DNA from: Devosia sp. YIM 151766
Lineage (GTDB): Bacteria > Pseudomonadota > Alphaproteobacteria > Rhizobiales > Devosiaceae
Direction: 5' to 3'
DNA: 64,000 nt
Assembly (NCBI RefSeq): GCF_030285925.1
Contig: NZ_CP127251.1
Location: forward strand, 496,001-560,000
The notes under the pieces were generated by a model. The model had not been told where the DNA came from. It made no database searches and saw only the letters and a list, made by a program, of their open reading frames with translations. This document shows, one piece after another, positions 1-64,000 of this stretch. Positions within the stretch are counted from its first letter, which is position 1. The number at the start of each line of letters is the position of its first letter. The translations under genes were made by a program, and so were the position numbers.

Positions 1-334
1 CGGCAAGGCTTCCGGCGGCCACGGCCAGGATCAGGCCGGCGGACGTTGCGGGCAACAGCGTCAGAACCAGGCCGTAGATCAGCCAGTTGACCGCCATGCC
101 CGGCAGCATGGCGAGAAAATAGCGCAATAATTCCCGAGACTTGCCGGTGCCGGCCGCCTTGTCGGCGAAGGCGAAATTGCGGTTGATGAGCCAGGTCGCC
201 AGCACCGCCGCCGCGAAGGACAAGAGCCTGCCCCGGAACGGGCCGAGCAGGGGAGAGGTCAGGAGCAGCACGCCGGCATCGACCAGAAAGCCGATAATGC
301 CGGCCAGGGCGAAGGGCAGGATGCGGCGCCTCAC
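1..334 (-). CDS. GtrA-like membrane protein (3' part missing at window edge)
   Basis: The frame reads as alternating hydrophobic helices (residues about 5-25, 35-50, 65-85 and 90 onward) typical of the GtrA family (PF04138). These are small four-helix proteins thought to move undecaprenyl- or polyprenyl-linked sugars across the inner membrane. The start is a GTG whose bases overlap the TGA stop of the upstream glycosyltransferase (GTGA), so the two are translationally coupled. GtrA proteins commonly pair with DPM1-like glycosyltransferases, which fits. The C-terminal part lies outside the window. The substrate cannot be read from the sequence. Confidence 0.8.
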   Translation of the reverse strand, partial: MRRRILPFALAGIIGFLVDAGVLLLTSPLLGPFRGRLLSFAAAVLATWLINRNFAFADKAAGTGKSRELLRYFLAMLPGMAVNWLIYGLVLTLLPATSAGLILAVAAGSLA

Positions 335-1284
335 TTTTCATCCTGGGCGCCGGGCGCCGGAATTTCGAGATAGCGCAGCCGTTTGACCTCGCGCCGCCCG
401 GTCACCACGCTGTCCAGGATCACCGCCGTCGCCCCCAGGATCAGCCCGGCGATGATTCCCAGCCCGGCCAATATGGCGGTGGGAAAGCGCGGTACCAGCC
501 CGGTCTCCAGATAATCGAAGATCACCGGCACGGCGAGGAGCACCGAGACCAGCACCACGATCGTCCCCAGCGTCATATAGAGCTGGCGTGGCCGCTCGCG
601 GGCGAAAAGCCGCACGATGGCCACCAGGATCAGCCAGCCGTCCCGGATCGTGCTCAATTTGCTGGACGATCCTTCAATCCTGGCGCTGTAAGCGGTGGGG
701 ATTTCGTCAAAGGGGGCGCGCAATTCCAGTGCGTGGATGGTCAGTTCCGTCTCGATTTCGAAGCCTTTCGACAGCGCCGGGAAGGATTTGACGAAGCGCC
801 GCGACAGGGCCCGATAGCCCGACAACATGTCGCTGAAGCCGCGCCCGAATATATTTGCCACCGTGCCGGTCAGCACTTTATTGCCCAGGATATGGCCGGG
901 GCGGAATTCGCCGCCGTCGCCCTGCGTCCGGCGCACGCCCACCACCATGTCGAGGCCGTTATCGAGCAGCATGTCCACCAGCGCCCGGCTCTGGCCGGCA
1001 TCATAGGTGCCATCGCCATCGGCCATCACATAGACATCGGCATCCACATCGGCGAATTGCCGGCGGACCACATTGCCCTTGCCGCGCTGCGGCACCTGGC
1101 GGACCACCGCGCCGGCCGCCGCCGCGGCCGCGGCGGTGCCATCGGTGGAGGCATTGTCGAACACGAAAATGCTGGCTTCCGGCAGCGCCGCGCGGAATGC
1201 CGCAATTACCGAGGCAATGACCGCAACCTCGTTGAAGCAGGGCAGAATGACGGCTACATGATTGCCCCTGTAGAGCTTGGTCAC
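331..1284 (-). CDS. Family 2 glycosyltransferase (polyprenyl-phosphate sugar transferase type)
   Basis: A 317-aa protein with a GT-A domain in about residues 8-230. It opens with AVILPCFNE, has the nucleotide-binding DNASTDGT near residue 43 and a DGD metal motif at 89-91 in the segment ADGDGTYD. Two membrane helices follow (about 245-265 and 275-300), as in the DPM1/GtrB-like group that charges polyprenyl phosphate with a sugar. An ATG can be found far upstream, but the GTG chosen here has a strong TGAGGAGG ribosome site 8 nt before it, and homology begins right there. It is coupled to the downstream GtrA-like gene by a 4-bp overlap. The donor sugar is unknown. Confidence 0.88.
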   Translation of the reverse strand: MTKLYRGNHVAVILPCFNEVAVIASVIAAFRAALPEASIFVFDNASTDGTAAAAAAAGAVVRQVPQRGKGNVVRRQFADVDADVYVMADGDGTYDAGQSRALVDMLLDNGLDMVVGVRRTQGDGGEFRPGHILGNKVLTGTVANIFGRGFSDMLSGYRALSRRFVKSFPALSKGFEIETELTIHALELRAPFDEIPTAYSARIEGSSSKLSTIRDGWLILVAIVRLFARERPRQLYMTLGTIVVLVSVLLAVPVIFDYLETGLVPRFPTAILAGLGIIAGLILGATAVILDSVVTGRREVKRLRYLEIPAPGAQDEK

Positions 1285-1357
1285 GCGGTAATCCTCCTCA
1301 GACGCGGCGACATTAGCCGAACAAAGTCGAAAAAGTGTAACGGCCCGAGGCTCATAA

Positions 1358-2107
1358 ATGCTCGATCCCCTGCTCCTGCTCGCTCTCATGGCCGTCGGCA
1401 TGCTGGCCGGCTTCGTCGACGCCATTGCCGGGGGCGGGGGCATGATCACCGTGCCGGCCCTGCTCTCGGCCGGCCTGCCGCCGGTGGCGGCCCTGGCGAC
1501 CAACAAGATGCAGAGCGCGGTCGGCACCGGCATGGCGGTGATCACCTATTGGCGGCGCGGCTTCGTCGCCCTGCACAATCTGATACCGGCCATCGCCCTC
1601 ACCTTTGCCGGCAGCCTGCTGGGGGCCCTGGCCGTCAGCAATGTCGACGTCTCCTTGCTCAATATCGCCGTCCCCGTCGCCCTGATCGGCATCGCGCTCT
1701 ATTTCCTGTTCGCCCCCAAGCTCTCCGACGCGGACAGCGCAGCGCGCCTGCCCTTCGGCCCGTTCGTGCCGCTGATGGGCTTTGCCATCGGCTTTTACGA
1801 CGGGCTTTTCGGTCCCGGCACCGGCGCCTTCTTCACCATGGGCTTCGTGGTGTTTTTCGGCCTCGGCCTGACCCGCGCTACCGGCAGCACCAAGGCACTG
1901 AATTTCATCTCCAACCTTGCCGCCCTGGTAATCTTCATCCCCGGCGGCCACGTGGTCTGGCCGGTCGCCATCGTCATGGCGCTGGGCCAGCTGATCGGCG
2001 GCTATATCGGCGCTCGCACCGGCATCCGCTACGGAGCCAGGATTATTCGCCCGCTGGTCGTCGTGGTCTCTATCGCCATGGCGCTGAAACTGCTGTTCTT
2101 CCCATAG
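1358..2107 (+). CDS. TSUP family (TauE/SafE-like) membrane transporter
   Basis: A 249-aa protein with about eight membrane helices and the TSUP signature near the N terminus: GFVDAIAGGGGMITVPAL followed by ATNKMQS. A second half-repeat appears at GFYDGLFGPGTGAFFT. The family (PF01925; YfcA, TauE, SafE) moves sulfite, sulfonates or other organic anions across the inner membrane. The start has a GAGG ribosome site about 6 nt upstream. It is divergent from the glycosyltransferase and convergent with groEL. No neighbour indicates the substrate. Confidence 0.88.
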   Translation: MLDPLLLLALMAVGMLAGFVDAIAGGGGMITVPALLSAGLPPVAALATNKMQSAVGTGMAVITYWRRGFVALHNLIPAIALTFAGSLLGALAVSNVDVSLLNIAVPVALIGIALYFLFAPKLSDADSAARLPFGPFVPLMGFAIGFYDGLFGPGTGAFFTMGFVVFFGLGLTRATGSTKALNFISNLAALVIFIPGGHVVWPVAIVMALGQLIGGYIGARTGIRYGARIIRPLVVVVSIAMALKLLFFP

Positions 2108-2188
2108 AGCGGTTGGGCCCCGCAGCCCATGTCCTGCGCTGACATCACACCGCCCCGGTGTCGCTGTTCGCTCTCCTTCTCCCCAAAT

Positions 2189-2220
2189 CGTCACCCTCGC
2201 GTCGTGCGTGAGGGTGACGA
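2189..2220. repeat. Class A palindrome (GTCACCCTCGCG arm) in 3' intergenic space
   Basis: An inverted repeat with arms CGTCACCCTCGCG and CGTGAGGGTGACG around a short loop. The same arm sequence recurs at 9503, 17358 and 32636, always just after a gene end. It could act as a terminator or mRNA 3'-end stabiliser, but has no T-tract of its own. Confidence 0.75.
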
Positions 2221-2226
2221 GCGGTG

Positions 2227-2257
2227 ATTTTTTTACACCGCGAAAGCGGGAATGACC
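2227..2257. repeat. Class B palindrome fragment (CCGCGAAAGCGGGAATGAC)
   Basis: A small hairpin built on CCGCGAAAGCGG followed by GAATGACCCC. It matches in form the fuller copy at 14151-14178 (TCATCCCCGCGAAAGCGGGGA). Sequences of this form are frequent between genes in many alphaproteobacteria. No coding or regulatory role is visible. Confidence 0.6.
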
Positions 2258-2277
2258 CCGTGCAAAGAACCCGCCCA

Positions 2278-2309
2278 CGAAAAAGCCCCGGTGTTTCCAC
2301 CGGGGCTTT
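2278..2309 (-). terminator. Intrinsic terminator downstream of groESL
   Basis: On the minus strand a perfect 12-bp stem (AAAGCCCCGGTG / CACCGGGGCTTT) with a GAAA loop runs directly into a five-T tract and CG. It lies about 185 bp after the groEL stop and is the best rho-independent terminator for that operon. Confidence 0.8.
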
Positions 2310-2404
2310 CCACGAAGATCGTGACTGGGAAGACGCGATCCTCGAAGTCGCTGTTCTTTTAGGCGGCAAGGCCGCCCGGCAGTCGTCTGCCGCGCCCGCG
2401 CAGG

Positions 2405-4134
<1,730 letters not shown>

Positions 4135-4194
4135 TTATGGCTCCTTGAAAATATCGGTTGTTGAGGGGACGAAAAAACAGGCGTGAGAAGCGGA

Positions 4195-4485
4195 TTAGGC
4201 TTCGATCACACCCATGATGTCGCTTTCCTTCATGATGATCAGGTCTTCGCCATCAAGCTTGACCTCGGTGCCGCTCCACTTGCCGAACAGCACGTGATCG
4301 CCGGCCTTGACGTCCAGCGCATTGATCTTGCCGTTTTCGTCGCGGGCGCCGGGGCCCACGGAAACGATCACGCCCTCGGAGGGCTTTTCCTTGGCGGTAT
4401 CGGGGATGATGATCCCGCCCTTGGTCTTTTCTTCACTGTCGACGCGACGGACGACGACGCGGTCATGTAGGGGACGGAAGCCCAT
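4195..4485 (-). CDS. groES: Co-chaperonin GroES (10 kDa)
   Basis: A 96-aa protein with the family start [12 protein letters not shown], the mobile-loop region [16 protein letters not shown] and the C-terminal [15 protein letters not shown]. It caps the GroEL ring. The first ATG in frame lies seven codons upstream, but the ATG at 4485 has a good AAGAGGAG ribosome site and matches the family N terminus. It is first gene of the groES-groEL operon, with a CIRCE element about 45 bp upstream. Confidence 0.97.
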
Positions 4486-4530
4486 GTCTGCTCCTCTTGG
4501 CATCATTGCTAATGCGAAAATCGGGACCTG

Positions 4531-4557
4531 TTAGCACTCGACTGTTGTGAGTGCTAG
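4531..4557 (-). promoter_or_regulatory. CIRCE element (HrcA operator) of groESL
   Basis: TTAGCACTC, nine bases, then GAGTGCTAG. This matches the CIRCE consensus (TTAGCACTC-N9-GAGTGCTAA) at all but the last base. It lies between the promoter and groES, the expected place for HrcA repression relieved by heat. The hrcA gene is not in this window. Confidence 0.95.
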
Positions 4558-4569
4558 CAAGCGATACGG

Positions 4570-4598
4570 ATATAGGAAGCGAGGCCAAGCAGAGTCAA
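4570..4598 (-). promoter_or_regulatory. Housekeeping-type promoter of groESL
   Basis: On the minus strand TTGACT (4598-4593) and CTATAT (4575-4570) are separated by 17 bp. This places the transcription start just upstream of, or at the edge of, the CIRCE element, so HrcA bound there would block initiation. It also overlaps the short space before the divergent DUF427 gene. Confidence 0.75.
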
Positions 4599-4668
4599 GG
4601 CGCGTGAACCGAAGTTTTTTCTCGTGCGTTGTACGGTCAGTCCATCCGTTCACAACAAGGTGCCGATC

Positions 4669-5028
4669 ATGGCCGACAGCCCTCTTGCCGCTCCCGCGAT
4701 CCAGCCCGTTCCCGGCCGGGTCCATATTGTCTTCGACGACGCGGAGATTGCCAGCTCGACCCGGGCATTGCGGCTGGAACGGCCGGGCGGCAAAGATCTG
4801 GTCTTCGTGCCGCTGGACGATGTCCATCCCGGCATTCTCGAGGCCTCGGAAACCAGCCGCGACGACGACGGCCCCGGCGTCGCGCATTTCTACAACATCA
4901 AGACCCTCACCGCCGATGGCGTCGACGAAGCCTGGTATTATCCCTATGCCGAGGGGCCTTTCGCCCCCATCCGCGACCTGCTGACCTTTGGCGGCGACCG
5001 TATCCGCGTGGAGGTCACGGAGGTTTAG
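4669..5028 (+). CDS. DUF427 domain protein
   Basis: A 119-aa protein matching the small DUF427 family (PF04248). It has GRVHIVFDDAEIASSTRAL near the N terminus, YFP-like wording replaced by LVFVPLDDVHPGIL, and the conserved AWYYPYAEGPFAPIRDLLTF in the second half. The biochemical role of the family is not established. An in-frame ATG exists 15 codons upstream, but the start at 4669 has AAGG at ribosome-site distance and fits the family. It is divergent from groES, and a small ORF follows 91 bp later. Confidence 0.85.
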   Translation: MADSPLAAPAIQPVPGRVHIVFDDAEIASSTRALRLERPGGKDLVFVPLDDVHPGILEASETSRDDDGPGVAHFYNIKTLTADGVDEAWYYPYAEGPFAPIRDLLTFGGDRIRVEVTEV

Positions 5029-5119
5029 CAGCCACCGGGCCTCAGGCGACCGCTACTCCCCCATCGAGTTTTTCTCATTGCCTCTTCCCCCCGCGCCGAG
5101 ACTGGGCCATAACCTCATC

Positions 5120-5311
5120 ATGAGCGAAAAATCCTCCCTTCAGATCAAGTTACGCCGTACCGGCGGCGTCGGCCCCAATGCGAACTGGCACTGGGAAGTG
5201 CAGGATGCGGACGGCAAGGTTCTCAAGACCGGCAGCGCCGTCGGCCCCGAGCACAAGGCCTTCGCCACCGCCCGCATCGCCAAGGAAAAGCTGGAAGCAG
5301 CCGACAAGTAA
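5120..5311 (+). CDS. Small conserved-looking hypothetical protein
   Basis: A 63-aa protein, basic and soluble, with no signal peptide or membrane segment. The sequence has a WHWEVQDADGKVLKTGSA core that looks like a short beta sheet, followed by a helix ending RIAKEKLEAAD. The ATG at 5120 is chosen over a longer in-frame ATG at 4988, which would overlap the DUF427 gene. I do not recognise a named family with certainty; short YegP/DUF1508-like proteins have a comparable strand-helix plan. Confidence 0.6.
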   Translation: MSEKSSLQIKLRRTGGVGPNANWHWEVQDADGKVLKTGSAVGPEHKAFATARIAKEKLEAADK

Positions 5312-5382
5312 CGCTCCGGACTTGCCGCCCGGCTCCGCCGGAAAGATGCGGCGCGGGGAGCCCGGATAGGACCGAGTTGACC

Positions 5383-6345
5383 ATGTCTGCCGCTGAGATC
5401 GACGCCAAGCGCCAGTCCAGTCGGGTGAGTGAACCATTGCGCGGCATCGTGCTCAAAGTGGCATCGGTCTGCTGCTTCGTGGTCATGGCCACCATGCTCA
5501 AAGCCACGCAAACCGTGCCGGCGGGCGAAATGGTGTTCTTCCGGTCCTTCTTCGCGCTGCTTCCGGTTCTCGTCTGGCTGGTCGGGCGCGGGCGCCTCGC
5601 CGATGCCTTCGCCACCAAGAGACCGCTGGGCCATGTCGTGCGCGGCCTGGTCGGCGTCGGCTCGATGAGCCTGGGCTTTTTCGCCCTGACCCGCCTGCCG
5701 CTGCCGGAAGCGACGGTCATCCAATATGCCTCCCCGCTGCTGATCGTCATTTTTTCGGCGGTGCTGCTGCGCGAGCGCGTCTATCTCTTCCGCTGGACCG
5801 CGGTGCTGATCGGGCTGGTCGGGGTCCTCATCATTCTCTGGCCGCGGCTCACCGTCTTTTCCGGGCAATCCACCGCCGAGGACGCCGAGGCCATCGGCGC
5901 CCTGGCCGCTTTTACCGCGGCGATCCTGTCGGCCTTCGCCATGTTGCAGGTCCGCACCCTGGTACAGACCGAGCGCACCGAAACCATCGTCACCTATTTC
6001 TTCATCAGCGCCAGCGTGCTGAGCCTGCTCACCCTGCCATTCGGCTGGGTCTGGCCCAGTCCGCAACAGGCCGCCCTGCTGGTCGGGGCGGGCATTGTCG
6101 GCGGTATCGGCCAATTGCTGCTCACCTCCTGCTATCGCTACGCCGATATGTCGGTGATCGCCCCGTTCGAATATGTGTCGCTGATCCTCACCATCATCAT
6201 CGGCTTCTTCATCTTCGCCGATATCCCGACATTGCCCATGCTGGTCGGCAGCGTCATCATCGTCGCCTCCGGCATCGCCGTCATCCTGCGCGAACGCCAA
6301 TTGGGCCTCGACCGCTCCCGCGACAAGGAAGCCTCGACGCCCTGA
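5383..6345 (+). CDS. DMT/EamA-type drug or metabolite exporter
   Basis: A 320-aa membrane protein with ten predicted helices arranged as two EamA repeats (PF00892). The first ends around LLRERVYLFRWTAVLIGLVGV, the second around FEYVSLILTIIIGFFIFADIP and the terminal helix GSVIIVASGIAVILRER. Members are inner-membrane transporters of metabolites or amino acids. ATG 5383 is preceded by TAGGA; a TTG two codons upstream is also possible. The cytosolic N-terminal 25 residues are polar. It stands alone, 71 bp after the small ORF, and no substrate is indicated. Confidence 0.87.
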   Translation: MSAAEIDAKRQSSRVSEPLRGIVLKVASVCCFVVMATMLKATQTVPAGEMVFFRSFFALLPVLVWLVGRGRLADAFATKRPLGHVVRGLVGVGSMSLGFFALTRLPLPEATVIQYASPLLIVIFSAVLLRERVYLFRWTAVLIGLVGVLIILWPRLTVFSGQSTAEDAEAIGALAAFTAAILSAFAMLQVRTLVQTERTETIVTYFFISASVLSLLTLPFGWVWPSPQQAALLVGAGIVGGIGQLLLTSCYRYADMSVIAPFEYVSLILTIIIGFFIFADIPTLPMLVGSVIIVASGIAVILRERQLGLDRSRDKEASTP

Positions 6346-6477
6346 CCGGCGCTGTCGGCATTTGCGGGGAGGGGCTATCGCATGCAGCTTCGATAGCGCC
6401 TCGTTCTCTTTCTCGGAAGAGTGGAGATTTTGGACCAGGGAAGGGGTCCATCAGCGGACCACAATCCCTCTCCGTCC

Positions 6478-7908
6478 TTAGCCCGCCGCCGCCAGGCCGG
6501 CCCAGCCCTGCCGTTTGCGGTAAATGGTGGACGGGCTGATTTCCAGCGCCGCGGCGGCCAGCGAGATATTGCCGCCAAAGGCGGCGATGGCGTCTTCGAT
6601 GATGCGCTGTTCCTGCCGCCACATGGGCAGGATGGCCGGGCGCTGGTCGGCGCGCGGCGCTTCCACCGGCGCCGGCATCATGGCCTGGGATTCGATATCG
6701 GCGGCCCGGAGCATGGCCGCGCCGATATCGCCGCCATCAAACATCACCACCATGCGGCGGATGAGGTTCTGCAATTGCCGCACATTGCCCGGCCAGTCGG
6801 CGGCCGTGAGCTGCTGCGCCGCTTCCTGGGTGAAGCCGGCGAAGCTCTTGTGTTCCTCGCGCGCATAGCGGGCGAGGAAATGCCGGGCCAGCACCAGGAT
6901 GTCGCTGGGCCGCTGCCGCAGCGGCGGCAGGTGAATGGGCAGCACATGCAGGCGATAGAACAGGTCCTCGCGGAATTTCCGCTCGGCGATGAGCTGCATC
7001 GGATTGCGATTGGTGGCGCAGATCACCCGCACATCGACCTTGCGCGCCGCCGTCTCGCCCACCCGCGACAGCATCCCGGTTTGCAGGAATCGCAGCAGTT
7101 TCGATTGCAGCGACAGGTCCATTTCCCCGACCTCGTCGAGAAACAGCGTGCCGCCATCGGCCAGTTCAGCCGCGCCCTTGCGGTCGTCATGCGCTCCGGT
7201 AAAGGCCCCGCGCACCACGCCGAACAATTCGCTCTCCATCAGGTCGCGCGGAATGGCGGCGCAATTGATGGCGACGAAGCGCTTGTCGGCGCGCGGCCCC
7301 TTTTCATGCAGGGCTTCGGCGCACACATCCTTGCCGGTGCCGCTTTCGCCGGTGATGAAGACCGGCGCCGACGACGTGGCGACCCGCCCGATCTGCTCAT
7401 AGAGAAATTGCATGGCGCTGGACGCCCCGACAAAGCCGGCGAAATCGGCCATGACCGGTTCGGGTCCGGTGCCGACGCCGAGACAGCGCGGCCGTCCATG
7501 GCGTTGCGCCAGTTCGCCGATGCGATTGGCCAGGGCCGCGCCGCTGACCGGCTTGGCCAGGTAATCATGCGCGCCGGCCCGCATCGCCGCCAGCGCCGCG
7601 CTCACCGAACCGCCATCGGCCACGGCCAGCACCAGCGCCCCCTCGGCCAGCCGCACCAGACGGGCCATGGCGTTCTCGATGCCCGGCGCCAGGTCGGCCA
7701 GGCTGCCGAGATCGGCAATGATGATATCGAACCGCGCCTGCCGCAGCTGCTCGGCCGCCATGCGTCCATTGCCGGCGAAGCAGACTTGCGGCGCCACCAA
7801 TAGGGCGGCGCTCAAGGCTCCGCCCAGGCTGCGCGCGCTATCGGCGTCGCTGTCGATCAGCAGGAGCTGGCCGCTCAGGGCGTTGTCGCTTCCGCTCGTC
7901 ACCGTCAT
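6478..7908 (-). CDS. NtrC-family sigma54-dependent response regulator
   Basis: A 476-aa protein with three parts. A receiver-like domain (about 12-135) has Asp66 in IIIADLGS and Lys119 in YLAKPVS. A central AAA+ domain (about 155-385) has Walker A GESGTGKD (187-194), the sigma54-contact GAFTGA (234-239) and Walker B LFLDEVGEM. A Fis-type helix-turn-helix ends the protein (NISLAAAALEISPSTIYRKR). It should activate sigma54 promoters once phosphorylated. The usual N-terminal acidic pair is replaced by DSDAD, which still offers acids. No histidine kinase is adjacent, so the signal is unknown. The neighbouring EAL protein is divergent. Confidence 0.93.
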   Translation of the reverse strand: MTVTSGSDNALSGQLLLIDSDADSARSLGGALSAALLVAPQVCFAGNGRMAAEQLRQARFDIIIADLGSLADLAPGIENAMARLVRLAEGALVLAVADGGSVSAALAAMRAGAHDYLAKPVSGAALANRIGELAQRHGRPRCLGVGTGPEPVMADFAGFVGASSAMQFLYEQIGRVATSSAPVFITGESGTGKDVCAEALHEKGPRADKRFVAINCAAIPRDLMESELFGVVRGAFTGAHDDRKGAAELADGGTLFLDEVGEMDLSLQSKLLRFLQTGMLSRVGETAARKVDVRVICATNRNPMQLIAERKFREDLFYRLHVLPIHLPPLRQRPSDILVLARHFLARYAREEHKSFAGFTQEAAQQLTAADWPGNVRQLQNLIRRMVVMFDGGDIGAAMLRAADIESQAMMPAPVEAPRADQRPAILPMWRQEQRIIEDAIAAFGGNISLAAAALEISPSTIYRKRQGWAGLAAAG

Positions 7909-8179
7909 TGCGCTTTTTACCTTGGTCTCGTCCGCGTCGGGGCGTTTTCTCGTTGTCCCGATTGTTTCGGATTAGGGTAAATATTCCGTTCTTATCGGCG
8001 GCGCGGCAGTCCCCTTTAACCTCGCCGCCGCCGCCCATCCTCCCGCAACGCCATCTATTTCCGCCGCCGACGCCTTTATTGCCGCGCCAAGCATAGAAAT
8101 AGGCCGGGGACAGTATTGCGACGCCGCTTTTGCCCAAAATGATGGGGTGCTATGAAAAAGAGCCGAATCTCCCGGCGCC
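7909..8179. other. Intergenic region between divergent regulator and EAL genes
   Basis: About 270 bp containing divergent promoter space. I see no tRNA, sRNA-like terminator pair or clear -35/-10 or -24/-12 element. Short frames here have no family resemblance. A candidate ATG at 8152 opens a frame that is a shadow of the EAL gene. Confidence 0.5.
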
Positions 8180-9454
8180 ATGGAAGGGGTTGCAGGTCCG
8201 CCCGTGCAGGCATTGGTTTATTCGTTCATTGCGCTCGCCGCCGCCGGAATAGGGGCATTGGCCTATTTCGCGCTGACATTCACGCCGGCCAATGCGATTC
8301 TGGCCGCGCTGGTTTTCGGCTGTGCCGGCGTGGTCGCGATGGAGCGGACCTTGCGCATCCGCGCCGAGAACCGGCTGGAGCGCGCCATCGGGGACTTGTC
8401 GCGCCTGCTCGCCACCGACGCCCAGGCCGGCGCCGTGCTCGGCCAGCGCATCAATGCCATCGCCGATACCAATCCCGGCCCGCGCCTGGAAGCCGTGGAA
8501 GCCGATATTTCCGTGCTCGGCACCGTCATTCGGCAGGTCGCCGAGGCGGTGGCCGATATGGAGGTCAAGGTCGCCAGATCCGGCGTCCGCTACGATCCGT
8601 CATCGGGCAGTGCCGGCCCGATAATGGCCGCGCCCGGCCCGGCCCGTCCGGCGCCGCGCGCCAAGGAGCCGGTCATTCCGCTCGAAACCCTGCGCCAGGC
8701 CGTGGCCGATAACAGGCTGGTCTTCCACATCCAGCCTATATTGCGCCTGCCGCATCGCCGCGCCATCGCCTATGATCTGGTTCCCAGGCTACTGCTCGAA
8801 GACGGCGAACTGGCCGACGCGCCCGACTTCATGCCCCGGCGCGGCGGCTATGAGGTGCTGCGCCATATCGAGGGCACGGCTTTGGTCGAGGCGGTCGCCA
8901 TTGCCCGCCGCGCCCGCACCAGCGGCGCGCCGCTGGTTCTGCATGTGCCGCTTTCGCGCGCCACCCTGGGCGATGGCGTCGCTGCCGAGCAGATGCTGGT
9001 CGTTCTCGACGCCAACCGCGCCATTCTGGAGGGCCTCACCTTCCTTATCGAGGAAGCGGAATGGCAGGCCCTGACCGGGCAGGATCGGGCCGTCATCGAC
9101 CAGATGGCGCGCAAGGGCGCCGGCTTCTCGCTTGCCGGAATGACCTCGCTCCGGATCGACATGGCCGAGCTGGCTGCCCTCGGCCTGCGCTCGCTGCGCG
9201 TCGACGCCGCCGAACTCATCGAAGCGCCCGCCGCCTTCACCGATTTCCATCTGTCCGACATCGCCGATTATCTGGCGCGCTTCGACGTCACCCTGCTGGC
9301 CACCGGCATTGCCGACGAACGGCAGATCGTCGAATTGCTCGATAACGGCATCCTGCTGGTCCAGGGCGATTATATCGCCGCCCCCGGTCCCGTCCGTCAG
9401 GACCTCTCGCTGGACGCCAACCGCACCATCACCCCGCAATTGCGCCGGGTATAG
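8180..9454 (+). CDS. Membrane protein with degenerate EAL domain
   Basis: A 424-aa protein. Two membrane helices (about 11-31 and 35-53) are followed by a helical linker rich in Ala and charged residues (60-120), a Pro-rich stretch (140-160) and an EAL-like fold (about 165-405) recognisable from FHIQPILRLPHRRAIAYDLVPRL and the late HLSDIADYLARFDVTLLATGI. The signature EAL is replaced by DLV, and the catalytic acidic residues expected downstream (DDFG, EGVE types) are not seen. It is therefore unlikely to hydrolyse c-di-GMP and may bind it or act as a partner. The start codon is uncertain: GTG at 8204 is an alternative. It is convergent with the chemoreceptor gene. Confidence 0.82.
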   Translation: MEGVAGPPVQALVYSFIALAAAGIGALAYFALTFTPANAILAALVFGCAGVVAMERTLRIRAENRLERAIGDLSRLLATDAQAGAVLGQRINAIADTNPGPRLEAVEADISVLGTVIRQVAEAVADMEVKVARSGVRYDPSSGSAGPIMAAPGPARPAPRAKEPVIPLETLRQAVADNRLVFHIQPILRLPHRRAIAYDLVPRLLLEDGELADAPDFMPRRGGYEVLRHIEGTALVEAVAIARRARTSGAPLVLHVPLSRATLGDGVAAEQMLVVLDANRAILEGLTFLIEEAEWQALTGQDRAVIDQMARKGAGFSLAGMTSLRIDMAELAALGLRSLRVDAAELIEAPAAFTDFHLSDIADYLARFDVTLLATGIADERQIVELLDNGILLVQGDYIAAPGPVRQDLSLDANRTITPQLRRV

Positions 9455-9502
9455 CGTAAGGACAAGCGGGCTAGGGATAGGCCCTCACCCAAAACCACCC
9501 TT

Positions 9503-9533
9503 CGTCGCCCTCGCGTCAAGCGCGAGGGTGACG
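9503..9533. repeat. Class A palindrome between convergent genes
   Basis: Arms CGTCGCCCTCGCG and CGCGAGGGTGACG around TCAAG. It is the same family as at 2189, 17358 and 32636, and lies between the EAL gene and the chemoreceptor gene, both of which end here. It may serve as a bidirectional 3' end structure. Confidence 0.75.
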
Positions 9534-9552
9534 ATCCGAGAAAGCGGCGACA

Positions 9553-12012
9553 TCAGCGCCGCCCCATGCCCGCGACCTTCTTGGCCAGCGTCCCGAACAA
9601 GCCGCGTGCGCCCGCTTCCTCGTCCGCGCTCACGGCTTCGCCGCGCGACAGCGTGAAGCCGCCGATCACGCGGTCGAGTTCGCCGGCCTGCGCCTCGGTC
9701 TGCTCGATGGCGGCATTGGTTTCTTCCACCAGGGCGGCATTGTGCTGCGTCATCTCGTCGAGCTGGCGCACGGCCAGGTTCACCTCTTCGATCGAGGCGG
9801 CCTGTTCGCGGCTGGCCCGGGCCATGCCTTCCAGCAGCGCCGCATTGGCGCCGATGCCGGTCTGCACATTCACCAGCCGCTCCGCCGCCTGCGCCACCAG
9901 GCGCGAGCCGCCATTGACCTCGCTGGCGCTCTGCTCGACCAGCACCTTGACCTCCGAGGAGGCCTGCGCCGCCGACTGCGCCAGCCTTCGCACTTCCACC
10001 GCCACCACGGCAAAGCCCTTGCCGGCCTCGCCGGCCCGCGCCGCCTCGACCGAGGCATTGAGCGCCAAAAGGTTGGTCTGGAAGGCGATATCGTCGATCA
10101 GCCCGATAATATTGGAAATCTTGGACGAGGATTGGGTGATCCGCTCCATGGCCTGATTGGCTTCGCTCATCACCGCGCCGCTGGCTTCGGCCTCGGCCGA
10201 GACATCGCGCGCCTTGGCGCTGGCCTCCTGGGCGTGATCGGCGTTCTCGGCCACGACATGGCGCAATTGCTCCATCGCCGCCGAGGTTTCCTCGATGGTC
10301 GCGGCCTGCCTTGTCGTGCGCTCGGACAGATCGTTGGCCCCGGCCAGGATTTCGCCGGTCGCGGTCTTGAGCGCCCCCGAGGTCTGGCGCAGCCGGGTGA
10401 CGATCTCGCCCAATTGCTCGGCCACCCCATTGGTATTGGTCTTCAGCCGGCCGAAAGCGCCCTTGTAATCGCCGGTCACCCGCAGGCTGAGATCGGCCCT
10501 GGCCAGGGCGGCCAGCACCGTGCCGGTCTCGCCGATGCCGCGCTCCACCGTCGCCAGCAATTCGTTGACATTCTCGGCCAGCCGCCGGAGTTCGGGATCG
10601 GGCAGGGCGGTTTCCGCCCGCAGCGAGAAGTCGCCATCGATGGCTGCGCCCACCACCCGGTCGATATCCTGTTGCAGCGCCTCGACCATGCGCACCTGCA
10701 TGGCGCGCTCTTGGTTCATGCTGTCCTCGGCCTGGCGCAATTCGGCGATCCTGATGCCGTTCTGGCGGAACACTTCCACCGCTTCGGCCATCTCGCCCAA
10801 TTCGTCGCTGCGGCCCAGGCCCGGCACTTCGGTTTCCAGATCGTTGCCGGCAATGTCGCTCATCGCCTGGGTCAGCCGCCCCACCGGCCGGGTGATGGTG
10901 CGGGCGATCAGGAGGCTCGTTACCGCCGCCAGCGCCAGCAGCACCCCGCCGATCAGCAGCAGCGTGTTGCGCAGCGAGGCCGAGGGCGCCAGGATGTCAT
11001 CGGCACTTTCCAGCGCCACCACGGCCCAGTCCGCGCCGCCGAAGGAGATCGGCGTCGCCGCCGCGATATAGCGCGCACCGCCGAAATCGATGGAGCCCAG
11101 CCCTTCCGTGCCGGCCAGCGCCGCCGAGACCACGTCGCCGCCCAGCGCCACCACCAGGGCATCGTCGCCCTCGGTCTTGGGCGAATCGTTGCGCACCAGC
11201 CCGTCCTGGCCCACGAGATAGACTTCACCGCTATCGCCCAGGCCCTTGGTGCGGGCCAGAAGCTCGCCGATGCGGCCGATGGGCATCTGATAGGCGAGCA
11301 CGCCCGCCAGCATGCCCTGGTTGATCACCGGCGCCGCGATGAAGCTCGCCGCGCCGTCATTGGGGCCATAATGGGCGAAATCGGTCAGGAATACGCTGCC
11401 GGCCTCGCCGCTCATTGCCGCGCGCACCGCCTCGCCCAGATCGCTGCCGGCCCAGGGCCCGGCGCCCTCGGCGAAGCCGGTGCCGAAATCGCTGTCCTTC
11501 TGCACCGAATAGACATTGTTGGCTTCGATATCGAACAGGAAGACATCGTTATAGCCCCGCGTCTCCAGCAGGGCGCGGAATTCGGTATGCTGCGGGCGAT
11601 GATTGAGATCATAGACCAGCAGCGAATTGGAGCTTTCCAGCAATTTCCGCTCACCCGGCGGATGCGGATTGTCGGCGATATAGGCCTGTTGCAGCAAGTC
11701 CGCCGGATCGCCCTGCGCGGCGAGCGATTTATAAGCCCCGGCAAAGGAGGTGAGCGCGCCCGACACGTCCTTGCGCCCGGCGAACAATGTCAGGTCCTGC
11801 GCCACTTCGCCCAGATAGGCCTGCAAGGCCGCATTGGCGTTTTCCGCCCCGGCCTTGAGCCGCTGCTCGGCCTGGGCGGTGACGATGGCATCGCCGCTGA
11901 AATAGGCCGCCGCGCCCAGGCTGGCGCCGGTCAGCAGGGCGATGCCGACCACCATGGCCGGCAGCTTCAGCGCGAGTTTGATTTGCTTGGTCACGATCGA
12001 TGAGCCCCACAT
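9553..12012 (-). CDS. Methyl-accepting chemotaxis protein
   Basis: An 819-aa chemoreceptor. The first membrane helix spans about 14-36, a large periplasmic Cache-like sensor runs to about 340 (includes [20 protein letters not shown] and [18 protein letters not shown]), and the second helix spans about 344-368. A HAMP domain follows ([16 protein letters not shown]), then a second HAMP-like linker and the signalling hairpin with [19 protein letters not shown] and [17 protein letters not shown]. No CheR-tethering pentapeptide is at the C terminus. The ATG at 12012 is chosen because the first in-frame ATG (12114) adds a non-hydrophobic Arg-rich leader; GTG 11994 is another option. The ligand is unknown. 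No che genes are nearby. Confidence 0.93.
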
Positions 12013-12213
12013 TGCCGCATCCGGTCTTGGCTGGCCCGGGCCGCGAAAGCCTAGTTCGCGCCCCCTGGCCCATGCCGACAATAGGAAACCAGCAGTTAAT
12101 GAAGTTCTTCTCACTTGGTCCTATACTGCCCGGCGAGCTTTTCGCTTGATCCCGGACCACAAACTGCCACATAGGGCTTATGCCCTTCCGGCCCCCACCG
12201 AAGAAAGCACGCC

Positions 12214-13080
12214 ATGACCTCGCCGTTGCCCACCATTTCCGGCCTTTCCGATCTCTCCGGCCGCTACGATGCGGTGCTGAGCGATGTCTGGGGCGTCATC
12301 CATAATGGTGTCGCCGCCTTCCCCGAAGCGGTCGAGGCCCTGCGCAATTTCCGCCAGGCCGGCGGCAAGGTCGTGCTGATCACCAATGCGCCGCGTCCTT
12401 CGGCGCCGCTCATCGCCATGCTCGACCGGCTCGGCGTGCCGCGCGACGCCTATGATGCCATCGTGTCCTCGGGCGACGCCACGCGTTCCATGATTGCCAA
12501 ATATCGCGGCCGGGCCATTCACCATGTCGGCCCGCCCACCGAGGACGACGCGCTCTATGAAGGCCTCGATCTGCGCCGCACCGGGGCCGAGGAAGCCGAA
12601 GTGGTGGTGGTCACCGATCTCGATACCGACGACGACAATCCCGAAATGTACCGCGAGCGCGCCAGGCTGTGGCTGTCGCGCAAGCTGCCGATGATCTGCG
12701 CCAATCCCGACCGGGTGGTCGAGCATGGCGACCAGATCATCTATTGCGGCGGCGCTCTGGGCGATCTCTATGCCGCCATGGGCGGCATGGTGCATATGGC
12801 CGGCAAGCCCTATCAGCCGATCTACGAGGAAGCCTATCGCCTCGCCGAGGAAGCGGCCGGCAAAAGCCTCGACAAATCCCGCGTCCTGGCCATCGGCGAC
12901 AGCGTGCGCACCGACGCCACCGGCGCGGCGCAGTTCGGCATCGACCTGCTGTTCATCACCGGCTCCATCCATGCCGCCGAACTCGACGCCTTCGGCAAGC
13001 CCGATCCGCAGGCCATTGCCGATCTCATCGCCCCCAGCCGCGCCCGCACCGCCGGCTATCTGCCCCGCCTCGCGTGGTGA
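12214..13080 (+). CDS. TIGR01459-family HAD hydrolase (class IIA)
   Basis: A 288-aa HAD phosphatase of the NagD/pyridoxal-phosphatase-like class. Motif I is DAVLSDVWGVIHNG (residues about 18-31), where the nucleophile is the Asp of SDVWG. Motif II is LITNAPRPS, and motif IV is AIGDSVRTDATGA. A class IIA cap lies between. TIGR01459 proteins are frequent in alphaproteobacteria and often sit beside ribF, as here. The physiological substrate is not established. The gene ends 49 bp before the ribF start. Confidence 0.9.
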   Translation: MTSPLPTISGLSDLSGRYDAVLSDVWGVIHNGVAAFPEAVEALRNFRQAGGKVVLITNAPRPSAPLIAMLDRLGVPRDAYDAIVSSGDATRSMIAKYRGRAIHHVGPPTEDDALYEGLDLRRTGAEEAEVVVVTDLDTDDDNPEMYRERARLWLSRKLPMICANPDRVVEHGDQIIYCGGALGDLYAAMGGMVHMAGKPYQPIYEEAYRLAEEAAGKSLDKSRVLAIGDSVRTDATGAAQFGIDLLFITGSIHAAELDAFGKPDPQAIADLIAPSRARTAGYLPRLAW

Positions 13081-13129
13081 AAGCGATGATCTCGCCTGCA
13101 TCGTCCCTGCAAGGCCGGAGCCTTCGCCC

Positions 13130-14101
13130 TTGACCTTCCTCCGTCTTTCCAGCCTCGCCGACCTGCCGCAAAGCCTGCGTGGCGCCTATGTCGCCATCGG
13201 CAATTTCGATGGCCTGCATCGCGGCCACCAGACCATTATCGAGGCCCTGCGCCAGCGGGCCCAGGACGCCAATGTGCCGGCGCTGATGCTGACCTTCGAG
13301 CCGCATCCCCGCGACGTCTTCGCCCCCGCCCCCTTCATGTTCCGCCTCACCCAGGGCGACGCCAAGGCGCGCCTGGCCGAGGCGCTCGGCCTCGACGGCA
13401 TCGTCATCCTGCCCTTCGATCATGCTTTCTCGCAGACCGAAGCCGAGGATTTCGTCGAAACCATTCTGGTCGAGCAATTGGGCGTACGCGGCGTCATCAC
13501 CGGTTCGGATTTTCATTTCGGCCGCCAGCGCCGCGGCACCCGGGCCTTCCTCAAAGCCGCCGGCGACCGCCTGGGTTTCGCCGTCGAAACCCTCGATCTC
13601 ATGGATGAGGGGGACGAGCCCATTTCGTCTTCGCGTATCCGGGCGGCGCTGTCGGAAGGGGCGGTCACCGCCGCCAATCGCCTGCTCGGCTATCACTGGT
13701 TCTTCGATGGCTGCGTGGTGCAGGGCGACCAGCGCGGCCGCGATCTCGGCTTTCCCACCGCCAATACCATGACCCCGGCCGGCTTCCAGCTCGCCCAGGG
13801 CGTCTATGCCGTGCGCGCCCGGCTCGGCTCTCGCCGCTTCGACGGCGTCGCCGCCTATGGCAAGCCCATGTTCGACAATCAGCGCCCGCCCTTCGAAACC
13901 CATTTGTTCGATTTCGACGAAGACATTTACGGCCAGACGCTGCAAGTCGCCCTGGTCGGCCATATCCGCGGCCAGGAAGTCTTTTCCGGCCTGGACGAAT
14001 TGATCGCCGCGATGAACCGCGATGCCGGAAAAGCCCGCGACCTGATCGCCGCCGACGCCCCCGTCAGCGACCTCGACCGCAAACTGGGCTTCTTCGAATA
14101 G
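13130..14101 (+). CDS. ribF: Bifunctional riboflavin kinase / FAD synthetase
   Basis: A 323-aa protein, normal length. The N-terminal nucleotidyltransferase domain starts AIGNFDGLHRGHQ, with the HxGH motif at residues 30-33, and contains ISSSRIR. The C-terminal riboflavin-kinase domain has GFPTANTM and a final DLDRKLGFF. It makes FMN and then FAD from riboflavin and two ATP in the cytosol. The start is taken as TTG 13130 because family homology begins there and GGAG lies about 10 nt upstream; no ATG fits. It follows the HAD gene and precedes ileS, a common alphaproteobacterial order. Confidence 0.94.
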   Translation: MTFLRLSSLADLPQSLRGAYVAIGNFDGLHRGHQTIIEALRQRAQDANVPALMLTFEPHPRDVFAPAPFMFRLTQGDAKARLAEALGLDGIVILPFDHAFSQTEAEDFVETILVEQLGVRGVITGSDFHFGRQRRGTRAFLKAAGDRLGFAVETLDLMDEGDEPISSSRIRAALSEGAVTAANRLLGYHWFFDGCVVQGDQRGRDLGFPTANTMTPAGFQLAQGVYAVRARLGSRRFDGVAAYGKPMFDNQRPPFETHLFDFDEDIYGQTLQVALVGHIRGQEVFSGLDELIAAMNRDAGKARDLIAADAPVSDLDRKLGFFE

Positions 14102-14150
14102 CGGGGCGCTTCACGTCCCGATCAGCCTCGATTTTCCAGATCGACCACAA

Positions 14151-14178
14151 TGTCATCCCCGCGAAAGCGGGGACCTCC
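14151..14178. repeat. Class B palindrome in ribF-ileS gap
   Basis: TGTCATCCCCGCGAAAGCGGGGA, a perfect CCCCGC/GCGGGG hairpin with a GAAA-type loop. A degenerate relative is at 2227. The remaining 14102-14307 sequence has no gene. Confidence 0.65.
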
Positions 14179-14307
14179 GTTTCCATACGAGGCCCTAGCT
14201 CAGGCAAGAACGCCTGCCCTTGCGCCAGCGAGGGCAAATCAACCTTTGCCCCAGCCGCCTCCCCTTGCTAAAAGGCGGCGCGTATTTCCCGAACCGATTG
14301 CCGATCC

Positions 14308-17300
14308 ATGAACGACACCGCTTCTGGCGCGACCGAAAAAGATTATTCGGCCACGCTCTTCCTGCCGGAAACCGAATTTCCCATGCGCGCCGGGCTCCCC
14401 GCCCGCGAGCCCGTCTGGCTCAAGCGCTGGGAAGACATGGATATTTACGCCCTGCAACGCGAGCAGGCCAAGGACCGGCCGCTCTTCACCCTCCATGACG
14501 GCCCGCCCTATGCCAATGGCAATATCCATATCGGCCATGCGCTCAACAAGGTGCTGAAGGACCTGGTATCGCGCTCCATGCAGATGCTGGGTCACAATGC
14601 CGCCTATGTGCCTGGCTGGGATTGCCACGGCCTGCCCATCGAATGGAAGATCGAGGAGCAATATCGCGCCAGGGGCAAGGACAAGAACCAGGTCCCGGTG
14701 GTCGAATTCCGCCAGGAATGCCGCACCTTTGCCGAACAATGGGTCGATATCCAGCGCGAGGAATTCAAGCGGCTGGGCGTCCTGGGCGAATGGGACAATC
14801 CCTATCTCACCATGAGCTTCGACGCCGAGGCGCAGATCGCCCGCGAGCTGATGAAGGTCTCGATGACCGGCCAGCTCTATCGCGGCTCCAAGCCCGTCAT
14901 GTGGTCGGTGGTCGAGCGCACCGCGCTGGCCGAAGCCGAAATCGAATATCAGGACTATGAGAGCGACGTCATCTGGGTGAAGTTTCCGGTTGTGCAAGCC
15001 GTCGCGGCTGATACTTCGGAACGGACGGCAGCGAACGCCGATCTCGACATGCGGGATGCGGGGGCTGCGAAAAGAGCCCTTTTGGCCCGCGCAAGTGTCG
15101 TCATCTGGACCACGACGCCTTGGACCATTCCCGCAAACCGCGCGATCTCGTTCTCATCGCAGATTAGCTATGGCTTGTATGAAGTCACCAAAGCTGCCGA
15201 AGGCAATTGGGCAAAGGTTGGTGACTTGTATGTCTTGGCGGACAATCTGGCCGAAGAAGTACTGGCCAAAGCCAAGGTTGAAGCATTTGAGCGCAAGGAC
15301 AGCGTAGCGAGTCTGGAACTTGCCGCCATCACCTGCGCCCACCCCTTGCGCGGCCTCGCCGGCGGTTACAATTTCGACGTCCCCCTGCTCGATGGCGAAC
15401 ACGTCACCGATGATGCCGGCACCGGTTTCGTGCACACCGCCCCTGGCCACGGCCTCGATGACTTCGGCCTGTGGATGGATTCGACCCGGCTTCTCAACCA
15501 GCGCGGCATCGATCCGACCATCCCCTACGCCGTCGACGATGCCGGCTTCTACACCAAGGACGCCCCCGGCTTCGATGGCGCCCGCGTCATCGACGACAAC
15601 GGCAAGAAGGGCGACGCCAATAATCGCGTCATCGCCGCTTTGGCCGAGCATGGCAATATCATCGCCCGCGGCCGGGTGAAGCACCAATATCCCCATTCCT
15701 GGCGCTCCAAGAAGCCGGTGATCTTCCGCAACACGCCGCAATGGTTCGTCTATATGGACAAGCCCATCGCGGGCTCCCTTCCTCTCCCCCTCGGCGAGAC
15801 GGGTGAGGGCGCTCCCGACACGCTGCGCAACCGTGCCCTCGCCGCCATCGATGCCACCAGGTTCTACCCCGCCGCCGGGCAGAACCGGCTGCGCGCCATG
15901 ATCGCCGATCGCCCCGATTGGGTGCTGAGCCGCCAGCGCGCCTGGGGCGTGCCGATCACCGTCTTCGTCCACAAGGAGACCGGCGAGATCCTTCGCGACG
16001 AAGCGGTCAATCACCGCATCGCCCAGAGCTTCGAGGACGAGGGCGCCGATGCCTGGTACCAGCCGGGCGCCGCCGAACGTTATCTCGGCGGCGACTATAA
16101 GTCGGACGATTACGAGATGATCCGGGACGTGCTCGACGTCTGGTTCGATTCCGGCTCGACCCATTCCTTCGTGCTGCGCAACAAGCAGAAATGGCCGCAT
16201 CTGAAATTCCCGGCCTCGATGTATCTCGAAGGCTCGGACCAGCATCGCGGCTGGTTCCACTCGTCGCTGCTCGAAAGCTGCGCCACCAATGGCCACGCGC
16301 CCTATGACAGCGTCCTCACCCATGGTTTCACCATGGATGGCGAGGGCCGCAAGATGAGCAAGTCGCTGGGCAATGTCGTCGCCCCGCAGGAGATCATCAA
16401 GCAATATGGCGCCGACATCCTGCGCCTCTGGGTCGCCTCGGCCGATTATTCGGAAGACCTGCGCCTGGGCAAGAAGATCATCCAGACCACGGTGGATTCC
16501 TACCGCAAGCTACGCAATACCCTGCGCTGGCTGCTCGGCAATCTGGCTCACTTCAACAAGGATGACGTGGTCGATCCCGCCGACATGCCCGAGCTGGAGC
16601 GGCTGATGCTGCATCGCCTCGCCCAGCTCGATGCCGGCGTCCGCACGGCCTATAAGGAATACGATTACCGCAAGGTCGTGACCCTACTGACCAATTTCAT
16701 GAACATCGAGCTTTCGGCGTTCTATTTCGATATCCGCAAGGACGCGCTTTATTGCGATCCGATCTCCTCGGTGACGCGCCGCTCGGCCCTCACCGTGCTC
16801 GAACACCTGTTCAACGCGCTCACCGCCTGGCTCGCGCCCATCCTGGTCTTCACCATGGAGGAATGCTGGCTGGAACGGCATCCGGACCCGGCGGAATCGG
16901 TGCATCTGCGCCTGTTCCCGGATATCCCGGCGACCTGGCTGGACCACGATCTGGCCGGCAAATGGCAGCTCATCCGCGCCGTCCGCCGCGTCGTCACCGG
17001 CGCCCTCGAGGTCGAGCGCCGCGAAAAGCGCATCGGCTCCTCGCTGGAGGCCGCGCCCCGCATCCATGTCGCCGACCCCCGCTACATCGTGGCGCTGGAA
17101 GGACAGGACCTCGCCGAAATCGCCATCACCTCGGCGGTTCAGGTCACGCAGGACGAGGGACCGCCCGAGGCCTTCCGCCTCGAGGATGTGCCCGGCATTT
17201 CCGTCATGCCGGCAATGGCCGAGGGCCAGCGCTGCGCCCGCTCGTGGAAAGTGCTGCCCGAAGTGGGCTCGGACCCGGACTATCCCGACGTCTCCCCCCG

Positions 17301-17343
17301 CGACGCGCAGGCCCTGCGCGAACGCGCGGCGGCGGGGTTGTAA
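14308..17343 (+). CDS. ileS: Isoleucyl-tRNA synthetase
   Basis: A 1011-aa class I synthetase. HIGH is at residues 74-77 ([10 protein letters not shown]), KMSKS at 682-686, and the editing-domain motif [12 protein letters not shown] is present. It charges tRNA-Ile and clears misactivated valine. Two oddities stand out. First, 14985-15320 uses codons unlike the rest of the gene (more TTG, GTT, GCA and AAA). Second, residues about 489-503 ([13 protein letters not shown]) look like an in-frame palindromic-repeat insertion between VYMDKPI and the conserved DTLRNRAL. The C-terminal end keeps only one Cys (CARSWK), so a zinc ribbon of the E. coli type appears absent. lspA follows after a repeat-rich gap. 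Confidence 0.96.
15772..15816 (+). repeat. In-frame palindromic insertion within ileS
   Basis: The bases CCTCTCCCCCTCGGCGAGA followed by GGGTGAGGGC resemble the 'ctctccccctcggggagagggtgaggg' type of dispersed repeat and encode [10 protein letters not shown]. They fall at a loop between two conserved IleRS blocks and keep the reading frame. Calling it an insertion relies on my knowledge of the family alignment and was not computed. Confidence 0.65.
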
Positions 17344-17357
17344 CTGAAAACAAGACC

Positions 17358-17443
17358 CGTCACCCTCGGGCTTGACCCGAGGGTGACGAACGGGATGGAA
17401 TTCAAGCCCTCCCCGAGCCTCCCCTCAAGGGGGAGGGGGCGCT
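17358..17443. repeat. Class A palindrome plus G/C-rich class E palindrome
   Basis: 17358-17388 has arms CGTCACCCTCGGG and CCCGAGGGTGACG. It is followed at about 17410-17443 by CCTCCCCTCAAGGGGGAGGGG, the core of the class E repeat that also fills cobN. Both lie in the 114-bp gap between ileS and lspA. Confidence 0.75.
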
Positions 17444-17457
17444 AAACGGAGCTGCCG

Positions 17458-18021
17458 GTGAACCTTTCCCTCCGCCATCCCACCATTCTCGTCTCGCTCA
17501 TGGCGGGCATCCTCGCTTTCGGCCTCGACCGGGCGCAGAAGGGCTTCCATATCGCCGCCGAATGCTACGCCATCGGCCAGGCGCTGTGCGTGCCGGTGCC
17601 TTTCGCCTATGAGCCCTTGGCGCTCACCGGCTGGCGCGGCGGCGAGGTGCTGACGCTAACGCCGTTTTTCGACTATGTCCTGGTCTGGAATACCGGCATG
17701 TCCTACGGCCTGTTCGACGGCCTGCCCGTCTGGGTCCTCGGCCTGGTCATGCTGGCCGCCATCGCCGCCCTGTCGGTCTGGTGGTGGCGCTCCGACGCCA
17801 TGCTCATTCGCCTGGGCCTGGCCTTCTGCATCGGCGGGGCGCTTTCCAATGCCCTCGACCGCCTGCTTTACGGCGCCGTCGCCGATTTCTTCCACTTCCA
17901 TTGGGGCAGCTGGTCGTTCTACATTTTCAACCTTGCCGATGTGGCGATAACCTTGGGCGTCCTGCTGCTTTTTGCCGATCTGTTCGGGCTGGGCCGCAAG
18001 CCCGGGAAGAAAATCGCCTGA
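17458..18021 (+). CDS. lspA: Lipoprotein signal peptidase (signal peptidase II)
   Basis: A 187-aa inner-membrane protease with four helices. The catalytic Asp pair is in GALSNALDRLLYGAVADF and FNLADVAIT. It removes signal peptides from diacylated prolipoproteins. Slightly longer than E. coli LspA (164 aa), with extra residues in the first periplasmic loop (ECYAIGQALCVPVPF, two Cys). GTG 17458 is the start that gives the hydrophobic first helix with a short N-terminal arm. A lipoprotein gene follows 83 bp downstream, consistent with a shared envelope role. Confidence 0.92.
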   Translation: MNLSLRHPTILVSLMAGILAFGLDRAQKGFHIAAECYAIGQALCVPVPFAYEPLALTGWRGGEVLTLTPFFDYVLVWNTGMSYGLFDGLPVWVLGLVMLAAIAALSVWWWRSDAMLIRLGLAFCIGGALSNALDRLLYGAVADFFHFHWGSWSFYIFNLADVAITLGVLLLFADLFGLGRKPGKKIA

Positions 18022-18104
18022 ACCGGCCGATCACCATGCTGCCAGAATCTGGTCTTAGCTGCTGGAATGCGCTATAGAAGCCGCCAATATCGAAGGGATG
18101 TTGC

Positions 18105-18803
18105 ATGCGTATTGGATTGACCGGGCACCAGGCTGCTCTCTCGAACGCGGCTCGCGCCGGCCTTGCGGCCCTCGGCCTGGCGGCCACGCTCGCTTTGGGC
18201 GCTTGCACCACGGTTGAAGGCACCAATGCCATGACCGATTTCGGCACGTTCGAACGCGAAGTGTTGAACACCACGGCGCGCGGCGTCGGCCTCATTCCCG
18301 GCGATGCGCCCAAGCAGGACCTGACCAGTGCCCGCGCCCCCCTGGTCATGCCGCGCGATCAATCGGCGCTGCCGGCCCCGACCGTCCAGGCCGCCGCCGC
18401 GCAATTGCCCGCCGACAGCAGCAAGGTGCAGATCGACACCGCCAATCTCACCGCCGCCGATATCGAGAATCTGCGCAATGCCCGCGTCGTCGATCTGCGC
18501 TCGCTCTCCGGCCGTCCGCTGACCGAGGCCGAGATCAACCAGATGACCGCCCGCATGCGCGCCGCCAATATTGCCGTGTCCGGCAATGCCCAGCGCCCGC
18601 TCTATCTGCCACCGGCCGAATATTTCACCCGCGTCGGCGATGCGCAGCTGGTCTGCCGCGCCGCCAATGGCGAACTGGTCTCGCTGCGCGACGATCGCTG
18701 CCCCGCCGAAGTCCGTCGCGCCCTTCAGCCCACCGGTCCCCGCGGCAGCGCCATCAGCGGCACGCGGGATGCGCGTCTCACCGAGGCCGAAACCCAGCTC
18801 TAG
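18105..18803 (+). CDS. Predicted lipoprotein of unknown function
   Basis: A 232-aa protein with a type II signal peptide. A basic start and hydrophobic stretch lead to the lipobox LALGAC, with Cys at about residue 36. The mature part has Pro/Ala-rich linkers (QSALPAPTVQAAAAQLPAD), a helix-rich middle (LTAADIENLRNARVVDLRSLSGRPLTEAEI) and a C-terminal part with two Cys (LVCRAANGE, DDRCPAE) that may form a disulfide. I do not recognise a characterised family. Its position right after lspA, and the lipobox, make outer-membrane anchoring likely. Confidence 0.75.
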   Translation: MRIGLTGHQAALSNAARAGLAALGLAATLALGACTTVEGTNAMTDFGTFEREVLNTTARGVGLIPGDAPKQDLTSARAPLVMPRDQSALPAPTVQAAAAQLPADSSKVQIDTANLTAADIENLRNARVVDLRSLSGRPLTEAEINQMTARMRAANIAVSGNAQRPLYLPPAEYFTRVGDAQLVCRAANGELVSLRDDRCPAEVRRALQPTGPRGSAISGTRDARLTEAETQL

Positions 18804-18849
18804 AGCGTTTCCAGCAAAAGTGGCTCCCACTTTTGCGGTTCGGAAACGT
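18803..18849. repeat. Class D palindrome (GCGTTTCC...GGAAACG)
   Basis: GAGCGTTTCCAGCAAAAGTGG and CCACTTTTGCGG...GGAAACG pair as a long hairpin with a short loop, directly after the lipoprotein stop. Near-identical palindromes are widespread in Hyphomicrobiales genomes as intergenic repeats. It may also terminate transcription. The rest of the gap to 19004 contains no gene I can support. Confidence 0.75.
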
Positions 18850-19004
18850 GACCAAACAAGGGACCAGTTTATCGATTCAAGGAAACGATGAAATGGTCTA
18901 GGCGTTACGTCTCGACCCGAACATTCGGCGGCCGGTCCAACCGGCCGTTTTTCACTTTTTTCGCGCCGCCCGTCTCAGCCAATGCTGCGGCTTATGGGTC
19001 CCGC

Positions 19005-20624
19005 ATGTCAGAAAGCCCGCTCATGAGCGACACGCCCAAACAACCCGAAAATGCCGACCGTCTCGCCAAGGTCATTGCCCGCGCCGGCCTCTGCTCCCGC
19101 CGCGATGCCGAAGGCTGGATCGCCGATGGCCGTATCTCGGTCAATGGCAAGAAGGTGCTCACCCCCGCCTTCAACGTCACCAGCCGCGACAAGATCGAGG
19201 TCGATGGCCTGCCGCTGGCCGCCCGCCAGGGCACCCGCATCTGGCTCTATCACAAGCCCGCCGGCCTGGTGGTCACCGAAAAGGACCCCGAAGGCCGTGC
19301 CACCATTTTCGAGGCGCTGGACAGGAAGGGCCTGCCGCGCGTGCTCACCGTGGGCCGCCTCGACATCAATACCGAAGGCCTGCTGCTGCTGACCAATGAT
19401 GGCGGCCTCAAGCGCGTCCTCGAATTGCCCGCCACCGGCTGGCTGCGCCGCTATCGCGTCCGCGCCCATGGTTCGGTCACCCAGGCCCAGCTCGACGGCC
19501 TCAAGAACGGCATCGCCGTCGAGGGCGTCCAATATGGCCCCATCCAGGCCACGCTGGAGCGCGAGCAGGGCGCCAATGTCTGGCTGGTGCTCGGCCTGCG
19601 CGAGGGCAAGAACCGCGAGGTCAAGAACGTGCTGGGCTCGCTCGGCCTCGAGGTGAACCGGCTGATCCGCATTTCCTACGGCCCCTTCCAGCTCGGCGAT
19701 CTGGCCGAAGGCGCGGTGGAAATGGTCAAGTCCCGCATGCTGCGCGACCAGCTCGGCAAGAAGCTGGCCGAGGCCGCCGGCGTCGATTTCGACAGCGAAA
19801 TGCCCGAAATGCCGGCCCCCCGCGACGAGCGCCCGGTCCGCTCCCCCCGCGACCGCGACCATAGCCGTCCCAATCCGGCGCGCGGCGCCGCCACCGACCA
19901 GCGCCGCCCCTCCTATGGCCGCGATGCCGAAGAGCGCCCGACAGGCCGGCCGCGCCGCATCCATTTCGACGACGATGGCCGCGCGCCCGAGGCCTTTGTG
20001 CCCAAGGCGCCGCCGCGTTCGCGCCACGCCCCGGACGATCGGCCCGCCCGTGGCTTCGGCAAGCCGGCGCCGCGCGGCGACCGCCCGCAGGGCGGCAAGC
20101 CCTTCGGCGACAAGCCCAAGCGCGATTTCGGCGATCGGCCGCCGCGCAGCGGCTTTGGCGATCGGCCGGCCCGTGGCGGCTTCGCCGACCAGCCCAAGCG
20201 CGATTATGGCGACAAGCCCGCCCGCACCGGCTTCAGCGACCGGCCCAAACGCGATTCCGGCGACCGGGCGCAGCGGTCCTTCGGCGATAAGCCCGCCCGG
20301 GGGGCGCGGCCGGAACGCGGCTTCGAGGATCGGCCCAAGCGGCCCTATGGCGACCGGCCTCAGGGCGGTCGCCCCGGCGGCAAGCCTTTTGCCGGCAGGC
20401 CCGACGGCAAGCCCTTTTCTGGCAAGCCGGGCGGTCCGCGTCCGGGGGGGCGGCCCACCGGCGGCCGCCCGCCAGCCGGCCGCCCGCCAGCCGGCCGCCC
20501 GCCAGCCGGCCGCCCGCCAGCCGGCCGCCCGCCAGCCGGCCGTCCGCCAGCCGGCCGCCCGCCAGCCGGCCGTCCGCCAGCCGGCCGTCCCGCCGGTCCG
20601 CGCAAGCCGCGCAACGACCGCTGA
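19005..20624 (+). CDS. RsuA/RluB-family 23S rRNA pseudouridine synthase with repetitive tail
   Basis: A 539-aa protein. An S4 RNA-binding domain comes first (RLAKVIARAGLCSRRDAEGWI). The RluB-type catalytic domain follows, with the nucleophile Asp in GRLDINTEGLLLL and the downstream REGKNREVK. This part ends near residue 260. The remaining half is disordered: an Arg/Asp/Gly/Pro-rich region with loose repeats such as FGDRPARGGF, then eight exact RPPAG units. Such tails may bind RNA. Modification of helix 89 of 23S rRNA is inferred from family. ATG 19005 is used; ATG 19023 is equally possible, and an earlier frame extension to 18888 looks non-native. Confidence 0.88.
   Translation: MSESPLMSDTPKQPENADRLAKVIARAGLCSRRDAEGWIADGRISVNGKKVLTPAFNVTSRDKIEVDGLPLAARQGTRIWLYHKPAGLVVTEKDPEGRATIFEALDRKGLPRVLTVGRLDINTEGLLLLTNDGGLKRVLELPATGWLRRYRVRAHGSVTQAQLDGLKNGIAVEGVQYGPIQATLEREQGANVWLVLGLREGKNREVKNVLGSLGLEVNRLIRISYGPFQLGDLAEGAVEMVKSRMLRDQLGKKLAEAAGVDFDSEMPEMPAPRDERPVRSPRDRDHSRPNPARGAATDQRRPSYGRDAEERPTGRPRRIHFDDDGRAPEAFVPKAPPRSRHAPDDRPARGFGKPAPRGDRPQGGKPFGDKPKRDFGDRPPRSGFGDRPARGGFADQPKRDYGDKPARTGFSDRPKRDSGDRAQRSFGDKPARGARPERGFEDRPKRPYGDRPQGGRPGGKPFAGRPDGKPFSGKPGGPRPGGRPTGGRPPAGRPPAGRPPAGRPPAGRPPAGRPPAGRPPAGRPPAGRPAGPRKPRNDR
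20466..20585 (+). repeat. Eight tandem 15-bp units encoding RPPAG
   Basis: The unit CGCCCGCCAGCCGGC, with a single C/T wobble (CGCCCG or CGTCCG), is repeated eight times without interruption and stays in frame with the pseudouridine synthase. An RPAG partial unit follows. The near-identity of the units suggests recent slippage expansion, so copy number probably varies between strains. Confidence 0.95.
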
Positions 20625-20645
20625 TCGGCCCAGGAACACCGTCCC

Positions 20646-21200
20646 ATGCGCATCGTCGCCGGCAAATTTCGCGGCAAGCAGCTCAATTCCCCCTCGGACC
20701 AATCCACCCGTCCGACCTCCGACCGCGCCCGTGAATCCATCTTCAATATTCTGGGTTCGCGTCTCGGCCCGGCGCTGGATGGCAAGCGCGTGCTCGATCT
20801 GTTTGCCGGCACCGGCGCGCTGGGCCTGGAAGCCCTGTCGCGCGGCGCCGCCCATGTCACCTTCGTTGAAACCGGCGCCGAAGCGCGTGGCATCATTCGC
20901 GACCATATCGAAGCCTTCGGCGCCGCCGGCATCACCAAGCTGCTGCGCCGCGACGCCACCGCTCTGGGCCGCCCCGGCACGTTCGGCCGGTTCGACCTCG
21001 TCTTCCTCGATCCGCCCTATAATCAGGCGCTCGGCGAAAAAGCGCTCGTCGAACTGGCCGCCAATGGCTGGCTGGTCCCCGGCGCCACGATCGTCTGGGA
21101 AGAAGCCGCCAGCGCTGCAATCGCCATCCCCGATGGCTTCACCCTCGAAGACAGCCGCGAATACGGCGCCGCCGCCATCCGGTTCCTGACCTTCGGCTAG
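20646..21200 (+). CDS. rsmD: 16S rRNA (guanine-966 N2)-methyltransferase RsmD
   Basis: A 184-aa SAM-dependent enzyme of normal length. It starts MRIVAGKFRGK, has the family SDQSTRPTSDRARESIFNIL, the SAM-binding VLDLFAGTGALGLEALSRGA and the catalytic DPPYN motif of N2-guanine methyltransferases (FLDPPYN). It acts on the assembled 30S particle. It starts 21 bp after the pseudouridine synthase stop, so both rRNA-modifying genes probably share a transcript. Confidence 0.95.
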   Translation: MRIVAGKFRGKQLNSPSDQSTRPTSDRARESIFNILGSRLGPALDGKRVLDLFAGTGALGLEALSRGAAHVTFVETGAEARGIIRDHIEAFGAAGITKLLRRDATALGRPGTFGRFDLVFLDPPYNQALGEKALVELAANGWLVPGATIVWEEAASAAIAIPDGFTLEDSREYGAAAIRFLTFG

Positions 21201-21383
21201 AATCTCTCTGTGTCGAGATCGTCGGCTCCTTTCCTTCCTCTACCTTGAGGGGAGGGAGGCGCAAGAACTGCCGATCCTGCCGCCGAAACAAGCACCATGG
21301 TGAAGGGAGAATAGCGCAGCTGGGCTGGGGGCGGTGGAGCGAACCCGGACTGCCGATGCCGCAGCATCCAAGGTAAAGAACCC
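21201..21383. repeat. Intergenic gap with class E palindrome and conserved flank
   Basis: Around 21236-21284 a palindrome (TACCTTGAGGGGAGGGAGG) is followed by GCGCAAGAACTGCCGATCCTG. The repeat between znuB and znuC (22700-22748) has the same order: CTCAAGGGGCAGGGAGGCG, then AAAGAGCCGATGCTG. The conserved flank shows that the repeat is longer than its palindrome. No gene is visible. Confidence 0.6.
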
Positions 21384-21797
21384 TCAGGCCGCCAGCAGGC
21401 ACGTCCCGCATTTGCCGCGGATTTCCATTGTCGTCTGCCCCACCTGGAAACCGGTATTCCTGGCCCAGCCGCCCAGCCTTTCCTCGATCACCGCATCGGT
21501 GAATTCATCGACCTTGCCGCATTCGCCGCAAATGGCGAAGGCGATCAGGCCCTTGCGGTGGCAATTCGCGTCGGCGCAGGCGACGAAGGCGCTGAGCGAT
21601 TCCAGGCGATGGGCGAGGCCGCGCTCCACCAGCTTGTCCAGCGCCCGATAGATTTGCAGCGGCGCGCGCAGTCCGTCGTCGCGCAGCCGGTCGAGAATGT
21701 CATAGGCCGAAAGCGGGGCAGGGGCGTGGCTGAGCGCTCCCAGCACCAATTCCTGGTTGCGCGTCAGGTCCTTGGGGATTTTGTGATCATGCGCCAT
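21384..21797 (-). CDS. zur: Zinc uptake regulator Zur (Fur family)
   Basis: A 137-aa Fur-family repressor. The winged helix covers about residues 10-75 (LTRNQELVLGALSHA, APLQIYRALDKLVERGL), and the dimerisation domain carries the structural zinc pairs CGECG and CGTC, with further His/Cys ligands in ACADANCHRKG. With zinc it should repress znuA and znuBC through the sites at 23681-23718. Its start overlaps the end of znuB by 11 bp, so it is the last gene of a znuC-znuB-zur unit and probably autoregulated. Confidence 0.92.
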   Translation of the reverse strand: MAHDHKIPKDLTRNQELVLGALSHAPAPLSAYDILDRLRDDGLRAPLQIYRALDKLVERGLAHRLESLSAFVACADANCHRKGLIAFAICGECGKVDEFTDAVIEERLGGWARNTGFQVGQTTMEIRGKCGTCLLAA

Positions 21798-22605
21798 GCT
21801 GCTCTCTCCTGCCGAACAATCTTGCCGTCGGCACCGCCAGCGATACGAGGAAGATCGCCAGCGCCATCACCACGATGGAAGGTCCCGAAGCGGTATCCCA
21901 GCTGCGCGACCCATACAAGCCGCCCAATACCGACATTGCCCCCAGCGCCGCCGCCACCAGCGCCATCATTTCCGGATTGGCGCTCAGCCGCCGCGCCGTG
22001 GCAGCCGGGATGATCAGCAGCGAGGTGATCAGCAACACGCCCACCAGCTTCATGGCGATGGCGATGACGCTGGCCATCAGCAGCATGAGCACGATCCGGC
22101 TCGCCTCCGGCCGCAGCCCTTCGGCCTCCGCCAGTTCCGGGCTCACCGTCGCCGCCAGCAGCGGCCGCCAGTTCAGCGCCAGAATGACGAGGATGGCGGC
22201 GCCGCCGCCATAGATGACAAGGATGTCTTCCACCGATACCGCCAGGATATCGCCGAACAGAAAGCCCATCAGGTCGATCCGCACCTGCGTCAGGAAGCCG
22301 ACAATGACCAGCCCCACGGCGAGGCTCGAATGGCTGAGAATGCCCAGCAGCGCGTCGGTGGACAGCGTATTCTGCCGTTGCAACAGCAAGAGCGCCCCCG
22401 CCACCAAAGCCGCCACCGCGAAGACCCCCAGCGTCATGTTCACCGATAACAGGATCGACAGGGCCACGCCCAGCAGCGCCGAATGCGCCATCGTATCCCC
22501 GAAATAAGCCATCCGCCGCCACACCACGAAACAGCCCAGCGGCCCGGTCACCGCCGCCAGCCCCATGCCGGCGATAAGCGCGCGGGAGAAGAAATCACCG
22601 AACAT
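21787..22605 (-). CDS. znuB: Zinc ABC transporter permease ZnuB
   Basis: A 272-aa membrane protein of the ABC-3 family with about eight helices. It shows the N-terminal GMGLAAVTGPLGCFVVWRRMAYFGDTMAHSALLG and the central VSVEDILVIYGGG typical of ZnuB. It forms the channel for Zn2+ with ZnuC and ZnuA. ATG 22605 has a GGGAGG ribosome site; the frame opens nine codons earlier without one. It overlaps zur downstream. A repeat-bearing 161-bp gap separates it from znuC. Confidence 0.95.
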   Translation of the reverse strand: MFGDFFSRALIAGMGLAAVTGPLGCFVVWRRMAYFGDTMAHSALLGVALSILLSVNMTLGVFAVAALVAGALLLLQRQNTLSTDALLGILSHSSLAVGLVIVGFLTQVRIDLMGFLFGDILAVSVEDILVIYGGGAAILVILALNWRPLLAATVSPELAEAEGLRPEASRIVLMLLMASVIAIAMKLVGVLLITSLLIIPAATARRLSANPEMMALVAAALGAMSVLGGLYGSRSWDTASGPSIVVMALAIFLVSLAVPTARLFGRREQHGA

Positions 22606-22766
22606 GGATTGCCTCCCGATGGTCCGGCACACCTAAGGGGGAGGGGGCCAAGGGTCTCAGGTTCCGAGACAACTTCACTCGAAGTCCCGGATGTAAATAC
22701 TCCCCCTCAAGGGGCAGGGAGGCGAAAGAGCCGATGCTGGCGGCAATCCAAGACAAGCGATGCCCC
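22606..22766. repeat. Class E palindromes between znuC and znuB
   Basis: Facing motifs CCTAAGGGGGAGGGGGCC (about 22630-22647) and CTCCCCCTCAAGGGGCAGGGAGG (about 22700-22722) bracket a small GGTCTC/GAGACA hairpin. The outer palindromes are the same family as the array inside cobN. The element sits inside the znuC-znuB transcript and may affect readthrough. Confidence 0.65.
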
Positions 22767-23552
22767 TCAATGCCCATGATGATGCCCCTCATGCTCATGC
22801 TCGCCCACCACGCAGCCATCCTCATGATGCTCATGGTCATGATGGTGCTCGTAGATCGCCAGCGTGTGCGCCGCCCGTTCGCCGAACAGCGCCAGATATT
22901 CCGGGCTCGTCTTCACCGCATTGGGCGTGCCCCGGCAGCATACATGCCCGTTGAGGCAGATCACCGTATCGGTCTCGGCCATCACCACATGCAGGTCGTG
23001 CGAAATCATCAGGATGCCGGCCTGCGTCGTGTCGCGAATCTGCCGGATCAATTGGTACAGCGCCACTTCGCCGGAAAAATCCACGCCCTGCACCGGCTCG
23101 TCCAGCACCAGCAGGTCCGGTTTGCGGATCATCGCCCGGGCGAACAGCACCCGCTGGAATTCCCCGCCCGACAATTCCTGCACCGCCGCCTTGCGCAGCC
23201 GCGCCGCGCCCACCGCCTCCAGCGCCGCCACGATTTCACCTTCCGGATAATGTCCGGTCAGCGTCATCAGCCGGTCGACATTCAGCGGCAGCGTCCAGTC
23301 GATGCTCAGCTTTTGCGGCACATAGCCGATTCGCAGCCCCGGCTTGCGCGTCACCCTGCCCATGCTCGGCTTCAACACCCCGGTCGCGAGCTTCGCCGTA
23401 GTGGATTTGCCCGAGCCGTTCGGCCCGATCAGCGTCACGATTTCCCCGCGCCGGATCGAGAGGTCGACGCCCTCCACCAGCACGCGACCGCCGCTGCGGA
23501 CGCCCGCATCTTTCAGGGTGATCAGGATTTCTCTTGGCCGATGGTCGTGCAT
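22767..23552 (-). CDS. znuC: Zinc ABC transporter ATP-binding protein ZnuC
   Basis: A 261-aa ABC ATPase. Walker A is GPNGSGKST, the signature is LSGGEFQRVLFARA, Walker B is LLVLDEP, and the switch His is in ISHDLHVVM. The C terminus is a His-rich tail (EHHHDHEHHEDG...HEHEGHHHGH) that may buffer zinc at the cytosolic face. ATG 23552 is chosen because the in-frame upstream extension is made of class E repeat sequence. It is divergent from znuA, with two Zur-box-like sites in the shared upstream region. Confidence 0.94.
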   Translation of the reverse strand: MHDHRPREILITLKDAGVRSGGRVLVEGVDLSIRRGEIVTLIGPNGSGKSTTAKLATGVLKPSMGRVTRKPGLRIGYVPQKLSIDWTLPLNVDRLMTLTGHYPEGEIVAALEAVGAARLRKAAVQELSGGEFQRVLFARAMIRKPDLLVLDEPVQGVDFSGEVALYQLIRQIRDTTQAGILMISHDLHVVMAETDTVICLNGHVCCRGTPNAVKTSPEYLALFGERAAHTLAIYEHHHDHEHHEDGCVVGEHEHEGHHHGH

Positions 23553-23567
23553 TGAAGTCTCGGTTCC

Positions 23568-23632
23568 GTCGTTCCCTCTCCCTTGCGGGGAGGTCCAGAA
23601 TGGGGGTGCTGCGGCCGGAGCGAGCTGCGGCG
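23568..23632. repeat. Class E palindrome in znuC leader
   Basis: CCCTCTCCCTTGCGGGGAGG, then TCCAGAATGGGGGTGCTGCGG. The GGGGGTGCTGC end is shared with the cobN-array units. It lies between the Zur-box-like sites and the znuC start, so it would be in the znuC 5' UTR. Confidence 0.6.
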
Positions 23633-23680
23633 GCCGTTTTTGCACAGGTCGCCACAACCGCTCTTGACGGCACTAAATAC

Positions 23681-23718
23681 GTTATAGCATAACAAAACCG
23701 CAAGCGTAATAACATAAC
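23681..23718. promoter_or_regulatory. Two Zur-box-like operators, znuA/znuC divergent promoter
   Basis: GTTATAGCATAAC (23681-23693) is a perfect 5-3-5 palindrome. GTAATAACATAAC (23706-23718) differs from it by one base in the left arm. They are 25 bp apart, start to start, inside the 205-bp region between znuC and znuA. Their A/T-rich GTTAT-N3-ATAAC form resembles alphaproteobacterial Zur sites, and zur is encoded next door. Zur binding is inferred, not shown. Confidence 0.8.
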
Positions 23719-23757
23719 ATATCGCTTTCGATCTTTCACCCGCCAAGAGGCCAGACG

Positions 23758-24750
23758 ATGCCCAAATTCACCCTGCCACTCGCCGCTCTCACCACCTTCC
23801 TGCTCACCGGCAGCGCCCTGGCCGCGCCACAGATCGTCGCCTCCACCAAGCCCATCCATTCCCTGGTTGCCGCCATTATGGGCGATCTCGGCCAGCCCGC
23901 CCTCATCGTCAAGGGCGCCGCCTCGCCCCACACCTATTCGCTCCGCCCCTCCGATGCGGCCGCCCTGGAAAGCGCCGATATCGTCTTCTGGACCGGCCAT
24001 GGCATGGAGCTTTTCCTCGCCGATGCGCTCGAAACCCTCGCCAAAAATGCCGAAGTGGTCGAGCTGGCCGAAACCCCGGGCATCGACTTGCTGCCGCTCC
24101 GCGAAGGCGGCGCCTTCGAGGCGCATGACCATGGCGAGGAGCATCACGGCCACGACCATCATGATCACGACCACGACCATGACCACGACCATGACCATGA
24201 CCACGATCACGACCATGATCATGATCACGACCACGGCGAAGGCGACATGCATTTCTGGCTCGACCCGGCAAATGCCGGGCTGATGGCCACCCATATCGCC
24301 GATACCCTGTCCGCCGCCGATCCTGAAAATGCCGAAATCTATGCCGCCAATGCCGCGGCCGAACTGGCCCGGCTCGACCAGCTTGCCGCCGAACTGGAGG
24401 AAATCCTCGCCCCGTTATCCGGCAAGCCCTTCATCGTCTTTCACGATGCCTATCAATATTTCGAAGCCCGCTTCGGCCTCGAGGTTGCCGGCACGGTCAC
24501 CGTCTCGCCCGACATCATGCCCGGCGCCGCCCGCATCGATGAACTGCGCGCCAGAATAGCCGAACTCGGCGCCACCTGCGTCTTCGCCGAGCCCAATTTC
24601 GAGCCCGCCATCGTCCGCACCATCGTCGAAGGCACCCAGGCGCGGCCCGGCGTGCTCGACCCCGAAGGCGCCGCCCTCACCGAAGGTCCCGACCTTTATC
24701 CCCAATTGCTCCGCGGCCTGGCCGCCGGCCTCCTGGACTGCCTCGGCTAA
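23758..24750 (+). CDS. znuA: Zinc-binding periplasmic protein ZnuA
   Basis: A 330-aa cluster A-I solute-binding protein. The signal peptide is MPKFTLPLAALTTFLLTGSALA. Zinc ligands are expected at His60-equivalent in ASPHTYSLRPSDA, in MHFWLDP and in FHDAYQYFE. A long mobile loop of His and Asp (about residues 121-162, including some 14 DH pairs) precedes MHFWLDP; such loops scavenge zinc. The loop is encoded by a near-perfect GACCAC/GACCAT repeat likely to vary in length. An AAGAGG ribosome site precedes the ATG. It delivers Zn2+ to ZnuBC, encoded divergently. Confidence 0.95.
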   Translation: MPKFTLPLAALTTFLLTGSALAAPQIVASTKPIHSLVAAIMGDLGQPALIVKGAASPHTYSLRPSDAAALESADIVFWTGHGMELFLADALETLAKNAEVVELAETPGIDLLPLREGGAFEAHDHGEEHHGHDHHDHDHDHDHDHDHDHDHDHDHDHDHGEGDMHFWLDPANAGLMATHIADTLSAADPENAEIYAANAAAELARLDQLAAELEEILAPLSGKPFIVFHDAYQYFEARFGLEVAGTVTVSPDIMPGAARIDELRARIAELGATCVFAEPNFEPAIVRTIVEGTQARPGVLDPEGAALTEGPDLYPQLLRGLAAGLLDCLG

Positions 24751-24755
24751 CGGGT

Positions 24756-24830
24756 CCCGCCCGCGACCTCATACCGAGCCTTCTGAGCTTGTCGGAGGGC
24801 CAAGGACGAGGTCGCGGCCACCGGGCGGGT
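24756..24830. repeat. Class C palindrome between znuA and DUF2164 gene
   Basis: Arms CCGCGACCTC (24761-24770) and GAGGTCGCGG (24808-24817) enclose CTTCTGAGCTTGTCGGAGGG, and a weaker GCCCG/CGGGC pair extends outwards. The core 'gagcttgtcggagg' is also in the repeat at 54313. It separates two convergent genes and may terminate both. Confidence 0.7.
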
Positions 24831-25085
24831 CTAGCGATGATGCTTCGTCACCCGCTCCAGCGCGAAAATCTCGTCGCTCACATCGTCGATCTTCTTGCGC
24901 ACCAGCGCCTGCGCGTCATGCAGCCCGCGATTGTAGAAATAGGCGCCCATCTTGTCGGCGAAGAACTGCATCAGCATCTCGGCGGGCATGGCGCCGATCG
25001 ACTGGTCCAGTTCTTCGCGGAAATAATCCTGGATCTCGCCCACAATGGCCTTGGTTTCCTCGCGGCTGAAGCTGATCGGTTTCAT
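24831..25085 (-). CDS. DUF2164 family protein
   Basis: An 84-aa protein matching the small DUF2164 family (PF09932). Features are FSREETKAIVGEIQDYFREELDQ at the N terminus, then AEMLMQFFADKMGAYFYNRGLHDAQALV. It is probably a helical cytosolic protein, and the function of the family is unknown. A strong AAGGAG ribosome site precedes ATG 25085. It is divergent from the B12 riboswitch region. Confidence 0.85.
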   Translation of the reverse strand: MKPISFSREETKAIVGEIQDYFREELDQSIGAMPAEMLMQFFADKMGAYFYNRGLHDAQALVRKKIDDVSDEIFALERVTKHHR

Positions 25086-25189
25086 GGCGGATAATCTCCT
25101 TCGGCCCGTTCATAAGCTGAGTCGGCCCTGGCCGGGCGAGAGCTTGCGGATTGACCCCTGCTATCCCGAAGGCGTAAGGCTCATGGCGT

Positions 25190-25431
25190 GACGGTTCCCC
25201 GCGTGCCAGGCACAACGGGATCAAAAGGGAACACGGTGCGGAATACCCATCAGGGGCCAAAACCGTGGCTGCCCCCGCAACTGTAGGCGGTGGGCGCTCT
25301 CAATGCAGCCACTGGGTGGTCGGGCATGGCTTCGAAAGGCGCTTGGCGGTTTTCGACAGCGCCATGGCCGGCAGACATCCGGGAAGGCGGGGGCGCTGTA
25401 TTCACCGCGAGCCAGGAGACCTGCCGGCACC
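25190..25431 (+). ncRNA. Cobalamin (AdoCbl) riboswitch ahead of cobW-cobN-cobO
   Basis: Characteristic conserved blocks appear in order: ACGGTTCCCC (25191), AAAAGGGAACACGGTG (25223-25238), GCTGCCCCCGCAACTGTAGG (25269-25288), CAGCCACTGGG (25305-25315), CCGGGAAGGCGGG (25379-25391) and the B12 box GAGCCAGGAGACCTGCC (25410-25426). Spacing fits the class. It should lower expression of cobW and downstream cob genes when adenosylcobalamin is plentiful. A TTGACC at 25151 with TAAGGC 18 bp later could be the promoter. Whether control is by termination or translation is not clear; I see no strong terminator before cobW. Confidence 0.95.
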
Positions 25432-25520
25432 TTGGTCTGTCGCGACAGCAATGTCGGCGATGCGGCCATGATGAGCCGGGCGCAGAGCCCATAGATTATT
25501 CCGTGCGCGGAGGGTGCCAC

Positions 25521-25615
25521 ATGAATATGATTGCCGTTTCGTCCGGCCTGTCGTCGCCTGTTCCGGCGGCTTGCTGCCGCTGCTCCCGCCCGGCCACCCG
25601 CAATGGAGTGCAGGC

Positions 25616-25619
<4 letters not shown>
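25521..25619 (+). CDS. Candidate 32-codon leader ORF coupled to cobW
   Basis: ATG 25521 has a good GGAGGG ribosome site 6 nt upstream (in GCGGAGGGTGCCAC) and opens 32 codons: MNMIAVSSGLSSPV, then PAACCRCSRPATRNGVQA. Its TGA overlaps the GTG of cobW as GTGA. It lies after the riboswitch, so the switch could act on this ribosome site and cobW would respond by coupling. No homologue is recognised and the peptide may be incidental. An alternative is that this region is simply UTR. Confidence 0.4.
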
Positions 25620-26665
<1,046 letters not shown>

Positions 26666-26689
26666 ACGATGTCGCAATATACGCCTAGA

Positions 26690-26818
26690 GTCCGACACCC
26701 CCACCCTAGCCCTCCCCTCAAGGGGGAGGGGACCGGCCGGTGTTCCGGGCAAAATCGCGTCATATCCACCGGCCCAAAGCCCCTCCCCCCTGAGGGGAGG
26801 GGTTGGGGTGGGGGTGCT
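26690..26818. repeat. Pair of inverted class E palindromes between cobW and cobN
   Basis: GACACCCCCACCCTAGCCCT with CCCCTCAAGGGGGAGGGG, 50 bp of spacer, then CCAAAGCCCCTCCCCCCTGA and GGGGAGGGGTTGGGGTGGGG ending GGTGCTGCG. The second is the approximate reverse complement of the first. The same two half-sites make up each unit of the array in cobN, so this is a single, intergenic form of that element. Confidence 0.85.
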
Positions 26819-26874
26819 GCGTCGCCAACCTGCGCCACGTCGCCAATCCGCTCCACCATCAAAGGCACCCCCTG

Positions 26875-29800
26875 ATGCACCTGCTCTCCGCCCAGGCCGG
26901 TGCCATCCAGCAGGAAGGCGAGGCCATCGACCTCGCCCAGTCCCCCGGCGCCTATATCTTCGCTTCCTCCGCCGATAGCGAGCTGGCCATGCTGGCCGCT
27001 GCCGCCGACCGCGCCGGGGAATCCGGCCTGCGCCTCGCCAATAGCCTACGCCTGGCCAACAACCTTTCCGTCGACATGTGGCTGGAACAGACCGTCGCCC
27101 ATGCCGGCCTCGTCGTCCTCCGTCTTCTCGGCGGCACCGCCTATTTCCAATATGGCGTCGATGAGCTCACCGCCCTTTGCACCAATAAGAACATTCCCCT
27201 CGTCCTCCTGCCCGGCGACGCCAATCCCGACCCCATCCTGCAGGCGCGCTCCACCATCCATCCCGACGACTGGTCCGCCCTCCACCAATTGTTCGTCGCC
27301 GGCGGCCCCGAAAACGCCGATGCGATTCTGGTGGCGTTTGCCGCACTGTCTCACCAGTCTCCGGCCCAACGGGGAGGGGTTGGGGTGGGGGTGCCGGCGC
27401 CTGTCATCGCGCCACGGCTCGTCAACGTGGCGCCGCAACCCTTCCCCCGCTTCGGCCTCTGGCACCCGTCCATCGGCATGACCGACCAGGCCGGCCTGCG
27501 CGCGCTGCACGCCCCTTCATCCGGTGCGGCGCTCCCCTCTTATTCCTCTTCCCCTCGGGGAGAGGGTGCCCGAAGGGCGGGTGAGGGGGAGCCCGAGACG
27601 GGCGAGGGGGCGGTCCACATCCCCATCCTTTTCTACCGCGCCGCCCTCGAAGGCGCCGGCACCGCCACGCTCAGCGCCCTCATCGCCGAACTCGAATCCC
27701 GCGACCTCGCCCCCGTTCCCATCGTCATTTCCTCGCTCAAGGAGGCCGCCTGCATCCGCTTCGTCCAGGATGCGCTGGCCGCCTTTCCGCCGGCGGCGAT
27801 CTTCAATCTCACCGCCTTCGCCCTCGGCATTGCCGATCTGGATGAGACGACCAACCCCTTTGCCGGCACCGACGCGCCGATCATCCAGCTCATCCAGTCC
27901 GGCCGCTCCCGCGCGCAATGGCAGGCCGATCCGCAGGGCCTCTCCTCCAAGGACATGGCGATGTATCTCGTCATGCCCGAAGTCGATGGCCGCATCGGCG
28001 GCATCCTTGTCGGCCACAAGGCCGATGCCGTCTGGCACGCCCGCACCCAATGCCCGCTCAGCGCCTATGAACCCGAACCCGAGGGCATAGGCCGCGCCGT
28101 CGATCTCGCCCAGAACTGGGCCCGCCTCCGCCACACCCCCCGCGCCGAGCGCAAACTCGCCATCATCCTCTCCAACTACCCCATCCGCGACGGCCGCCTC
28201 GCCAACGGCGTCGGCTACGACGCCCCCGAATCCACCGCGCGCATGCTGATGGAACTGGAGCGGACAGGGTACGACCTCGGCCCATCGGCTCCATCGCCAA
28301 AGCCCCTCCCCCTTGAGGGGAGGGGTTGGGGTGGGGGTGCTGCGCCCGCCTCAACCCACGACGCCTCGGTTCGCTCAACCTCCGACACCCCCACCCCTGA
28401 CCCCTCCCCTCAAGGGGGAGGGGAATCCTCGGCCCCGGCCCCCCTTTCTCCAACGGCCACCGGCCCAAAGCCCCTCCCCCTTGAGGGGAGGGGTTGGGGT
28501 GGGGGTGCTGTGCCCGCTCCAATCCACGACGCCTCGGTTCGCTCAACCTCCGACACCCCCACCCCTAACCCCTCCCCTCAAGGGGGAGGGGAATTCTCGG
28601 CTCCGGCCCCCCTTTCTCCAACGGCCACCGACCCAAAGCCCCTCCCCCTTGAGGGGAGGGGTTGGGGTGGGGGTGCTGCGCCCGCCCCAATCCATGACGC
28701 CTCGGTTCGCTCAACCTCCGACACCCCCACCCCTGACCCCTCCCCTCAAGGGGGAGGGGGATCCTCGGCCCCGTCATCCCTTTCTCCAACGGCCACCGGC
28801 CCAAAGCCCCTCCCCCTTGAGGGGAGGGGTTGGGGTGGGGGTGCTGCGCCCGCCCCAATCCACGATGCCTCGGATCGCTCAACCTCCGACACCCCCACCC
28901 CTGACCCCTCCCCTCAAGGGGGAGGGGGATCCTCAGCCCCGTCACCCCTCTCTCCAACGGCCACCGAGCCAAAGCCCCTCCCCCTTGAGGGGAGGGGGTG
29001 GGGAGGGGGTGCTGCGCCCGCCACAACCCACGATGCCTCGGTTCGCCCGCCCTCCGATGCCACCCCGGCCCTCCCCTCAGTGGGGAGAGGGTGGACCGGT
29101 GGTCCCGGACATACCAATGCCCGCCTCTCGCGCCCCCTCAAAAATACCGTTCTGGCCCGAACGCTGCGCTCAAACCCACCCCAGCCGGAACGCGTGCTGT
29201 GGCTGCTGCTGCGGGAGGCCTTTCCCGAAGCCCATTTCCGCCGTCAGGCGCCCATCGGTCCCTATTTCGCCGACTTCGCTTCCCACAGCGCCAAACTGAT
29301 CATCGAACTCGACGGCGATAGTCATGGCAGCGACAAGGCGCAGCTTTACGATGCCGGCCGCGATGCATTCTTGCGCGCCGCTGGATACCGGGTGCTTCGC
29401 ATCCCCAATAATGAAGTCAGCAATCTGGATGGCGTTGGAGCCCTGATCGCCGAGCATCTCGCCGCCGCTCCTGATCGCTCCCCGCAGGCGGGTCGTGGTG
29501 AGGATCACCCAACCTATCCCCGCACCTCCGCCGATCTCATCGCCCTGCTCACCGCCGGTCCCACCAATGCCCATCAGGCCCGTGGCCGCTCCGCTGCCAT
29601 CTTGCCGCTTGCCCGCTATGCGGCGCTCTTCGCCGAACTTCCCGAGGAAACCCGCGCCGCCGTGACCGCCCGCTGGGGCGATCCCGTCACCGATCCGTTC
29701 ATCCGCGACGGCGCCTTCCACCTCCCCGCCCATCGCTTCGGCAATGTCGTCATCATGCTGCAGCCGGCGCGCGGCTATCAGCTCGATGAAACCGCGAGCT

Positions 29801-31971
29801 ATCACGACCCGGCCCTGGTTCCGCCCCACGCCTATATCGCCGCCTATCTCTGGCTGCGTCAGGAATTCGGCGCCCATGCCATGGTCCATAATGGCAAGCA
29901 CGGCACACTCGAATGGCTCCCCGGCAAATCCGCGGCGCTCGACGCCGATTGCTATCCCGACGCCCTGTGGGGCCAACTGCCCCATATCTATCCCTTCATC
30001 GTCAACGATCCGGGCGAGGGCACCCAGGCCAAGCGCCGTACCGGCGCCGTCATCATCGATCATCTGGTTCCCCCGCTCACCCGCGCCGAAACCTATGGGC
30101 CGCTGAAGGACCTCGAAGCCCTGCTCGATGAATATTACGCCGCTTCCGGCATGGATCGCCGCCGCCTGAAAGACCTCAAGCAGCGCATTCTCGATTTCAC
30201 CCGCGATGCCCGCCTCGACCAGGACATCGGCCTGCCCGAAGACGAAGCCGAGGCCCTGGTCAAGATCGACAACTTCCTGTGCGATTTGAAGGAAGCCCAG
30301 ATTCGCGACGGCTTGCACATTTTCGGGTCTTCGCCCGCCGGAGGACTCGAGCGCGACCTTGCCGTCGCCTTGGCCAGAATACCGCGCGGCGACGCGCCCG
30401 GGGATAATTCGCTGATCCGCGCCCTCGCCGATGACCTCAAACTCGGTTTCGATCCCTTGACCGCCATTTTGGGCGAGCCCTGGCACGGACCGGACGTTTT
30501 TGCCGCTATGGCAATGCTCAACGCTAACAGTCTGTTACCCAATCGGCGCATTGGTGACGTCATTGCCAATCTCGAAACCATCGCCGCCGAGCTCGTCTCC
30601 GATATCCGTCCTTGCCCGGATGACTGGCCGGCCACCAGGGCGGTTCTGCGGACGGTGAAAACCCTGATAAAGCCGCGCCTCGCCGCCTCCGGCCCGGCCG
30701 AGATGCAGGCCTTTCTCGACGCCCTCGACGGCAAGTTCATCCAGCCCGGCCCCTCTGGCGCTCCCTCGCGCGGCCGTCTCGATGTCCTGCCCACCGGGCG
30801 CAATTTCTATTCCATCGATGCGCGGGCCGTCCCCACGCCAAGTGCTTGGGAACTCGGAAGAAAATCGGCCGAAAACCTGATTCTGCGCCATCTTCAGGAC
30901 CATGGCCATTACCTCGCATCCGTCGCCCTTTCGGTCTGGGGCACCGCCAATATGCGCACCGGCGGCGACGATATCGCCCAGGCCATGGCGCTGATCGGCG
31001 CCAAGCCGGTCTGGGATCCCGGCTCGCTCCGCGTCTCCGGCTACGAGATCGTTCCGCTGGCCCGGCTCGGCCGCCCCCGCGTCGACGTAACCCTTAGAAT
31101 TTCCGGCTTTTTTCGCGATGCCTTCCCGGCGCAGATCGCTCTGTTCGACCGTGCCGTCCGCGCCATCGGCGCCCTCGACGAACCCGACGACGACAATCCC
31201 ATCGCCGCCCGCATGCGGATTGAGGCCCTGGGCCTCATGGCGCAGGGCAAGTCGGAACAGGATGCCGCTCTCGAAGCCGGTGCGCGTATTTTCGGTTCAA
31301 AACCAGGCACTTACGGTGCAGGGCTTGGTCAGTTGATCGACAATGGCAACTGGAATGACAAGACCGATCTCGCCAATCAGGCCCTGGCCTGGGGCCAATA
31401 TGCCTATGGCGCCAAGGCCGATGGCGTGGCCCTCCATGACCGCTTCCGCGCCCGGCTCGGCCAGATCGATGCGGTAATCCACAATCAGGATAATCGCGAA
31501 CACGACCTGCTCGACAGCGACAATTATTACCAATTCGAAGGCGGCCTCGCCGTCGCCGCCGAAATGCTGTCCGGCACCAGGCCCGCCGCCTATCACAACG
31601 ACCATTCCCGCCCCGACACGCCGAAAATTCGGACGCTGGAACAAGAGATTAGCTATGTCATGCGCAGCCGCGTGGTCAATCCGAAATGGCTTGCCGGCAT
31701 CATGCGCCATGGCTATCGCGGCGCCTTCGAGATCATCGCCACGCTCGATTTCATGTTCGCCTTCGCTGCCACCACCGGCGCAGTCAAGAGCCACCATTTC
31801 GACCTGGCGTTCGAGGCCTTCGTAAAAGACGATGCAGTCCGGGAATTCCTCAAGCATTCCAACCGTTTCGGCTATGACGAGCTGATCGCCAAATTCCTCG
31901 AGGCCCGACAAAGAGGCCTCTGGTCCCCCCGTTCAAATTCCGCTTTCGCCCTTCTGGAGGAAACGCCATGA
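26875..31971 (+). CDS. cobN: Cobaltochelatase CobN with in-frame palindrome array and DUF559 domain
   Basis: A 1698-aa frame; known CobN is about 1275 aa. CobN inserts Co2+ into hydrogenobyrinate a,c-diamide with CobS and CobT, using ATP. Family blocks are clear: FPSVDM-like NLSVDMWLEQ, IPILFYRAALEGAGT, LGIADLDET, then after the insert HNGKHGTLEWLPGKS, LPHIYPFIVNDPGEGTQAKRR and NPKWLAGIMRHGYRGA. Residues about 472-882 are foreign: five 56-aa repeats (475-740) and a DUF559 nuclease-like domain (749-865). Smaller in-frame repeats lie near residues 160-176 and 213-247. No stop interrupts any of these. ATG 26875 starts the family homology. The stop overlaps cobO (ATGA). Whether the product chelates cobalt is unknown. 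Confidence 0.92.
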   Translation: MHLLSAQAGAIQQEGEAIDLAQSPGAYIFASSADSELAMLAAAADRAGESGLRLANSLRLANNLSVDMWLEQTVAHAGLVVLRLLGGTAYFQYGVDELTALCTNKNIPLVLLPGDANPDPILQARSTIHPDDWSALHQLFVAGGPENADAILVAFAALSHQSPAQRGGVGVGVPAPVIAPRLVNVAPQPFPRFGLWHPSIGMTDQAGLRALHAPSSGAALPSYSSSPRGEGARRAGEGEPETGEGAVHIPILFYRAALEGAGTATLSALIAELESRDLAPVPIVISSLKEAACIRFVQDALAAFPPAAIFNLTAFALGIADLDETTNPFAGTDAPIIQLIQSGRSRAQWQADPQGLSSKDMAMYLVMPEVDGRIGGILVGHKADAVWHARTQCPLSAYEPEPEGIGRAVDLAQNWARLRHTPRAERKLAIILSNYPIRDGRLANGVGYDAPESTARMLMELERTGYDLGPSAPSPKPLPLEGRGWGGGAAPASTHDASVRSTSDTPTPDPSPQGGGESSAPAPLSPTATGPKPLPLEGRGWGGGAVPAPIHDASVRSTSDTPTPNPSPQGGGEFSAPAPLSPTATDPKPLPLEGRGWGGGAAPAPIHDASVRSTSDTPTPDPSPQGGGGSSAPSSLSPTATGPKPLPLEGRGWGGGAAPAPIHDASDRSTSDTPTPDPSPQGGGGSSAPSPLSPTATEPKPLPLEGRGWGGGAAPATTHDASVRPPSDATPALPSVGRGWTGGPGHTNARLSRPLKNTVLARTLRSNPPQPERVLWLLLREAFPEAHFRRQAPIGPYFADFASHSAKLIIELDGDSHGSDKAQLYDAGRDAFLRAAGYRVLRIPNNEVSNLDGVGALIAEHLAAAPDRSPQAGRGEDHPTYPRTSADLIALLTAGPTNAHQARGRSAAILPLARYAALFAELPEETRAAVTARWGDPVTDPFIRDGAFHLPAHRFGNVVIMLQPARGYQLDETASYHDPALVPPHAYIAAYLWLRQEFGAHAMVHNGKHGTLEWLPGKSAALDADCYPDALWGQLPHIYPFIVNDPGEGTQAKRRTGAVIIDHLVPPLTRAETYGPLKDLEALLDEYYAASGMDRRRLKDLKQRILDFTRDARLDQDIGLPEDEAEALVKIDNFLCDLKEAQIRDGLHIFGSSPAGGLERDLAVALARIPRGDAPGDNSLIRALADDLKLGFDPLTAILGEPWHGPDVFAAMAMLNANSLLPNRRIGDVIANLETIAAELVSDIRPCPDDWPATRAVLRTVKTLIKPRLAASGPAEMQAFLDALDGKFIQPGPSGAPSRGRLDVLPTGRNFYSIDARAVPTPSAWELGRKSAENLILRHLQDHGHYLASVALSVWGTANMRTGGDDIAQAMALIGAKPVWDPGSLRVSGYEIVPLARLGRPRVDVTLRISGFFRDAFPAQIALFDRAVRAIGALDEPDDDNPIAARMRIEALGLMAQGKSEQDAALEAGARIFGSKPGTYGAGLGQLIDNGNWNDKTDLANQALAWGQYAYGAKADGVALHDRFRARLGQIDAVIHNQDNREHDLLDSDNYYQFEGGLAVAAEMLSGTRPAAYHNDHSRPDTPKIRTLEQEISYVMRSRVVNPKWLAGIMRHGYRGAFEIIATLDFMFAFAATTGAVKSHHFDLAFEAFVKDDAVREFLKHSNRFGYDELIAKFLEARQRGLWSPRSNSAFALLEETP
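27352..27402 (+). repeat. In-frame class E palindrome half-site in cobN (first)
   Basis: CCAACGGGGAGGGGTTGGGGT and GGGGGTGCCG encode QRGGVGVGVP. The sequence matches the right half of a class E unit (GGGGAGGGGTTGGGGTGGGGG). It lies between CobN blocks ILVAFAALS and the PRFGLWHP segment. It keeps the reading frame. Confidence 0.8.
27520..27615 (+). repeat. In-frame palindromic insertion in cobN (second)
   Basis: CCTCTTCCCCTCGGGGAGAG, then GGTGCCCGAAGGGCGGGTGAGG, encodes SPRGEGARRAGEGEPETGEG just before the conserved IPILFYRAALEGAGT. The GGTGCCCGAAGGGCGG core is typical of rhizobial-type intergenic palindromes. This is a different subtype from the 168-bp array. Confidence 0.78.
28297..29095 (+). 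repeat. 168-bp tandem palindrome array inside cobN (4 full units plus a partial)
   Basis: The motif CCAAAGCCCCTCCCCCTTGA starts at 28297, 28465, 28633, 28801 and 28969, an exact 168-bp period. Each unit has a right half-site (CTTGAGGGGAGGGGTTGGGG), about 45 bp of spacer, the inverted left half-site (GACACCCCCACCCCTGACCC, CCCTCAAGGGGGAGGGG) and about 45 bp of second spacer. Each encodes 56 residues including PLPLEGRGWGGGA and DTPTPDPSPQGGG. The last unit diverges after about 29045 and leads into the DUF559 domain. 168 is divisible by three, so copy-number change would not shift frame. Confidence 0.97.
29116..29469 (+). other. DUF559 (PF04480) endonuclease-like domain within cobN frame
   Basis: About 118 residues match the whole DUF559 domain: PERVLWLLLREAFPEAHFRR, QAPIGPYFADFASHSAKLII, then ELDGDSHG, AGRDAFLRAAGYRVLRIPNN and a closing helix. 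The E-x-DG-x-x-H core, expected for a Vsr/PD-(D/E)XK-like nuclease fold, is intact. No ATG, GTG or TTG start in this frame lies close upstream, so it appears to be translated only as part of CobN. Free-standing DUF559 proteins of about this length are common in alphaproteobacteria. Biochemical function of the family is not established to my knowledge. Confidence 0.9.
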
Positions 31972-32609
31972 ATGATAAGCCAGCCAAGAAAACCGACAAC
32001 ATGACCGAGGCGGAACGCGACGCCTATCATGCTGAAAAGATGAAGAAAAAGAAGGCGGCCCGCGACAAGATCCTCTCCACCAAGACCGAGGAAAAGGGCC
32101 TGCTCATCGTCCATACCGGCAAGGGCAAGGGCAAGTCGACCGCCGCTTTCGGCATGGTCTTCCGCGCCATCGGTAATGGCATGCGTGTCGGCGTCGTGCA
32201 GTTCGTCAAGGGCGTCTGGAATACCGGCGAACGCGACGTTCTCGACAAATTCCCCGACCAGGTGACCATCAACGCCATGGGTGAAGGCTTTACCTGGGAC
32301 GTCGCCGATCGCCAGCGCGATCTCGCCGCCGCCCGCAAGGCCTGGGAGCAGGCCAAGGCGCTGATCGCCGACCCGGACTATGACATGGTCCTGCTCGACG
32401 AACTCAATATCTGCCTGCGCTACGATTACCTGCCCATCGCCGAAGTGGTCGAAGTTCTCGGCAACAAGCCGGAGAGCAAGCATGTCATCGTCACCGGCCG
32501 CAATGCCAAGGACGAACTGATTGAAATCGCTGACCTTGTGACCGAGATGACCGAAATCAAGCACCATTTCCGCGCCGGCGTGAAGGCCCAGAAAGGCATC
32601 GAATTCTGA
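31968..32609 (+). CDS. cobO: Cob(I)yrinic acid a,c-diamide adenosyltransferase CobO
   Basis: A 213-aa protein of the CobA/CobO/BtuR family. The P-loop is HTGKGKGKSTAAFG near residues 45-58, followed by VVQFVKGVWNTGERDVL and the LLDELNICLRYDYL block. It transfers the 5'-deoxyadenosyl group of ATP to the corrinoid cobalt. The Lys-rich N-terminal arm (about 40 residues) is normal for the family. Its ATG overlaps the cobN stop (ATGA), so it is translated with cobN under the B12 riboswitch. Confidence 0.96.
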   Translation: MNDKPAKKTDNMTEAERDAYHAEKMKKKKAARDKILSTKTEEKGLLIVHTGKGKGKSTAAFGMVFRAIGNGMRVGVVQFVKGVWNTGERDVLDKFPDQVTINAMGEGFTWDVADRQRDLAAARKAWEQAKALIADPDYDMVLLDELNICLRYDYLPIAEVVEVLGNKPESKHVIVTGRNAKDELIEIADLVTEMTEIKHHFRAGVKAQKGIEF

Positions 32610-32635
32610 CCTGCACCGGTCTCTATTTTCCGAAC

Positions 32636-32666
32636 CGTCACCCTCGCGTTAAGCGCGAGGGTGACG
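32636..32666. repeat. Class A palindrome downstream of cobO
   Basis: Arms CGTCACCCTCGCG and CGCGAGGGTGACG with loop TTAAG, perfect. It lies between the convergent ends of cobO and the exported-protein gene. It is the cleanest of the four copies in the window. Confidence 0.8.
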
Positions 32667-32707
32667 AGCGGGGTTGAACCGCCGATTTCGTCAAAGCCGT
32701 AACGTGC

Positions 32708-33178
32708 CTAGCAGCCTTTCGCCACGAAGGACCGCGCCAGCCCCTGCAAGACCGGCTCCATCGCATTGAGATCGCTTATATTATATTCGGCGCGAAAGGC
32801 GGCATAGCTCGCTCCGTCGCAGAGCGTGATCATCCGCTGGAATAGCCTCCGATGCCCTTGCTGCCCGGAAAAATCGGCCCATTGCGGCGTTTTGGTTTGT
32901 TGGCTGATCGCCCAGTTTTCTGCGCCTGCCAGGGCTATGGCCTCGCTAACTTCCTGCGCGAAGTCCTCCAGAAGCTGGCCGCCCCAGACGGTCACGCCCC
33001 GTTCTCCGTCCAGATCATAGAACATCTGCCCATCGCCATTGGCGCTCTCGCCGCCGGCTTCGAAACCCGGCGGGACGTCGATTTCATAGCCGAACCGGAC
33101 ATTGGCATAATGCGTCCAATATTGCGCCAGGGCCGGCGCGGCGAGCAGCAATAGGGCAAGGGCAGGAACGAAGCGCAT
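32708..33178 (-). CDS. Exported hypothetical protein
   Basis: A 156-aa protein with a Sec signal peptide, MRFVPALALLLLAAPALA, cleaved before QYWTHYANVRFGYEIDVPPGF. The mature part has the look of a small beta-rich domain that tolerates aromatic residues (GQMFYDLDGERGVTVWGGQLL), ends RSFVAKGC, and carries two Cys (TLCDGAS and terminal GC) that could pair. No family function is recognised. Periplasmic location is inferred. ATG 33178 is preferred to the upstream in-frame ATG because it starts the signal peptide. It sits 42 bp after the CDF gene, on the same strand. Confidence 0.72.
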   Translation of the reverse strand: MRFVPALALLLLAAPALAQYWTHYANVRFGYEIDVPPGFEAGGESANGDGQMFYDLDGERGVTVWGGQLLEDFAQEVSEAIALAGAENWAISQQTKTPQWADFSGQQGHRRLFQRMITLCDGASYAAFRAEYNISDLNAMEPVLQGLARSFVAKGC

Positions 33179-33219
33179 GGATGCAGACTGCCTCCGGTTT
33201 CCCGGCGCCGCAAGCCTGT

Positions 33220-34116
33220 TCAGAGCACGACGATGCCGGAATGCTTGGCTTTCTCTTCCGGCTCGACATGAATGGTGATCTGCACGTCCTCCACCGTTTC
33301 GCGCAGCTTGGCCTCGATCCGGTCGCAAATCTCATGCGCGGCGTCCACGCTCATGGTGCCCGGCACCACCAGGTGGAAATCGATGAAGATCATCTTGCCG
33401 GCCTGCCGCGTGCGGATATCATGGGCTTCGATGGCGCCGTCGGCATTGCCGGCAATGACCTCGCGGATGGTTTTCTGCGTATCGATCGGCACGGCCACGT
33501 CCATCAGCCCGCCCACGCTGGCGCGGGTCACGCGCCAGCCCGACCACAGGATATTCAGCGCCACCAGCGCCGCCAGCACGGAATCCAGTTGGGCGATGCC
33601 GGTCAGATAGACCAGCACCAATCCGACGACGACGCCGATAGTGGAGATCACGTCGGTCATCAAATGCTTGCCATCCGCCTCGATGGCGGGCGAGCGGGCC
33701 TTGCGCCCATGCCGGATCAGCACCTGCGCCCAGACGGCATTGATGATCGTCGCCACCGCGCTCAGCGCCAGCCCCTGCACCGGGGCATCGGGCATTGTCG
33801 GTTCCATGAAGCCATAAAAGGCCTCGCGCAGGATCAGGATCGCCGCGACGATGATCATCACCCCCACCATGACGGCGGAGAAATATTCGGCCTTGTGATA
33901 GCCATAGGGCAGGGCGGCATCGGCAGGCCGTTGCGCCAGCCTTACGGCGATCAGCGCCGCCAGCGCGGTCACCACATTGACGATGGATTCGAGTGCGTCC
34001 GAATAAAGCGCGACCGATCCGGTCAGCCACCAGGCCAACGCCTTGAGGCCCAGCACGATCAAGCCCACCAGCAGGCTGGTCGCGGATATGGCCAAGGTCT
34101 TGTTTGTGATTGCCAT
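33220..34116 (-). CDS. Cation diffusion facilitator family metal efflux protein
   Basis: A 298-aa CDF transporter with six helices. Metal-site motifs are SDALESIVN in helix 2, YHKAEYFSA after helix 2 and KHLMTDVISTIG in helix 5 (HxxxD). The cytosolic C-terminal domain has HDIRTRQAGKMIFIDFHLVVP and ends EEKAKHSGIVVL. Members export Zn2+, Fe2+, Co2+ or related ions by proton antiport. The helix-2 site reads D...E rather than D...D, so specificity is uncertain. Placed between cob operons, it might handle cobalt, but that is only suggested by position. Confidence 0.88.
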   Translation of the reverse strand: MAITNKTLAISATSLLVGLIVLGLKALAWWLTGSVALYSDALESIVNVVTALAALIAVRLAQRPADAALPYGYHKAEYFSAVMVGVMIIVAAILILREAFYGFMEPTMPDAPVQGLALSAVATIINAVWAQVLIRHGRKARSPAIEADGKHLMTDVISTIGVVVGLVLVYLTGIAQLDSVLAALVALNILWSGWRVTRASVGGLMDVAVPIDTQKTIREVIAGNADGAIEAHDIRTRQAGKMIFIDFHLVVPGTMSVDAAHEICDRIEAKLRETVEDVQITIHVEPEEKAKHSGIVVL

Positions 34117-34399
34117 GGCGCCTCGCCTCCGAACCTGATGGGGATTGCCATAAAGCAGGGGGCGTTCGCCGGCAAGTCATTGTATTTGCAAACGATTTTC
34201 AGAAGCATTCCGATGTCGCCGCCTATTGGGCGCAAGCCGTTGATTGACCACGCGCTTTGTCGCGCCTAGAACCATTGGCAAGCGCAGCGTTCCCTTGACG
34301 GAACTGAAACAGAGCCTGGTGCGGTCGACCAAATCGCGGGACCAAATTCAGGGCTGAGCCGGTTTTGAGTGAACCTGCCTCGTATCCATCGAGGCGACA
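34117..34399. other. Divergent promoter region between CDF gene and cobE
   Basis: 283 bp without a gene. I looked for a second B12 riboswitch ahead of cobE and did not find the conserved GCAACTG or B12-box blocks. CTTGACGG at about 34296 could be a -35 for cobE, but no good -10 follows at the right distance. Confidence 0.5.
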
Positions 34400-34882
34400 A
34401 TGCATGACGATTCCGCCGGCGCCGCGCCGGTGCAAAAAAGTTCAATATTTCCCGACATCGTCGTGGGCCTCGGTGCGCGCGAAAATGCCACCCGCGATGA
34501 GGTATTGGCCCTGCTCGACGGTGCCCTTGCCAGCATTGGGGCGGATCGCGATCAGGTGGCGGCCCTGGCCACGATCCACCGCAAACGCCATCATCCGGCA
34601 ATGATTGCGGCATCCGCCATATTGGGTGTTTCGCTGCTGGCCCTGCCGGAAAGCGCCCTCTCCGCTGACGCTCCCAATCCTTCGGCGCTGGTCGGGCAAC
34701 ATATCGGCCTGCCCTCGGTGGCCGAGGCCGTTGCCCTGGTCTTCGGCCCGCTGCTGCTGGACAAGCAGCGCAGCGCCAATGCGACCTGCGCCCTGTCGCG
34801 CTGTCCGCCGGCCTATGCGGTAACGAGCTCGAGCGCGCTGAGCGCCGCCTCGACGCTGTCCACCTCCAGCGCCGGCGCATGA
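34400..34882 (+). CDS. cobE: CobE / CbiG C-terminal-type cobalamin biosynthesis protein
   Basis: A 160-aa protein with the CobE pattern: DIVVGLGARENATRDEVLALLDGALASIG, then AALATIHRKRHHPAM, LLALPESAL and FGPLLLDKQRSANATCALS. CobE is a small protein of the aerobic pathway, equivalent to the C-terminal part of CbiG, with a role near ring contraction or acetaldehyde loss. The last 24 codons (after CALSRCPPAY) overlap the end of cobK on the other strand and have low-complexity Ser/Ala composition, so the true functional end is probably near codon 137. ATG 34400 fits the family. Confidence 0.85.
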   Translation: MHDDSAGAAPVQKSSIFPDIVVGLGARENATRDEVLALLDGALASIGADRDQVAALATIHRKRHHPAMIAASAILGVSLLALPESALSADAPNPSALVGQHIGLPSVAEAVALVFGPLLLDKQRSANATCALSRCPPAYAVTSSSALSAASTLSTSSAGA

Positions 34883-35544
34883 AGGGGGCGGGCGATCATC
34901 ACCACCTGCACCCCTGCTTGCTGCGCCGCGTCCAGCTTGGCCCGGGTCTGGACGCCGCCGGAATTCTTGCTGACGAGATGGGTAACGCCATGATTCCGCA
35001 TCAAGGCGATCTCGTCGCCGAGCGTGTAGGGCGGGCGCGTTCGAAGCAATTGGGCATGTCCGGGCAGTTCGAAGGCCGGGGCTTCGATGACCCGGACCAG
35101 AAACGAGCAATCCTGCCGCTGCAGATAGGTTTCGAGCCCGCTATGGCCGGTCGTCAGCAATACAACGGCGCCAGCGGGAAGAGCGGCCGCCGCTTCCTGC
35201 ACCGATGCCGCCATTATCCAGCTTTGCCCTGCCGGCGGCTCCCAGCCCGGCCGCGTCAACCGCACCAGCCTGATGCCCGTTTTTTTCGAAGCGGCCACGG
35301 CATTGCCGGATATCTGGTCGGCAAAGGGGTGGCTGGCATCCACCAGCCGTTCGATGCCGGCGGCTTGCAAATAAGCGCTGAGCCCGGCAATGCCACCGAA
35401 GGGCCCGATGCGCAGCGCCCCTTCGGGCAATATCGGGTCCTGCGTACGCCCGGCCAGCGAGGTTGTCACCTTATGCCCCAGCGTCACCAGGCGACCGGCC
35501 AATTGCCGCGCCTCCACCGTACCTCCCAGGATCAGGATATTCAT
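34813..35544 (-). CDS. cobK: Precorrin-6A reductase CobK
   Basis: A 243-aa protein. It has the N-terminal MNILILGGTVEARQLAGRL, the conserved VDASHPFADQIS, LLTTGHSGLETYL, RTRPPYTLGDEIALM and VSKNSGG. It reduces precorrin-6A to precorrin-6B with NADPH. ATG 35544 begins the family homology; a longer frame to 35625 exists. The 3' end overlaps cobE by 70 bp in antisense, and the 5' end is 70 bp from the divergent cobA start. Confidence 0.94.
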   Translation of the reverse strand: MNILILGGTVEARQLAGRLVTLGHKVTTSLAGRTQDPILPEGALRIGPFGGIAGLSAYLQAAGIERLVDASHPFADQISGNAVAASKKTGIRLVRLTRPGWEPPAGQSWIMAASVQEAAAALPAGAVVLLTTGHSGLETYLQRQDCSFLVRVIEAPAFELPGHAQLLRTRPPYTLGDEIALMRNHGVTHLVSKNSGGVQTRAKLDAAQQAGVQVVMIARPLHAPALEVDSVEAALSALELVTA

Positions 35545-35614
35545 CTGTCTGCGTCCATAAATTTGCGCCAATGTGCCTCGCCGGCGCGCGCCGCTCAAGT
35601 GGCGGGAGCCGCCC

Positions 35615-36427
35615 ATGGCTGACACGCATTTCGCCCATCTGGCTCATGCGGACTTTCCGCCCTTCATGCCGGGCTCGGTCTGGCTGGTCGGGGCGGGGCC
35701 GGGCGGCCCCGGCCTGCTCACCCTTCTGGGCTATCATGCGCTGGGACAAGCCGATGTCATCGTCCACGATGCGCTGGTTTCGCCCGATATCCTGGCATTG
35801 GCCCCGCCGCATGTCGAACGGGTACATGCCGGCAAGCGCGGCGGCAAGCCGTCTCCCAAACAGGCCGATATCACCATCCGCCTCATCGACCTGGCCCGCC
35901 AGGGCAAGCGCGTATTGCGCCTCAAGGGCGGCGACCCCTTCATGTTCGGCCGCGGCGGCGAAGAAGCGGGCGAGCTGGCGCGGGCGGGGGTGCCGTTCCG
36001 CATCGTTCCCGGCATCTCCTCCGGCCTTGGCGGCCTGGCCTATGCCGGCCTGCCGGTCACCCACCGCGACACCAATCACGCCGTGATTTTCCTGACCGGC
36101 CACGACGAATCCGGCGCGGTTCCCGGCGCGGTCGATTGGCCCGCCATTGCCAGGGCGGCGCCGGTGATCGTCATGTTCATGGCGGTGAAGCATCTCCCGG
36201 CCATCGCCCATCGCCTGCTCGATGCCGGCCGGATGCCGGATGAAGCGCTGACCGTGGTTTCCCACGCCGCCAGCCCCCGGCAGGTCGTCGTCGAAACGAG
36301 CCTCGGCGCCGCGTCCGGCCTGACCGATATCCCGACGCCCGCCATCGTCGTGCTCGGGCCGGTATCCCGCTATCGGCACAATCTCGACTGGTATGTCGAC
36401 GAAGTTCGGAAACACAGCTTTGGCTAA
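35615..36427 (+). CDS. cobA: Uroporphyrinogen-III C-methyltransferase (SUMT) CobA
   Basis: A 270-aa SAM-dependent methyltransferase. It has VWLVGAGPGGPGLLTLLGYH, DALVSPDIL, KRVLRLKGGDPFMFGRGGEE and the later GLPVTHRDTNHAVIFLTGH. It converts uroporphyrinogen III to precorrin-2, committing it to B12 or sirohaem. ATG 35615 has a GGGAG ribosome site 6 nt upstream; an in-frame ATG at 35573 would add 14 basic residues. cobB starts inside its 3' end. Confidence 0.94.
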   Translation: MADTHFAHLAHADFPPFMPGSVWLVGAGPGGPGLLTLLGYHALGQADVIVHDALVSPDILALAPPHVERVHAGKRGGKPSPKQADITIRLIDLARQGKRVLRLKGGDPFMFGRGGEEAGELARAGVPFRIVPGISSGLGGLAYAGLPVTHRDTNHAVIFLTGHDESGAVPGAVDWPAIARAAPVIVMFMAVKHLPAIAHRLLDAGRMPDEALTVVSHAASPRQVVVETSLGAASGLTDIPTPAIVVLGPVSRYRHNLDWYVDEVRKHSFG

Positions 36428-37715
36428 GGGACTGATTATCGCCGCGCCGCGCTCCGGTTCCGGCAAGACGCTGGTGACGCTCGGCCTCTTGGCCGCCCTG
36501 CGCCGCCGGGGCCTGGCCGTTGCGCCCGCCAAGACCGGGCCGGATTTCATCGACCCGGTGTTTCTCGGTCAGGCCGCCGGGCGCGAGGCGATCAATCTCG
36601 ACCCCTGGGCCATGCAAGCGGATCAGAATCGGGCCCTGGCGGCCCAGCATGCCGCCGGCGCCGACCTGCTCCTCGTCGAAGGTGTGATGGGCCTGTTCGA
36701 TGCCGCCGCCGATGGCCATGGCTCCACCGCCGATCTGGCGGAAAATCTTGACCTGCCGGTGGTTCTCGTCGTCGATGCCGACAAGCAGAGTCAATCGGTC
36801 GCGCCTCTCGTTGCCGGTTTTGCCAATTGGCGCAGCAATGTGCAGGTGTCCGGCATCATCCTCAACCGCGTCGCCTCCGCCCGGCACGAGCGCATGCTGG
36901 TCGCAGCGCTCAGGGCTACAGGCCTACCGCTGCTCGGCGCCATTCCCCGGCGTCAGGAACTGCTGATCCCCGAGCGGCATCTCGGCCTGGTCCTGCCGAA
37001 CGAGATTTCAGAATTTCAGAATTTCCTGGATATGGCGGCCGAAAGCATCGGTGACTTCATCGATCTTGCCGCTTTTGAGCGCCTGGCGAGGCCGGTCCCC
37101 CCGCCGGAGGCGGAGCCGCGTGCCCTGCCACCGCTCGGTCAACGCATCGCCATTGCCCGCGACGCGGCTTTCGCCTTTCTTTACCGGCACCTGCTGGAGG
37201 GTTGGCGCGCTGCCGGCGCCGAACTCAGCTTCTTTTCACCGCTGGCCGATGAAGGCCCGGCGCCCGATGCCGACGCCGTCTTCCTGCCCGGCGGCTATCC
37301 CGAACTCCATGGCGCCAGCCTCGCCGCTGCGACCGGCTTCAAATCGGCTCTGATTGCCGCCCGCGACCGGAACGCGCTGATCTATGGCGAATGCGGCGGC
37401 TTCATGGTCCTGGGCGACGCCCTGCTTGACCAGCATGGCACCAGCCACGCCATGGCCGGCCTCTTGCCCACCATCACCCGGATGGACCGGCCCAAACGCG
37501 TTCTCGGTTACCGACGCTTGCTGCATGACAGCCCCTTGCCCTGGCCGCCGGGCTTGAACGGTCACGAATTTCACTATTCCTCGGCCAAGCAATCCGGCCT
37601 GCCGCCGCTCTTTGAGGCGCTGGATGCCGAAAATGTGCGGCAATTGCCCATGGGCGCCGTGCTCGGCCGCGTTATGGGCTCTTACGCCCATGTCATTGCC
37701 GTCGTCTCGAATTGA
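36393..37715 (+). CDS. cobB: Cobyrinate a,c-diamide synthase CobB
   Basis: A 440-aa glutamine amidotransferase. The N-terminal ATPase domain begins KGLIIAAPRSGSGKTLVTLGL and contains KTGPDFIDPVF. The C-terminal class I amidotransferase has the nucleophile Cys in YGECGGFMVLG and a late EFHYSS. It amidates the a and c side chains of hydrogenobyrinate. The ATG at 36393 overlaps cobA by 35 bp; TTG 36420, overlapping by 8 bp, is an equally good start and closer to the family N terminus. It is followed by cobQ after 41 bp. Confidence 0.94.
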   Translation: MSTKFGNTALAKGLIIAAPRSGSGKTLVTLGLLAALRRRGLAVAPAKTGPDFIDPVFLGQAAGREAINLDPWAMQADQNRALAAQHAAGADLLLVEGVMGLFDAAADGHGSTADLAENLDLPVVLVVDADKQSQSVAPLVAGFANWRSNVQVSGIILNRVASARHERMLVAALRATGLPLLGAIPRRQELLIPERHLGLVLPNEISEFQNFLDMAAESIGDFIDLAAFERLARPVPPPEAEPRALPPLGQRIAIARDAAFAFLYRHLLEGWRAAGAELSFFSPLADEGPAPDADAVFLPGGYPELHGASLAAATGFKSALIAARDRNALIYGECGGFMVLGDALLDQHGTSHAMAGLLPTITRMDRPKRVLGYRRLLHDSPLPWPPGLNGHEFHYSSAKQSGLPPLFEALDAENVRQLPMGAVLGRVMGSYAHVIAVVSN

Positions 37716-37756
37716 GGTAAAAAGCCATGGGCTAGGCCCGAATGGCAGGAGGACCC

Positions 37757-39214
37757 ATGGCCAAGGCATTGATGTTCATGGGCACCGGCTCGGATGTGGG
37801 CAAGTCGCTGATCGTCGCCGGGCTGTGCCGCGTCCTCAGCAATCGCGGACTGTCCGTCGCCCCCTTCAAGCCGCAGAACATGAGCAATAATGCCGCCGTC
37901 ACCGAAGATGGCGGCGAGATCGGCCGGGCCCAGGCGCTGCAGGCCCGCGCCGCGCGCCGTCCGCCGCTCACCGCCATGAACCCGGTCCTGCTCAAGCCCG
38001 AGGGCGAAACCGGCTCGCAAGTCGTGGTGCGCGGCCAACGGCGCGCCAGCCTGTCCGCCCGGCAATATTGGACCGACCGGGCCCAATTGCTGCCCGAAGT
38101 GCTCGCTGCCTTCCATGACCTGGCCCGCAATGCCGATTACCTGCTGGTCGAAGGCGCCGGCAGCGCCTCCGAAGTCAATCTCCGGCCGGGCGACATCGCC
38201 AATTTCGGCTTTGCCCGCGCCGCCACTGTGCCGGTGATCCTGATCGGCGACATTCATCGCGGCGGCGTCATCGCCTCGATCGTCGGCACTTTGGCGGTTG
38301 TCGATCCGGATGATGCGGCGCTTATCCGCGCCAGCCTCATCAACAAATTCTTCGGCGATCCGGCTTTGTTCGAAAGCGGCAAGGCCTTTCTCGAGCGCCG
38401 CACCGGCCTGCCCTGTTTCGGCCCGGTCCCACATTTTGCCGCCGCCGCCAGCTTACCCGCCGAGGATGCCCTGGCGCTCGAAACCTATTCGGGCGGGCAG
38501 GGCAGTTTCCACATCGCCGTGCCGCGCCTGCCGCGTATCGCCAATTTCGACGATCTCGATCCGCTCCGCGCCGAACCCGGCGTCACCCTGACCCTGGTGC
38601 AGCCCGGCGATCCCATACCGCGTCATGCCGACCTCGTGCTTTTGCCCGGCTCCAAGGCCACGCGAGCCGATCTCGCCGCCCTGCGCGCCAATGGCTGGGA
38701 TATCGACATCCTCGCTCATCACCGCGCCGGCGGGATGGTCCTGGGCATTTGCGGCGGCTATCAGATGCTGGGCCGCACCATAGCCGACCCGGACGGCATC
38801 GAGGGGCAGCCGGGCACCAGCGCGGGGCTGGGCCTGCTCGATGTGGACACCGTGCTCGCCCCGACCAAGCACTTGCGCACCGAAACCGCCATTCATGTCG
38901 CGAGCGGCGAAGCCCTGACGGGCTACCACATGCATATGGGCGTCACCCAAGGCCCCGACCGGGCGCGGCCCTTCGCCCGGGTGGGGCATGAACCGGAAGG
39001 CGCGGTCGGCGCCGATGGGCGGGTCATGGGCACCTATCTGCATGGGCTTTTTGCCGCCGATGGGTTCCGGCGCGCCTTTCTCGGCCATGCCGCCAGCGCC
39101 GACCTCGCCTATGAAGCCGGCATTGAAACCGCCCTGGATGGCTTGGCCGCCCATCTTGAAAAACATCTCGATATCGACAAATTGCTGGCTCTCGCCACGC
39201 AAGTGGAGGTTTGA
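37757..39214 (+). CDS. cobQ: Cobyric acid synthase CobQ
   Basis: A 485-aa amidotransferase. The dethiobiotin-synthetase-like domain starts [20 protein letters not shown], with [13 protein letters not shown] and [12 protein letters not shown]. The C-terminal triad domain has [12 protein letters not shown] (catalytic Cys) and YLHGLF (His). It amidates side chains b, d, e and g of adenosylcobyrinate diamide. ATG 37757 has AGGAGG four bases upstream. An in-frame ATG five codons earlier would use that ribosome site as coding sequence. cobD follows after 3 bp. Confidence 0.96.
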
Positions 39215-39217
39215 GTC

Positions 39218-40186
39218 ATGGAATCGCTGATCGCGCCGCTGGCGCTCGCCGTGGAACGCCGTCTCGGCTATCCGCAGAAGTTGACCGACACGGTCGGCCA
39301 CCCCGTCATCTGGTTCGGCAAGCTGATCGGCTTTTGCGAGACTCGACTGAACACTGAAAAACGCACTGCTTGGCAACGCAAGCTGGCGGGTGTCGTCGCC
39401 CTGGGCCTCTTGCTGCTTTCGGTGCTGATCGTCACTGTCGGCATCCGCACGATTTTGTCCTGGCTGCCTTTGGGCTGGTTCGTCGAAATGCTGCTGGCCA
39501 CCGCTTTTTTGGCCCAGAAAGAACTGGGTCGGGCCGTCAATGCCGTTTCCGAAGCACTCCGTCAGTCCTTGGCCGCCGGGCGCGAGGCGGTCAGTCATGT
39601 CGTCGGTCGCGATCCTCAGGCCCTGGATGAAGCCGGCGTCGCCCGCGCCGCCGTGGAGACATTGGCCGAAAGCACCTCGGACGGCGTCGTCGCGCCCTGG
39701 TTCTTCCTCGTGCTGTTCGGCCTGCCCGGCATCGCGCTCTACAAGGCTGTCAATACCGCCGATTCCATGATCGGCCATCGCAACGAGCGCTATCGCGATT
39801 ATGGCTGGGCCGCTGCGAAGCTCGACGATGTGCTCAATTGGCTGCCGGCGCGGTTCTCGGCGGTTCTCGTCACCATTGCCTGTTTCTTCACCCCCGGCGC
39901 CAGCCCCAGCCGCGCCTGGGCCACCGCCCGGCGCGATGCGGGAAAGCACGAATCGCCCAATGCCGGCTGGCCCGAAGCCGCCTTTGCCGGGGCGCTCGGC
40001 TTCCAGCTCGGCGGTCCCCGCGCCTATGACGGCGAAGTCATCGACCTCCCGGCCTTCGGCACCGGCAAGCTGGCGCTCGGCGCCAGCGACATCATGCTCG
40101 CTCTATTGCTCTATCGCCGTACGCTGGACGTATTGCTGACGGTGAGCGCCGCGCTCGCCATCATGCTCCTGCTTGGCTGGCATTAG
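39218..40186 (+). CDS. cobD: Adenosylcobinamide-phosphate synthase CobD (CbiB)
   Basis: A 322-aa membrane protein with four or five helices. It has the CbiB-family opening ALAVERRLGYPQKLTDTVGHPVIWFGKLI, then VETLAESTSDGVVAPWF and KAVNTADSMIGHRNERY. It attaches the aminopropanol arm to cobyric acid. It lies 3 bp after cobQ and is the last gene of cobA-cobB-cobQ-cobD. Confidence 0.95.
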   Translation: MESLIAPLALAVERRLGYPQKLTDTVGHPVIWFGKLIGFCETRLNTEKRTAWQRKLAGVVALGLLLLSVLIVTVGIRTILSWLPLGWFVEMLLATAFLAQKELGRAVNAVSEALRQSLAAGREAVSHVVGRDPQALDEAGVARAAVETLAESTSDGVVAPWFFLVLFGLPGIALYKAVNTADSMIGHRNERYRDYGWAAAKLDDVLNWLPARFSAVLVTIACFFTPGASPSRAWATARRDAGKHESPNAGWPEAAFAGALGFQLGGPRAYDGEVIDLPAFGTGKLALGASDIMLALLLYRRTLDVLLTVSAALAIMLLLGWH

Positions 40187-40213
40187 CAGCGGCTTATCGC
40201 CCCGTTGAGATTC

Positions 40214-40753
40214 TTACGCCGTCTCGGCAGGGGCCTCGCCCTTCATGGTCAGCGGCAAGCCTGCGGCGATGAAATAGACATCCTCGCAGACCTCGGCCAA
40301 CCGCTGGTGGGTCGAGCCGGCCAAGTCGCGAAAAGTGCGGGCCATGGCATTGTCCGGCACGATGCCGAGCCCGACCTCATTGGACACCAGGATGATCTTG
40401 GCCTGGCGGAATTCCATCAGCGTGGCGCAAAGCTCGCCCACTGCGGTGGCGACGTCTTCATTGGCGATCAGCAGATTGGTGAGCCACAGCGTCAGGCAAT
40501 CGACCAATACCACGTCATGCGTCGCGCCGGCCTTGAGGATGGCGTGGGACAATTCCAGCGGCTCCTCGATAGTGGTGAAGCGATTGCCGCGCGAGACCTG
40601 ATGGCTGGACACCCGCTCCCGCATCTCGCCGTCCAGGATATCGGCCGTGGCCAGATAGGCCGCCCGCGCGCCTGAATGCAGCGCCACCTTTTCGGCAAAG
40701 GCCGTTTTGCCCGAGCGCGCGCCGCCCAAAATCAGGCAATGTCGTGTCATCAT
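40214..40753 (-). CDS. cobP: Adenosylcobinamide kinase / guanylyltransferase CobP (CobU)
   Basis: A 179-aa enzyme. P-loop LGGARSGKTAFAEKVA sits at the N terminus, followed by RRFTTIEEP-like NRFTTIEEPLEL, the VLVDCLTLWLTNLL block and VSNEVGLGIVPDN. It phosphorylates adenosylcobinamide and transfers GMP to it during nucleotide-loop assembly. Either of two adjacent ATG codons (40753, 40750) may be used. It is convergent with cobD, with 27 bp between stops. Confidence 0.95.
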   Translation of the reverse strand: MMTRHCLILGGARSGKTAFAEKVALHSGARAAYLATADILDGEMRERVSSHQVSRGNRFTTIEEPLELSHAILKAGATHDVVLVDCLTLWLTNLLIANEDVATAVGELCATLMEFRQAKIILVSNEVGLGIVPDNAMARTFRDLAGSTHQRLAEVCEDVYFIAAGLPLTMKGEAPAETA

Positions 40754-41001
40754 CCAACCCCATGCCGGTCCGCGGCGACTGATTGCTGTTTGTAACCTTG
40801 GCTCCAACGGCAAGCCGCTGCAAGCCGTTCCCCCTTGCGGCTTCTTTGTCGGCGGCCGGGCGCGCACCGCGCCGATATCGAACGATTTCTGCCATATGCT
40901 ACTTTCGTCTTAACCTCTTTGGCATTATGGTCCGCGCCGAATTGACCCCCTAGTTTGGGATCGGCCGCAGCGTCCTGCCTTTTGCGTCCTTCCCCCGATC
41001 C
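40754..41001. other. Divergent promoter region, cobP and sugar-kinase operon
   Basis: 248 bp upstream of two divergent genes. I see no riboswitch, tRNA or strong promoter pair. An imperfect palindrome (AAGCCGCTGCAAGCC and GGCTTC) at 40811-40849 is the only structure noted. Confidence 0.5.
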
Positions 41002-41958
41002 ATGGAGAAGCCGTTCGTGCCGCGATATTACCTTGGCGTCGATGGTGGCGGCACCAATTGCCGCGTGCGACTCGCCAATGAGCGTCTTGAGACGCTGGCC
41101 GAGGTGAAAAACGGCCGCTCCAATCTCCAGATCGATGGGGGAGACCCGGCATATAAGGCTATCAGCGACGGCGCCCGCGATGTTTTCGAGGCCGCCGGCA
41201 TCGATTATGCCGAAGCCGCCAATACCTTTGCCTGTTTCGGCATGGCCGGCGGGCGCATGGATTCGGCCCGCGATGATTTTGCCGCGCGCCGCTGGCCCTT
41301 TGCCGGCGTCAAGGTTTATGACGACATCGATATCGCCCATGCCGGCGCCCTGGGCGGCGAAGAGGGCGGCGTGGTGATCATCGGCACCGGCTCGGCCGCC
41401 ATGTCCATCGTCGGCGGCAGGCGCTATCAGGCCGGCGGCTGGGGCTTCCATATCGGCGATCAGATGTCGGGAGCCATTCTGGGCCGGGAACTGGCCCGCT
41501 ACGCCGTCGAGGCCGAGGATGGGCTGGTGGAAGCCTCTCCGCTCACCAAGGCGGTGATCGCGGCTTTGGGCGGCAACAACCAGGCGGCGATGACCTGGTC
41601 CTTTGCCACCGATCTCGATCTGAAGCTGCTTAGCCGCGACGGCACCGAAGGCTGCGACGATGCGCTGGTCGGCCGCGCCCCCGGCGAATTCGGCCGGCTG
41701 ATGCCGCTCTGGTTCGAATATCTCGAACAGGGCGATCCGGTTGCCCGCAAGATGCTCGACATTGAATTGGGCCATGTCGACAATTATGTGAATTGGTTCA
41801 AAAGCCATGGCGCCTCCGTCATGGCGATCGTGGGCGGGCTCGGTCAGAGGCTGTTCCCGAACCTCCAGCAGCTTTACGGCACTTTCGTTGCCCTGCCCAA
41901 ATACGAACCCCTGCATGGCGCGATCATTCTCGCGCGGCAGAATTTCGCCTCGAACTAA
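41002..41958 (+). CDS. BadF/BadG/BcrA/BcrD-type sugar kinase (glucosamine/GlcNAc kinase-like)
   Basis: A 318-aa ASKHA-fold ATPase. Phosphate-1 motif is YYLGVDGGGTNCRVRL, followed by VYDDIDIAHAGAL, VVIIGTGSAAM (phosphate 2) and GWGFHIGDQMSG, then the C-terminal VMAIVGGLGQRL (adenosine motif). This pattern matches N-acetylglucosamine/glucosamine kinases of PF01869. As first gene of an operon with zwf, pgl and edd, it may feed hexose phosphate into the Entner-Doudoroff route, possibly acting as the glucokinase (inference). zwf begins 12 bp after its stop. Confidence 0.85.
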   Translation: MEKPFVPRYYLGVDGGGTNCRVRLANERLETLAEVKNGRSNLQIDGGDPAYKAISDGARDVFEAAGIDYAEAANTFACFGMAGGRMDSARDDFAARRWPFAGVKVYDDIDIAHAGALGGEEGGVVIIGTGSAAMSIVGGRRYQAGGWGFHIGDQMSGAILGRELARYAVEAEDGLVEASPLTKAVIAALGGNNQAAMTWSFATDLDLKLLSRDGTEGCDDALVGRAPGEFGRLMPLWFEYLEQGDPVARKMLDIELGHVDNYVNWFKSHGASVMAIVGGLGQRLFPNLQQLYGTFVALPKYEPLHGAIILARQNFASN

Positions 41959-41970
41959 AGGGCCTCTCAT

Positions 41971-43452
41971 TTGTCCAGCCGCATCATTCCCGTCCAGCCT
42001 TTCGACTATGTGGTGTTCGGCGCCACCGGCGATCTGACGAAACGCAAGCTGGTGCCGGCGCTCTATCACCGCTTCATGGACGGGCAGTTCGACGAGCAGA
42101 GCCGCTTCATCGGCGCGTCGCGTTCGAAGCTGAGCGAAGCCGAATTCCAGCAATTGGTGCGCGAGGCGCTGGAGCAATTCGTCGACAAGCAATATCAGGA
42201 TCCCGAGACTATCGAGCGCTTCGTCGCGATCTGCACCTATGTGCCGGTTGATGCCAGCAAGCCCGATTCATCCGGCGATCTCGGCGCCGCCCTGCGCGAC
42301 GATCCTAAAATCGTCCGCGCCTTTTATCTCGCGGTGGCGCCGGACCTGTTCGAACCCATTGCCGAATATCTCCACGCCAAGAAGCTCTATCGCCGCGATG
42401 CCCGGGTGGTGATCGAAAAGCCGCTCGGCCACGATCTGGCATCCTCGCAGGAAATCAACGATGGCGTCGCCAAGATCTTCAAGGAAGATCAGGTCTATCG
42501 CATCGACCATTATCTCGGCAAAGAGACGGTGCAGAACCTGCTGGCGCTGCGCTTCGCCAATACTTTGTTCGAGCCGGTATGGAATTCCGCTCATATCGAC
42601 CATGTGCAATTGACCGTGGCCGAAAGCGTCGGCGCCGGCACGCGCGGCTATTACGACGAGAGCGGCGCGCTCCGCGACATGATCCAGAACCACATGCTGC
42701 AATTGCTCTGCCTTGTGGCCATGGAACCGCCCGCCAATGACGACGCCAATGCCCTGCGCGACGAGAAGCTCAAGGTTCTCCGCGCCCTGCGCTCCATCGC
42801 CAATGGCGAAGTCGGCAAGGAAACCGTGCGCGGCCAATATCGCGGCGTCAAGTCGGAAACCGCCTCGGTCGCCTCCTACCAGGATGAATTGCCCGAGGAC
42901 AAGAAGGGCAGCCGCACCGAAACCTTTGTGGCGCTCAAGGTGCATATCGACAATTGGCGCTGGGCCGGCGTGCCCTTCTATCTGCGCACCGGCAAGCGCA
43001 TGGCCGAGCGCGTCTCGGAAATCTGCATCCAGTTCAAGCCCATTCCGCACTCGATCTTCGATCATGCAGAAGGCGCGCCCAAGCCCAACAAGCTCATCAT
43101 CCGCCTGCAGCCCGATGAGGGCGTCAAGCTGATGATGATGATCAAGGATCCCGGCCCCGGCGGCATGCGTTTGCGCGAAGTGCCGCTGAACCTCTCCTTC
43201 GCCGAGACGTTCACCGAACGCACGCCCGAAGCCTATGAGCGCCTGCTGATGGACGTGATCCGTGGCAGTCAGGCCCTGTTCATGCGCCGCGACGAGCTGG
43301 AAGCCGCCTGGCAATGGGTCGACCCGATCCGCGAGGCGTGGAACCGCGCCTCCGAGCCGCCTCAGACCTATACGGCCGGCACCTGGGGTCCAAGCGGCGC
43401 CGTGGCGCTGATCGAGCGCGACGGCCGCACCTGGTATGAAGGAAACAATTAG
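41971..43452 (+). CDS. zwf: Glucose-6-phosphate 1-dehydrogenase
   Basis: A 493-aa enzyme of standard length. NADP site: VVFGATGDLTKRKLVPAL near residue 14. Catalytic and substrate block: YRIDHYLGKETVQNLLALRF. Later family motif: VPFYLRTGKRM. It oxidises glucose 6-phosphate to 6-phosphogluconolactone. The TTG start at 41971 is required because the first ATG in frame is inside the conserved region. It is directly followed by pgl, whose ATG abuts the zwf TAG. Confidence 0.97.
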   Translation: MSSRIIPVQPFDYVVFGATGDLTKRKLVPALYHRFMDGQFDEQSRFIGASRSKLSEAEFQQLVREALEQFVDKQYQDPETIERFVAICTYVPVDASKPDSSGDLGAALRDDPKIVRAFYLAVAPDLFEPIAEYLHAKKLYRRDARVVIEKPLGHDLASSQEINDGVAKIFKEDQVYRIDHYLGKETVQNLLALRFANTLFEPVWNSAHIDHVQLTVAESVGAGTRGYYDESGALRDMIQNHMLQLLCLVAMEPPANDDANALRDEKLKVLRALRSIANGEVGKETVRGQYRGVKSETASVASYQDELPEDKKGSRTETFVALKVHIDNWRWAGVPFYLRTGKRMAERVSEICIQFKPIPHSIFDHAEGAPKPNKLIIRLQPDEGVKLMMMIKDPGPGGMRLREVPLNLSFAETFTERTPEAYERLLMDVIRGSQALFMRRDELEAAWQWVDPIREAWNRASEPPQTYTAGTWGPSGAVALIERDGRTWYEGNN

Positions 43453-44148
43453 ATGACCATTGACCGTCGCAGCTTCGCCGACAAGCCCACTCTCGCCACC
43501 GAACTGGCCGAGTCCGTCGCCGACCGCATCCGCGCCGCGATTGCCCAGCGCGGCGCGGCCGCCATCGCCGTCAGCGGCGGCTCCACCCCCGGAAAGTTCT
43601 TCCAGGCCCTGGGCAAGACCAGGGACATCGATTGGGACAAGGTGGTGGTGACATTGGTGGACGAGCGCTGGGTCGATGAAACCAGCGACCGCTCCAATGC
43701 CGGCCTCGTCAATGAAAAGATGCTGCAAGGCCCTGCTGCCTCGGCGCGGTTCTTTCCGCTCTATTCGGGCGGCGACGAGCCCACCCCGGACGCCATAGCC
43801 AAGACCAACGCGCTGATGGCCGAATTGCCCAAGCCGTTCGCCGCCGTCATTCTCGGCATGGGCAATGACGGGCACACCGCCAGTTTCTTCCCCGGCGGCG
43901 ACACGCTGAGCGAGGCGCTGACCGCCGATGGTCCGACCTTGGCCATCCGCGCCCCCGGCGCCGGCGAACCGCGCGTCACCTTCACCCTGCCGCGCCTGCT
44001 CGAAACCGATGGCCTCTACCTTCACATCGAAGGCGGCGAAAAGGCCGATGTGCTCGACGCGGCTTTGGGCGACGGGCCGGTGGAGGATATGCCGATCCGC
44101 GCCGTGCTGCGGTCCGGCGCGCCGATTTCTGTTTACTGGTGTCCATGA
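43453..44148 (+). CDS. pgl: 6-phosphogluconolactonase
   Basis: A 231-aa member of the NagB/DevB group. Motifs are AIAVSGGSTPGKFFQALG, VTLVDERWVDETSDRSNAGLV and ILGMGNDGHTASFFPG with the catalytic His. It hydrolyses 6-phosphogluconolactone to 6-phosphogluconate. It abuts zwf with no spacer and is translated from the same message; edd follows after 122 bp. Confidence 0.96.
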   Translation: MTIDRRSFADKPTLATELAESVADRIRAAIAQRGAAAIAVSGGSTPGKFFQALGKTRDIDWDKVVVTLVDERWVDETSDRSNAGLVNEKMLQGPAASARFFPLYSGGDEPTPDAIAKTNALMAELPKPFAAVILGMGNDGHTASFFPGGDTLSEALTADGPTLAIRAPGAGEPRVTFTLPRLLETDGLYLHIEGGEKADVLDAALGDGPVEDMPIRAVLRSGAPISVYWCP

Positions 44149-44270
44149 GGCTCCTGGGGCGGTCCCCAATCGACCGCCCTGGCCGCTGACGGATTGCCGG
44201 TTTTGATGCAAGGATAAACCGCGCCAGCGGCCCTCTTCTGGCGCGCCCTTGCGAGCAATGGAGACTTGCC

Positions 44271-46085
44271 ATGAATGTCCGTCAGGCCATCCAGGACGTG
44301 ACCGACCGCATTGCCGCGCGCAGCCGCGACACCAGACGCGATTACCTCGACCGGATCGAAGCCGCCAAGGAGCGAGGCGTTTATCGCGGCGCGCTGTCCT
44401 GCGGTAACCTCGCCCATGGCTTCGCCGCCTGTTCGCCGTCCGAAAAGGCGGCTTTGGCCGGCAACAAGACGCTCAATCTGGGCATCGTCACCAGCTATAA
44501 CGATATGCTGAGCGCCCATCAGCCCTATCAATTCTATCCCGACATCATCAAGCAGGCGGCCCGCGAGATCGGCGCCACGGCGCAGGTCGCCGGCGGCGTG
44601 CCCGCCATGTGCGACGGCGTCACCCAGGGCCAGCCGGGCATGGACCTGTCGCTGTTCTCCCGCGACGTCATCGCCATGTCCACCGCCATCGCGCTCAGCC
44701 ACAATATGTTCGACGCCGGGGTGTATCTGGGCATTTGCGACAAGATCGTCCCCGGCCTCGTCATCGGCGCCCTGAGCTTTGGACATCTGCCGGCCGTCTT
44801 TGTGCCCGCCGGCCCCATGCCCTCCGGCCTGCCCAATGACGAAAAGAGCAAGGTTCGCCAGCTCTATATGGAAGGCAAGGTCGGCCGCGCCGAATTGCTC
44901 GAAGCCGAAAGCAAGTCCTACCATTCGGCCGGCACCTGCACCTTCTACGGCACCGCCAATTCCAATCAGATGCTCATGGAAATCATGGGTCTGCACCTGC
45001 CCGGCGCCAGCTTCGTCAATCCCGGCACGCCCCTGCGCGATGCGCTGACCCGGGAAGCGACCCGCCGGGCCCTGTCGCTGACCAAGGAAGGCAATAATTA
45101 CACCCCGATCGGCCACATCCTCGATGAAAAGGCCATCGTCAACGGCCTGGTCGGCCTGCACGCCACCGGCGGTTCCACCAACCACACCATGCACCTCATC
45201 GCCATGGCCGCCGCCGCCGGCATCCAGATCACCTGGGACGATATGAGCGACCTGTCCGACGCCACTCCGCTCCTGGCGCGCGTCTATCCCAATGGCGTCG
45301 CCGATGTGAACCATTTCCATGCCGCCGGCGGCATGGGCTATCTTATCAAGGAATTGCTGGAGGGCGGCTATCTCCACGAGGATGTGAAAACCGTCTGGGG
45401 CACGGGCCTGTCCGGCTATACCGTCGAGGCCAAGCTGATCGACGAGCAACTGACCTTCGAACCCTCGCCCGATGAAAGCGCCCTGCCTAAAGTGCTGACC
45501 GGCGTCAAGGCGCCGTTCCAGCAGACGGGCGGCCTCAAGCTGCTCGACGGCAATCTCGGCCGCTCGGTCATCAAGGTCTCCGCCGTCAAGCCCGAACATC
45601 GGGTGATCGAGGCGCCGGCCCGGGTCTTTCATGGCCAGGAAGGCTTGCAGGCCGCGTTCAAGGCCGGTGAATTGACCGGTGACATGATCGCGGTCGTCCG
45701 CTTCTCCGGTCCGCGCGCCCTCGGCATGCCGGAATTGCACAAGCTCACCCCTTCGCTCGGCATCCTTCAGGATCGCGGCTTCAAGGTGGCGCTGCTCACC
45801 GATGGCCGCATGTCGGGAGCCTCGGGCAAGGTGCCCGCGGCCATCCACATGACCCCCGAAGCGGTCGATGGCGGTCCGATCAGCAAGATCCGCGATGGCG
45901 ACATGATCCGGCTCGACGCCAATGAGGGCACGCTGACCTTCCTTGGCGACGAAAAGGAATTCTTCTCCCGCACGCCCGCCACCGAAGATCTGCGCTCCCA
46001 GCATTCGGGCATGGGCCGCGAGCTCTTTGCCGGTTTCCGCAGCCTTGTCGGCGTGGCGGATCGCGGCGCCAGTGTTTTCGGCTGA
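44271..46085 (+). CDS. edd: Phosphogluconate dehydratase
   Basis: A 604-aa IlvD/Edd-family enzyme. Iron-sulfur ligand regions are [23 protein letters not shown] and [22 protein letters not shown] and the C-terminal [16 protein letters not shown] are also typical. It makes 2-keto-3-deoxy-6-phosphogluconate. eda, the aldolase that completes the Entner-Doudoroff pathway, is not in this window. Long antisense frames across it are codon-bias artefacts. Confidence 0.97.
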
Positions 46086-46097
46086 TCGGAGATCGCC

Positions 46098-46634
46098 ATG
46101 TCCGCATCGAACGTAGTCCGCCTGCGCCCGCTGGAACGCGAGGACCTGCACTTCGTCCATCAGCTCGACAACAATGCCAGCGTGATGCGCTACTGGTTCG
46201 AAGAGCCCTTCGAAACCTTCGCCGAGTTGAGCACGCTATACGAGGAGCATATCCACGATCAGAGCGAGCGCCGCTTCGTCATCCAGCTGGATGGCGACAG
46301 TGTCGGGCTGGTCGAACTGGTCGAAATCAACCACGTGCACCGGCGCGCCGAGTTCCAGATCATCATTGCCCCCGACCATGAGGGCAAGGGCCTGGCCTCC
46401 CGCGCCGCGGCGGCGGCCATGGATTACGGCTTCAGCGTGTTGAACCTGCACAAGCTTTATCTGATCGTCGACAAGGACAATGCCCGGGCCATTCATATCT
46501 ATGAAAAGCTCGGCTTTCAGGTGGAAGGCGAACTGGTCGACGAATTCTTCGTCAACGGCGCCTATCGCAACGCGTTGCGAATGTGCATTTTCCAGGCGCC
46601 CTATCTCGCCAAGCTTCGCGAAGCGGCCTCATAG
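46098..46634 (+). CDS. speG: Spermidine N1-acetyltransferase SpeG
   Basis: A 178-aa GNAT enzyme. The N terminus [20 protein letters not shown] and the blocks [36 protein letters not shown] and [15 protein letters not shown] [20 protein letters not shown] look very close to the enterobacterial SpeG sequence as I remember it. The acetyl-CoA loop is [11 protein letters not shown]. It acetylates spermidine or spermine and so relieves polyamine toxicity. It starts 12 bp after edd, an unusual partner. It overlaps the stop region of the convergent dioxygenase gene by 6 bp. Confidence 0.93.
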
Positions 46635-48188
46635 CGCGCTCGGGGACGGTCCCTGAGCCAGCCATTCGGCCATGGCGGGCGCATCCTCGTCGATGAGGGC
46701 GTGTCCGGCGGCCAGGATTTTCGTCTCAACCTCGGCGCCGGCAGCGCTCAACGCCGCGGCCAGCCTTTCGCCCTGAGCGCGAAAGGCGTCGCTCTCGCCC
46801 AGTACGATAAGAATGGATGTTCCGGCGAGATCGGCTTCCGGCGTCTCGTCCAGAACCATGACCGGACGCAGCAGCACGGCGCGGCGCACAAAGCCCGGAT
46901 GCAGCAGCAGCGCTGCGCCCAGTAGATTGGCGCCATTGGAATAGCCCAGTGCCGCCAACCGGTCCCTGTCCAGCCGATAGGCGCTAATGGCCTCCTCGAA
47001 AAAGGCTTCCAGCGCCCGGGATTCGAAACGGATATCCTGCTGGTCGAAGATCGAGGGTCCGAAACCGCGAAACCAGCGCTGTACGCCGCTTTCGGTGCTG
47101 CGCCCGCGCAGGCCGAGGAGGGTGGCATTCGGCGCCGCCCGGTGGGCCAATGGCATGAGATCGGTTTCGTTGCCGCCGGTGCCGTGCAGCAGCGCGATGC
47201 TCGTGCCATCGGGCCGCTCCGGGGTGAAGAAGCGGTGTTTGTAGATCAGGTCGCGATAGACCACCCGTTCCTCGCCGGGCAAGCCGAATTGCGGCAACAT
47301 CACCTTGATCGCATCCGGGTCCGGCGTGTCCGGGGGCACGAACAGCGTCGTCCCCAACTGGTCCAGGGTCTCGTCAAGCGTGAAGCCGGGACCGTCGCTG
47401 GCCATTTCGATCAGCACATTGCCCGGTTCGCGCACATAGAGCGAGGCGAAGTAATTGCGGTCATGCAGATTGGTGACACTGGAATTGCGTTGGCGCAGCT
47501 CCGCTTCCACCGCCTCGATCTCGGCCGCATTCCTGGCGCGCAGCGCCACGTGGTCGACAATGCCGGTGCCGGGTGCGCCGGGCCAGAAACCGGCGGCATC
47601 GCGCACGTCCAGGACATCGCCGATATCGGAAACCAGCCGCTGCACCTTGCCTTCGGCCGCGCCCATGCGGAAGCCGAAATAGCGGGCGAGGAAAGCCGTG
47701 GTTTCTTCCTGGACGTCCGAAAGCAGCGTCACGCCGCGAATGCGCCGGATCGCGTGTTTAGCGGGGATATCGCCCTCGGGCATGTCCAGCGCCGGCAGAT
47801 CGGCGCTGACCAGCTTGATCACTATATTGTCCGGATCGCGCAGCCGCAGCATCGTCTCGCCGAATTCCTGGCCGGCATCCTCGATCTTGACCTGATGTTT
47901 CAGCGCCCGCTCCAGCCAATAGCCGATGGAGCCCGGCGCGATGGCCAGCGCCAATTCGCTGGCCTGACCGGCGCCCGCCTGTCCGGCCGAGCCGCCCTGC
48001 CAGACGAGGAACGTGACCAGCGAGCCCGGGGTCGCGGCATAATCGCCATAGAACAGGTGCAATTGCCGCGCATCTTCATAGCCGCCGGTGCGCTTGACCA
48101 GCCGCAGTCCGAGAAAGCCGACATAGAAATCGACATTGGCCTGCACATCGCCGGTGATCAGCGTGACATGATGAATGCCGGAGGTCAT
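46629..48188 (-). CDS. Fused ring-cleaving dioxygenase (VOC) and MhqD-like hydrolase
   Basis: A 519-aa protein of two enzymes. Residues about 1-310 hold two VOC modules as in MhqO/MhqA extradiol dioxygenases, with likely metal ligands His in [11 protein letters not shown], His in [11 protein letters not shown] and Glu in [13 protein letters not shown]. Residues about 325-515 are an alpha/beta hydrolase like MhqD carboxylesterase: [18 protein letters not shown], catalytic Ser in [10 protein letters not shown] and His near [10 protein letters not shown]. In Bacillus these are separate quinone-detoxification proteins. ATG 48188 starts the VOC homology and overlaps the mutL stop (ATGA). Confidence 0.88.
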
Positions 48189-49993
48189 CTGCTTCTCCCG
48201 AACAGCCTCTCGATATCGCTCTTTTTCAGTTCCACATAGGTCGGCCGCCCATGGATGCACTGGCCCGAATGCGGCGTGGCCTCCATGTCGCGCAGCAGGG
48301 CGTTCATCTCGTCCACCCGCAGCCGCCGCCCCGACCGCACCGAGCCATGGCAGGCCATGCGGGCAATGATCGCCTCCATGCGGTCGGTCAAGGCCGCCGC
48401 GCTGCCCCATTCGGCCAGGCCATCGGCGAGATCGCGGACCAGGCCGGCAATGTCGGGATTGCCCAATAGGGCCGGCGTCTCGCGCACGGCGATGGCGCGG
48501 GGGCCGAAGCGGTCGAGATAGAGCCCGAACCTTTCCAGTTCCGGCGCCGCTTCTTCCAGCCTCCCGCAATCTTCCTCCGGCAATTCGACGATGACCGGAA
48601 TGAGCTGCGCCTGGCTCGCCACCGGTCCCGACGCCATCTGCGCCTTGAAGCGCTCATAGACCAGCCGCTCATGGGCGGCATGCTGATCCACCAGCAACAG
48701 GCCCTTGTCGCTCTGGGCGATGATGTAATTGTCGAACATCTGCGCCCGCGCCGCGCCCAGCGGATATTCGCCCAGTTCCGGCCCCGCCTCCATGGCGTCG
48801 ACACGGCCGCTGGGTTCGGTGAAGCCGGAGAGCCGCCCCGGTGCCTCGTCGTGATTGAGCGGGGCTCGATCGTCCCGCCAGCCGAAGCCGGCCGGGCGAT
48901 GGGACGCCGCCGCGCCGGCAGGAGCCATTGCCGCCGCCGCCATTTCCGGGGCGGCAAAGGCGCCCAGAATATCGTCGGCCACGCTGCTCGACGCCTTGAA
49001 GCCGGCCGCCGTCAGGGCCATGCCGATGGCCTTGATCACCGCCCCGCGCACCGCGCCCGGATCGCGAAACCGCAATTCCGCCTTGGCCGGGTGCACATTG
49101 ACATCCACCTCGGCCGGATCGATGGCGAGATAAAGCGCCACCACCGGAAAGCGGTCGCGGAACGTGTAATCGGCATAGGCTGCCCGCACCGCCCCGACCA
49201 GCACCTTGTCGCGCACCGAGCGGCCATTGACGAAATAGAACTGGCTCAGCGAATTGGCGCGGGTATAGGTGGGCAGGCCCGCCATGCCGGCAACGACGAC
49301 GCCGTGCCGCGCCATGGCGAGGGGAGCGGCGTTTTCCACGAAATCGGCGCCCATGACCTGGCCCAGCCTCGCCGCCAGCGCCCCCTCGCCGCTGACGGCG
49401 GGCCAGTTCGAGCCGCTGCGGTCGCTGCCTTCCAGCACGAAATGCACTTCGGGATTGGCCATGGCCAGGCGCTTGACCACGTCGGTGATCGCCGAACTCT
49501 CGGCCCGCACGCCCTTGAGGAATTTGCGCCGGGCGGGCACCTGCGCGAAAATATCCCGCACCTCGATGATCGTGCCCCGGTTCATGGCCTGCGGCATCGG
49601 GCCGGTGCGGCTGCCATTGTCGACGACGAGTACCAGCCCGCTCGCCGCCTCGGCGGTGCGCGACGCTATCGACAGCCGCGCCACCGAGCCGATGGAGGCC
49701 AGCGCCTCGCCACGAAAGCCCAGCGTTCTGATATCGTCCAATTCGTCGGCCGAGAGCTTGGATGTGGCGTGCCGCTCCACCGCGAGCAGCAGATCGTCCC
49801 GATCCATGCCATGGCCGTCATCGGTGATGCGGATCAGGTCCATGCCGCCATTGGCTGTATTGATGACGATGCGGCGGGCACCGGCATCGATGGAGTTTTC
49901 CACCAATTCCTTGACCACGCTGGCCGGCCGCTCCACCACTTCGCCGGCGGCGATACGGTTGATCAGGTCTTCGGGAAGCTGGCGAATGGGCAA
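48185..49993 (-). CDS. mutL: DNA mismatch repair protein MutL
   Basis: A 602-aa protein. The GHKL ATPase has KELVENSIDAGA, ITDDGHGM and LGFRGEALASIGSV. The C-terminal dimerisation domain keeps the endonuclease motif DQHAAHERLVYE (DQHA-x2-E-x4-E form), so this MutL should nick DNA itself, as in bacteria lacking MutH. ACHGSVRSGR and CIHGRPTY are also seen. The start is taken as TTG 49993, with AGGAGA upstream, because homology begins at LPIRQLPEDLINRIAAGEVV; a longer frame to 50155 has no family support. It is coupled to the dioxygenase fusion by a 4-bp overlap. Confidence 0.95.
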   Translation of the reverse strand: MPIRQLPEDLINRIAAGEVVERPASVVKELVENSIDAGARRIVINTANGGMDLIRITDDGHGMDRDDLLLAVERHATSKLSADELDDIRTLGFRGEALASIGSVARLSIASRTAEAASGLVLVVDNGSRTGPMPQAMNRGTIIEVRDIFAQVPARRKFLKGVRAESSAITDVVKRLAMANPEVHFVLEGSDRSGSNWPAVSGEGALAARLGQVMGADFVENAAPLAMARHGVVVAGMAGLPTYTRANSLSQFYFVNGRSVRDKVLVGAVRAAYADYTFRDRFPVVALYLAIDPAEVDVNVHPAKAELRFRDPGAVRGAVIKAIGMALTAAGFKASSSVADDILGAFAAPEMAAAAMAPAGAAASHRPAGFGWRDDRAPLNHDEAPGRLSGFTEPSGRVDAMEAGPELGEYPLGAARAQMFDNYIIAQSDKGLLLVDQHAAHERLVYERFKAQMASGPVASQAQLIPVIVELPEEDCGRLEEAAPELERFGLYLDRFGPRAIAVRETPALLGNPDIAGLVRDLADGLAEWGSAAALTDRMEAIIARMACHGSVRSGRRLRVDEMNALLRDMEATPHSGQCIHGRPTYVELKKSDIERLFGRSR

Positions 49994-50133
49994 GGGCGAT
50001 TCTCCTAACGCCGCCAATATAGGGCAGGGCAGGGCGCATTCCGACCCGCTTTGGCCGCTTGTGCCCAGGCCGATGCCCGGCAATCGCCGCATATCCAATT
50101 GACCGCGGCACCCGAGGGGTCCACCTAGAAACC

Positions 50134-51843
50134 ATGAATCGTCCCCAATCCCCACGATCGATGCGATGGACCCGCCGCGCCAATGCCTTTTGGGATGGGC
50201 TGGCCCAGCATTTCTCCATGCCCGGCCTGTTGCTGGGCTCTTTATTCTTCACCCTGTCGCTGACGCCATCGCTGCTGCCGCGCACCGAGAGCGTGCAGGG
50301 CATTCTGTCCGGCTGCTGCTTTGCCGTCGGCTATGGTGCGGGCAATCTCGTCCATTGGCTCTGGGGCTTTCTGGGGCTCAGGGTGCCGCCGGGACGGGTG
50401 ACCCGGGCGATGGGCATGGTCGTCGCTTTTGTCGGCCTGGCGCTGGTGCTGATGGCGCTGGGCTATGCCAATACCTGGCAGAATTCGGTGCGCGCCGTGA
50501 TGCTGCTGCCGCCCGTGGATCATTCGCAGCCGCTGATCATTGCCGGCGTGGCGCTGCCGGTCGCGGCTTCATTGGTCGTCGTCGGCCGGCTTCTGGTCAT
50601 GCTGATCCGGCTGGTGTGGGACTGGCTGGCGCGACATTTGCCGCGCCGCGCCGCCCTGGTTCTGGCGACGGCGCTGGTGGTCATTGTCGGCGCCGTGCTG
50701 GTCAACAACCTGTTCTGGCGCACCGCTCTGCGCGCCGCCGATGCCTTTTACGAGCGGCTCGACGCGCTCGTCTCCACCCAGGACGCACCGCCCGCCGAAT
50801 GGTCGCAAACCGGCAGCGCCCAATCGCTGATCGATTGGGACACGATCGGCAAGGATTCCCGCATCTATGTCCAGTCGGGGCCCGATGCCGAGCGAATTGC
50901 CGCCGTGACCGGCAAGCCGGCCATCGAGCCATTGCGCACCTATGTCGGTCTGCGCTCGGCTCCCAATGTGGAAGCGCGCGCGCAATTGGCCCTGGACGAA
51001 TTGCTGCGCATCGGCGCCTTCGAGCGCTCGGTGCTGGTGCTGATCATGCCGGTGGGCACCGGCTGGGTCGACCGCGCCGGCATCGACACGCTCGAAATGC
51101 TGCATGGCGGTGACGTGGCCAGCGTGGCCATGCAATATTCCTATCTCACCAGCGCCTTGTCGCTGCTGGTTCAGCCCGAATATGGCACCGAAACCGCCCG
51201 GGCGCTGTTCGATGTCGTCTATGCCCACTGGACCGGCCTGCCGCCCGAAAGCCGCCCGCGTCTTTACCTCTATGGCCTCAGCCTCGGCGCCCTCGCCTCG
51301 CAGAATTCCACCACCGTCTATGACGTGCTCGGCGATCCCTTCGATGGCGCGCTCTGGGCCGGACCGCCCTTTTCGAGCAGCATCTGGAGCCGGGTTACCG
51401 ACAGCCGCCAGCCCGACACGCCCTATTGGCTGCCGCGTTTCGGCAATTCCTCGGCCATTCGCTTCATGAACCAGTCCGGGACCGCGACTTGGGACGATGT
51501 GCCCTGGGGACCGATGCGGATCGTCTTCCTGCAATATGCCAGCGATCCCATCGTCTTCTTTTCCTTCACCGCCGATTGGCAGCGCCCTCAATGGTTCGAT
51601 ACGCCGCGCGGGCCCGATGTCTCTCCCGCGCTCAACTGGTATCCGATGGTCACCTTCCTGCAATTGGCGCTCGATACCGCCCTGTCGCAGACCGCGCCGG
51701 TCGGCTATGGACACGTCTATTCGCCGCATGACTATATCGACGCCTGGTATGAGGTGACCCAGCCGCCCGGCTGGACCCGCGACCAGCTCGAAGCCCTCAA
51801 GCGCGCCATCGACCCCGACGATTACGCCCCGTTCCCGCCATGA
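50134..51843 (+). CDS. Membrane alpha/beta-hydrolase (PF10081 / PF15420 type)
   Basis: A 569-aa protein. The N-terminal third has four or five helices (SMPGLLLGSLFFTLSLTPSLLP, AMGMVVAFVGLALVLMALGY, LIIAGVALPVAASLVVV and others). The C-terminal two thirds form an alpha/beta hydrolase with the nucleophile elbow YGLSLGALAS, an earlier VLIMPVGTGWVD and a late YGHVYSPHDYI. This arrangement matches the Abhydrolase_9 family. Its substrate is unknown. ATG 50134 gives a short basic N terminus; an in-frame ATG at 50059 is less likely. It is divergent from mutL and overlaps tadA by 4 bp. Confidence 0.88.
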   Translation: MNRPQSPRSMRWTRRANAFWDGLAQHFSMPGLLLGSLFFTLSLTPSLLPRTESVQGILSGCCFAVGYGAGNLVHWLWGFLGLRVPPGRVTRAMGMVVAFVGLALVLMALGYANTWQNSVRAVMLLPPVDHSQPLIIAGVALPVAASLVVVGRLLVMLIRLVWDWLARHLPRRAALVLATALVVIVGAVLVNNLFWRTALRAADAFYERLDALVSTQDAPPAEWSQTGSAQSLIDWDTIGKDSRIYVQSGPDAERIAAVTGKPAIEPLRTYVGLRSAPNVEARAQLALDELLRIGAFERSVLVLIMPVGTGWVDRAGIDTLEMLHGGDVASVAMQYSYLTSALSLLVQPEYGTETARALFDVVYAHWTGLPPESRPRLYLYGLSLGALASQNSTTVYDVLGDPFDGALWAGPPFSSSIWSRVTDSRQPDTPYWLPRFGNSSAIRFMNQSGTATWDDVPWGPMRIVFLQYASDPIVFFSFTADWQRPQWFDTPRGPDVSPALNWYPMVTFLQLALDTALSQTAPVGYGHVYSPHDYIDAWYEVTQPPGWTRDQLEALKRAIDPDDYAPFPP

Positions 51844-52295
51844 CCGAAACCAGCGACAAACCCATGGACCTCGCCCTGCGCCTCGCCGAGGAAGCGGCGG
51901 CCCATGGCGAAGCCCCCATCGGTGCGGTGATCGTGGAAGGAAATCGCGTACTCGCCGCCGAACGCAATCGCATGCAGGCTCTGGGCGACCCGACCGCCCA
52001 TGCCGAGATGCTGGCCATCCGCGCTGCCCTGGCGGCGCGCGGCAGCGGACGGCTGGATGGTTGCGATCTCTATGTCACGCTCGAACCCTGCGCCATGTGC
52101 GCCGGGGCCATCGCCCATGCCCGCCTGCGGCGCGTCTACTTCGCCGCCGAGGACGTCAAGGCCGGCGCCGTCGAAAACGGCATTCGCCTGTTCGACCAGC
52201 CCAGCTGCCATCACCGGCCCGAAGTGGTCGGCGGCCTCTCCGCCGCCCGCTCCGAGGCGCTGCTGATCGGGTTCTTTCAGAAATTGCGCCGTTAG
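51840..52295 (+). CDS. tadA: tRNA-specific adenosine deaminase TadA
   Basis: A 151-aa zinc deaminase. HAE (in DPTAHAEMLAIRAA) supplies the zinc His and proton-shuttle Glu, and PCAMC supplies the two Cys ligands. It converts A34 to inosine in tRNA-Arg(ACG). The start overlaps the upstream hydrolase stop as ATGA. The stop overlaps the convergent mlrC stop by 3 bp (TTAG shared). Confidence 0.95.
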   Translation: MTETSDKPMDLALRLAEEAAAHGEAPIGAVIVEGNRVLAAERNRMQALGDPTAHAEMLAIRAALAARGSGRLDGCDLYVTLEPCAMCAGAIAHARLRRVYFAAEDVKAGAVENGIRLFDQPSCHHRPEVVGGLSAARSEALLIGFFQKLRR

Positions 52296-53749
52296 GCCCA
52301 GGGATCGTCGACCATCGGCCAGATATCGCGCCGCGCCTTGCGATACTCTGTTTCCGCGGGCCGGTTCGGATAGGGCTGCCCCGCCGAGCAATAGATGATC
52401 TCCGAGGCGATCCGCGAGAAAGAATCGTAGAAATGATTGGTCGACTTGATCAGCAGGATCTGGCGGCTGGTCGGGTCGATCCCCATCACCGAGAACAGGC
52501 TGGGATCGAAGCTCTGCGCCCGGGTGGAATTGAGGATCACGTCGATCCCGTCGAAATGCACCCATGCCGCGTCCCCGAACGGGGCGAGGCTTTCGCCGAA
52601 CCGCATTTCGGCATTCTCTTTCAGGCCCCTGACGATGACCCGCTTGTCGATCGGATCGCCGGTGAACGGGGCCGATTTGGCGCCGAAGCGCAGCGGAATT
52701 TCCGCCCCTTCTCCCGCCGCGAAACAGATTTGCACCGCGATCGGGTCCCAGATCGTGCCGACCGCCACGTTTTTCGCGCCACGCCGGATCAGCTCGGCCA
52801 GCAGCACGGTGGCGTCGCCGGCCGTGCCGCCGCCGGGATTGTCCCACATATCGGCGATCACCACCGGCCCGCGCGGCGCGGCCATCGCCGCCTGCACGGC
52901 GGTTTTTTCGTCCACCTGGCTCACCATGAACGTGCCGCGCATGGCGAACAATTCGCGCCCGAGCCTTTCGGCGAGAGCCGCACCCATTTCCGGCTGACTA
53001 TCGGTCACTGCCACCATTTTGGTGCCCATTTCCGGCACGTCGCCAGCCATGAAGCCATGCACTACCGACAGCGACAGCAGGCCCGGTTCGGATTGCTCCA
53101 GCCGCATCAGCTTGTCGACGAAACCGCGCATCGGCTGCTTCGAGGTGGGAAACACATCGATCATCCGGCAATCGAAAATGCTCATCACCGGCCTGATCTC
53201 GCCCTTCAGCGTCCGCACCGCGATGGCCCAGAGATCGCGGGCGCGGTCGACGAAATCGATGTGAGGAAAATCCTTGAAATAGACGAAGAAATCCGCTGCC
53301 GCTGCCCGCTTGGCGGTGAGATGGCTATGCGGGTCCAGTTCGGCGCAGACCAGAATGTCGGGCCCGACAATGACGCGGATGCGGCTCAGCAGATCGCCCT
53401 CGGGATCGTCATAGCCCTGCGCCACCATGGCGCCATGCAGTCCCAGCACCACGGCGTCCACCGGCATGGCTGCTTGCAACTGGCCGATGATCTCGTCGCG
53501 CAATTCCTCATAGGTCGACCGCGCCACCAGTCCGGCCGGATCGGCCCAGCTGGCGCTCCCCTCTATCAGCGTCCAGCCTTCGCGCGCGCACACCTCGCGG
53601 CCGATAATGATCGGCGCGGTGCACAAGGTCGGGGTTGCCGGATGCTGGCCGGGCTTGGCATGAAGGGACGCCTCGAATGCCCGCTTGTCGATGGCAATCG
53701 GGGAAAACGTATTGGTCTCGGTCGCGAGGGCGGCGGTGAAGACTCGCAA
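52292..53749 (-). CDS. M81-family metallopeptidase (MlrC / DUF1485)
   Basis: A 485-aa protein matching the MlrC family. It opens MRVFTAALATETNTFSP, has VVLGLHGAMVAQGYDDPEGD, CAELDPHSHLT and FPHIDFVDRA, and later IADMWDNPGGGTAGDAT. MlrC degrades linear microcystin peptides in sphingomonads, but most family members sit in uncharacterised catabolic clusters. Here it is divergent from ridA and a set of catabolic genes, so a small amidated or peptide-like substrate is more plausible than microcystin. The name is a family name only. Confidence 0.9.
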   Translation of the reverse strand: MRVFTAALATETNTFSPIAIDKRAFEASLHAKPGQHPATPTLCTAPIIIGREVCAREGWTLIEGSASWADPAGLVARSTYEELRDEIIGQLQAAMPVDAVVLGLHGAMVAQGYDDPEGDLLSRIRVIVGPDILVCAELDPHSHLTAKRAAAADFFVYFKDFPHIDFVDRARDLWAIAVRTLKGEIRPVMSIFDCRMIDVFPTSKQPMRGFVDKLMRLEQSEPGLLSLSVVHGFMAGDVPEMGTKMVAVTDSQPEMGAALAERLGRELFAMRGTFMVSQVDEKTAVQAAMAAPRGPVVIADMWDNPGGGTAGDATVLLAELIRRGAKNVAVGTIWDPIAVQICFAAGEGAEIPLRFGAKSAPFTGDPIDKRVIVRGLKENAEMRFGESLAPFGDAAWVHFDGIDVILNSTRAQSFDPSLFSVMGIDPTSRQILLIKSTNHFYDSFSRIASEIIYCSAGQPYPNRPAETEYRKARRDIWPMVDDPWA

Positions 53750-53890
53750 GGCTGGAATCCGGGCTGAGGCAAATGAGCGCGCTTGTGGATGCTATACCAT
53801 GGCGCATCGGCAACCGCGTAACAAATTTACATTCCACCTCATGGTTTTTGTATCGATCCTCGATTTCGTCGCCGAAGCGGGCTATCAGAA

Positions 53891-53903
53891 GAAACTCAGT
53901 TTC
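53891..53903. promoter_or_regulatory. Small palindrome ahead of ridA
   Basis: GAAACTCAGTTTC, a perfect 5-3-5 palindrome, lies about 15 bp before the ridA start and next to its AGAGGA ribosome site. It could be a repressor operator for the ridA cluster. No regulator gene adjoins. Confidence 0.35.
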
Positions 53904-53919
53904 AAAATGAGAGGATTCA

Positions 53920-54303
53920 ATGTCTATTAAACGCTATGGTGCCGATAAAGCCGGCGCCGGGGGCCAGAACCTGCCTTTCGCCCGCGCCGTCGAGGCTGGC
54001 GGCTGGCTCCATGTCTCCGGTCAGGTGGCGATGAAGGATGGCGAGATCGTCGGCGCCGGCATTGTCGAGCAGACTCATCTCACCATCAAGAACCTCACCG
54101 CCATTCTCGAAGAGGCCGGCTACGGGCTGGAACACGTGGTGCGCTGCGGCGTCTGGCTCGATGATCCGCGCGATTTCTGGAGCTTCAACGCCGTCTATAA
54201 AAGCTATTTCGGCGACCATCCGCCGGCCCGCGCCTGCGTCCAGAGCCATATGATGGTGGATTGCAAGGTCGAGATCGACTGCGTGGCCTATAAGGGGCCG
54301 TAA
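53920..54303 (+). CDS. RidA-family protein (YjgF/YER057c/UK114)
   Basis: A 127-aa RidA fold protein. The key Arg that holds the carboxylate is in PPARACVQS, and the C terminus VEIDCVAYKG is conserved. RidA proteins hydrolyse reactive enamine/imine intermediates released by PLP enzymes. Here a PLP enzyme (D-TA type) lies two genes downstream, giving a natural source of such intermediates. AGAGGA precedes the ATG. Confidence 0.92.
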   Translation: MSIKRYGADKAGAGGQNLPFARAVEAGGWLHVSGQVAMKDGEIVGAGIVEQTHLTIKNLTAILEEAGYGLEHVVRCGVWLDDPRDFWSFNAVYKSYFGDHPPARACVQSHMMVDCKVEIDCVAYKGP

Positions 54304-54312
54304 GCTGAATTT

Positions 54313-54354
54313 TTCTAGACCTCATCCTGAGCTTGTCAAAGGAGAGGTCTAGAA
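54313..54354. repeat. Class C palindrome between ridA and SDR gene
   Basis: Perfect 11-bp arms TTCTAGACCTC and GAGGTCTAGAA enclose ATCCTGAGCTTGTCAAAGGA. The inner part is like the repeat at 24756-24830. It occupies most of the 74-bp gap and could partly terminate the transcript between ridA and the SDR gene. Confidence 0.75.
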
Positions 54355-54377
54355 TGCTCTGGTAGCAGGATAAGCTG

Positions 54378-55151
54378 ATGACAAATCCCTTCCGCCTCGA
54401 TGGCAGGACCGTCCTCATTTCCGGCGCCGGCGGCGGCATTGGCCGGGTCCTGGTGGAAACCTTCCATCGGGCCGGTGCGAGCGTCATCGGCGCCGACCGC
54501 GACTCCACCATGCTTGTCGGCCTGCCGGTGGTCAGAACCATCCTGTTCGACCAGGAAGACGCCAAATCCACCCGCGCCGCCATTGCCGCCGACCTTGCCG
54601 CGCATGGCGCGCCCGATGCCCTCATTGCCAATGCCGGCTTCACCCGCGCCGAGCATCTCGACCAGCTCGACGACGATATCTGGGCCAGCGAAATGGCCAT
54701 CAATCTCAATGGCGCCTATGCCCTGGTCGATCCTGTCATCGCGGCGATGGCCGCGCGCGGCGCGGGCAATGTGGTCTTCATTTCCTCGGTCAACGCCCTC
54801 CAGCATTTGGGCAATCCGGCCTATTCCGCCGCCAAGGCGGGCCTCATCGCCTATGCCAGGGCCATCGCGGTCGAACGCGGCGGCCAGGGCGTGCGGGCCA
54901 ATGTGGTGGCGCCGGGCTCGGTTCGCACGCCGGCCTGGGATCACCGCCTCGCGGCCGATCCGCGATTGCTCGACAAGGTGCTGCCGCATTATCCTTTGGG
55001 CCGCATGGTCGGCCCCGAGGAAGTGGCGCATGCTGCGCTATTCCTGGCGTCCGATGCCGCCTCCGGCATTACCGGCGCCACCGTTCCGGTGGATGCCGGC
55101 CTCACCGCCGGCAATCTGCGCTTCGTCAACGAGGTTTTGAGGGCCAAATGA
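54378..55151 (+). CDS. SDR-family oxidoreductase
   Basis: A 257-aa classical short-chain dehydrogenase. The cofactor motif is SGAGGGIGRVL, the structural NAG is in LIANAGFTRAEH, Ser is in FISSVNALQ, and the catalytic YxxxK is YSAAKAG. The C-terminal GITGATVPVDAG is typical. NAD or NADP preference is not clear: an Asp follows in IGADRD, suggesting NAD. It probably oxidises or reduces a hydroxy acid or sugar derived from the cluster's substrate. Its stop overlaps the next start (ATGA). Confidence 0.92.
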   Translation: MTNPFRLDGRTVLISGAGGGIGRVLVETFHRAGASVIGADRDSTMLVGLPVVRTILFDQEDAKSTRAAIAADLAAHGAPDALIANAGFTRAEHLDQLDDDIWASEMAINLNGAYALVDPVIAAMAARGAGNVVFISSVNALQHLGNPAYSAAKAGLIAYARAIAVERGGQGVRANVVAPGSVRTPAWDHRLAADPRLLDKVLPHYPLGRMVGPEEVAHAALFLASDAASGITGATVPVDAGLTAGNLRFVNEVLRAK

Positions 55152-56212
55152 CCCGCTTCAACGAAATCGATACGCCCGCCATTCTGATCGACCTCGATCG
55201 GGCGGAGGCCAATCTGCACAAGGCCCAGCAGGCCGCCGACCAAGCCGGTCTCAAACTGCGCCCGCATATCAAGACCCACAAGCTGCCCTTCTTCGCCAGG
55301 CGGCAGGTGGAGCTCGGCGCCATCGGCATCACCGTGCAGAAACTGGGCGAGGCGGAGGTCATGGCCGATGCCGGCCTCACTGACCTGTTGCTGACCTTCA
55401 ATATCATCGGCGCCGCCAAGCTCGCCCGGTTGCGGGCCCTGCACGACCGCGTCACCATCCGCGTCGTCGCCGATAGTACCGAATGCGTTGCCGGCCTGGC
55501 CGGGACGTTCACCGATCCGGCCCGCACGCTCGGCGTTTTCGTCGAATGCGACACCGGCATGGGCCGCTGCGGGGTGCAGTCGCCGGCAGCGGCGCTCGAA
55601 TTGGCGCGGACGATCATGGCGGCGCCGGGTCTCGAATTCGCCGGGCTCATGACCTATCCCGCCGCCGGCAAATACCGGCAGGCCGCCCAATGGCTGTCCG
55701 AGGCCAAAACCCTGTTCGAGGCCGGGGGCATTGCCGTCCCGGCGATCACCACCGGCGGCACGCCCGACATGTGGCACATGCAGGACGCGGCTGCCATCGC
55801 CACCGAATACCGCCCCGGCACCTATATCTATATGGACCGTTCGCAGGTCGCCGCCGGTGCCGCCTCCTATGACGATTGTGCCCTGACCGTCCTGGCCACG
55901 GTGGTTTCGCGCCCCACGGAAAACCGCGCCATCATCGATGCCGGCACCAAGGCGCTGACCAGCGATCTGCTCGGCCTTGTCGGCCACGGCCATGTCGTCG
56001 AATATCCCGAGGCCCGGATCGCCCGCCTCAGCGAGGAACACGGCACGCTCGACCTGTCGGATTGCGCCCGCAAGCCCGGGATCGGCGAGACCATCCGCAT
56101 CATCCCCAATCATTGCTGCCCGGTGACCAATCTCTTCGATCGCGTCAATCTGGTGCGCAACGGCGAATTGGTGGAAACCCTCGCTGTCGTGGCCCGGGGC
56201 AGGGTGGACTGA
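55148..56212 (+). CDS. D-threonine aldolase / D-serine dehydratase-like PLP enzyme
   Basis: A 354-aa fold-type III PLP enzyme. The Lys for PLP is in RPHIKTHKLPFFA, and the C-terminal metal-binding His and Cys are in NHCCPVTNLFD (PF14031 domain). ECDTGMGRCGVQ and GGTPDMWHMQ are also family features. Members cleave D-3-hydroxy amino acids to glycine plus aldehyde, or dehydrate D-serine. It is coupled to the SDR gene, and RidA nearby would remove enamine by-products. The exact substrate is unknown. Confidence 0.9.
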   Translation: MTRFNEIDTPAILIDLDRAEANLHKAQQAADQAGLKLRPHIKTHKLPFFARRQVELGAIGITVQKLGEAEVMADAGLTDLLLTFNIIGAAKLARLRALHDRVTIRVVADSTECVAGLAGTFTDPARTLGVFVECDTGMGRCGVQSPAAALELARTIMAAPGLEFAGLMTYPAAGKYRQAAQWLSEAKTLFEAGGIAVPAITTGGTPDMWHMQDAAAIATEYRPGTYIYMDRSQVAAGAASYDDCALTVLATVVSRPTENRAIIDAGTKALTSDLLGLVGHGHVVEYPEARIARLSEEHGTLDLSDCARKPGIGETIRIIPNHCCPVTNLFDRVNLVRNGELVETLAVVARGRVD

Positions 56213-56298
56213 CCGGCCCCATCGGCCCGAAACATCCTCGCCTGCGACTTGCTCTGGCCACGGGAGCGTGAAATCCTCACCACAAAGAGGAGTGTCCC

Positions 56299-57129
56299 AT
56301 GGCCGATCCCCAGAGCCGCATCGCAATATCCACCTGGTCGCTGCACCGTCTTCTGGGCGCCACCTATCCCCATGACCTCACCACCGACGCGGTGAGCGAT
56401 GGTGAGGACACTTATGGCGAAGGCGAGGAATCGCTGCTCGGCCTGCCCTCCATCCTGGCCAATCACGGCTATCGCCGGCTGGAAATCGTCTCCTTCCACC
56501 TGCGCAGCCGCGATCCGGTCTATCTCGGCGAATTGCGCGACCAGCTTCAGGTTGCCGGCGTCACGCTGCAAACCCTGCTCATCGATGCCGGCGATATGAG
56601 CGATCCGCTCGATGGCGCCCGCGATACGCGCTGGATCGCCGGCTGGCTGGAGGTGGCCAACGAACTGGGCGCCGAGAATGCCCGCATCATTGCCGGCAAG
56701 CAGCCCTTCACCGCCGAAAACCTGGATCGCTCCGTGCAGGGCTTCCGCCACTTGCTGTCGGCCAATGCCGGCGCACCGCTGCGTCTCGTCACCGAGAACT
56801 GGTTCGACCTGCTGGCGACGCCGGAGGCGGTGCACAGGCTGCTCGACCGCCTCGATGGCCAGGTGGGCCTGCTTGCCGATTTCGGCAATTGGACCGGCCC
56901 GGACAAATATGCCGGCCTCAAATCCATTTTCTCCCGCGCCGAGCTCTGCCACGCCAAGGCCGATTTCAAAGGCGGACGGATGGACGAGGCCGATTACGGC
57001 CTCTGCGTCGCCGCCGCCGAGGAGGCGGGCTATGAAGGCCCCTATACGCTGATCTTCGATGCCGACCATACCCATGAATGGTCCGGCCTGGCCGAGGAGC
57101 GCGATTTCATCCTGTCCCGCCTCGCCTGA
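56299..57129 (+). CDS. Sugar phosphate isomerase/epimerase-like TIM-barrel protein
   Basis: A 276-aa xylose-isomerase-like TIM barrel (PF01261). It starts RIAISTWSLHRLLG and has TENWFDLLATPEAV, LLADFGNWTG, CHAKADFKGG and YTLIFD. Metal ligands of the family (Glu, Asp, His, Glu) can be placed on these blocks: E in TEN, D in ADFGN and H in CHAK, while the last Glu is replaced by D in IFD. Members isomerise or epimerise sugars and inositols. It ends the mlrC/ridA cluster; AAAGAGGAG precedes the ATG. Confidence 0.85.
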   Translation: MADPQSRIAISTWSLHRLLGATYPHDLTTDAVSDGEDTYGEGEESLLGLPSILANHGYRRLEIVSFHLRSRDPVYLGELRDQLQVAGVTLQTLLIDAGDMSDPLDGARDTRWIAGWLEVANELGAENARIIAGKQPFTAENLDRSVQGFRHLLSANAGAPLRLVTENWFDLLATPEAVHRLLDRLDGQVGLLADFGNWTGPDKYAGLKSIFSRAELCHAKADFKGGRMDEADYGLCVAAAEEAGYEGPYTLIFDADHTHEWSGLAEERDFILSRLA

Positions 57130-57149
57130 AAGCGGCGGCGCCGCCAAGG

Positions 57150-57908
57150 TCAGCCGTAATAGACGCTGATCAATTGTCCGCCGATCTCATGGACCTTGAT
57201 GTCCATTTCATAGATCTGCGAGAGCACGTCCGGCCGGATCATCTCGCCCGCCGTGCCCTGCGCCGCCACCTTGCCCACCTTCATCGCCACGATATGGTCG
57301 GAATACCAGGAGGCGAAATTGATGTCGTGCAGCACCAGCACCACGGTCTTGCCCAGATCGTTCGCCGCCTGCCGCAGCAGCTTCATCATCCCCATGGCAT
57401 GTTTCATGTCGAGATTGTTGAGCGGCTCGTCCAGCAGCACGTAATCGGTATCCTGCGCCAGCACCATGGCGACGAAGGCGCGTTGCCGTTGCCCGCCCGA
57501 CAGCTCGTCGAGGAAACGGTCCGCCAGCAATCCGAGGTCGAGATAGGCGATGGCGCGGTCGATATGGGCCTTGTCGTCCAGCGTCAGCCGGCCCTTGGAA
57601 TGGGGATAGCGCCCGAATGACACAAGGTCGCGAACGGTCAGGCGCGCCGTCATGTGATTGTCCTGCCGCAGGATCGACAGGCGGCGGGCCAATTCGTCGC
57701 TGGGCGCCTTGGTGACGTCGAGCCCGCCAATGGTCACCGTGCCCTTGTCCATGGCCATCAGCCGGCTGACCATCGACAACAGGGTCGATTTGCCGGCGCC
57801 ATTGGGGCCGATGATCGAGGTGATTCCCCCCTGGGGCAATTGCAGCGACACCCCGTCCACCACGCAGGCCGCGCCATAATTCTTGGTGACATTGGACGTG
57901 ACGATCAT
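57150..57908 (-). CDS. Iron-siderophore ABC transporter ATPase (YclP type)
   Basis: A 252-aa ABC ATPase: GPNGAGKSTLL, LSGGQRQRAFVAMVLAQ, DYVLLDEPLNNLDMKH and VLHDINFASWYSDH. These long blocks resemble Bacillus YclP, the petrobactin importer ATPase. It powers the two FecCD permeases upstream, and its start overlaps the preceding permease stop by 4 bp. It is last gene of the SBP-permease-permease-ATPase operon. Confidence 0.94.
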   Translation of the reverse strand: MIVTSNVTKNYGAACVVDGVSLQLPQGGITSIIGPNGAGKSTLLSMVSRLMAMDKGTVTIGGLDVTKAPSDELARRLSILRQDNHMTARLTVRDLVSFGRYPHSKGRLTLDDKAHIDRAIAYLDLGLLADRFLDELSGGQRQRAFVAMVLAQDTDYVLLDEPLNNLDMKHAMGMMKLLRQAANDLGKTVVLVLHDINFASWYSDHIVAMKVGKVAAQGTAGEMIRPDVLSQIYEMDIKVHEIGGQLISVYYG

Positions 57909-58894
57909 CGAGCCGATCTCCGCAATACCAGGGCGATGAAAACTATGCCGCCCATGAATTCGATGATGATCGACAGGGCGGTATCGAAGGCGAAGACCCG
58001 CTCAAGCAGCGTCTGCCCGCCGACCAGCGCAATGATTCCGAGCAGGATCGCCGCCGGCAGCACATAGCGGTGCTTGGAATTGCCGACCAGCGAATGGGCG
58101 AGGGTGGCGACCAGCAGGCCGAAAAAGGTCACCGGACCGACCAGGGCGGTGGACACCGATACCAGCACCGCCACCATGGACAGGATGATCACCACCGTTC
58201 GCTTGTAGTCGACGCCCAGATTGATGGCCTGGGCCCGGCCCAGCGACAGCACGTCATAGCTATGCATTAGTTTCAGGCCTACAAGGCTCACGGCGCCGAC
58301 GATGATGCAGGAAATTCCCAACAGCGTCGGATCGGTGGTGGCGAAGCTGGCAAACAGCGTATCCTGCAACACGTTGAACGCGCCGGGATCGAGCATGCGT
58401 TGCATCAATTGGCTCAGCGAGCGGAACAATACCCCGAAAATGATGCCGACCAGCACCAGAAGATGCAGGCTCCGCTCCTCGCCGAGGAACAGCCAGCGGA
58501 ACAGGATGCCGGAAAACCCGACCATGACCAGCACTTCGACCAGGAACTGCATCTGGCTGTCGATTGCCACCAGCGCGCCGACGCCGAGGAAGAATACCAC
58601 GCCGGTCTTGATCAGCACGTAAAGCGCGTCGAACCCCATGATCGATGGCGTCAGGATGCGGTTATTGGTGACGGTCTGGAACAATATCGTGGAGACCGCC
58701 ACGGAATAGCTTACCAGCAGCAGCCCCAGCAATTTCTTGCCCCGGAAGGAGAGAACGAAACTCCAGCTGCCCCTGGCGCCCAGGGTCATGAACAGCGCGA
58801 TGGAAATCAGCGCCAGCAGCGACAGCAGGATCAGAACCAGGGCGGCGCGGCTGAAGCTGCGCGGCAGGGGCGCGGCAAGCGTTTCCTCGGTCAT
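57905..58894 (-). CDS. FecCD-type iron-siderophore permease 2 (YclO type)
   Basis: A 329-aa membrane protein with about nine helices. A short cytosolic N terminus is followed by the first helix near residue 15; NRILTPSIMGFDALYVLIKT, GLLVATLAHSLVGNSKHRYVLP and the C-terminal ERVFAFDTALSIIIEFMGG are FecCD features. With its partner it forms the channel for ferric siderophore uptake. It overlaps both neighbours by 4 bp. Confidence 0.93.
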   Translation of the reverse strand: MTEETLAAPLPRSFSRAALVLILLSLLALISIALFMTLGARGSWSFVLSFRGKKLLGLLLVSYSVAVSTILFQTVTNNRILTPSIMGFDALYVLIKTGVVFFLGVGALVAIDSQMQFLVEVLVMVGFSGILFRWLFLGEERSLHLLVLVGIIFGVLFRSLSQLMQRMLDPGAFNVLQDTLFASFATTDPTLLGISCIIVGAVSLVGLKLMHSYDVLSLGRAQAINLGVDYKRTVVIILSMVAVLVSVSTALVGPVTFFGLLVATLAHSLVGNSKHRYVLPAAILLGIIALVGGQTLLERVFAFDTALSIIIEFMGGIVFIALVLRRSAR

Positions 58895-59853
58895 GTGGCT
58901 CCTCGCGGCGTGCGCAGCAACAGGTAGAGAAAGAGCGCGCTTCCCACCACGCCCATGACCACGGCGATGGGGATTTCATAGGGGAAGCGGATCAGACGGC
59001 CGACAATGTCGCAGGCCAGCACCATACCGGCCCCGCCAATGGCGACCCAGGGCACGGTGCGGCGCATATTGTCCCCGATCATCAGGCTCACCAGATTGGG
59101 CACGATCAGGCCGAGAAAGGGGATGGAGCCGACCGAAACCAGCACGACGGCGCTGACCAGCGAGACGATGACCAGGCCCAGCACCATGACCCGCTGGTAA
59201 TTGAGCCCGAGATTGGTGGTGAAATCCTTGCCCATGCCGGCGACCGTGAAGCGGTCGGCGGCGATATAGGCGATGGCGCAGCAGGCCAGGCCGATCCACA
59301 GCAATTCGTAGCGGCCCCGGATGATGCCGGAGAAATCGCCCATGTTCCAGGCCAGCAGCGACGCCATGAGATTGGCGCGATAGGCGACGAAGGCGGTCAG
59401 CGCGCCGATAATGCCGCCCAGCATGATGCCCACCAGCGGCACCATCAGCACGTCGCGCAGCGGCACCACCCGCAGAATACGCAGGAACAGCGCCGTGCCG
59501 CCCAGCGCGAACAGGGCGGCGACGCCCATTTTCGCCATCAGCGGCCAGCCGGGAGCCAGGATCGTGACCACCAGAAAGCCGAGCGCCGCCGATTCGCTGG
59601 TGCCGGTGGTGGAGGGTTCGACGAACCGGTTGCGCACCACCATCTGCATGACCAGGCCGGCAATGGCCATCGACGCCCCGGCGAGGATCAGCGCCAGCGT
59701 GCGCGGAATGCGGCTGATCAGCAATACTTCCATGGCGCGGCCATCGACGCCGCCTGCCAGCAGGCTGGCAATGGACACATCGCTGACGCCGACAAAGATG
59801 CTGACGACAGCCAGGATGATCGTGACGATGGAAGCAAGAATGAGCGCGGGCAC
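58891..59853 (-). CDS. FecCD-type iron-siderophore permease 1 (YclN type)
   Basis: A 320-aa membrane protein with about nine helices and the motifs SRIPRTLALILAGASMAIAG, NRFVEPSTTGTSESAALG and LIVPNLVSLMIGDNMRRTVP, plus FPYEIPIAVVMGVVGSALF. First of the two permeases. A 154-bp gap with a strong hairpin separates it from the binding-protein gene upstream. It overlaps permease 2 by 4 bp. Confidence 0.94.
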   Translation of the reverse strand: MPALILASIVTIILAVVSIFVGVSDVSIASLLAGGVDGRAMEVLLISRIPRTLALILAGASMAIAGLVMQMVVRNRFVEPSTTGTSESAALGFLVVTILAPGWPLMAKMGVAALFALGGTALFLRILRVVPLRDVLMVPLVGIMLGGIIGALTAFVAYRANLMASLLAWNMGDFSGIIRGRYELLWIGLACCAIAYIAADRFTVAGMGKDFTTNLGLNYQRVMVLGLVIVSLVSAVVLVSVGSIPFLGLIVPNLVSLMIGDNMRRTVPWVAIGGAGMVLACDIVGRLIRFPYEIPIAVVMGVVGSALFLYLLLRTPRGAT

Positions 59854-59930
59854 GGGGCTGTGGACCTGTCTCGGAAACGCGCCTCCCCTGCGGGGGAAGG
59901 CTGGGATTGCGGGGTCCAGCTCATATGCGG

Positions 59931-59964
59931 GGACCGGGTTTCGGGACTGTCCGAAACCCGGTCC
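59931..59964 (-). terminator. Hairpin between siderophore-binding protein and permease genes
   Basis: A perfect 14-bp inverted repeat, GGACCGGGTTTCGG / CCGAAACCCGGTCC, with a 6-nt loop. On the minus strand no T-run follows, so it is more likely a processing or RNA-stabilising stem-loop that raises binding-protein mRNA over permease mRNA, as known for other ABC operons. Additional G/C palindromes (CCTCCCCTGCGGGGGAAGG at 59882, CCCTCAGGGG near 59975) share the gap. Confidence 0.65.
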
Positions 59965-60007
59965 TTAATGCCCTCCCTCAGGGGAAGGCAAGCGCTGGAC
60001 CGTTCAC

Positions 60008-60931
60008 TTAGCTGTTGAGGCCGGCCAGGACCTGGTCGAGCAGCAGCATGACGCCTTGATAGCCATGCATCGAGATATAGGACGCCTGCGGGTCGAGATA
60101 GACGACATGGCCTTCCTTGGCCGCATTGGTCTGGTTGAACAGCTCGTTGTCGAGCAGGGCAGCGGCCGCGCCGGCACTTTCGCCGGTGCCGGCGTCACGA
60201 TCGACCACGAAGACCCAGTCGGGGTTCACTTCGAGCAGGAATTCGAACGACACGGCATCGCCGCCATGGTCGCCGTCCTTCACGCTGTCGAGGGCTGAGG
60301 ACATGCCGATTTCGTTATAGACCCAGGCAACGCGCGAATCCGCGCCATAGACGCCCAGCTTGCCGGCATTGGTGACCAGGACCAGCGCCGTTCCCTTGCC
60401 TTCGGCGGCGGCAGTGGCTTCGGCGACCTTGGCGTCGAGGGCGGCGTTGAGCTCTTCAGCCCTGACCTGCAGGTCGAAGATTTCGCCCAGAGTGGTGATA
60501 TTGTGCTTGATGCCGGAGACGAACTCGGTGTTGTTCACCGAAAGGTCGATGGTCGGCACGATGTCCTTGGCGGTCGGATAGGCCGAGGCCGAGCGGCCGG
60601 CGATGAAATAGACATCGGCTTCCTCGGCGGCAATGCCTTCGAAATCGGGCTCGAACAGCGAGCCGATCGGCAGCGCGTCGGCCGGGACCTGATCGCCCAG
60701 ATAGCTCGGCGCGTTGGAAGAAGGCACGCCGGCAACCGCGACGCCCAGCGCATTGAGATTGTCGAAGACGGCCCAATCCTGCGTCAGCACCTTGGCCGGC
60801 ACGCCGGAAATGGTCGTCTCGCCCTGCGGATGGGTGATGACCTTGTCCTGGGCAATGGAGGCACTGGCCAGCGAGAAGACACCGGCAAAGACGGCCGCGA
60901 CAATGGCGGTAGAGCGGAAAAGCGAGCTCAC
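60008..60931 (-). CDS. Siderophore-binding periplasmic protein (YclQ/CeuE type)
   Basis: A 307-aa solute-binding protein with a Sec signal peptide ending near SLASASIAQ. It has the class III fold features: GETTISGVPAKVLTQDWAVF, SLFEPDFEGIAAEEADVYFI, FLLEVNPDWVFVVDRD and VVYLDPQASYIS. No lipobox is seen, so it is a free periplasmic protein. It should bind a ferric catecholate siderophore or petrobactin-like ligand; this is inferred from the similarity of its ATPase to YclP. The start is GTG 60931 with a weak ribosome site. Confidence 0.9.
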   Translation of the reverse strand: MSSLFRSTAIVAAVFAGVFSLASASIAQDKVITHPQGETTISGVPAKVLTQDWAVFDNLNALGVAVAGVPSSNAPSYLGDQVPADALPIGSLFEPDFEGIAAEEADVYFIAGRSASAYPTAKDIVPTIDLSVNNTEFVSGIKHNITTLGEIFDLQVRAEELNAALDAKVAEATAAAEGKGTALVLVTNAGKLGVYGADSRVAWVYNEIGMSSALDSVKDGDHGGDAVSFEFLLEVNPDWVFVVDRDAGTGESAGAAAALLDNELFNQTNAAKEGHVVYLDPQASYISMHGYQGVMLLLDQVLAGLNS

Positions 60932-60992
60932 GGGAACGATCCAATCCTGATTGACGACATTCGCGCCGAAAACCTGACGACGCTTGTCGGGT

Positions 60993-61022
60993 TTTCTAAC
61001 CTCGCTTTTCCCGCCATGTCAA
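60993..61022 (-). promoter_or_regulatory. Predicted promoter of the siderophore operon
   Basis: On the minus strand TTGACA (61022-61017), an 18-bp spacer and TAGAAA (60998-60993) lie 60-90 bp before the binding-protein start. Confidence 0.55.
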
Positions 61023-61027
61023 AGGAA

Positions 61028-61042
61028 AATATGACGCATATT
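61028..61042. promoter_or_regulatory. Perfect palindrome upstream of siderophore promoter
   Basis: AATATGACGCATATT, a perfect 6-3-6 inverted repeat, sits just upstream of the -35 box and 8 bp after the lysR stop. Candidate binding site for an iron regulator or for the LysR protein encoded next to it. Which protein binds is not known. Confidence 0.5.
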
Positions 61043-61050
61043 ATCTGGTA

Positions 61051-61962
61051 TTACCCCGAGGGCAGGTAGGTTTCGCTGACCAGGGTCATGAAACCTCTCA
61101 TCGCCGCCGAGAGCGGGCCGGACTTGCGCCGCGCCACCAGCAATTGCCGCATGGCCCAGGGCTCGGCAAGGGGGGCGCAGACCAGATCGGTTCCCGCCAG
61201 CAGGTGCAGGCTGGTGGACCGCAGGAAGCCGATGCCGAATCCGGCCTCCACCATGCGGACCAGCGCCGGAAAGCTCTCTACCCGCAGCGCTTCCGTCAGT
61301 TTCCGGCCGGCGGTGCTGGCGGCTTCGGCCAGCAGCCGGTCGAGCGAGCCGGCCTGGTGGATGCCCACAATGGCATGGGGCAGCACCGCCTCGAAGGGCA
61401 GGGCCTTGCGCGGCTCGATCCGGCTCGCCAATTCATGATCGGGCGGCGCCAGCACCCAGACGCGCTCATCCTCGAACGGCTTTATGTCGAAACGCGAGAA
61501 GTCGTAATTGTCCGAAACGATGGCGATGTCGGCCTGGCCCTCATCCAGCGCCAGCAGCGCCTTGGCGGCGCTCATTTCGCCGATGGCGATCTCGATGCCG
61601 GGATGTCTGGCCGCGAATTTCGCCAGCAATTCCGGCAGCCGCCCGGTCAGCGCCGACCCGGTGCAGGCGAGCCGCAGGCTGCCGCGCTGGCCGGAGCTGA
61701 AATCGGTCATGATGACATCCAGATCGGCGATGGAGCGCAGCACTGTGCGGCAGCCATCGGCATAGGCCTCGCCGGCCTTGGTGAGCCGGACGCCCTGCGC
61801 CGAGCGGTCGAACAGGACCACGCCCAGCCGCGCCTCCAGGTCGGAAACGCGCCGGCTGACGGCGGACGAGGCAATCCCCTCCCGCTCGGCGGCGCGGCCG
61901 ATGGAGCCGGTTTCGGCCAACAGCAATATGAGGCGCGCGGTTACGCTGTCGAACGAGGCCAT
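61051..61962 (-). CDS. LysR-family transcriptional regulator
   Basis: A 303-aa regulator. The N-terminal helix-turn-helix is TGSIGRAAEREGIASSAVSRRVSDLEARLG (20-residue core within), followed by a LysR substrate-binding domain (about 90-290; LRLACTGSALTGRLPELLAKF and GIGFLRSTSLHLL). ATG 61962 has GGGAG upstream; an in-frame ATG nine codons earlier is possible. It is downstream of, and nearly touches, a TSUP permease gene on the same strand, so it may control that transporter. It could also act on the siderophore operon that follows. Confidence 0.9.
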   Translation of the reverse strand: MASFDSVTARLILLLAETGSIGRAAEREGIASSAVSRRVSDLEARLGVVLFDRSAQGVRLTKAGEAYADGCRTVLRSIADLDVIMTDFSSGQRGSLRLACTGSALTGRLPELLAKFAARHPGIEIAIGEMSAAKALLALDEGQADIAIVSDNYDFSRFDIKPFEDERVWVLAPPDHELASRIEPRKALPFEAVLPHAIVGIHQAGSLDRLLAEAASTAGRKLTEALRVESFPALVRMVEAGFGIGFLRSTSLHLLAGTDLVCAPLAEPWAMRQLLVARRKSGPLSAAMRGFMTLVSETYLPSG

Positions 61963-61988
61963 GTCGTCTCCCGGGCGCACCATACTCA

Positions 61989-62741
61989 TTAGCTTCCCAG
62001 GAGCAAGGAGAAGCCGCGCCCGAGATAGAAAATCCCGATCCCGGTGACGATCCGGCGCGTCCAGGTGCGGAACCCGTCATCGCTCATGCGTTGCAGGATA
62101 TGATAGCCCAGGCTGGTGCCGGGGACCGCGAAAGGCGCCGCGATCAATGCCAGCAGCCAGTCATTCGCCGCCACCGCCGACACGACCATGCCGTAGAACA
62201 GCACCTTGGACAGATGCGAGATCACCTGGGTCGCCGCCTTGGTGGCCACGATCCGCCGCCGGTCCATCTGTGTGCGGATGAAGAAGATGTCGACGATCGG
62301 CCCCGATACGCCGATGGCCAGGTTGAGCCCGCCGCCCAGGAAGCCGCAGAGCATGGCATGGTGCGGCTTGCTGGCATCGAGCGCCAGCCAGCCTTTCGGT
62401 ATCCACACCAGGATCGGCATCAGCCCGATGGCGAAGCACACAATCATCAGGTCGGGAACATAGCGCAGCACCAGCAGCGCCAGCGCCGCCATTATCAGCC
62501 CCAGGCAGATGAATCCCAAAATCCGCCAATCGATATGCTCGCGCGAAAACCAGGCGCGCGAGCCATTCGCCACGACCTGGATCGCGCCCTGGACGGCGAT
62601 GGCGCTGGCCACCGGCAACAGGGTGAGCATCACGCCCAGCAGGACCAGCCCCCCGGCCATGCCGAAAATGCCGGACAGGGTGGCGGTGCAGAAAACGGCA
62701 ATGGCGACGATGACGGCGGTCAGGGGCAGTAACATGCTCAT
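61989..62741 (-). CDS. TSUP family (TauE/SafE-like) permease
   Basis: A 250-aa protein with eight helices. Its two half-repeats are FCTATLSGIFGMAGGLVLLG and GFLGGGLNLAIGVSGPIVDIFF. It is distinct from the TSUP protein at 1358. It probably exports or imports a sulfonate, sulfite or organic acid. ATG 62741 or 62735 may be used. It is followed by the lysR gene, which suggests co-regulation. Confidence 0.88.
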   Translation of the reverse strand: MSMLLPLTAVIVAIAVFCTATLSGIFGMAGGLVLLGVMLTLLPVASAIAVQGAIQVVANGSRAWFSREHIDWRILGFICLGLIMAALALLVLRYVPDLMIVCFAIGLMPILVWIPKGWLALDASKPHHAMLCGFLGGGLNLAIGVSGPIVDIFFIRTQMDRRRIVATKAATQVISHLSKVLFYGMVVSAVAANDWLLALIAAPFAVPGTSLGYHILQRMSDDGFRTWTRRIVTGIGIFYLGRGFSLLLGS

Positions 62742-62978
62742 ATTGATGCCCGCGCCCGCTTGCCTCCGCTACGCTCCGCTTCGGCATGGGGTCATGCCGG
62801 CAGAAACCGGATTTGCGGCATCCCCCCGTCACAAAAAGCATTTTTGCATAGATTGCATCTTGAATGGTACGCTCATTGGGCCTTTTATAGTCACGCGAGT
62901 TTGATTTGCCCGATTGCCGGTCGCCGGAACCTCCCGCCACCCGGTCGGGCCTCACATATTGATGTCTGGAACACTCCC
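62742..62978. other. Divergent promoter region before ABC exporter
   Basis: 237 bp without a gene. It includes an A/T-rich stretch (AAAAAGCATTTTTGCATAGA at 62835-62854) containing AAAAGCATTTTTGC-type dyad symmetry, the likeliest promoter or operator zone for the exporter or TSUP gene. Confidence 0.4.
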
Positions 62979-64000
62979 TTGATTACCCTCAAGGCTGGCC
63001 GCAAGCGTTCGCGCGGCGATGCTCGTGCCCATCTCGCCGCCGCCCATGCGGGCAAAGGCCGGGGCTCCCTGTTGCGCATTACCCTTTTTGCGCTGCGTCA
63101 TTATTGGCAGGCCAGCATCGCCTTCGGCGCCACCATCGTTGCCGCGGTGCTGCAGCTTTCCATTCCGCGCCTGCTCGGCCAGGCGGTGGACGAGGCGCAG
63201 AATGTGCTGAACAGCGCCGCCGAAGGGGCGCAGCAGGCGCTGTTATGGACGGCGCTGACCCTGCTCGGCGTCTCCGTGGCCCGCGGTTTTTTCACGCTGC
63301 TCCAGAATTATTTCTCGGAAAGCGTCGGCCATCATGTCGGCTACGAATTGCGGCTGGCCTTTTATGACAAGGTCCAGCGCCTGTCCTATTCCTATCATGA
63401 CCGCGTCCATTCGGGCGATCTCATCACCCTTGGCCTGCTCGATCTCGATGGCTTGCGCATGTTCTTCTCCACCGGCCTGGTGCGCACCGTGCTGCTGGCC
63501 GGGCTGATCGGCGTCGGCGCCTATATGCTGCTGACCACCGATATGCTGCTGGGCCTGCTGGCGCTGAGTTTCGTGCCCTTCGTCGCCTGGCGCTCCTCGA
63601 TTGCCCAACTCACCCTGCGCGCCACCTGGCTGATCCTGCAGCAACGGCTTTCGGTGCTCACCAGGGTGATGGAGGAAAATCTCGGCGGCATTCGTGTCGT
63701 CCGCGCTTTTTCGGGCCAGAAATTCGAATTGGACAAGTTCGACACCGCTTCGCAGGCGGCGCTGGAACTGGCGTTCCGGCGCGTGCATGTGCGGGTGAAG
63801 AACACCTCGATGATGACCTTTTCCTTCTTCGTCGCCATGGGGCTGGTGCTCTGGGTCGGCGGCAACAAGGTCATTGCCGGTGACATGAGCGTCGGCACGC
63901 TGGCGTCCTTCCTCACCTTCATGACCATTCTGCAAATGCCGGTGCGCCAGCTCGGCCTCATGGTCAATTCCTTCGCCCGTGCCTCCACCTGCGGCGACCG
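62979..64000 (+). CDS. ABC exporter, membrane plus ATPase type (3' part outside window)
   Basis: The first 340 codons of an ABC transporter half-molecule. After a basic cytosolic arm of about 45 residues (KAGRKRSRGDARAHL) come the helices of a type I exporter: ASIAFGATIVAAVLQLSIPR, LWTALTLLGVSVARGFFTLL, then YFSESVGHHVGYELRLAFYD and LSYSYHDRVHSGDL, the first coupling-helix zone, followed by two helices. This looks like a lipid or multidrug exporter of the MsbA/MdlB group. The nucleotide-binding domain is beyond the window end. TTG 62979 is the only plausible start; the first in-frame ATG is well inside the membrane domain. Confidence 0.85.
   Translation, partial: MITLKAGRKRSRGDARAHLAAAHAGKGRGSLLRITLFALRHYWQASIAFGATIVAAVLQLSIPRLLGQAVDEAQNVLNSAAEGAQQALLWTALTLLGVSVARGFFTLLQNYFSESVGHHVGYELRLAFYDKVQRLSYSYHDRVHSGDLITLGLLDLDGLRMFFSTGLVRTVLLAGLIGVGAYMLLTTDMLLGLLALSFVPFVAWRSSIAQLTLRATWLILQQRLSVLTRVMEENLGGIRVVRAFSGQKFELDKFDTASQAALELAFRRVHVRVKNTSMMTFSFFVAMGLVLWVGGNKVIAGDMSVGTLASFLTFMTILQMPVRQLGLMVNSFARASTCGD

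Follow-up and report, generated by a model that had tools for sequence, protein, structure and literature searches.

The genomes of many bacteria abound in short palindromic repeats and, to our knowledge, what spreads these repeats is mostly not established outside REP/RAYT systems. The rhizobial RIME and the Caulobacter intergenic repeats, for instance, consist of two palindromes in inverted order and occur in many copies in Alphaproteobacteria. We know of no enzyme for these repeats, nor for the Rickettsia palindromic elements (RPEs), which lie in frame within genes. The length of the latter is given as ~150 bp in passages of PMC10969869. For REP/RAYT systems, passages of PMC2817692 describe an enzyme and a palindrome that co-vary, with palindrome copies and doublets found genome-wide. 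MITEs are likewise short, have inverted ends and are related to a gene-bearing copy.

The locus compared here with these systems lies in a 64,000-nucleotide stretch of the Devosia sp. YIM 151766 genome (contig NZ_CP127251.1, positions 496,001 to 560,000), referred to as the window; positions are those of the window unless genome places are stated. Its cobN gene is a single open frame on the forward strand (26803-31971) that encodes 1,722 aa when read from the TTG at position 26803, although the start is uncertain and the frame was taken from 26875 for domain positions. Pfam finds CobN-Mg_chel in two stretches of this frame and a DUF559 (PF04480) nuclease-like domain at 29143..29460 on the + strand (aa 757-862 of the frame from 26875, E 6.6e-26), in which conserved catalytic-type residues are retained. 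The frame and the Pfam matches bear out the preliminary description, in which one open frame ran from CobN through repeats and DUF559 back into CobN. By comparison with the empty cobN linkers of other Devosia, the whole in-frame insert occupies 28282..29520 (+), or 1,239 nt (413 codons) with the frame kept, and comprises a 4.5-copy 168-bp palindrome array plus one complete DUF559 domain.

The array (28297..29057, +) contains inverted palindromes of the CCCCTCCCC-CTTGA-GGGGAGGGG type, and this core is present in five exact copies in one orientation and in four in the opposite orientation. It had been described as five 56-codon repeats; the array itself stands, and its copy number is corrected because Tandem Repeats Finder gives 4.5 copies (period 168, 94% matches, zero indels). 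When folded as a single strand, one period plus flank reached -54.5 kcal/mol, compared with a shuffle mean of -27.8 kcal/mol (z -9.5). A degenerate last palindrome, 4 edits from the core, is found on the 5′ side of DUF559 (29068..29090, - strand). On its 3′ side is a decayed palindrome (29478..29509) that was recognized by eye and is intact in L048 and L054. An assembly error or frameshift is unlikely, since DUF559 occurs in the cobN frame at the same linker in 10 other genomes, the named duplicates L036 and L048 not being counted again. In cobN, the nuclease is most likely produced as part of the CobN protein, in which it would be a passenger domain.

Besides the insert site, two cobN linkers carry varied palindrome-type sequence in frame. 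The one at 27352..27399 (+; HQSPAQRGGVGVGVPA) differs in the other Devosia compared. The other, also variable, lies at 27528..27590 (+) and copies, in frame, the palindromic end of the free-standing DUF559 gene found elsewhere in this genome; the match at 27528-27568 (genome place 523528-523568) is 93% over query 1-40, and the remainder to 27590 was assigned by eye. A short match to the same end is also seen at 15779-15805 (genome place 511779-511805). Between cobW and cobN lies a solo two-palindrome unit (26691..26821; genome places 522691-522732 and 522774-522821) that reaches into the longest cobN frame. Near the corresponding spot in the Devosia-genus genome G058 (L084:5475-5843), DUF559 sequence occurs ~800 bp upstream of the matched part of cobN, and the cobN linker of this genome is palindrome-only.

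The genome has one other DUF559 gene, which is free-standing and likewise bracketed by palindromes; its domain lies at genome places 2390658-2390969, with D45 and E56 as putative active-site residues. It lies between genes read as amidohydrolase and dihydropyrimidinase (L033:9998-10492), and among the matches listed many Devosia loci, as well as L167, L179 and L216, have DUF559 at this position too. Also among the matches listed, the flanks of L114, L126, L133 and L138 suggest a DUF559 gene on the other side of the amidohydrolase gene. The sampled Devosia loci are largely one orthologous locus. Searching the genome with the free-standing gene's end returned 44 matching rows, including the end itself and two at the same locus; 26 of these rows stop at query base 69, and several represent inverted pairs. 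The cobN-type unit is found, by the author's count, at 26 more near-full-length places with 73-82% identity. Copies of both types are dispersed, and each of the genome's two DUF559 genes therefore has its own matching family of palindromes.

Among characterized enzymes, the fold nearest to DUF559 is that of the homing endonuclease I-Bth0305I, followed by Vsr, and the EDxHD-type catalytic fold and residues are present. DUF559 differs from both enzymes in being bracketed by palindromic repeats. No separate DNA-binding domain was detected by Pfam in the one free-standing copy scanned (L033), and PADLOC returned weak matches only, the best being DpdF (4.3e-05). Among the matches listed from open-licence literature, none ties DUF559 to palindromes.

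The locus shares features with several described systems. Like RPEs, its palindromic elements are placed in frame in genes (the cobN insert and the two further linkers), and unit sizes are similar (114-168 bp here versus ~150 bp, compared by description), but here a nuclease domain lies between the palindromes. RIME, compared by its general description, has the two inverted palindromes and many copies in common with it. The MITE-like traits are the short length, inverted ends and relation to a gene-bearing copy; among the sites compared (Azospirillum, the cobN pairs and tkt/ypfG), no target-site duplication and no clean empty site was found. As in REP/RAYT systems, the enzyme gene is flanked by inverted palindromes, a feature not universal among DUF559 loci, and palindrome copies and doublets occur through the genome, which here shows both families. 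The preliminary description had likened the arrangement to the RAYT pairing, a comparison that fails for the enzyme. In place of a RAYT tyrosine (HUH) transposase, the locus encodes DUF559 (PF04480), a PD-(D/E)XK/EDxHD-type nuclease whose fold matches are of the EDxHD/Vsr type, and its units are placed in frame within genes. A GTAG/GTGG head is no regular feature of 36 ends compared by eye, GTAG being seen in L199 and L223. Because the enzyme is unrelated and the head motif missing, the DUF559 unit is REP/RAYT-like without being a member of that group.

Occupation of the cobN linker is patchy in Devosia. The match to CobN spans 1,255-1,308 aa in nine Devosia rows that have neither DUF559 nor stops, and 1,317 aa in an uncultured Rhizobiales row (L043); L042, which has 26 stops, and L047, which is partial, are not counted. 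Where DUF559 is present, the match is 1,473 and 1,490 aa long, and in the window it reaches 1,698 aa. The cobN stretch directly 5′ of the insert was matched in 58 of 75 genomes of the genus. The linker was excised from these and from the named records except L047, L053 and L107. A tree was built from 56 rows (G-handle loci, the window, and the named records L043 and L044, of which L044 is identical to L061), leaving out L052 (the window's second copy), L105 and L106. In these rows the linker is empty in 19, palindrome-only in 24, palindrome-DUF559-palindrome in 11, and long without a clear palindrome in 2. For the palindrome-only class the author's own rule asked for a length of at least 45 nt together with either a hairpin or a typical motif. 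Palindromes of several families are found at this one linker, and all 11 of its DUF559 copies are in the cobN frame. Most Devosia CobN examined lack the insert, and its content varies; on this point the preliminary description is supported.

On the cobN tree, the DUF559 label changes 11 times, with at least 8 changes forced by well-supported branches, and it clusters no better than shuffled labels. Even near-sisters are unlike, L096 having DUF559 and L089 only a palindrome of another family. Since the label is as scattered as shuffled labels, a single ancient, vertically kept insertion is not favored. A few gains followed by many losses are possible, and this history is in keeping with the division of cobN-bound DUF559 into two groups, types A and B each forming one. 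The patchy occupation also fits homing, in which an unoccupied allele would be cut and the unit copied in. Synonymous divergence was dropped as proof of horizontal movement: pS is higher for DUF559 than for cobN in 24 of 25 pairs, a comparison confounded by the difference in GC3 (0.57-0.72 versus 0.80-0.91), and L079 and L096 fit vertical descent. Low pN/pS is counted among the features observed.

DUF559 genes are associated with palindromes in many other genomes. A set of 81 DUF559 loci was drawn from the order and the phylum, from 12 plasmid-collection records and from the genome itself, and grouped by related flanks into 59 clusters; they are the best search matches plus others chosen for long frames and not a random sample. 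Fifty-seven clusters have 250 bp or more on each side, and in these a strong hairpin lies within 250 bp on the 5′ side in 42, on the 3′ side in 42, on both sides in 33 and on either side in 51. Ordinary terminators are among the hairpins counted, one example being that found upstream of ycjD in E. coli. Control genes, taken from 20 stretches of 20 kb at round coordinates in genomes with a DUF559 match, have such a hairpin at 57 of their 494 ends, and 54 of the 247 genes are concerned (Fisher p 8e-22 versus gene ends). Six clusters have no hairpin (L162, L165, L170, L178, L218 and L231), and the flanks of L178, L218 and L231 still match well as inverted repeats.

In many loci the two ends also match each other. 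In local alignments of 58 loci (the 57 clusters plus L177), the 5′ flank was compared with the reverse complement of its own 3′ flank. The score exceeded the 99th percentile of pairs taken from different loci in 32, and in direct orientation in 20; the inverted orientation was better in 37 and the direct in 21. With these inverted ends and the hairpin counts, the proposed enrichment of palindromes beside DUF559 genes holds. The preliminary description had named as contrary outcomes an insert of constant sequence in every CobN of the genus and a lack of nearby palindromes; the palindromes being enriched and the insert patchy and variable, neither came about. By eye, 36 sequences share a plan, with an outer hairpin of the form YCCTCYCCC...GGGRGAGG, a second, variable hairpin in many of them, and a G-rich tail that is often GGTGAGGG or GATGAGGG. 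Similarity of DUF559 correlates with similarity of the ends across 36 loci (Mantel r 0.24, p 0.003, host kinship not controlled). Cognate pairing across genomes is weak in 20-kb samples, with the best rank in 5 of 32 versus 1.9 expected (Wilcoxon p 0.005). In S. meliloti Ak57 (L168:4430-4560), the palindromic unit downstream of DUF559 looks shortened just before an ISRm16 transposase gene.

In-frame placement recurs outside cobN. A genome from another class of the phylum (L192) has DUF559 embedded in frame in HsdM, between two palindrome-type linkers, and the suggestion of frame-neutral placement is upheld in this respect. It also lies in one open frame ahead of CbiC (L144), PheT (L158, named from its tRNA_bind and B3_4 domains), AlaRS (L222) and DUF1638 (L217), although these four may be read-through upstream frames instead of fusions. 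Seventeen long frames were translated, of which these five were domain-scanned; the remaining ones had the look of chance frames next to DUF559.

Palindromes of this kind also bracket DUF559 in records from Neisseria gonorrhoeae and Deinococcus when the hairpin threshold is relaxed slightly, and one is found downstream of ycjD in E. coli. At least 80% of the ycjD query region is present in 3,362 of 5,426 E. coli genomes, and 22 of the 60 rows listed match on the fabI side only. One such fabI-side-only genome was inspected and has an efflux operon between sapF and fabI. A simple insertion of ycjD was rejected, as the sapF-fabI gap is occupied either by ycjD or by eefRABCD, an alternation that the authors of PMC12817139 read, in a passage of that paper, as loss of eef.

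Among 101 genomes of the order, with four weak partial DUF559 matches counted as without, the median number of TCTCCC palindromes per Mb is 4.74 in the 39 with DUF559 versus 0.31 in the other 62 (kinship uncontrolled), and 8 of the 39 have fewer than five palindromes. In 68 genomes of the genus Devosia, DUF559 and palindrome copy numbers correlate with Spearman coefficients of 0.46 and 0.47, and genomes with a cobN DUF559 are richer in both palindrome patterns (medians 206 vs 98 and 83 vs 34), kinship being uncontrolled in both comparisons. Nine Devosia-genus genomes have no DUF559 match, and three of these (G012, G044 and G051) are nonetheless palindrome-rich. The 252 and 218 palindromes of G012, by the two patterns, may reflect a lost enzyme, another mover or a missed gene.

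The idea that DUF559 mobilizes palindromes is sustained as an association, while movement itself is our inference, no clean insertion event having been found and palindromes numbering in the hundreds in some Devosia that have no DUF559 match. Neither a clean empty site nor a target duplication was seen in 50-kb stretches of four Azospirillum plasmids (17 indels, 0 with a palindrome), no clean insertion was readable in seven cobN pairs, and no clean empty site was seen at E. coli tkt/ypfG. In the tkt/ypfG spacer (L182:1440-1600 and L183-L188), a ycjD-type palindrome is present in 2 of 7 aligned sequences and a REP element in 5 of 7; a palindrome in place of a REP element points to replacement over simple insertion.

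Taken with their palindromes, DUF559 genes probably form one selfish unit, REP/RAYT-like or homing-like, with solo ends elsewhere in the genome. Such a unit would consist of the gene for a small EDxHD/Vsr-like nuclease between palindromic terminal inverted repeats, accompanied by many solo, MITE-like copies of these ends in its host genome. Palindromic, cruciform-prone sites or a matching allele are the most likely targets of nicking or cutting by the nuclease. Repair from a copy with palindromes, or with palindrome-nuclease-palindrome, may then replace the prior sequence, and solo ends would be by-products of this repair-driven copying or replacement. Units in flexible protein linkers and in frame would persist, because the palindromes there read as stop-free Gly/Pro-rich linkers, and genes would tolerate the unit because it is frame-neutral. 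At cobN, the unit may also work like a homing endonuclease. In the window copy, the 5′ end would later have been amplified to 4.5 tandem units and the 3′ end would have decayed.

Other readings differ in the role given to the nuclease and the palindromes. It is unlikely that DUF559 is a host Vsr-like repair nuclease acting on hairpins or mismatches, the palindromes regulating the gene or gathering at repair and having another mover. Passages of PMC12907096 do present VsrA of Caulobacter as a mismatch-repair enzyme, as proposed by its authors; the available text of that paper has no 'palindrom', and repeats are absent from it except for two uses of 'repeat'. In 13 clusters, 2-4 DUF559 loci share their flanks, in some cases across different families, as expected of an old host gene, and the palindrome-rich genomes without a DUF559 match are also in favor of this reading. 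Points against it are that the inverted ends are specific to their locus and match one another, that the cobN linker is occupied in a scattered way, that DUF559 is embedded in unrelated proteins and that hairpins are less frequent near control genes.

Were DUF559 instead an ordinary homing gene directed at fixed sites, the cobN linker among them, with unrelated palindromes that prefer the same tolerant sites, the nearness of its fold to I-Bth0305I, the two cobN-bound groups and the patchy occupation would be accounted for, and one sentence in PMC9403480 assigns a DUF559 gene to the EDxHD homing family. Hairpins in 51 of 57 clusters at many loci, together with matching inverted ends, nevertheless exceed what a shared site preference would give, which makes this reading quite improbable. 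We consider it very improbable that common intergenic GC-rich terminators or REP-like repeats and the chance fusion of a small gene to cobN explain the locus with no link between the two. Among the 247 control genes, 54 do have such a hairpin in their vicinity, and ordinary terminators are part of the counts, but the Fisher test against gene ends, the inverted matching of ends and the 11 of 11 in-frame linker copies disfavor chance.

The palindrome-flanked DUF559 genes of many bacteria suggest an overlooked kind of selfish genetic element. There is about an even chance that DUF559 drives an unrecognized class of mobile element, defined by an EDxHD-type nuclease with palindromic terminal inverted repeats. 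Its solo derivatives would be the GC-rich palindromes of Alphaproteobacteria (perhaps of the RIME type), with relatives in E. coli (ycjD), Neisseria and Deinococcus; at its most unusual, the element would be a translated passenger domain within conserved enzymes, CobN and HsdM for example, where its palindromes would serve as both DNA ends and protein linkers. DUF559, of 'unknown function' in Pfam and tied to repeats across phyla, is a testable candidate for spreading them. If this is true, a selfish gene persists as the passenger domain of a conserved enzyme, and the annotation of DUF559 genes would change, E. coli ycjD included.

Repeats of other kinds also occur in the window. Tandem repeats of 15, 27 and 78 bp lie at 20102-20601, and a His-Asp rich repeat (HDHDHD) is found at 24145-24235 in a gene read as a zinc-binding transporter protein.
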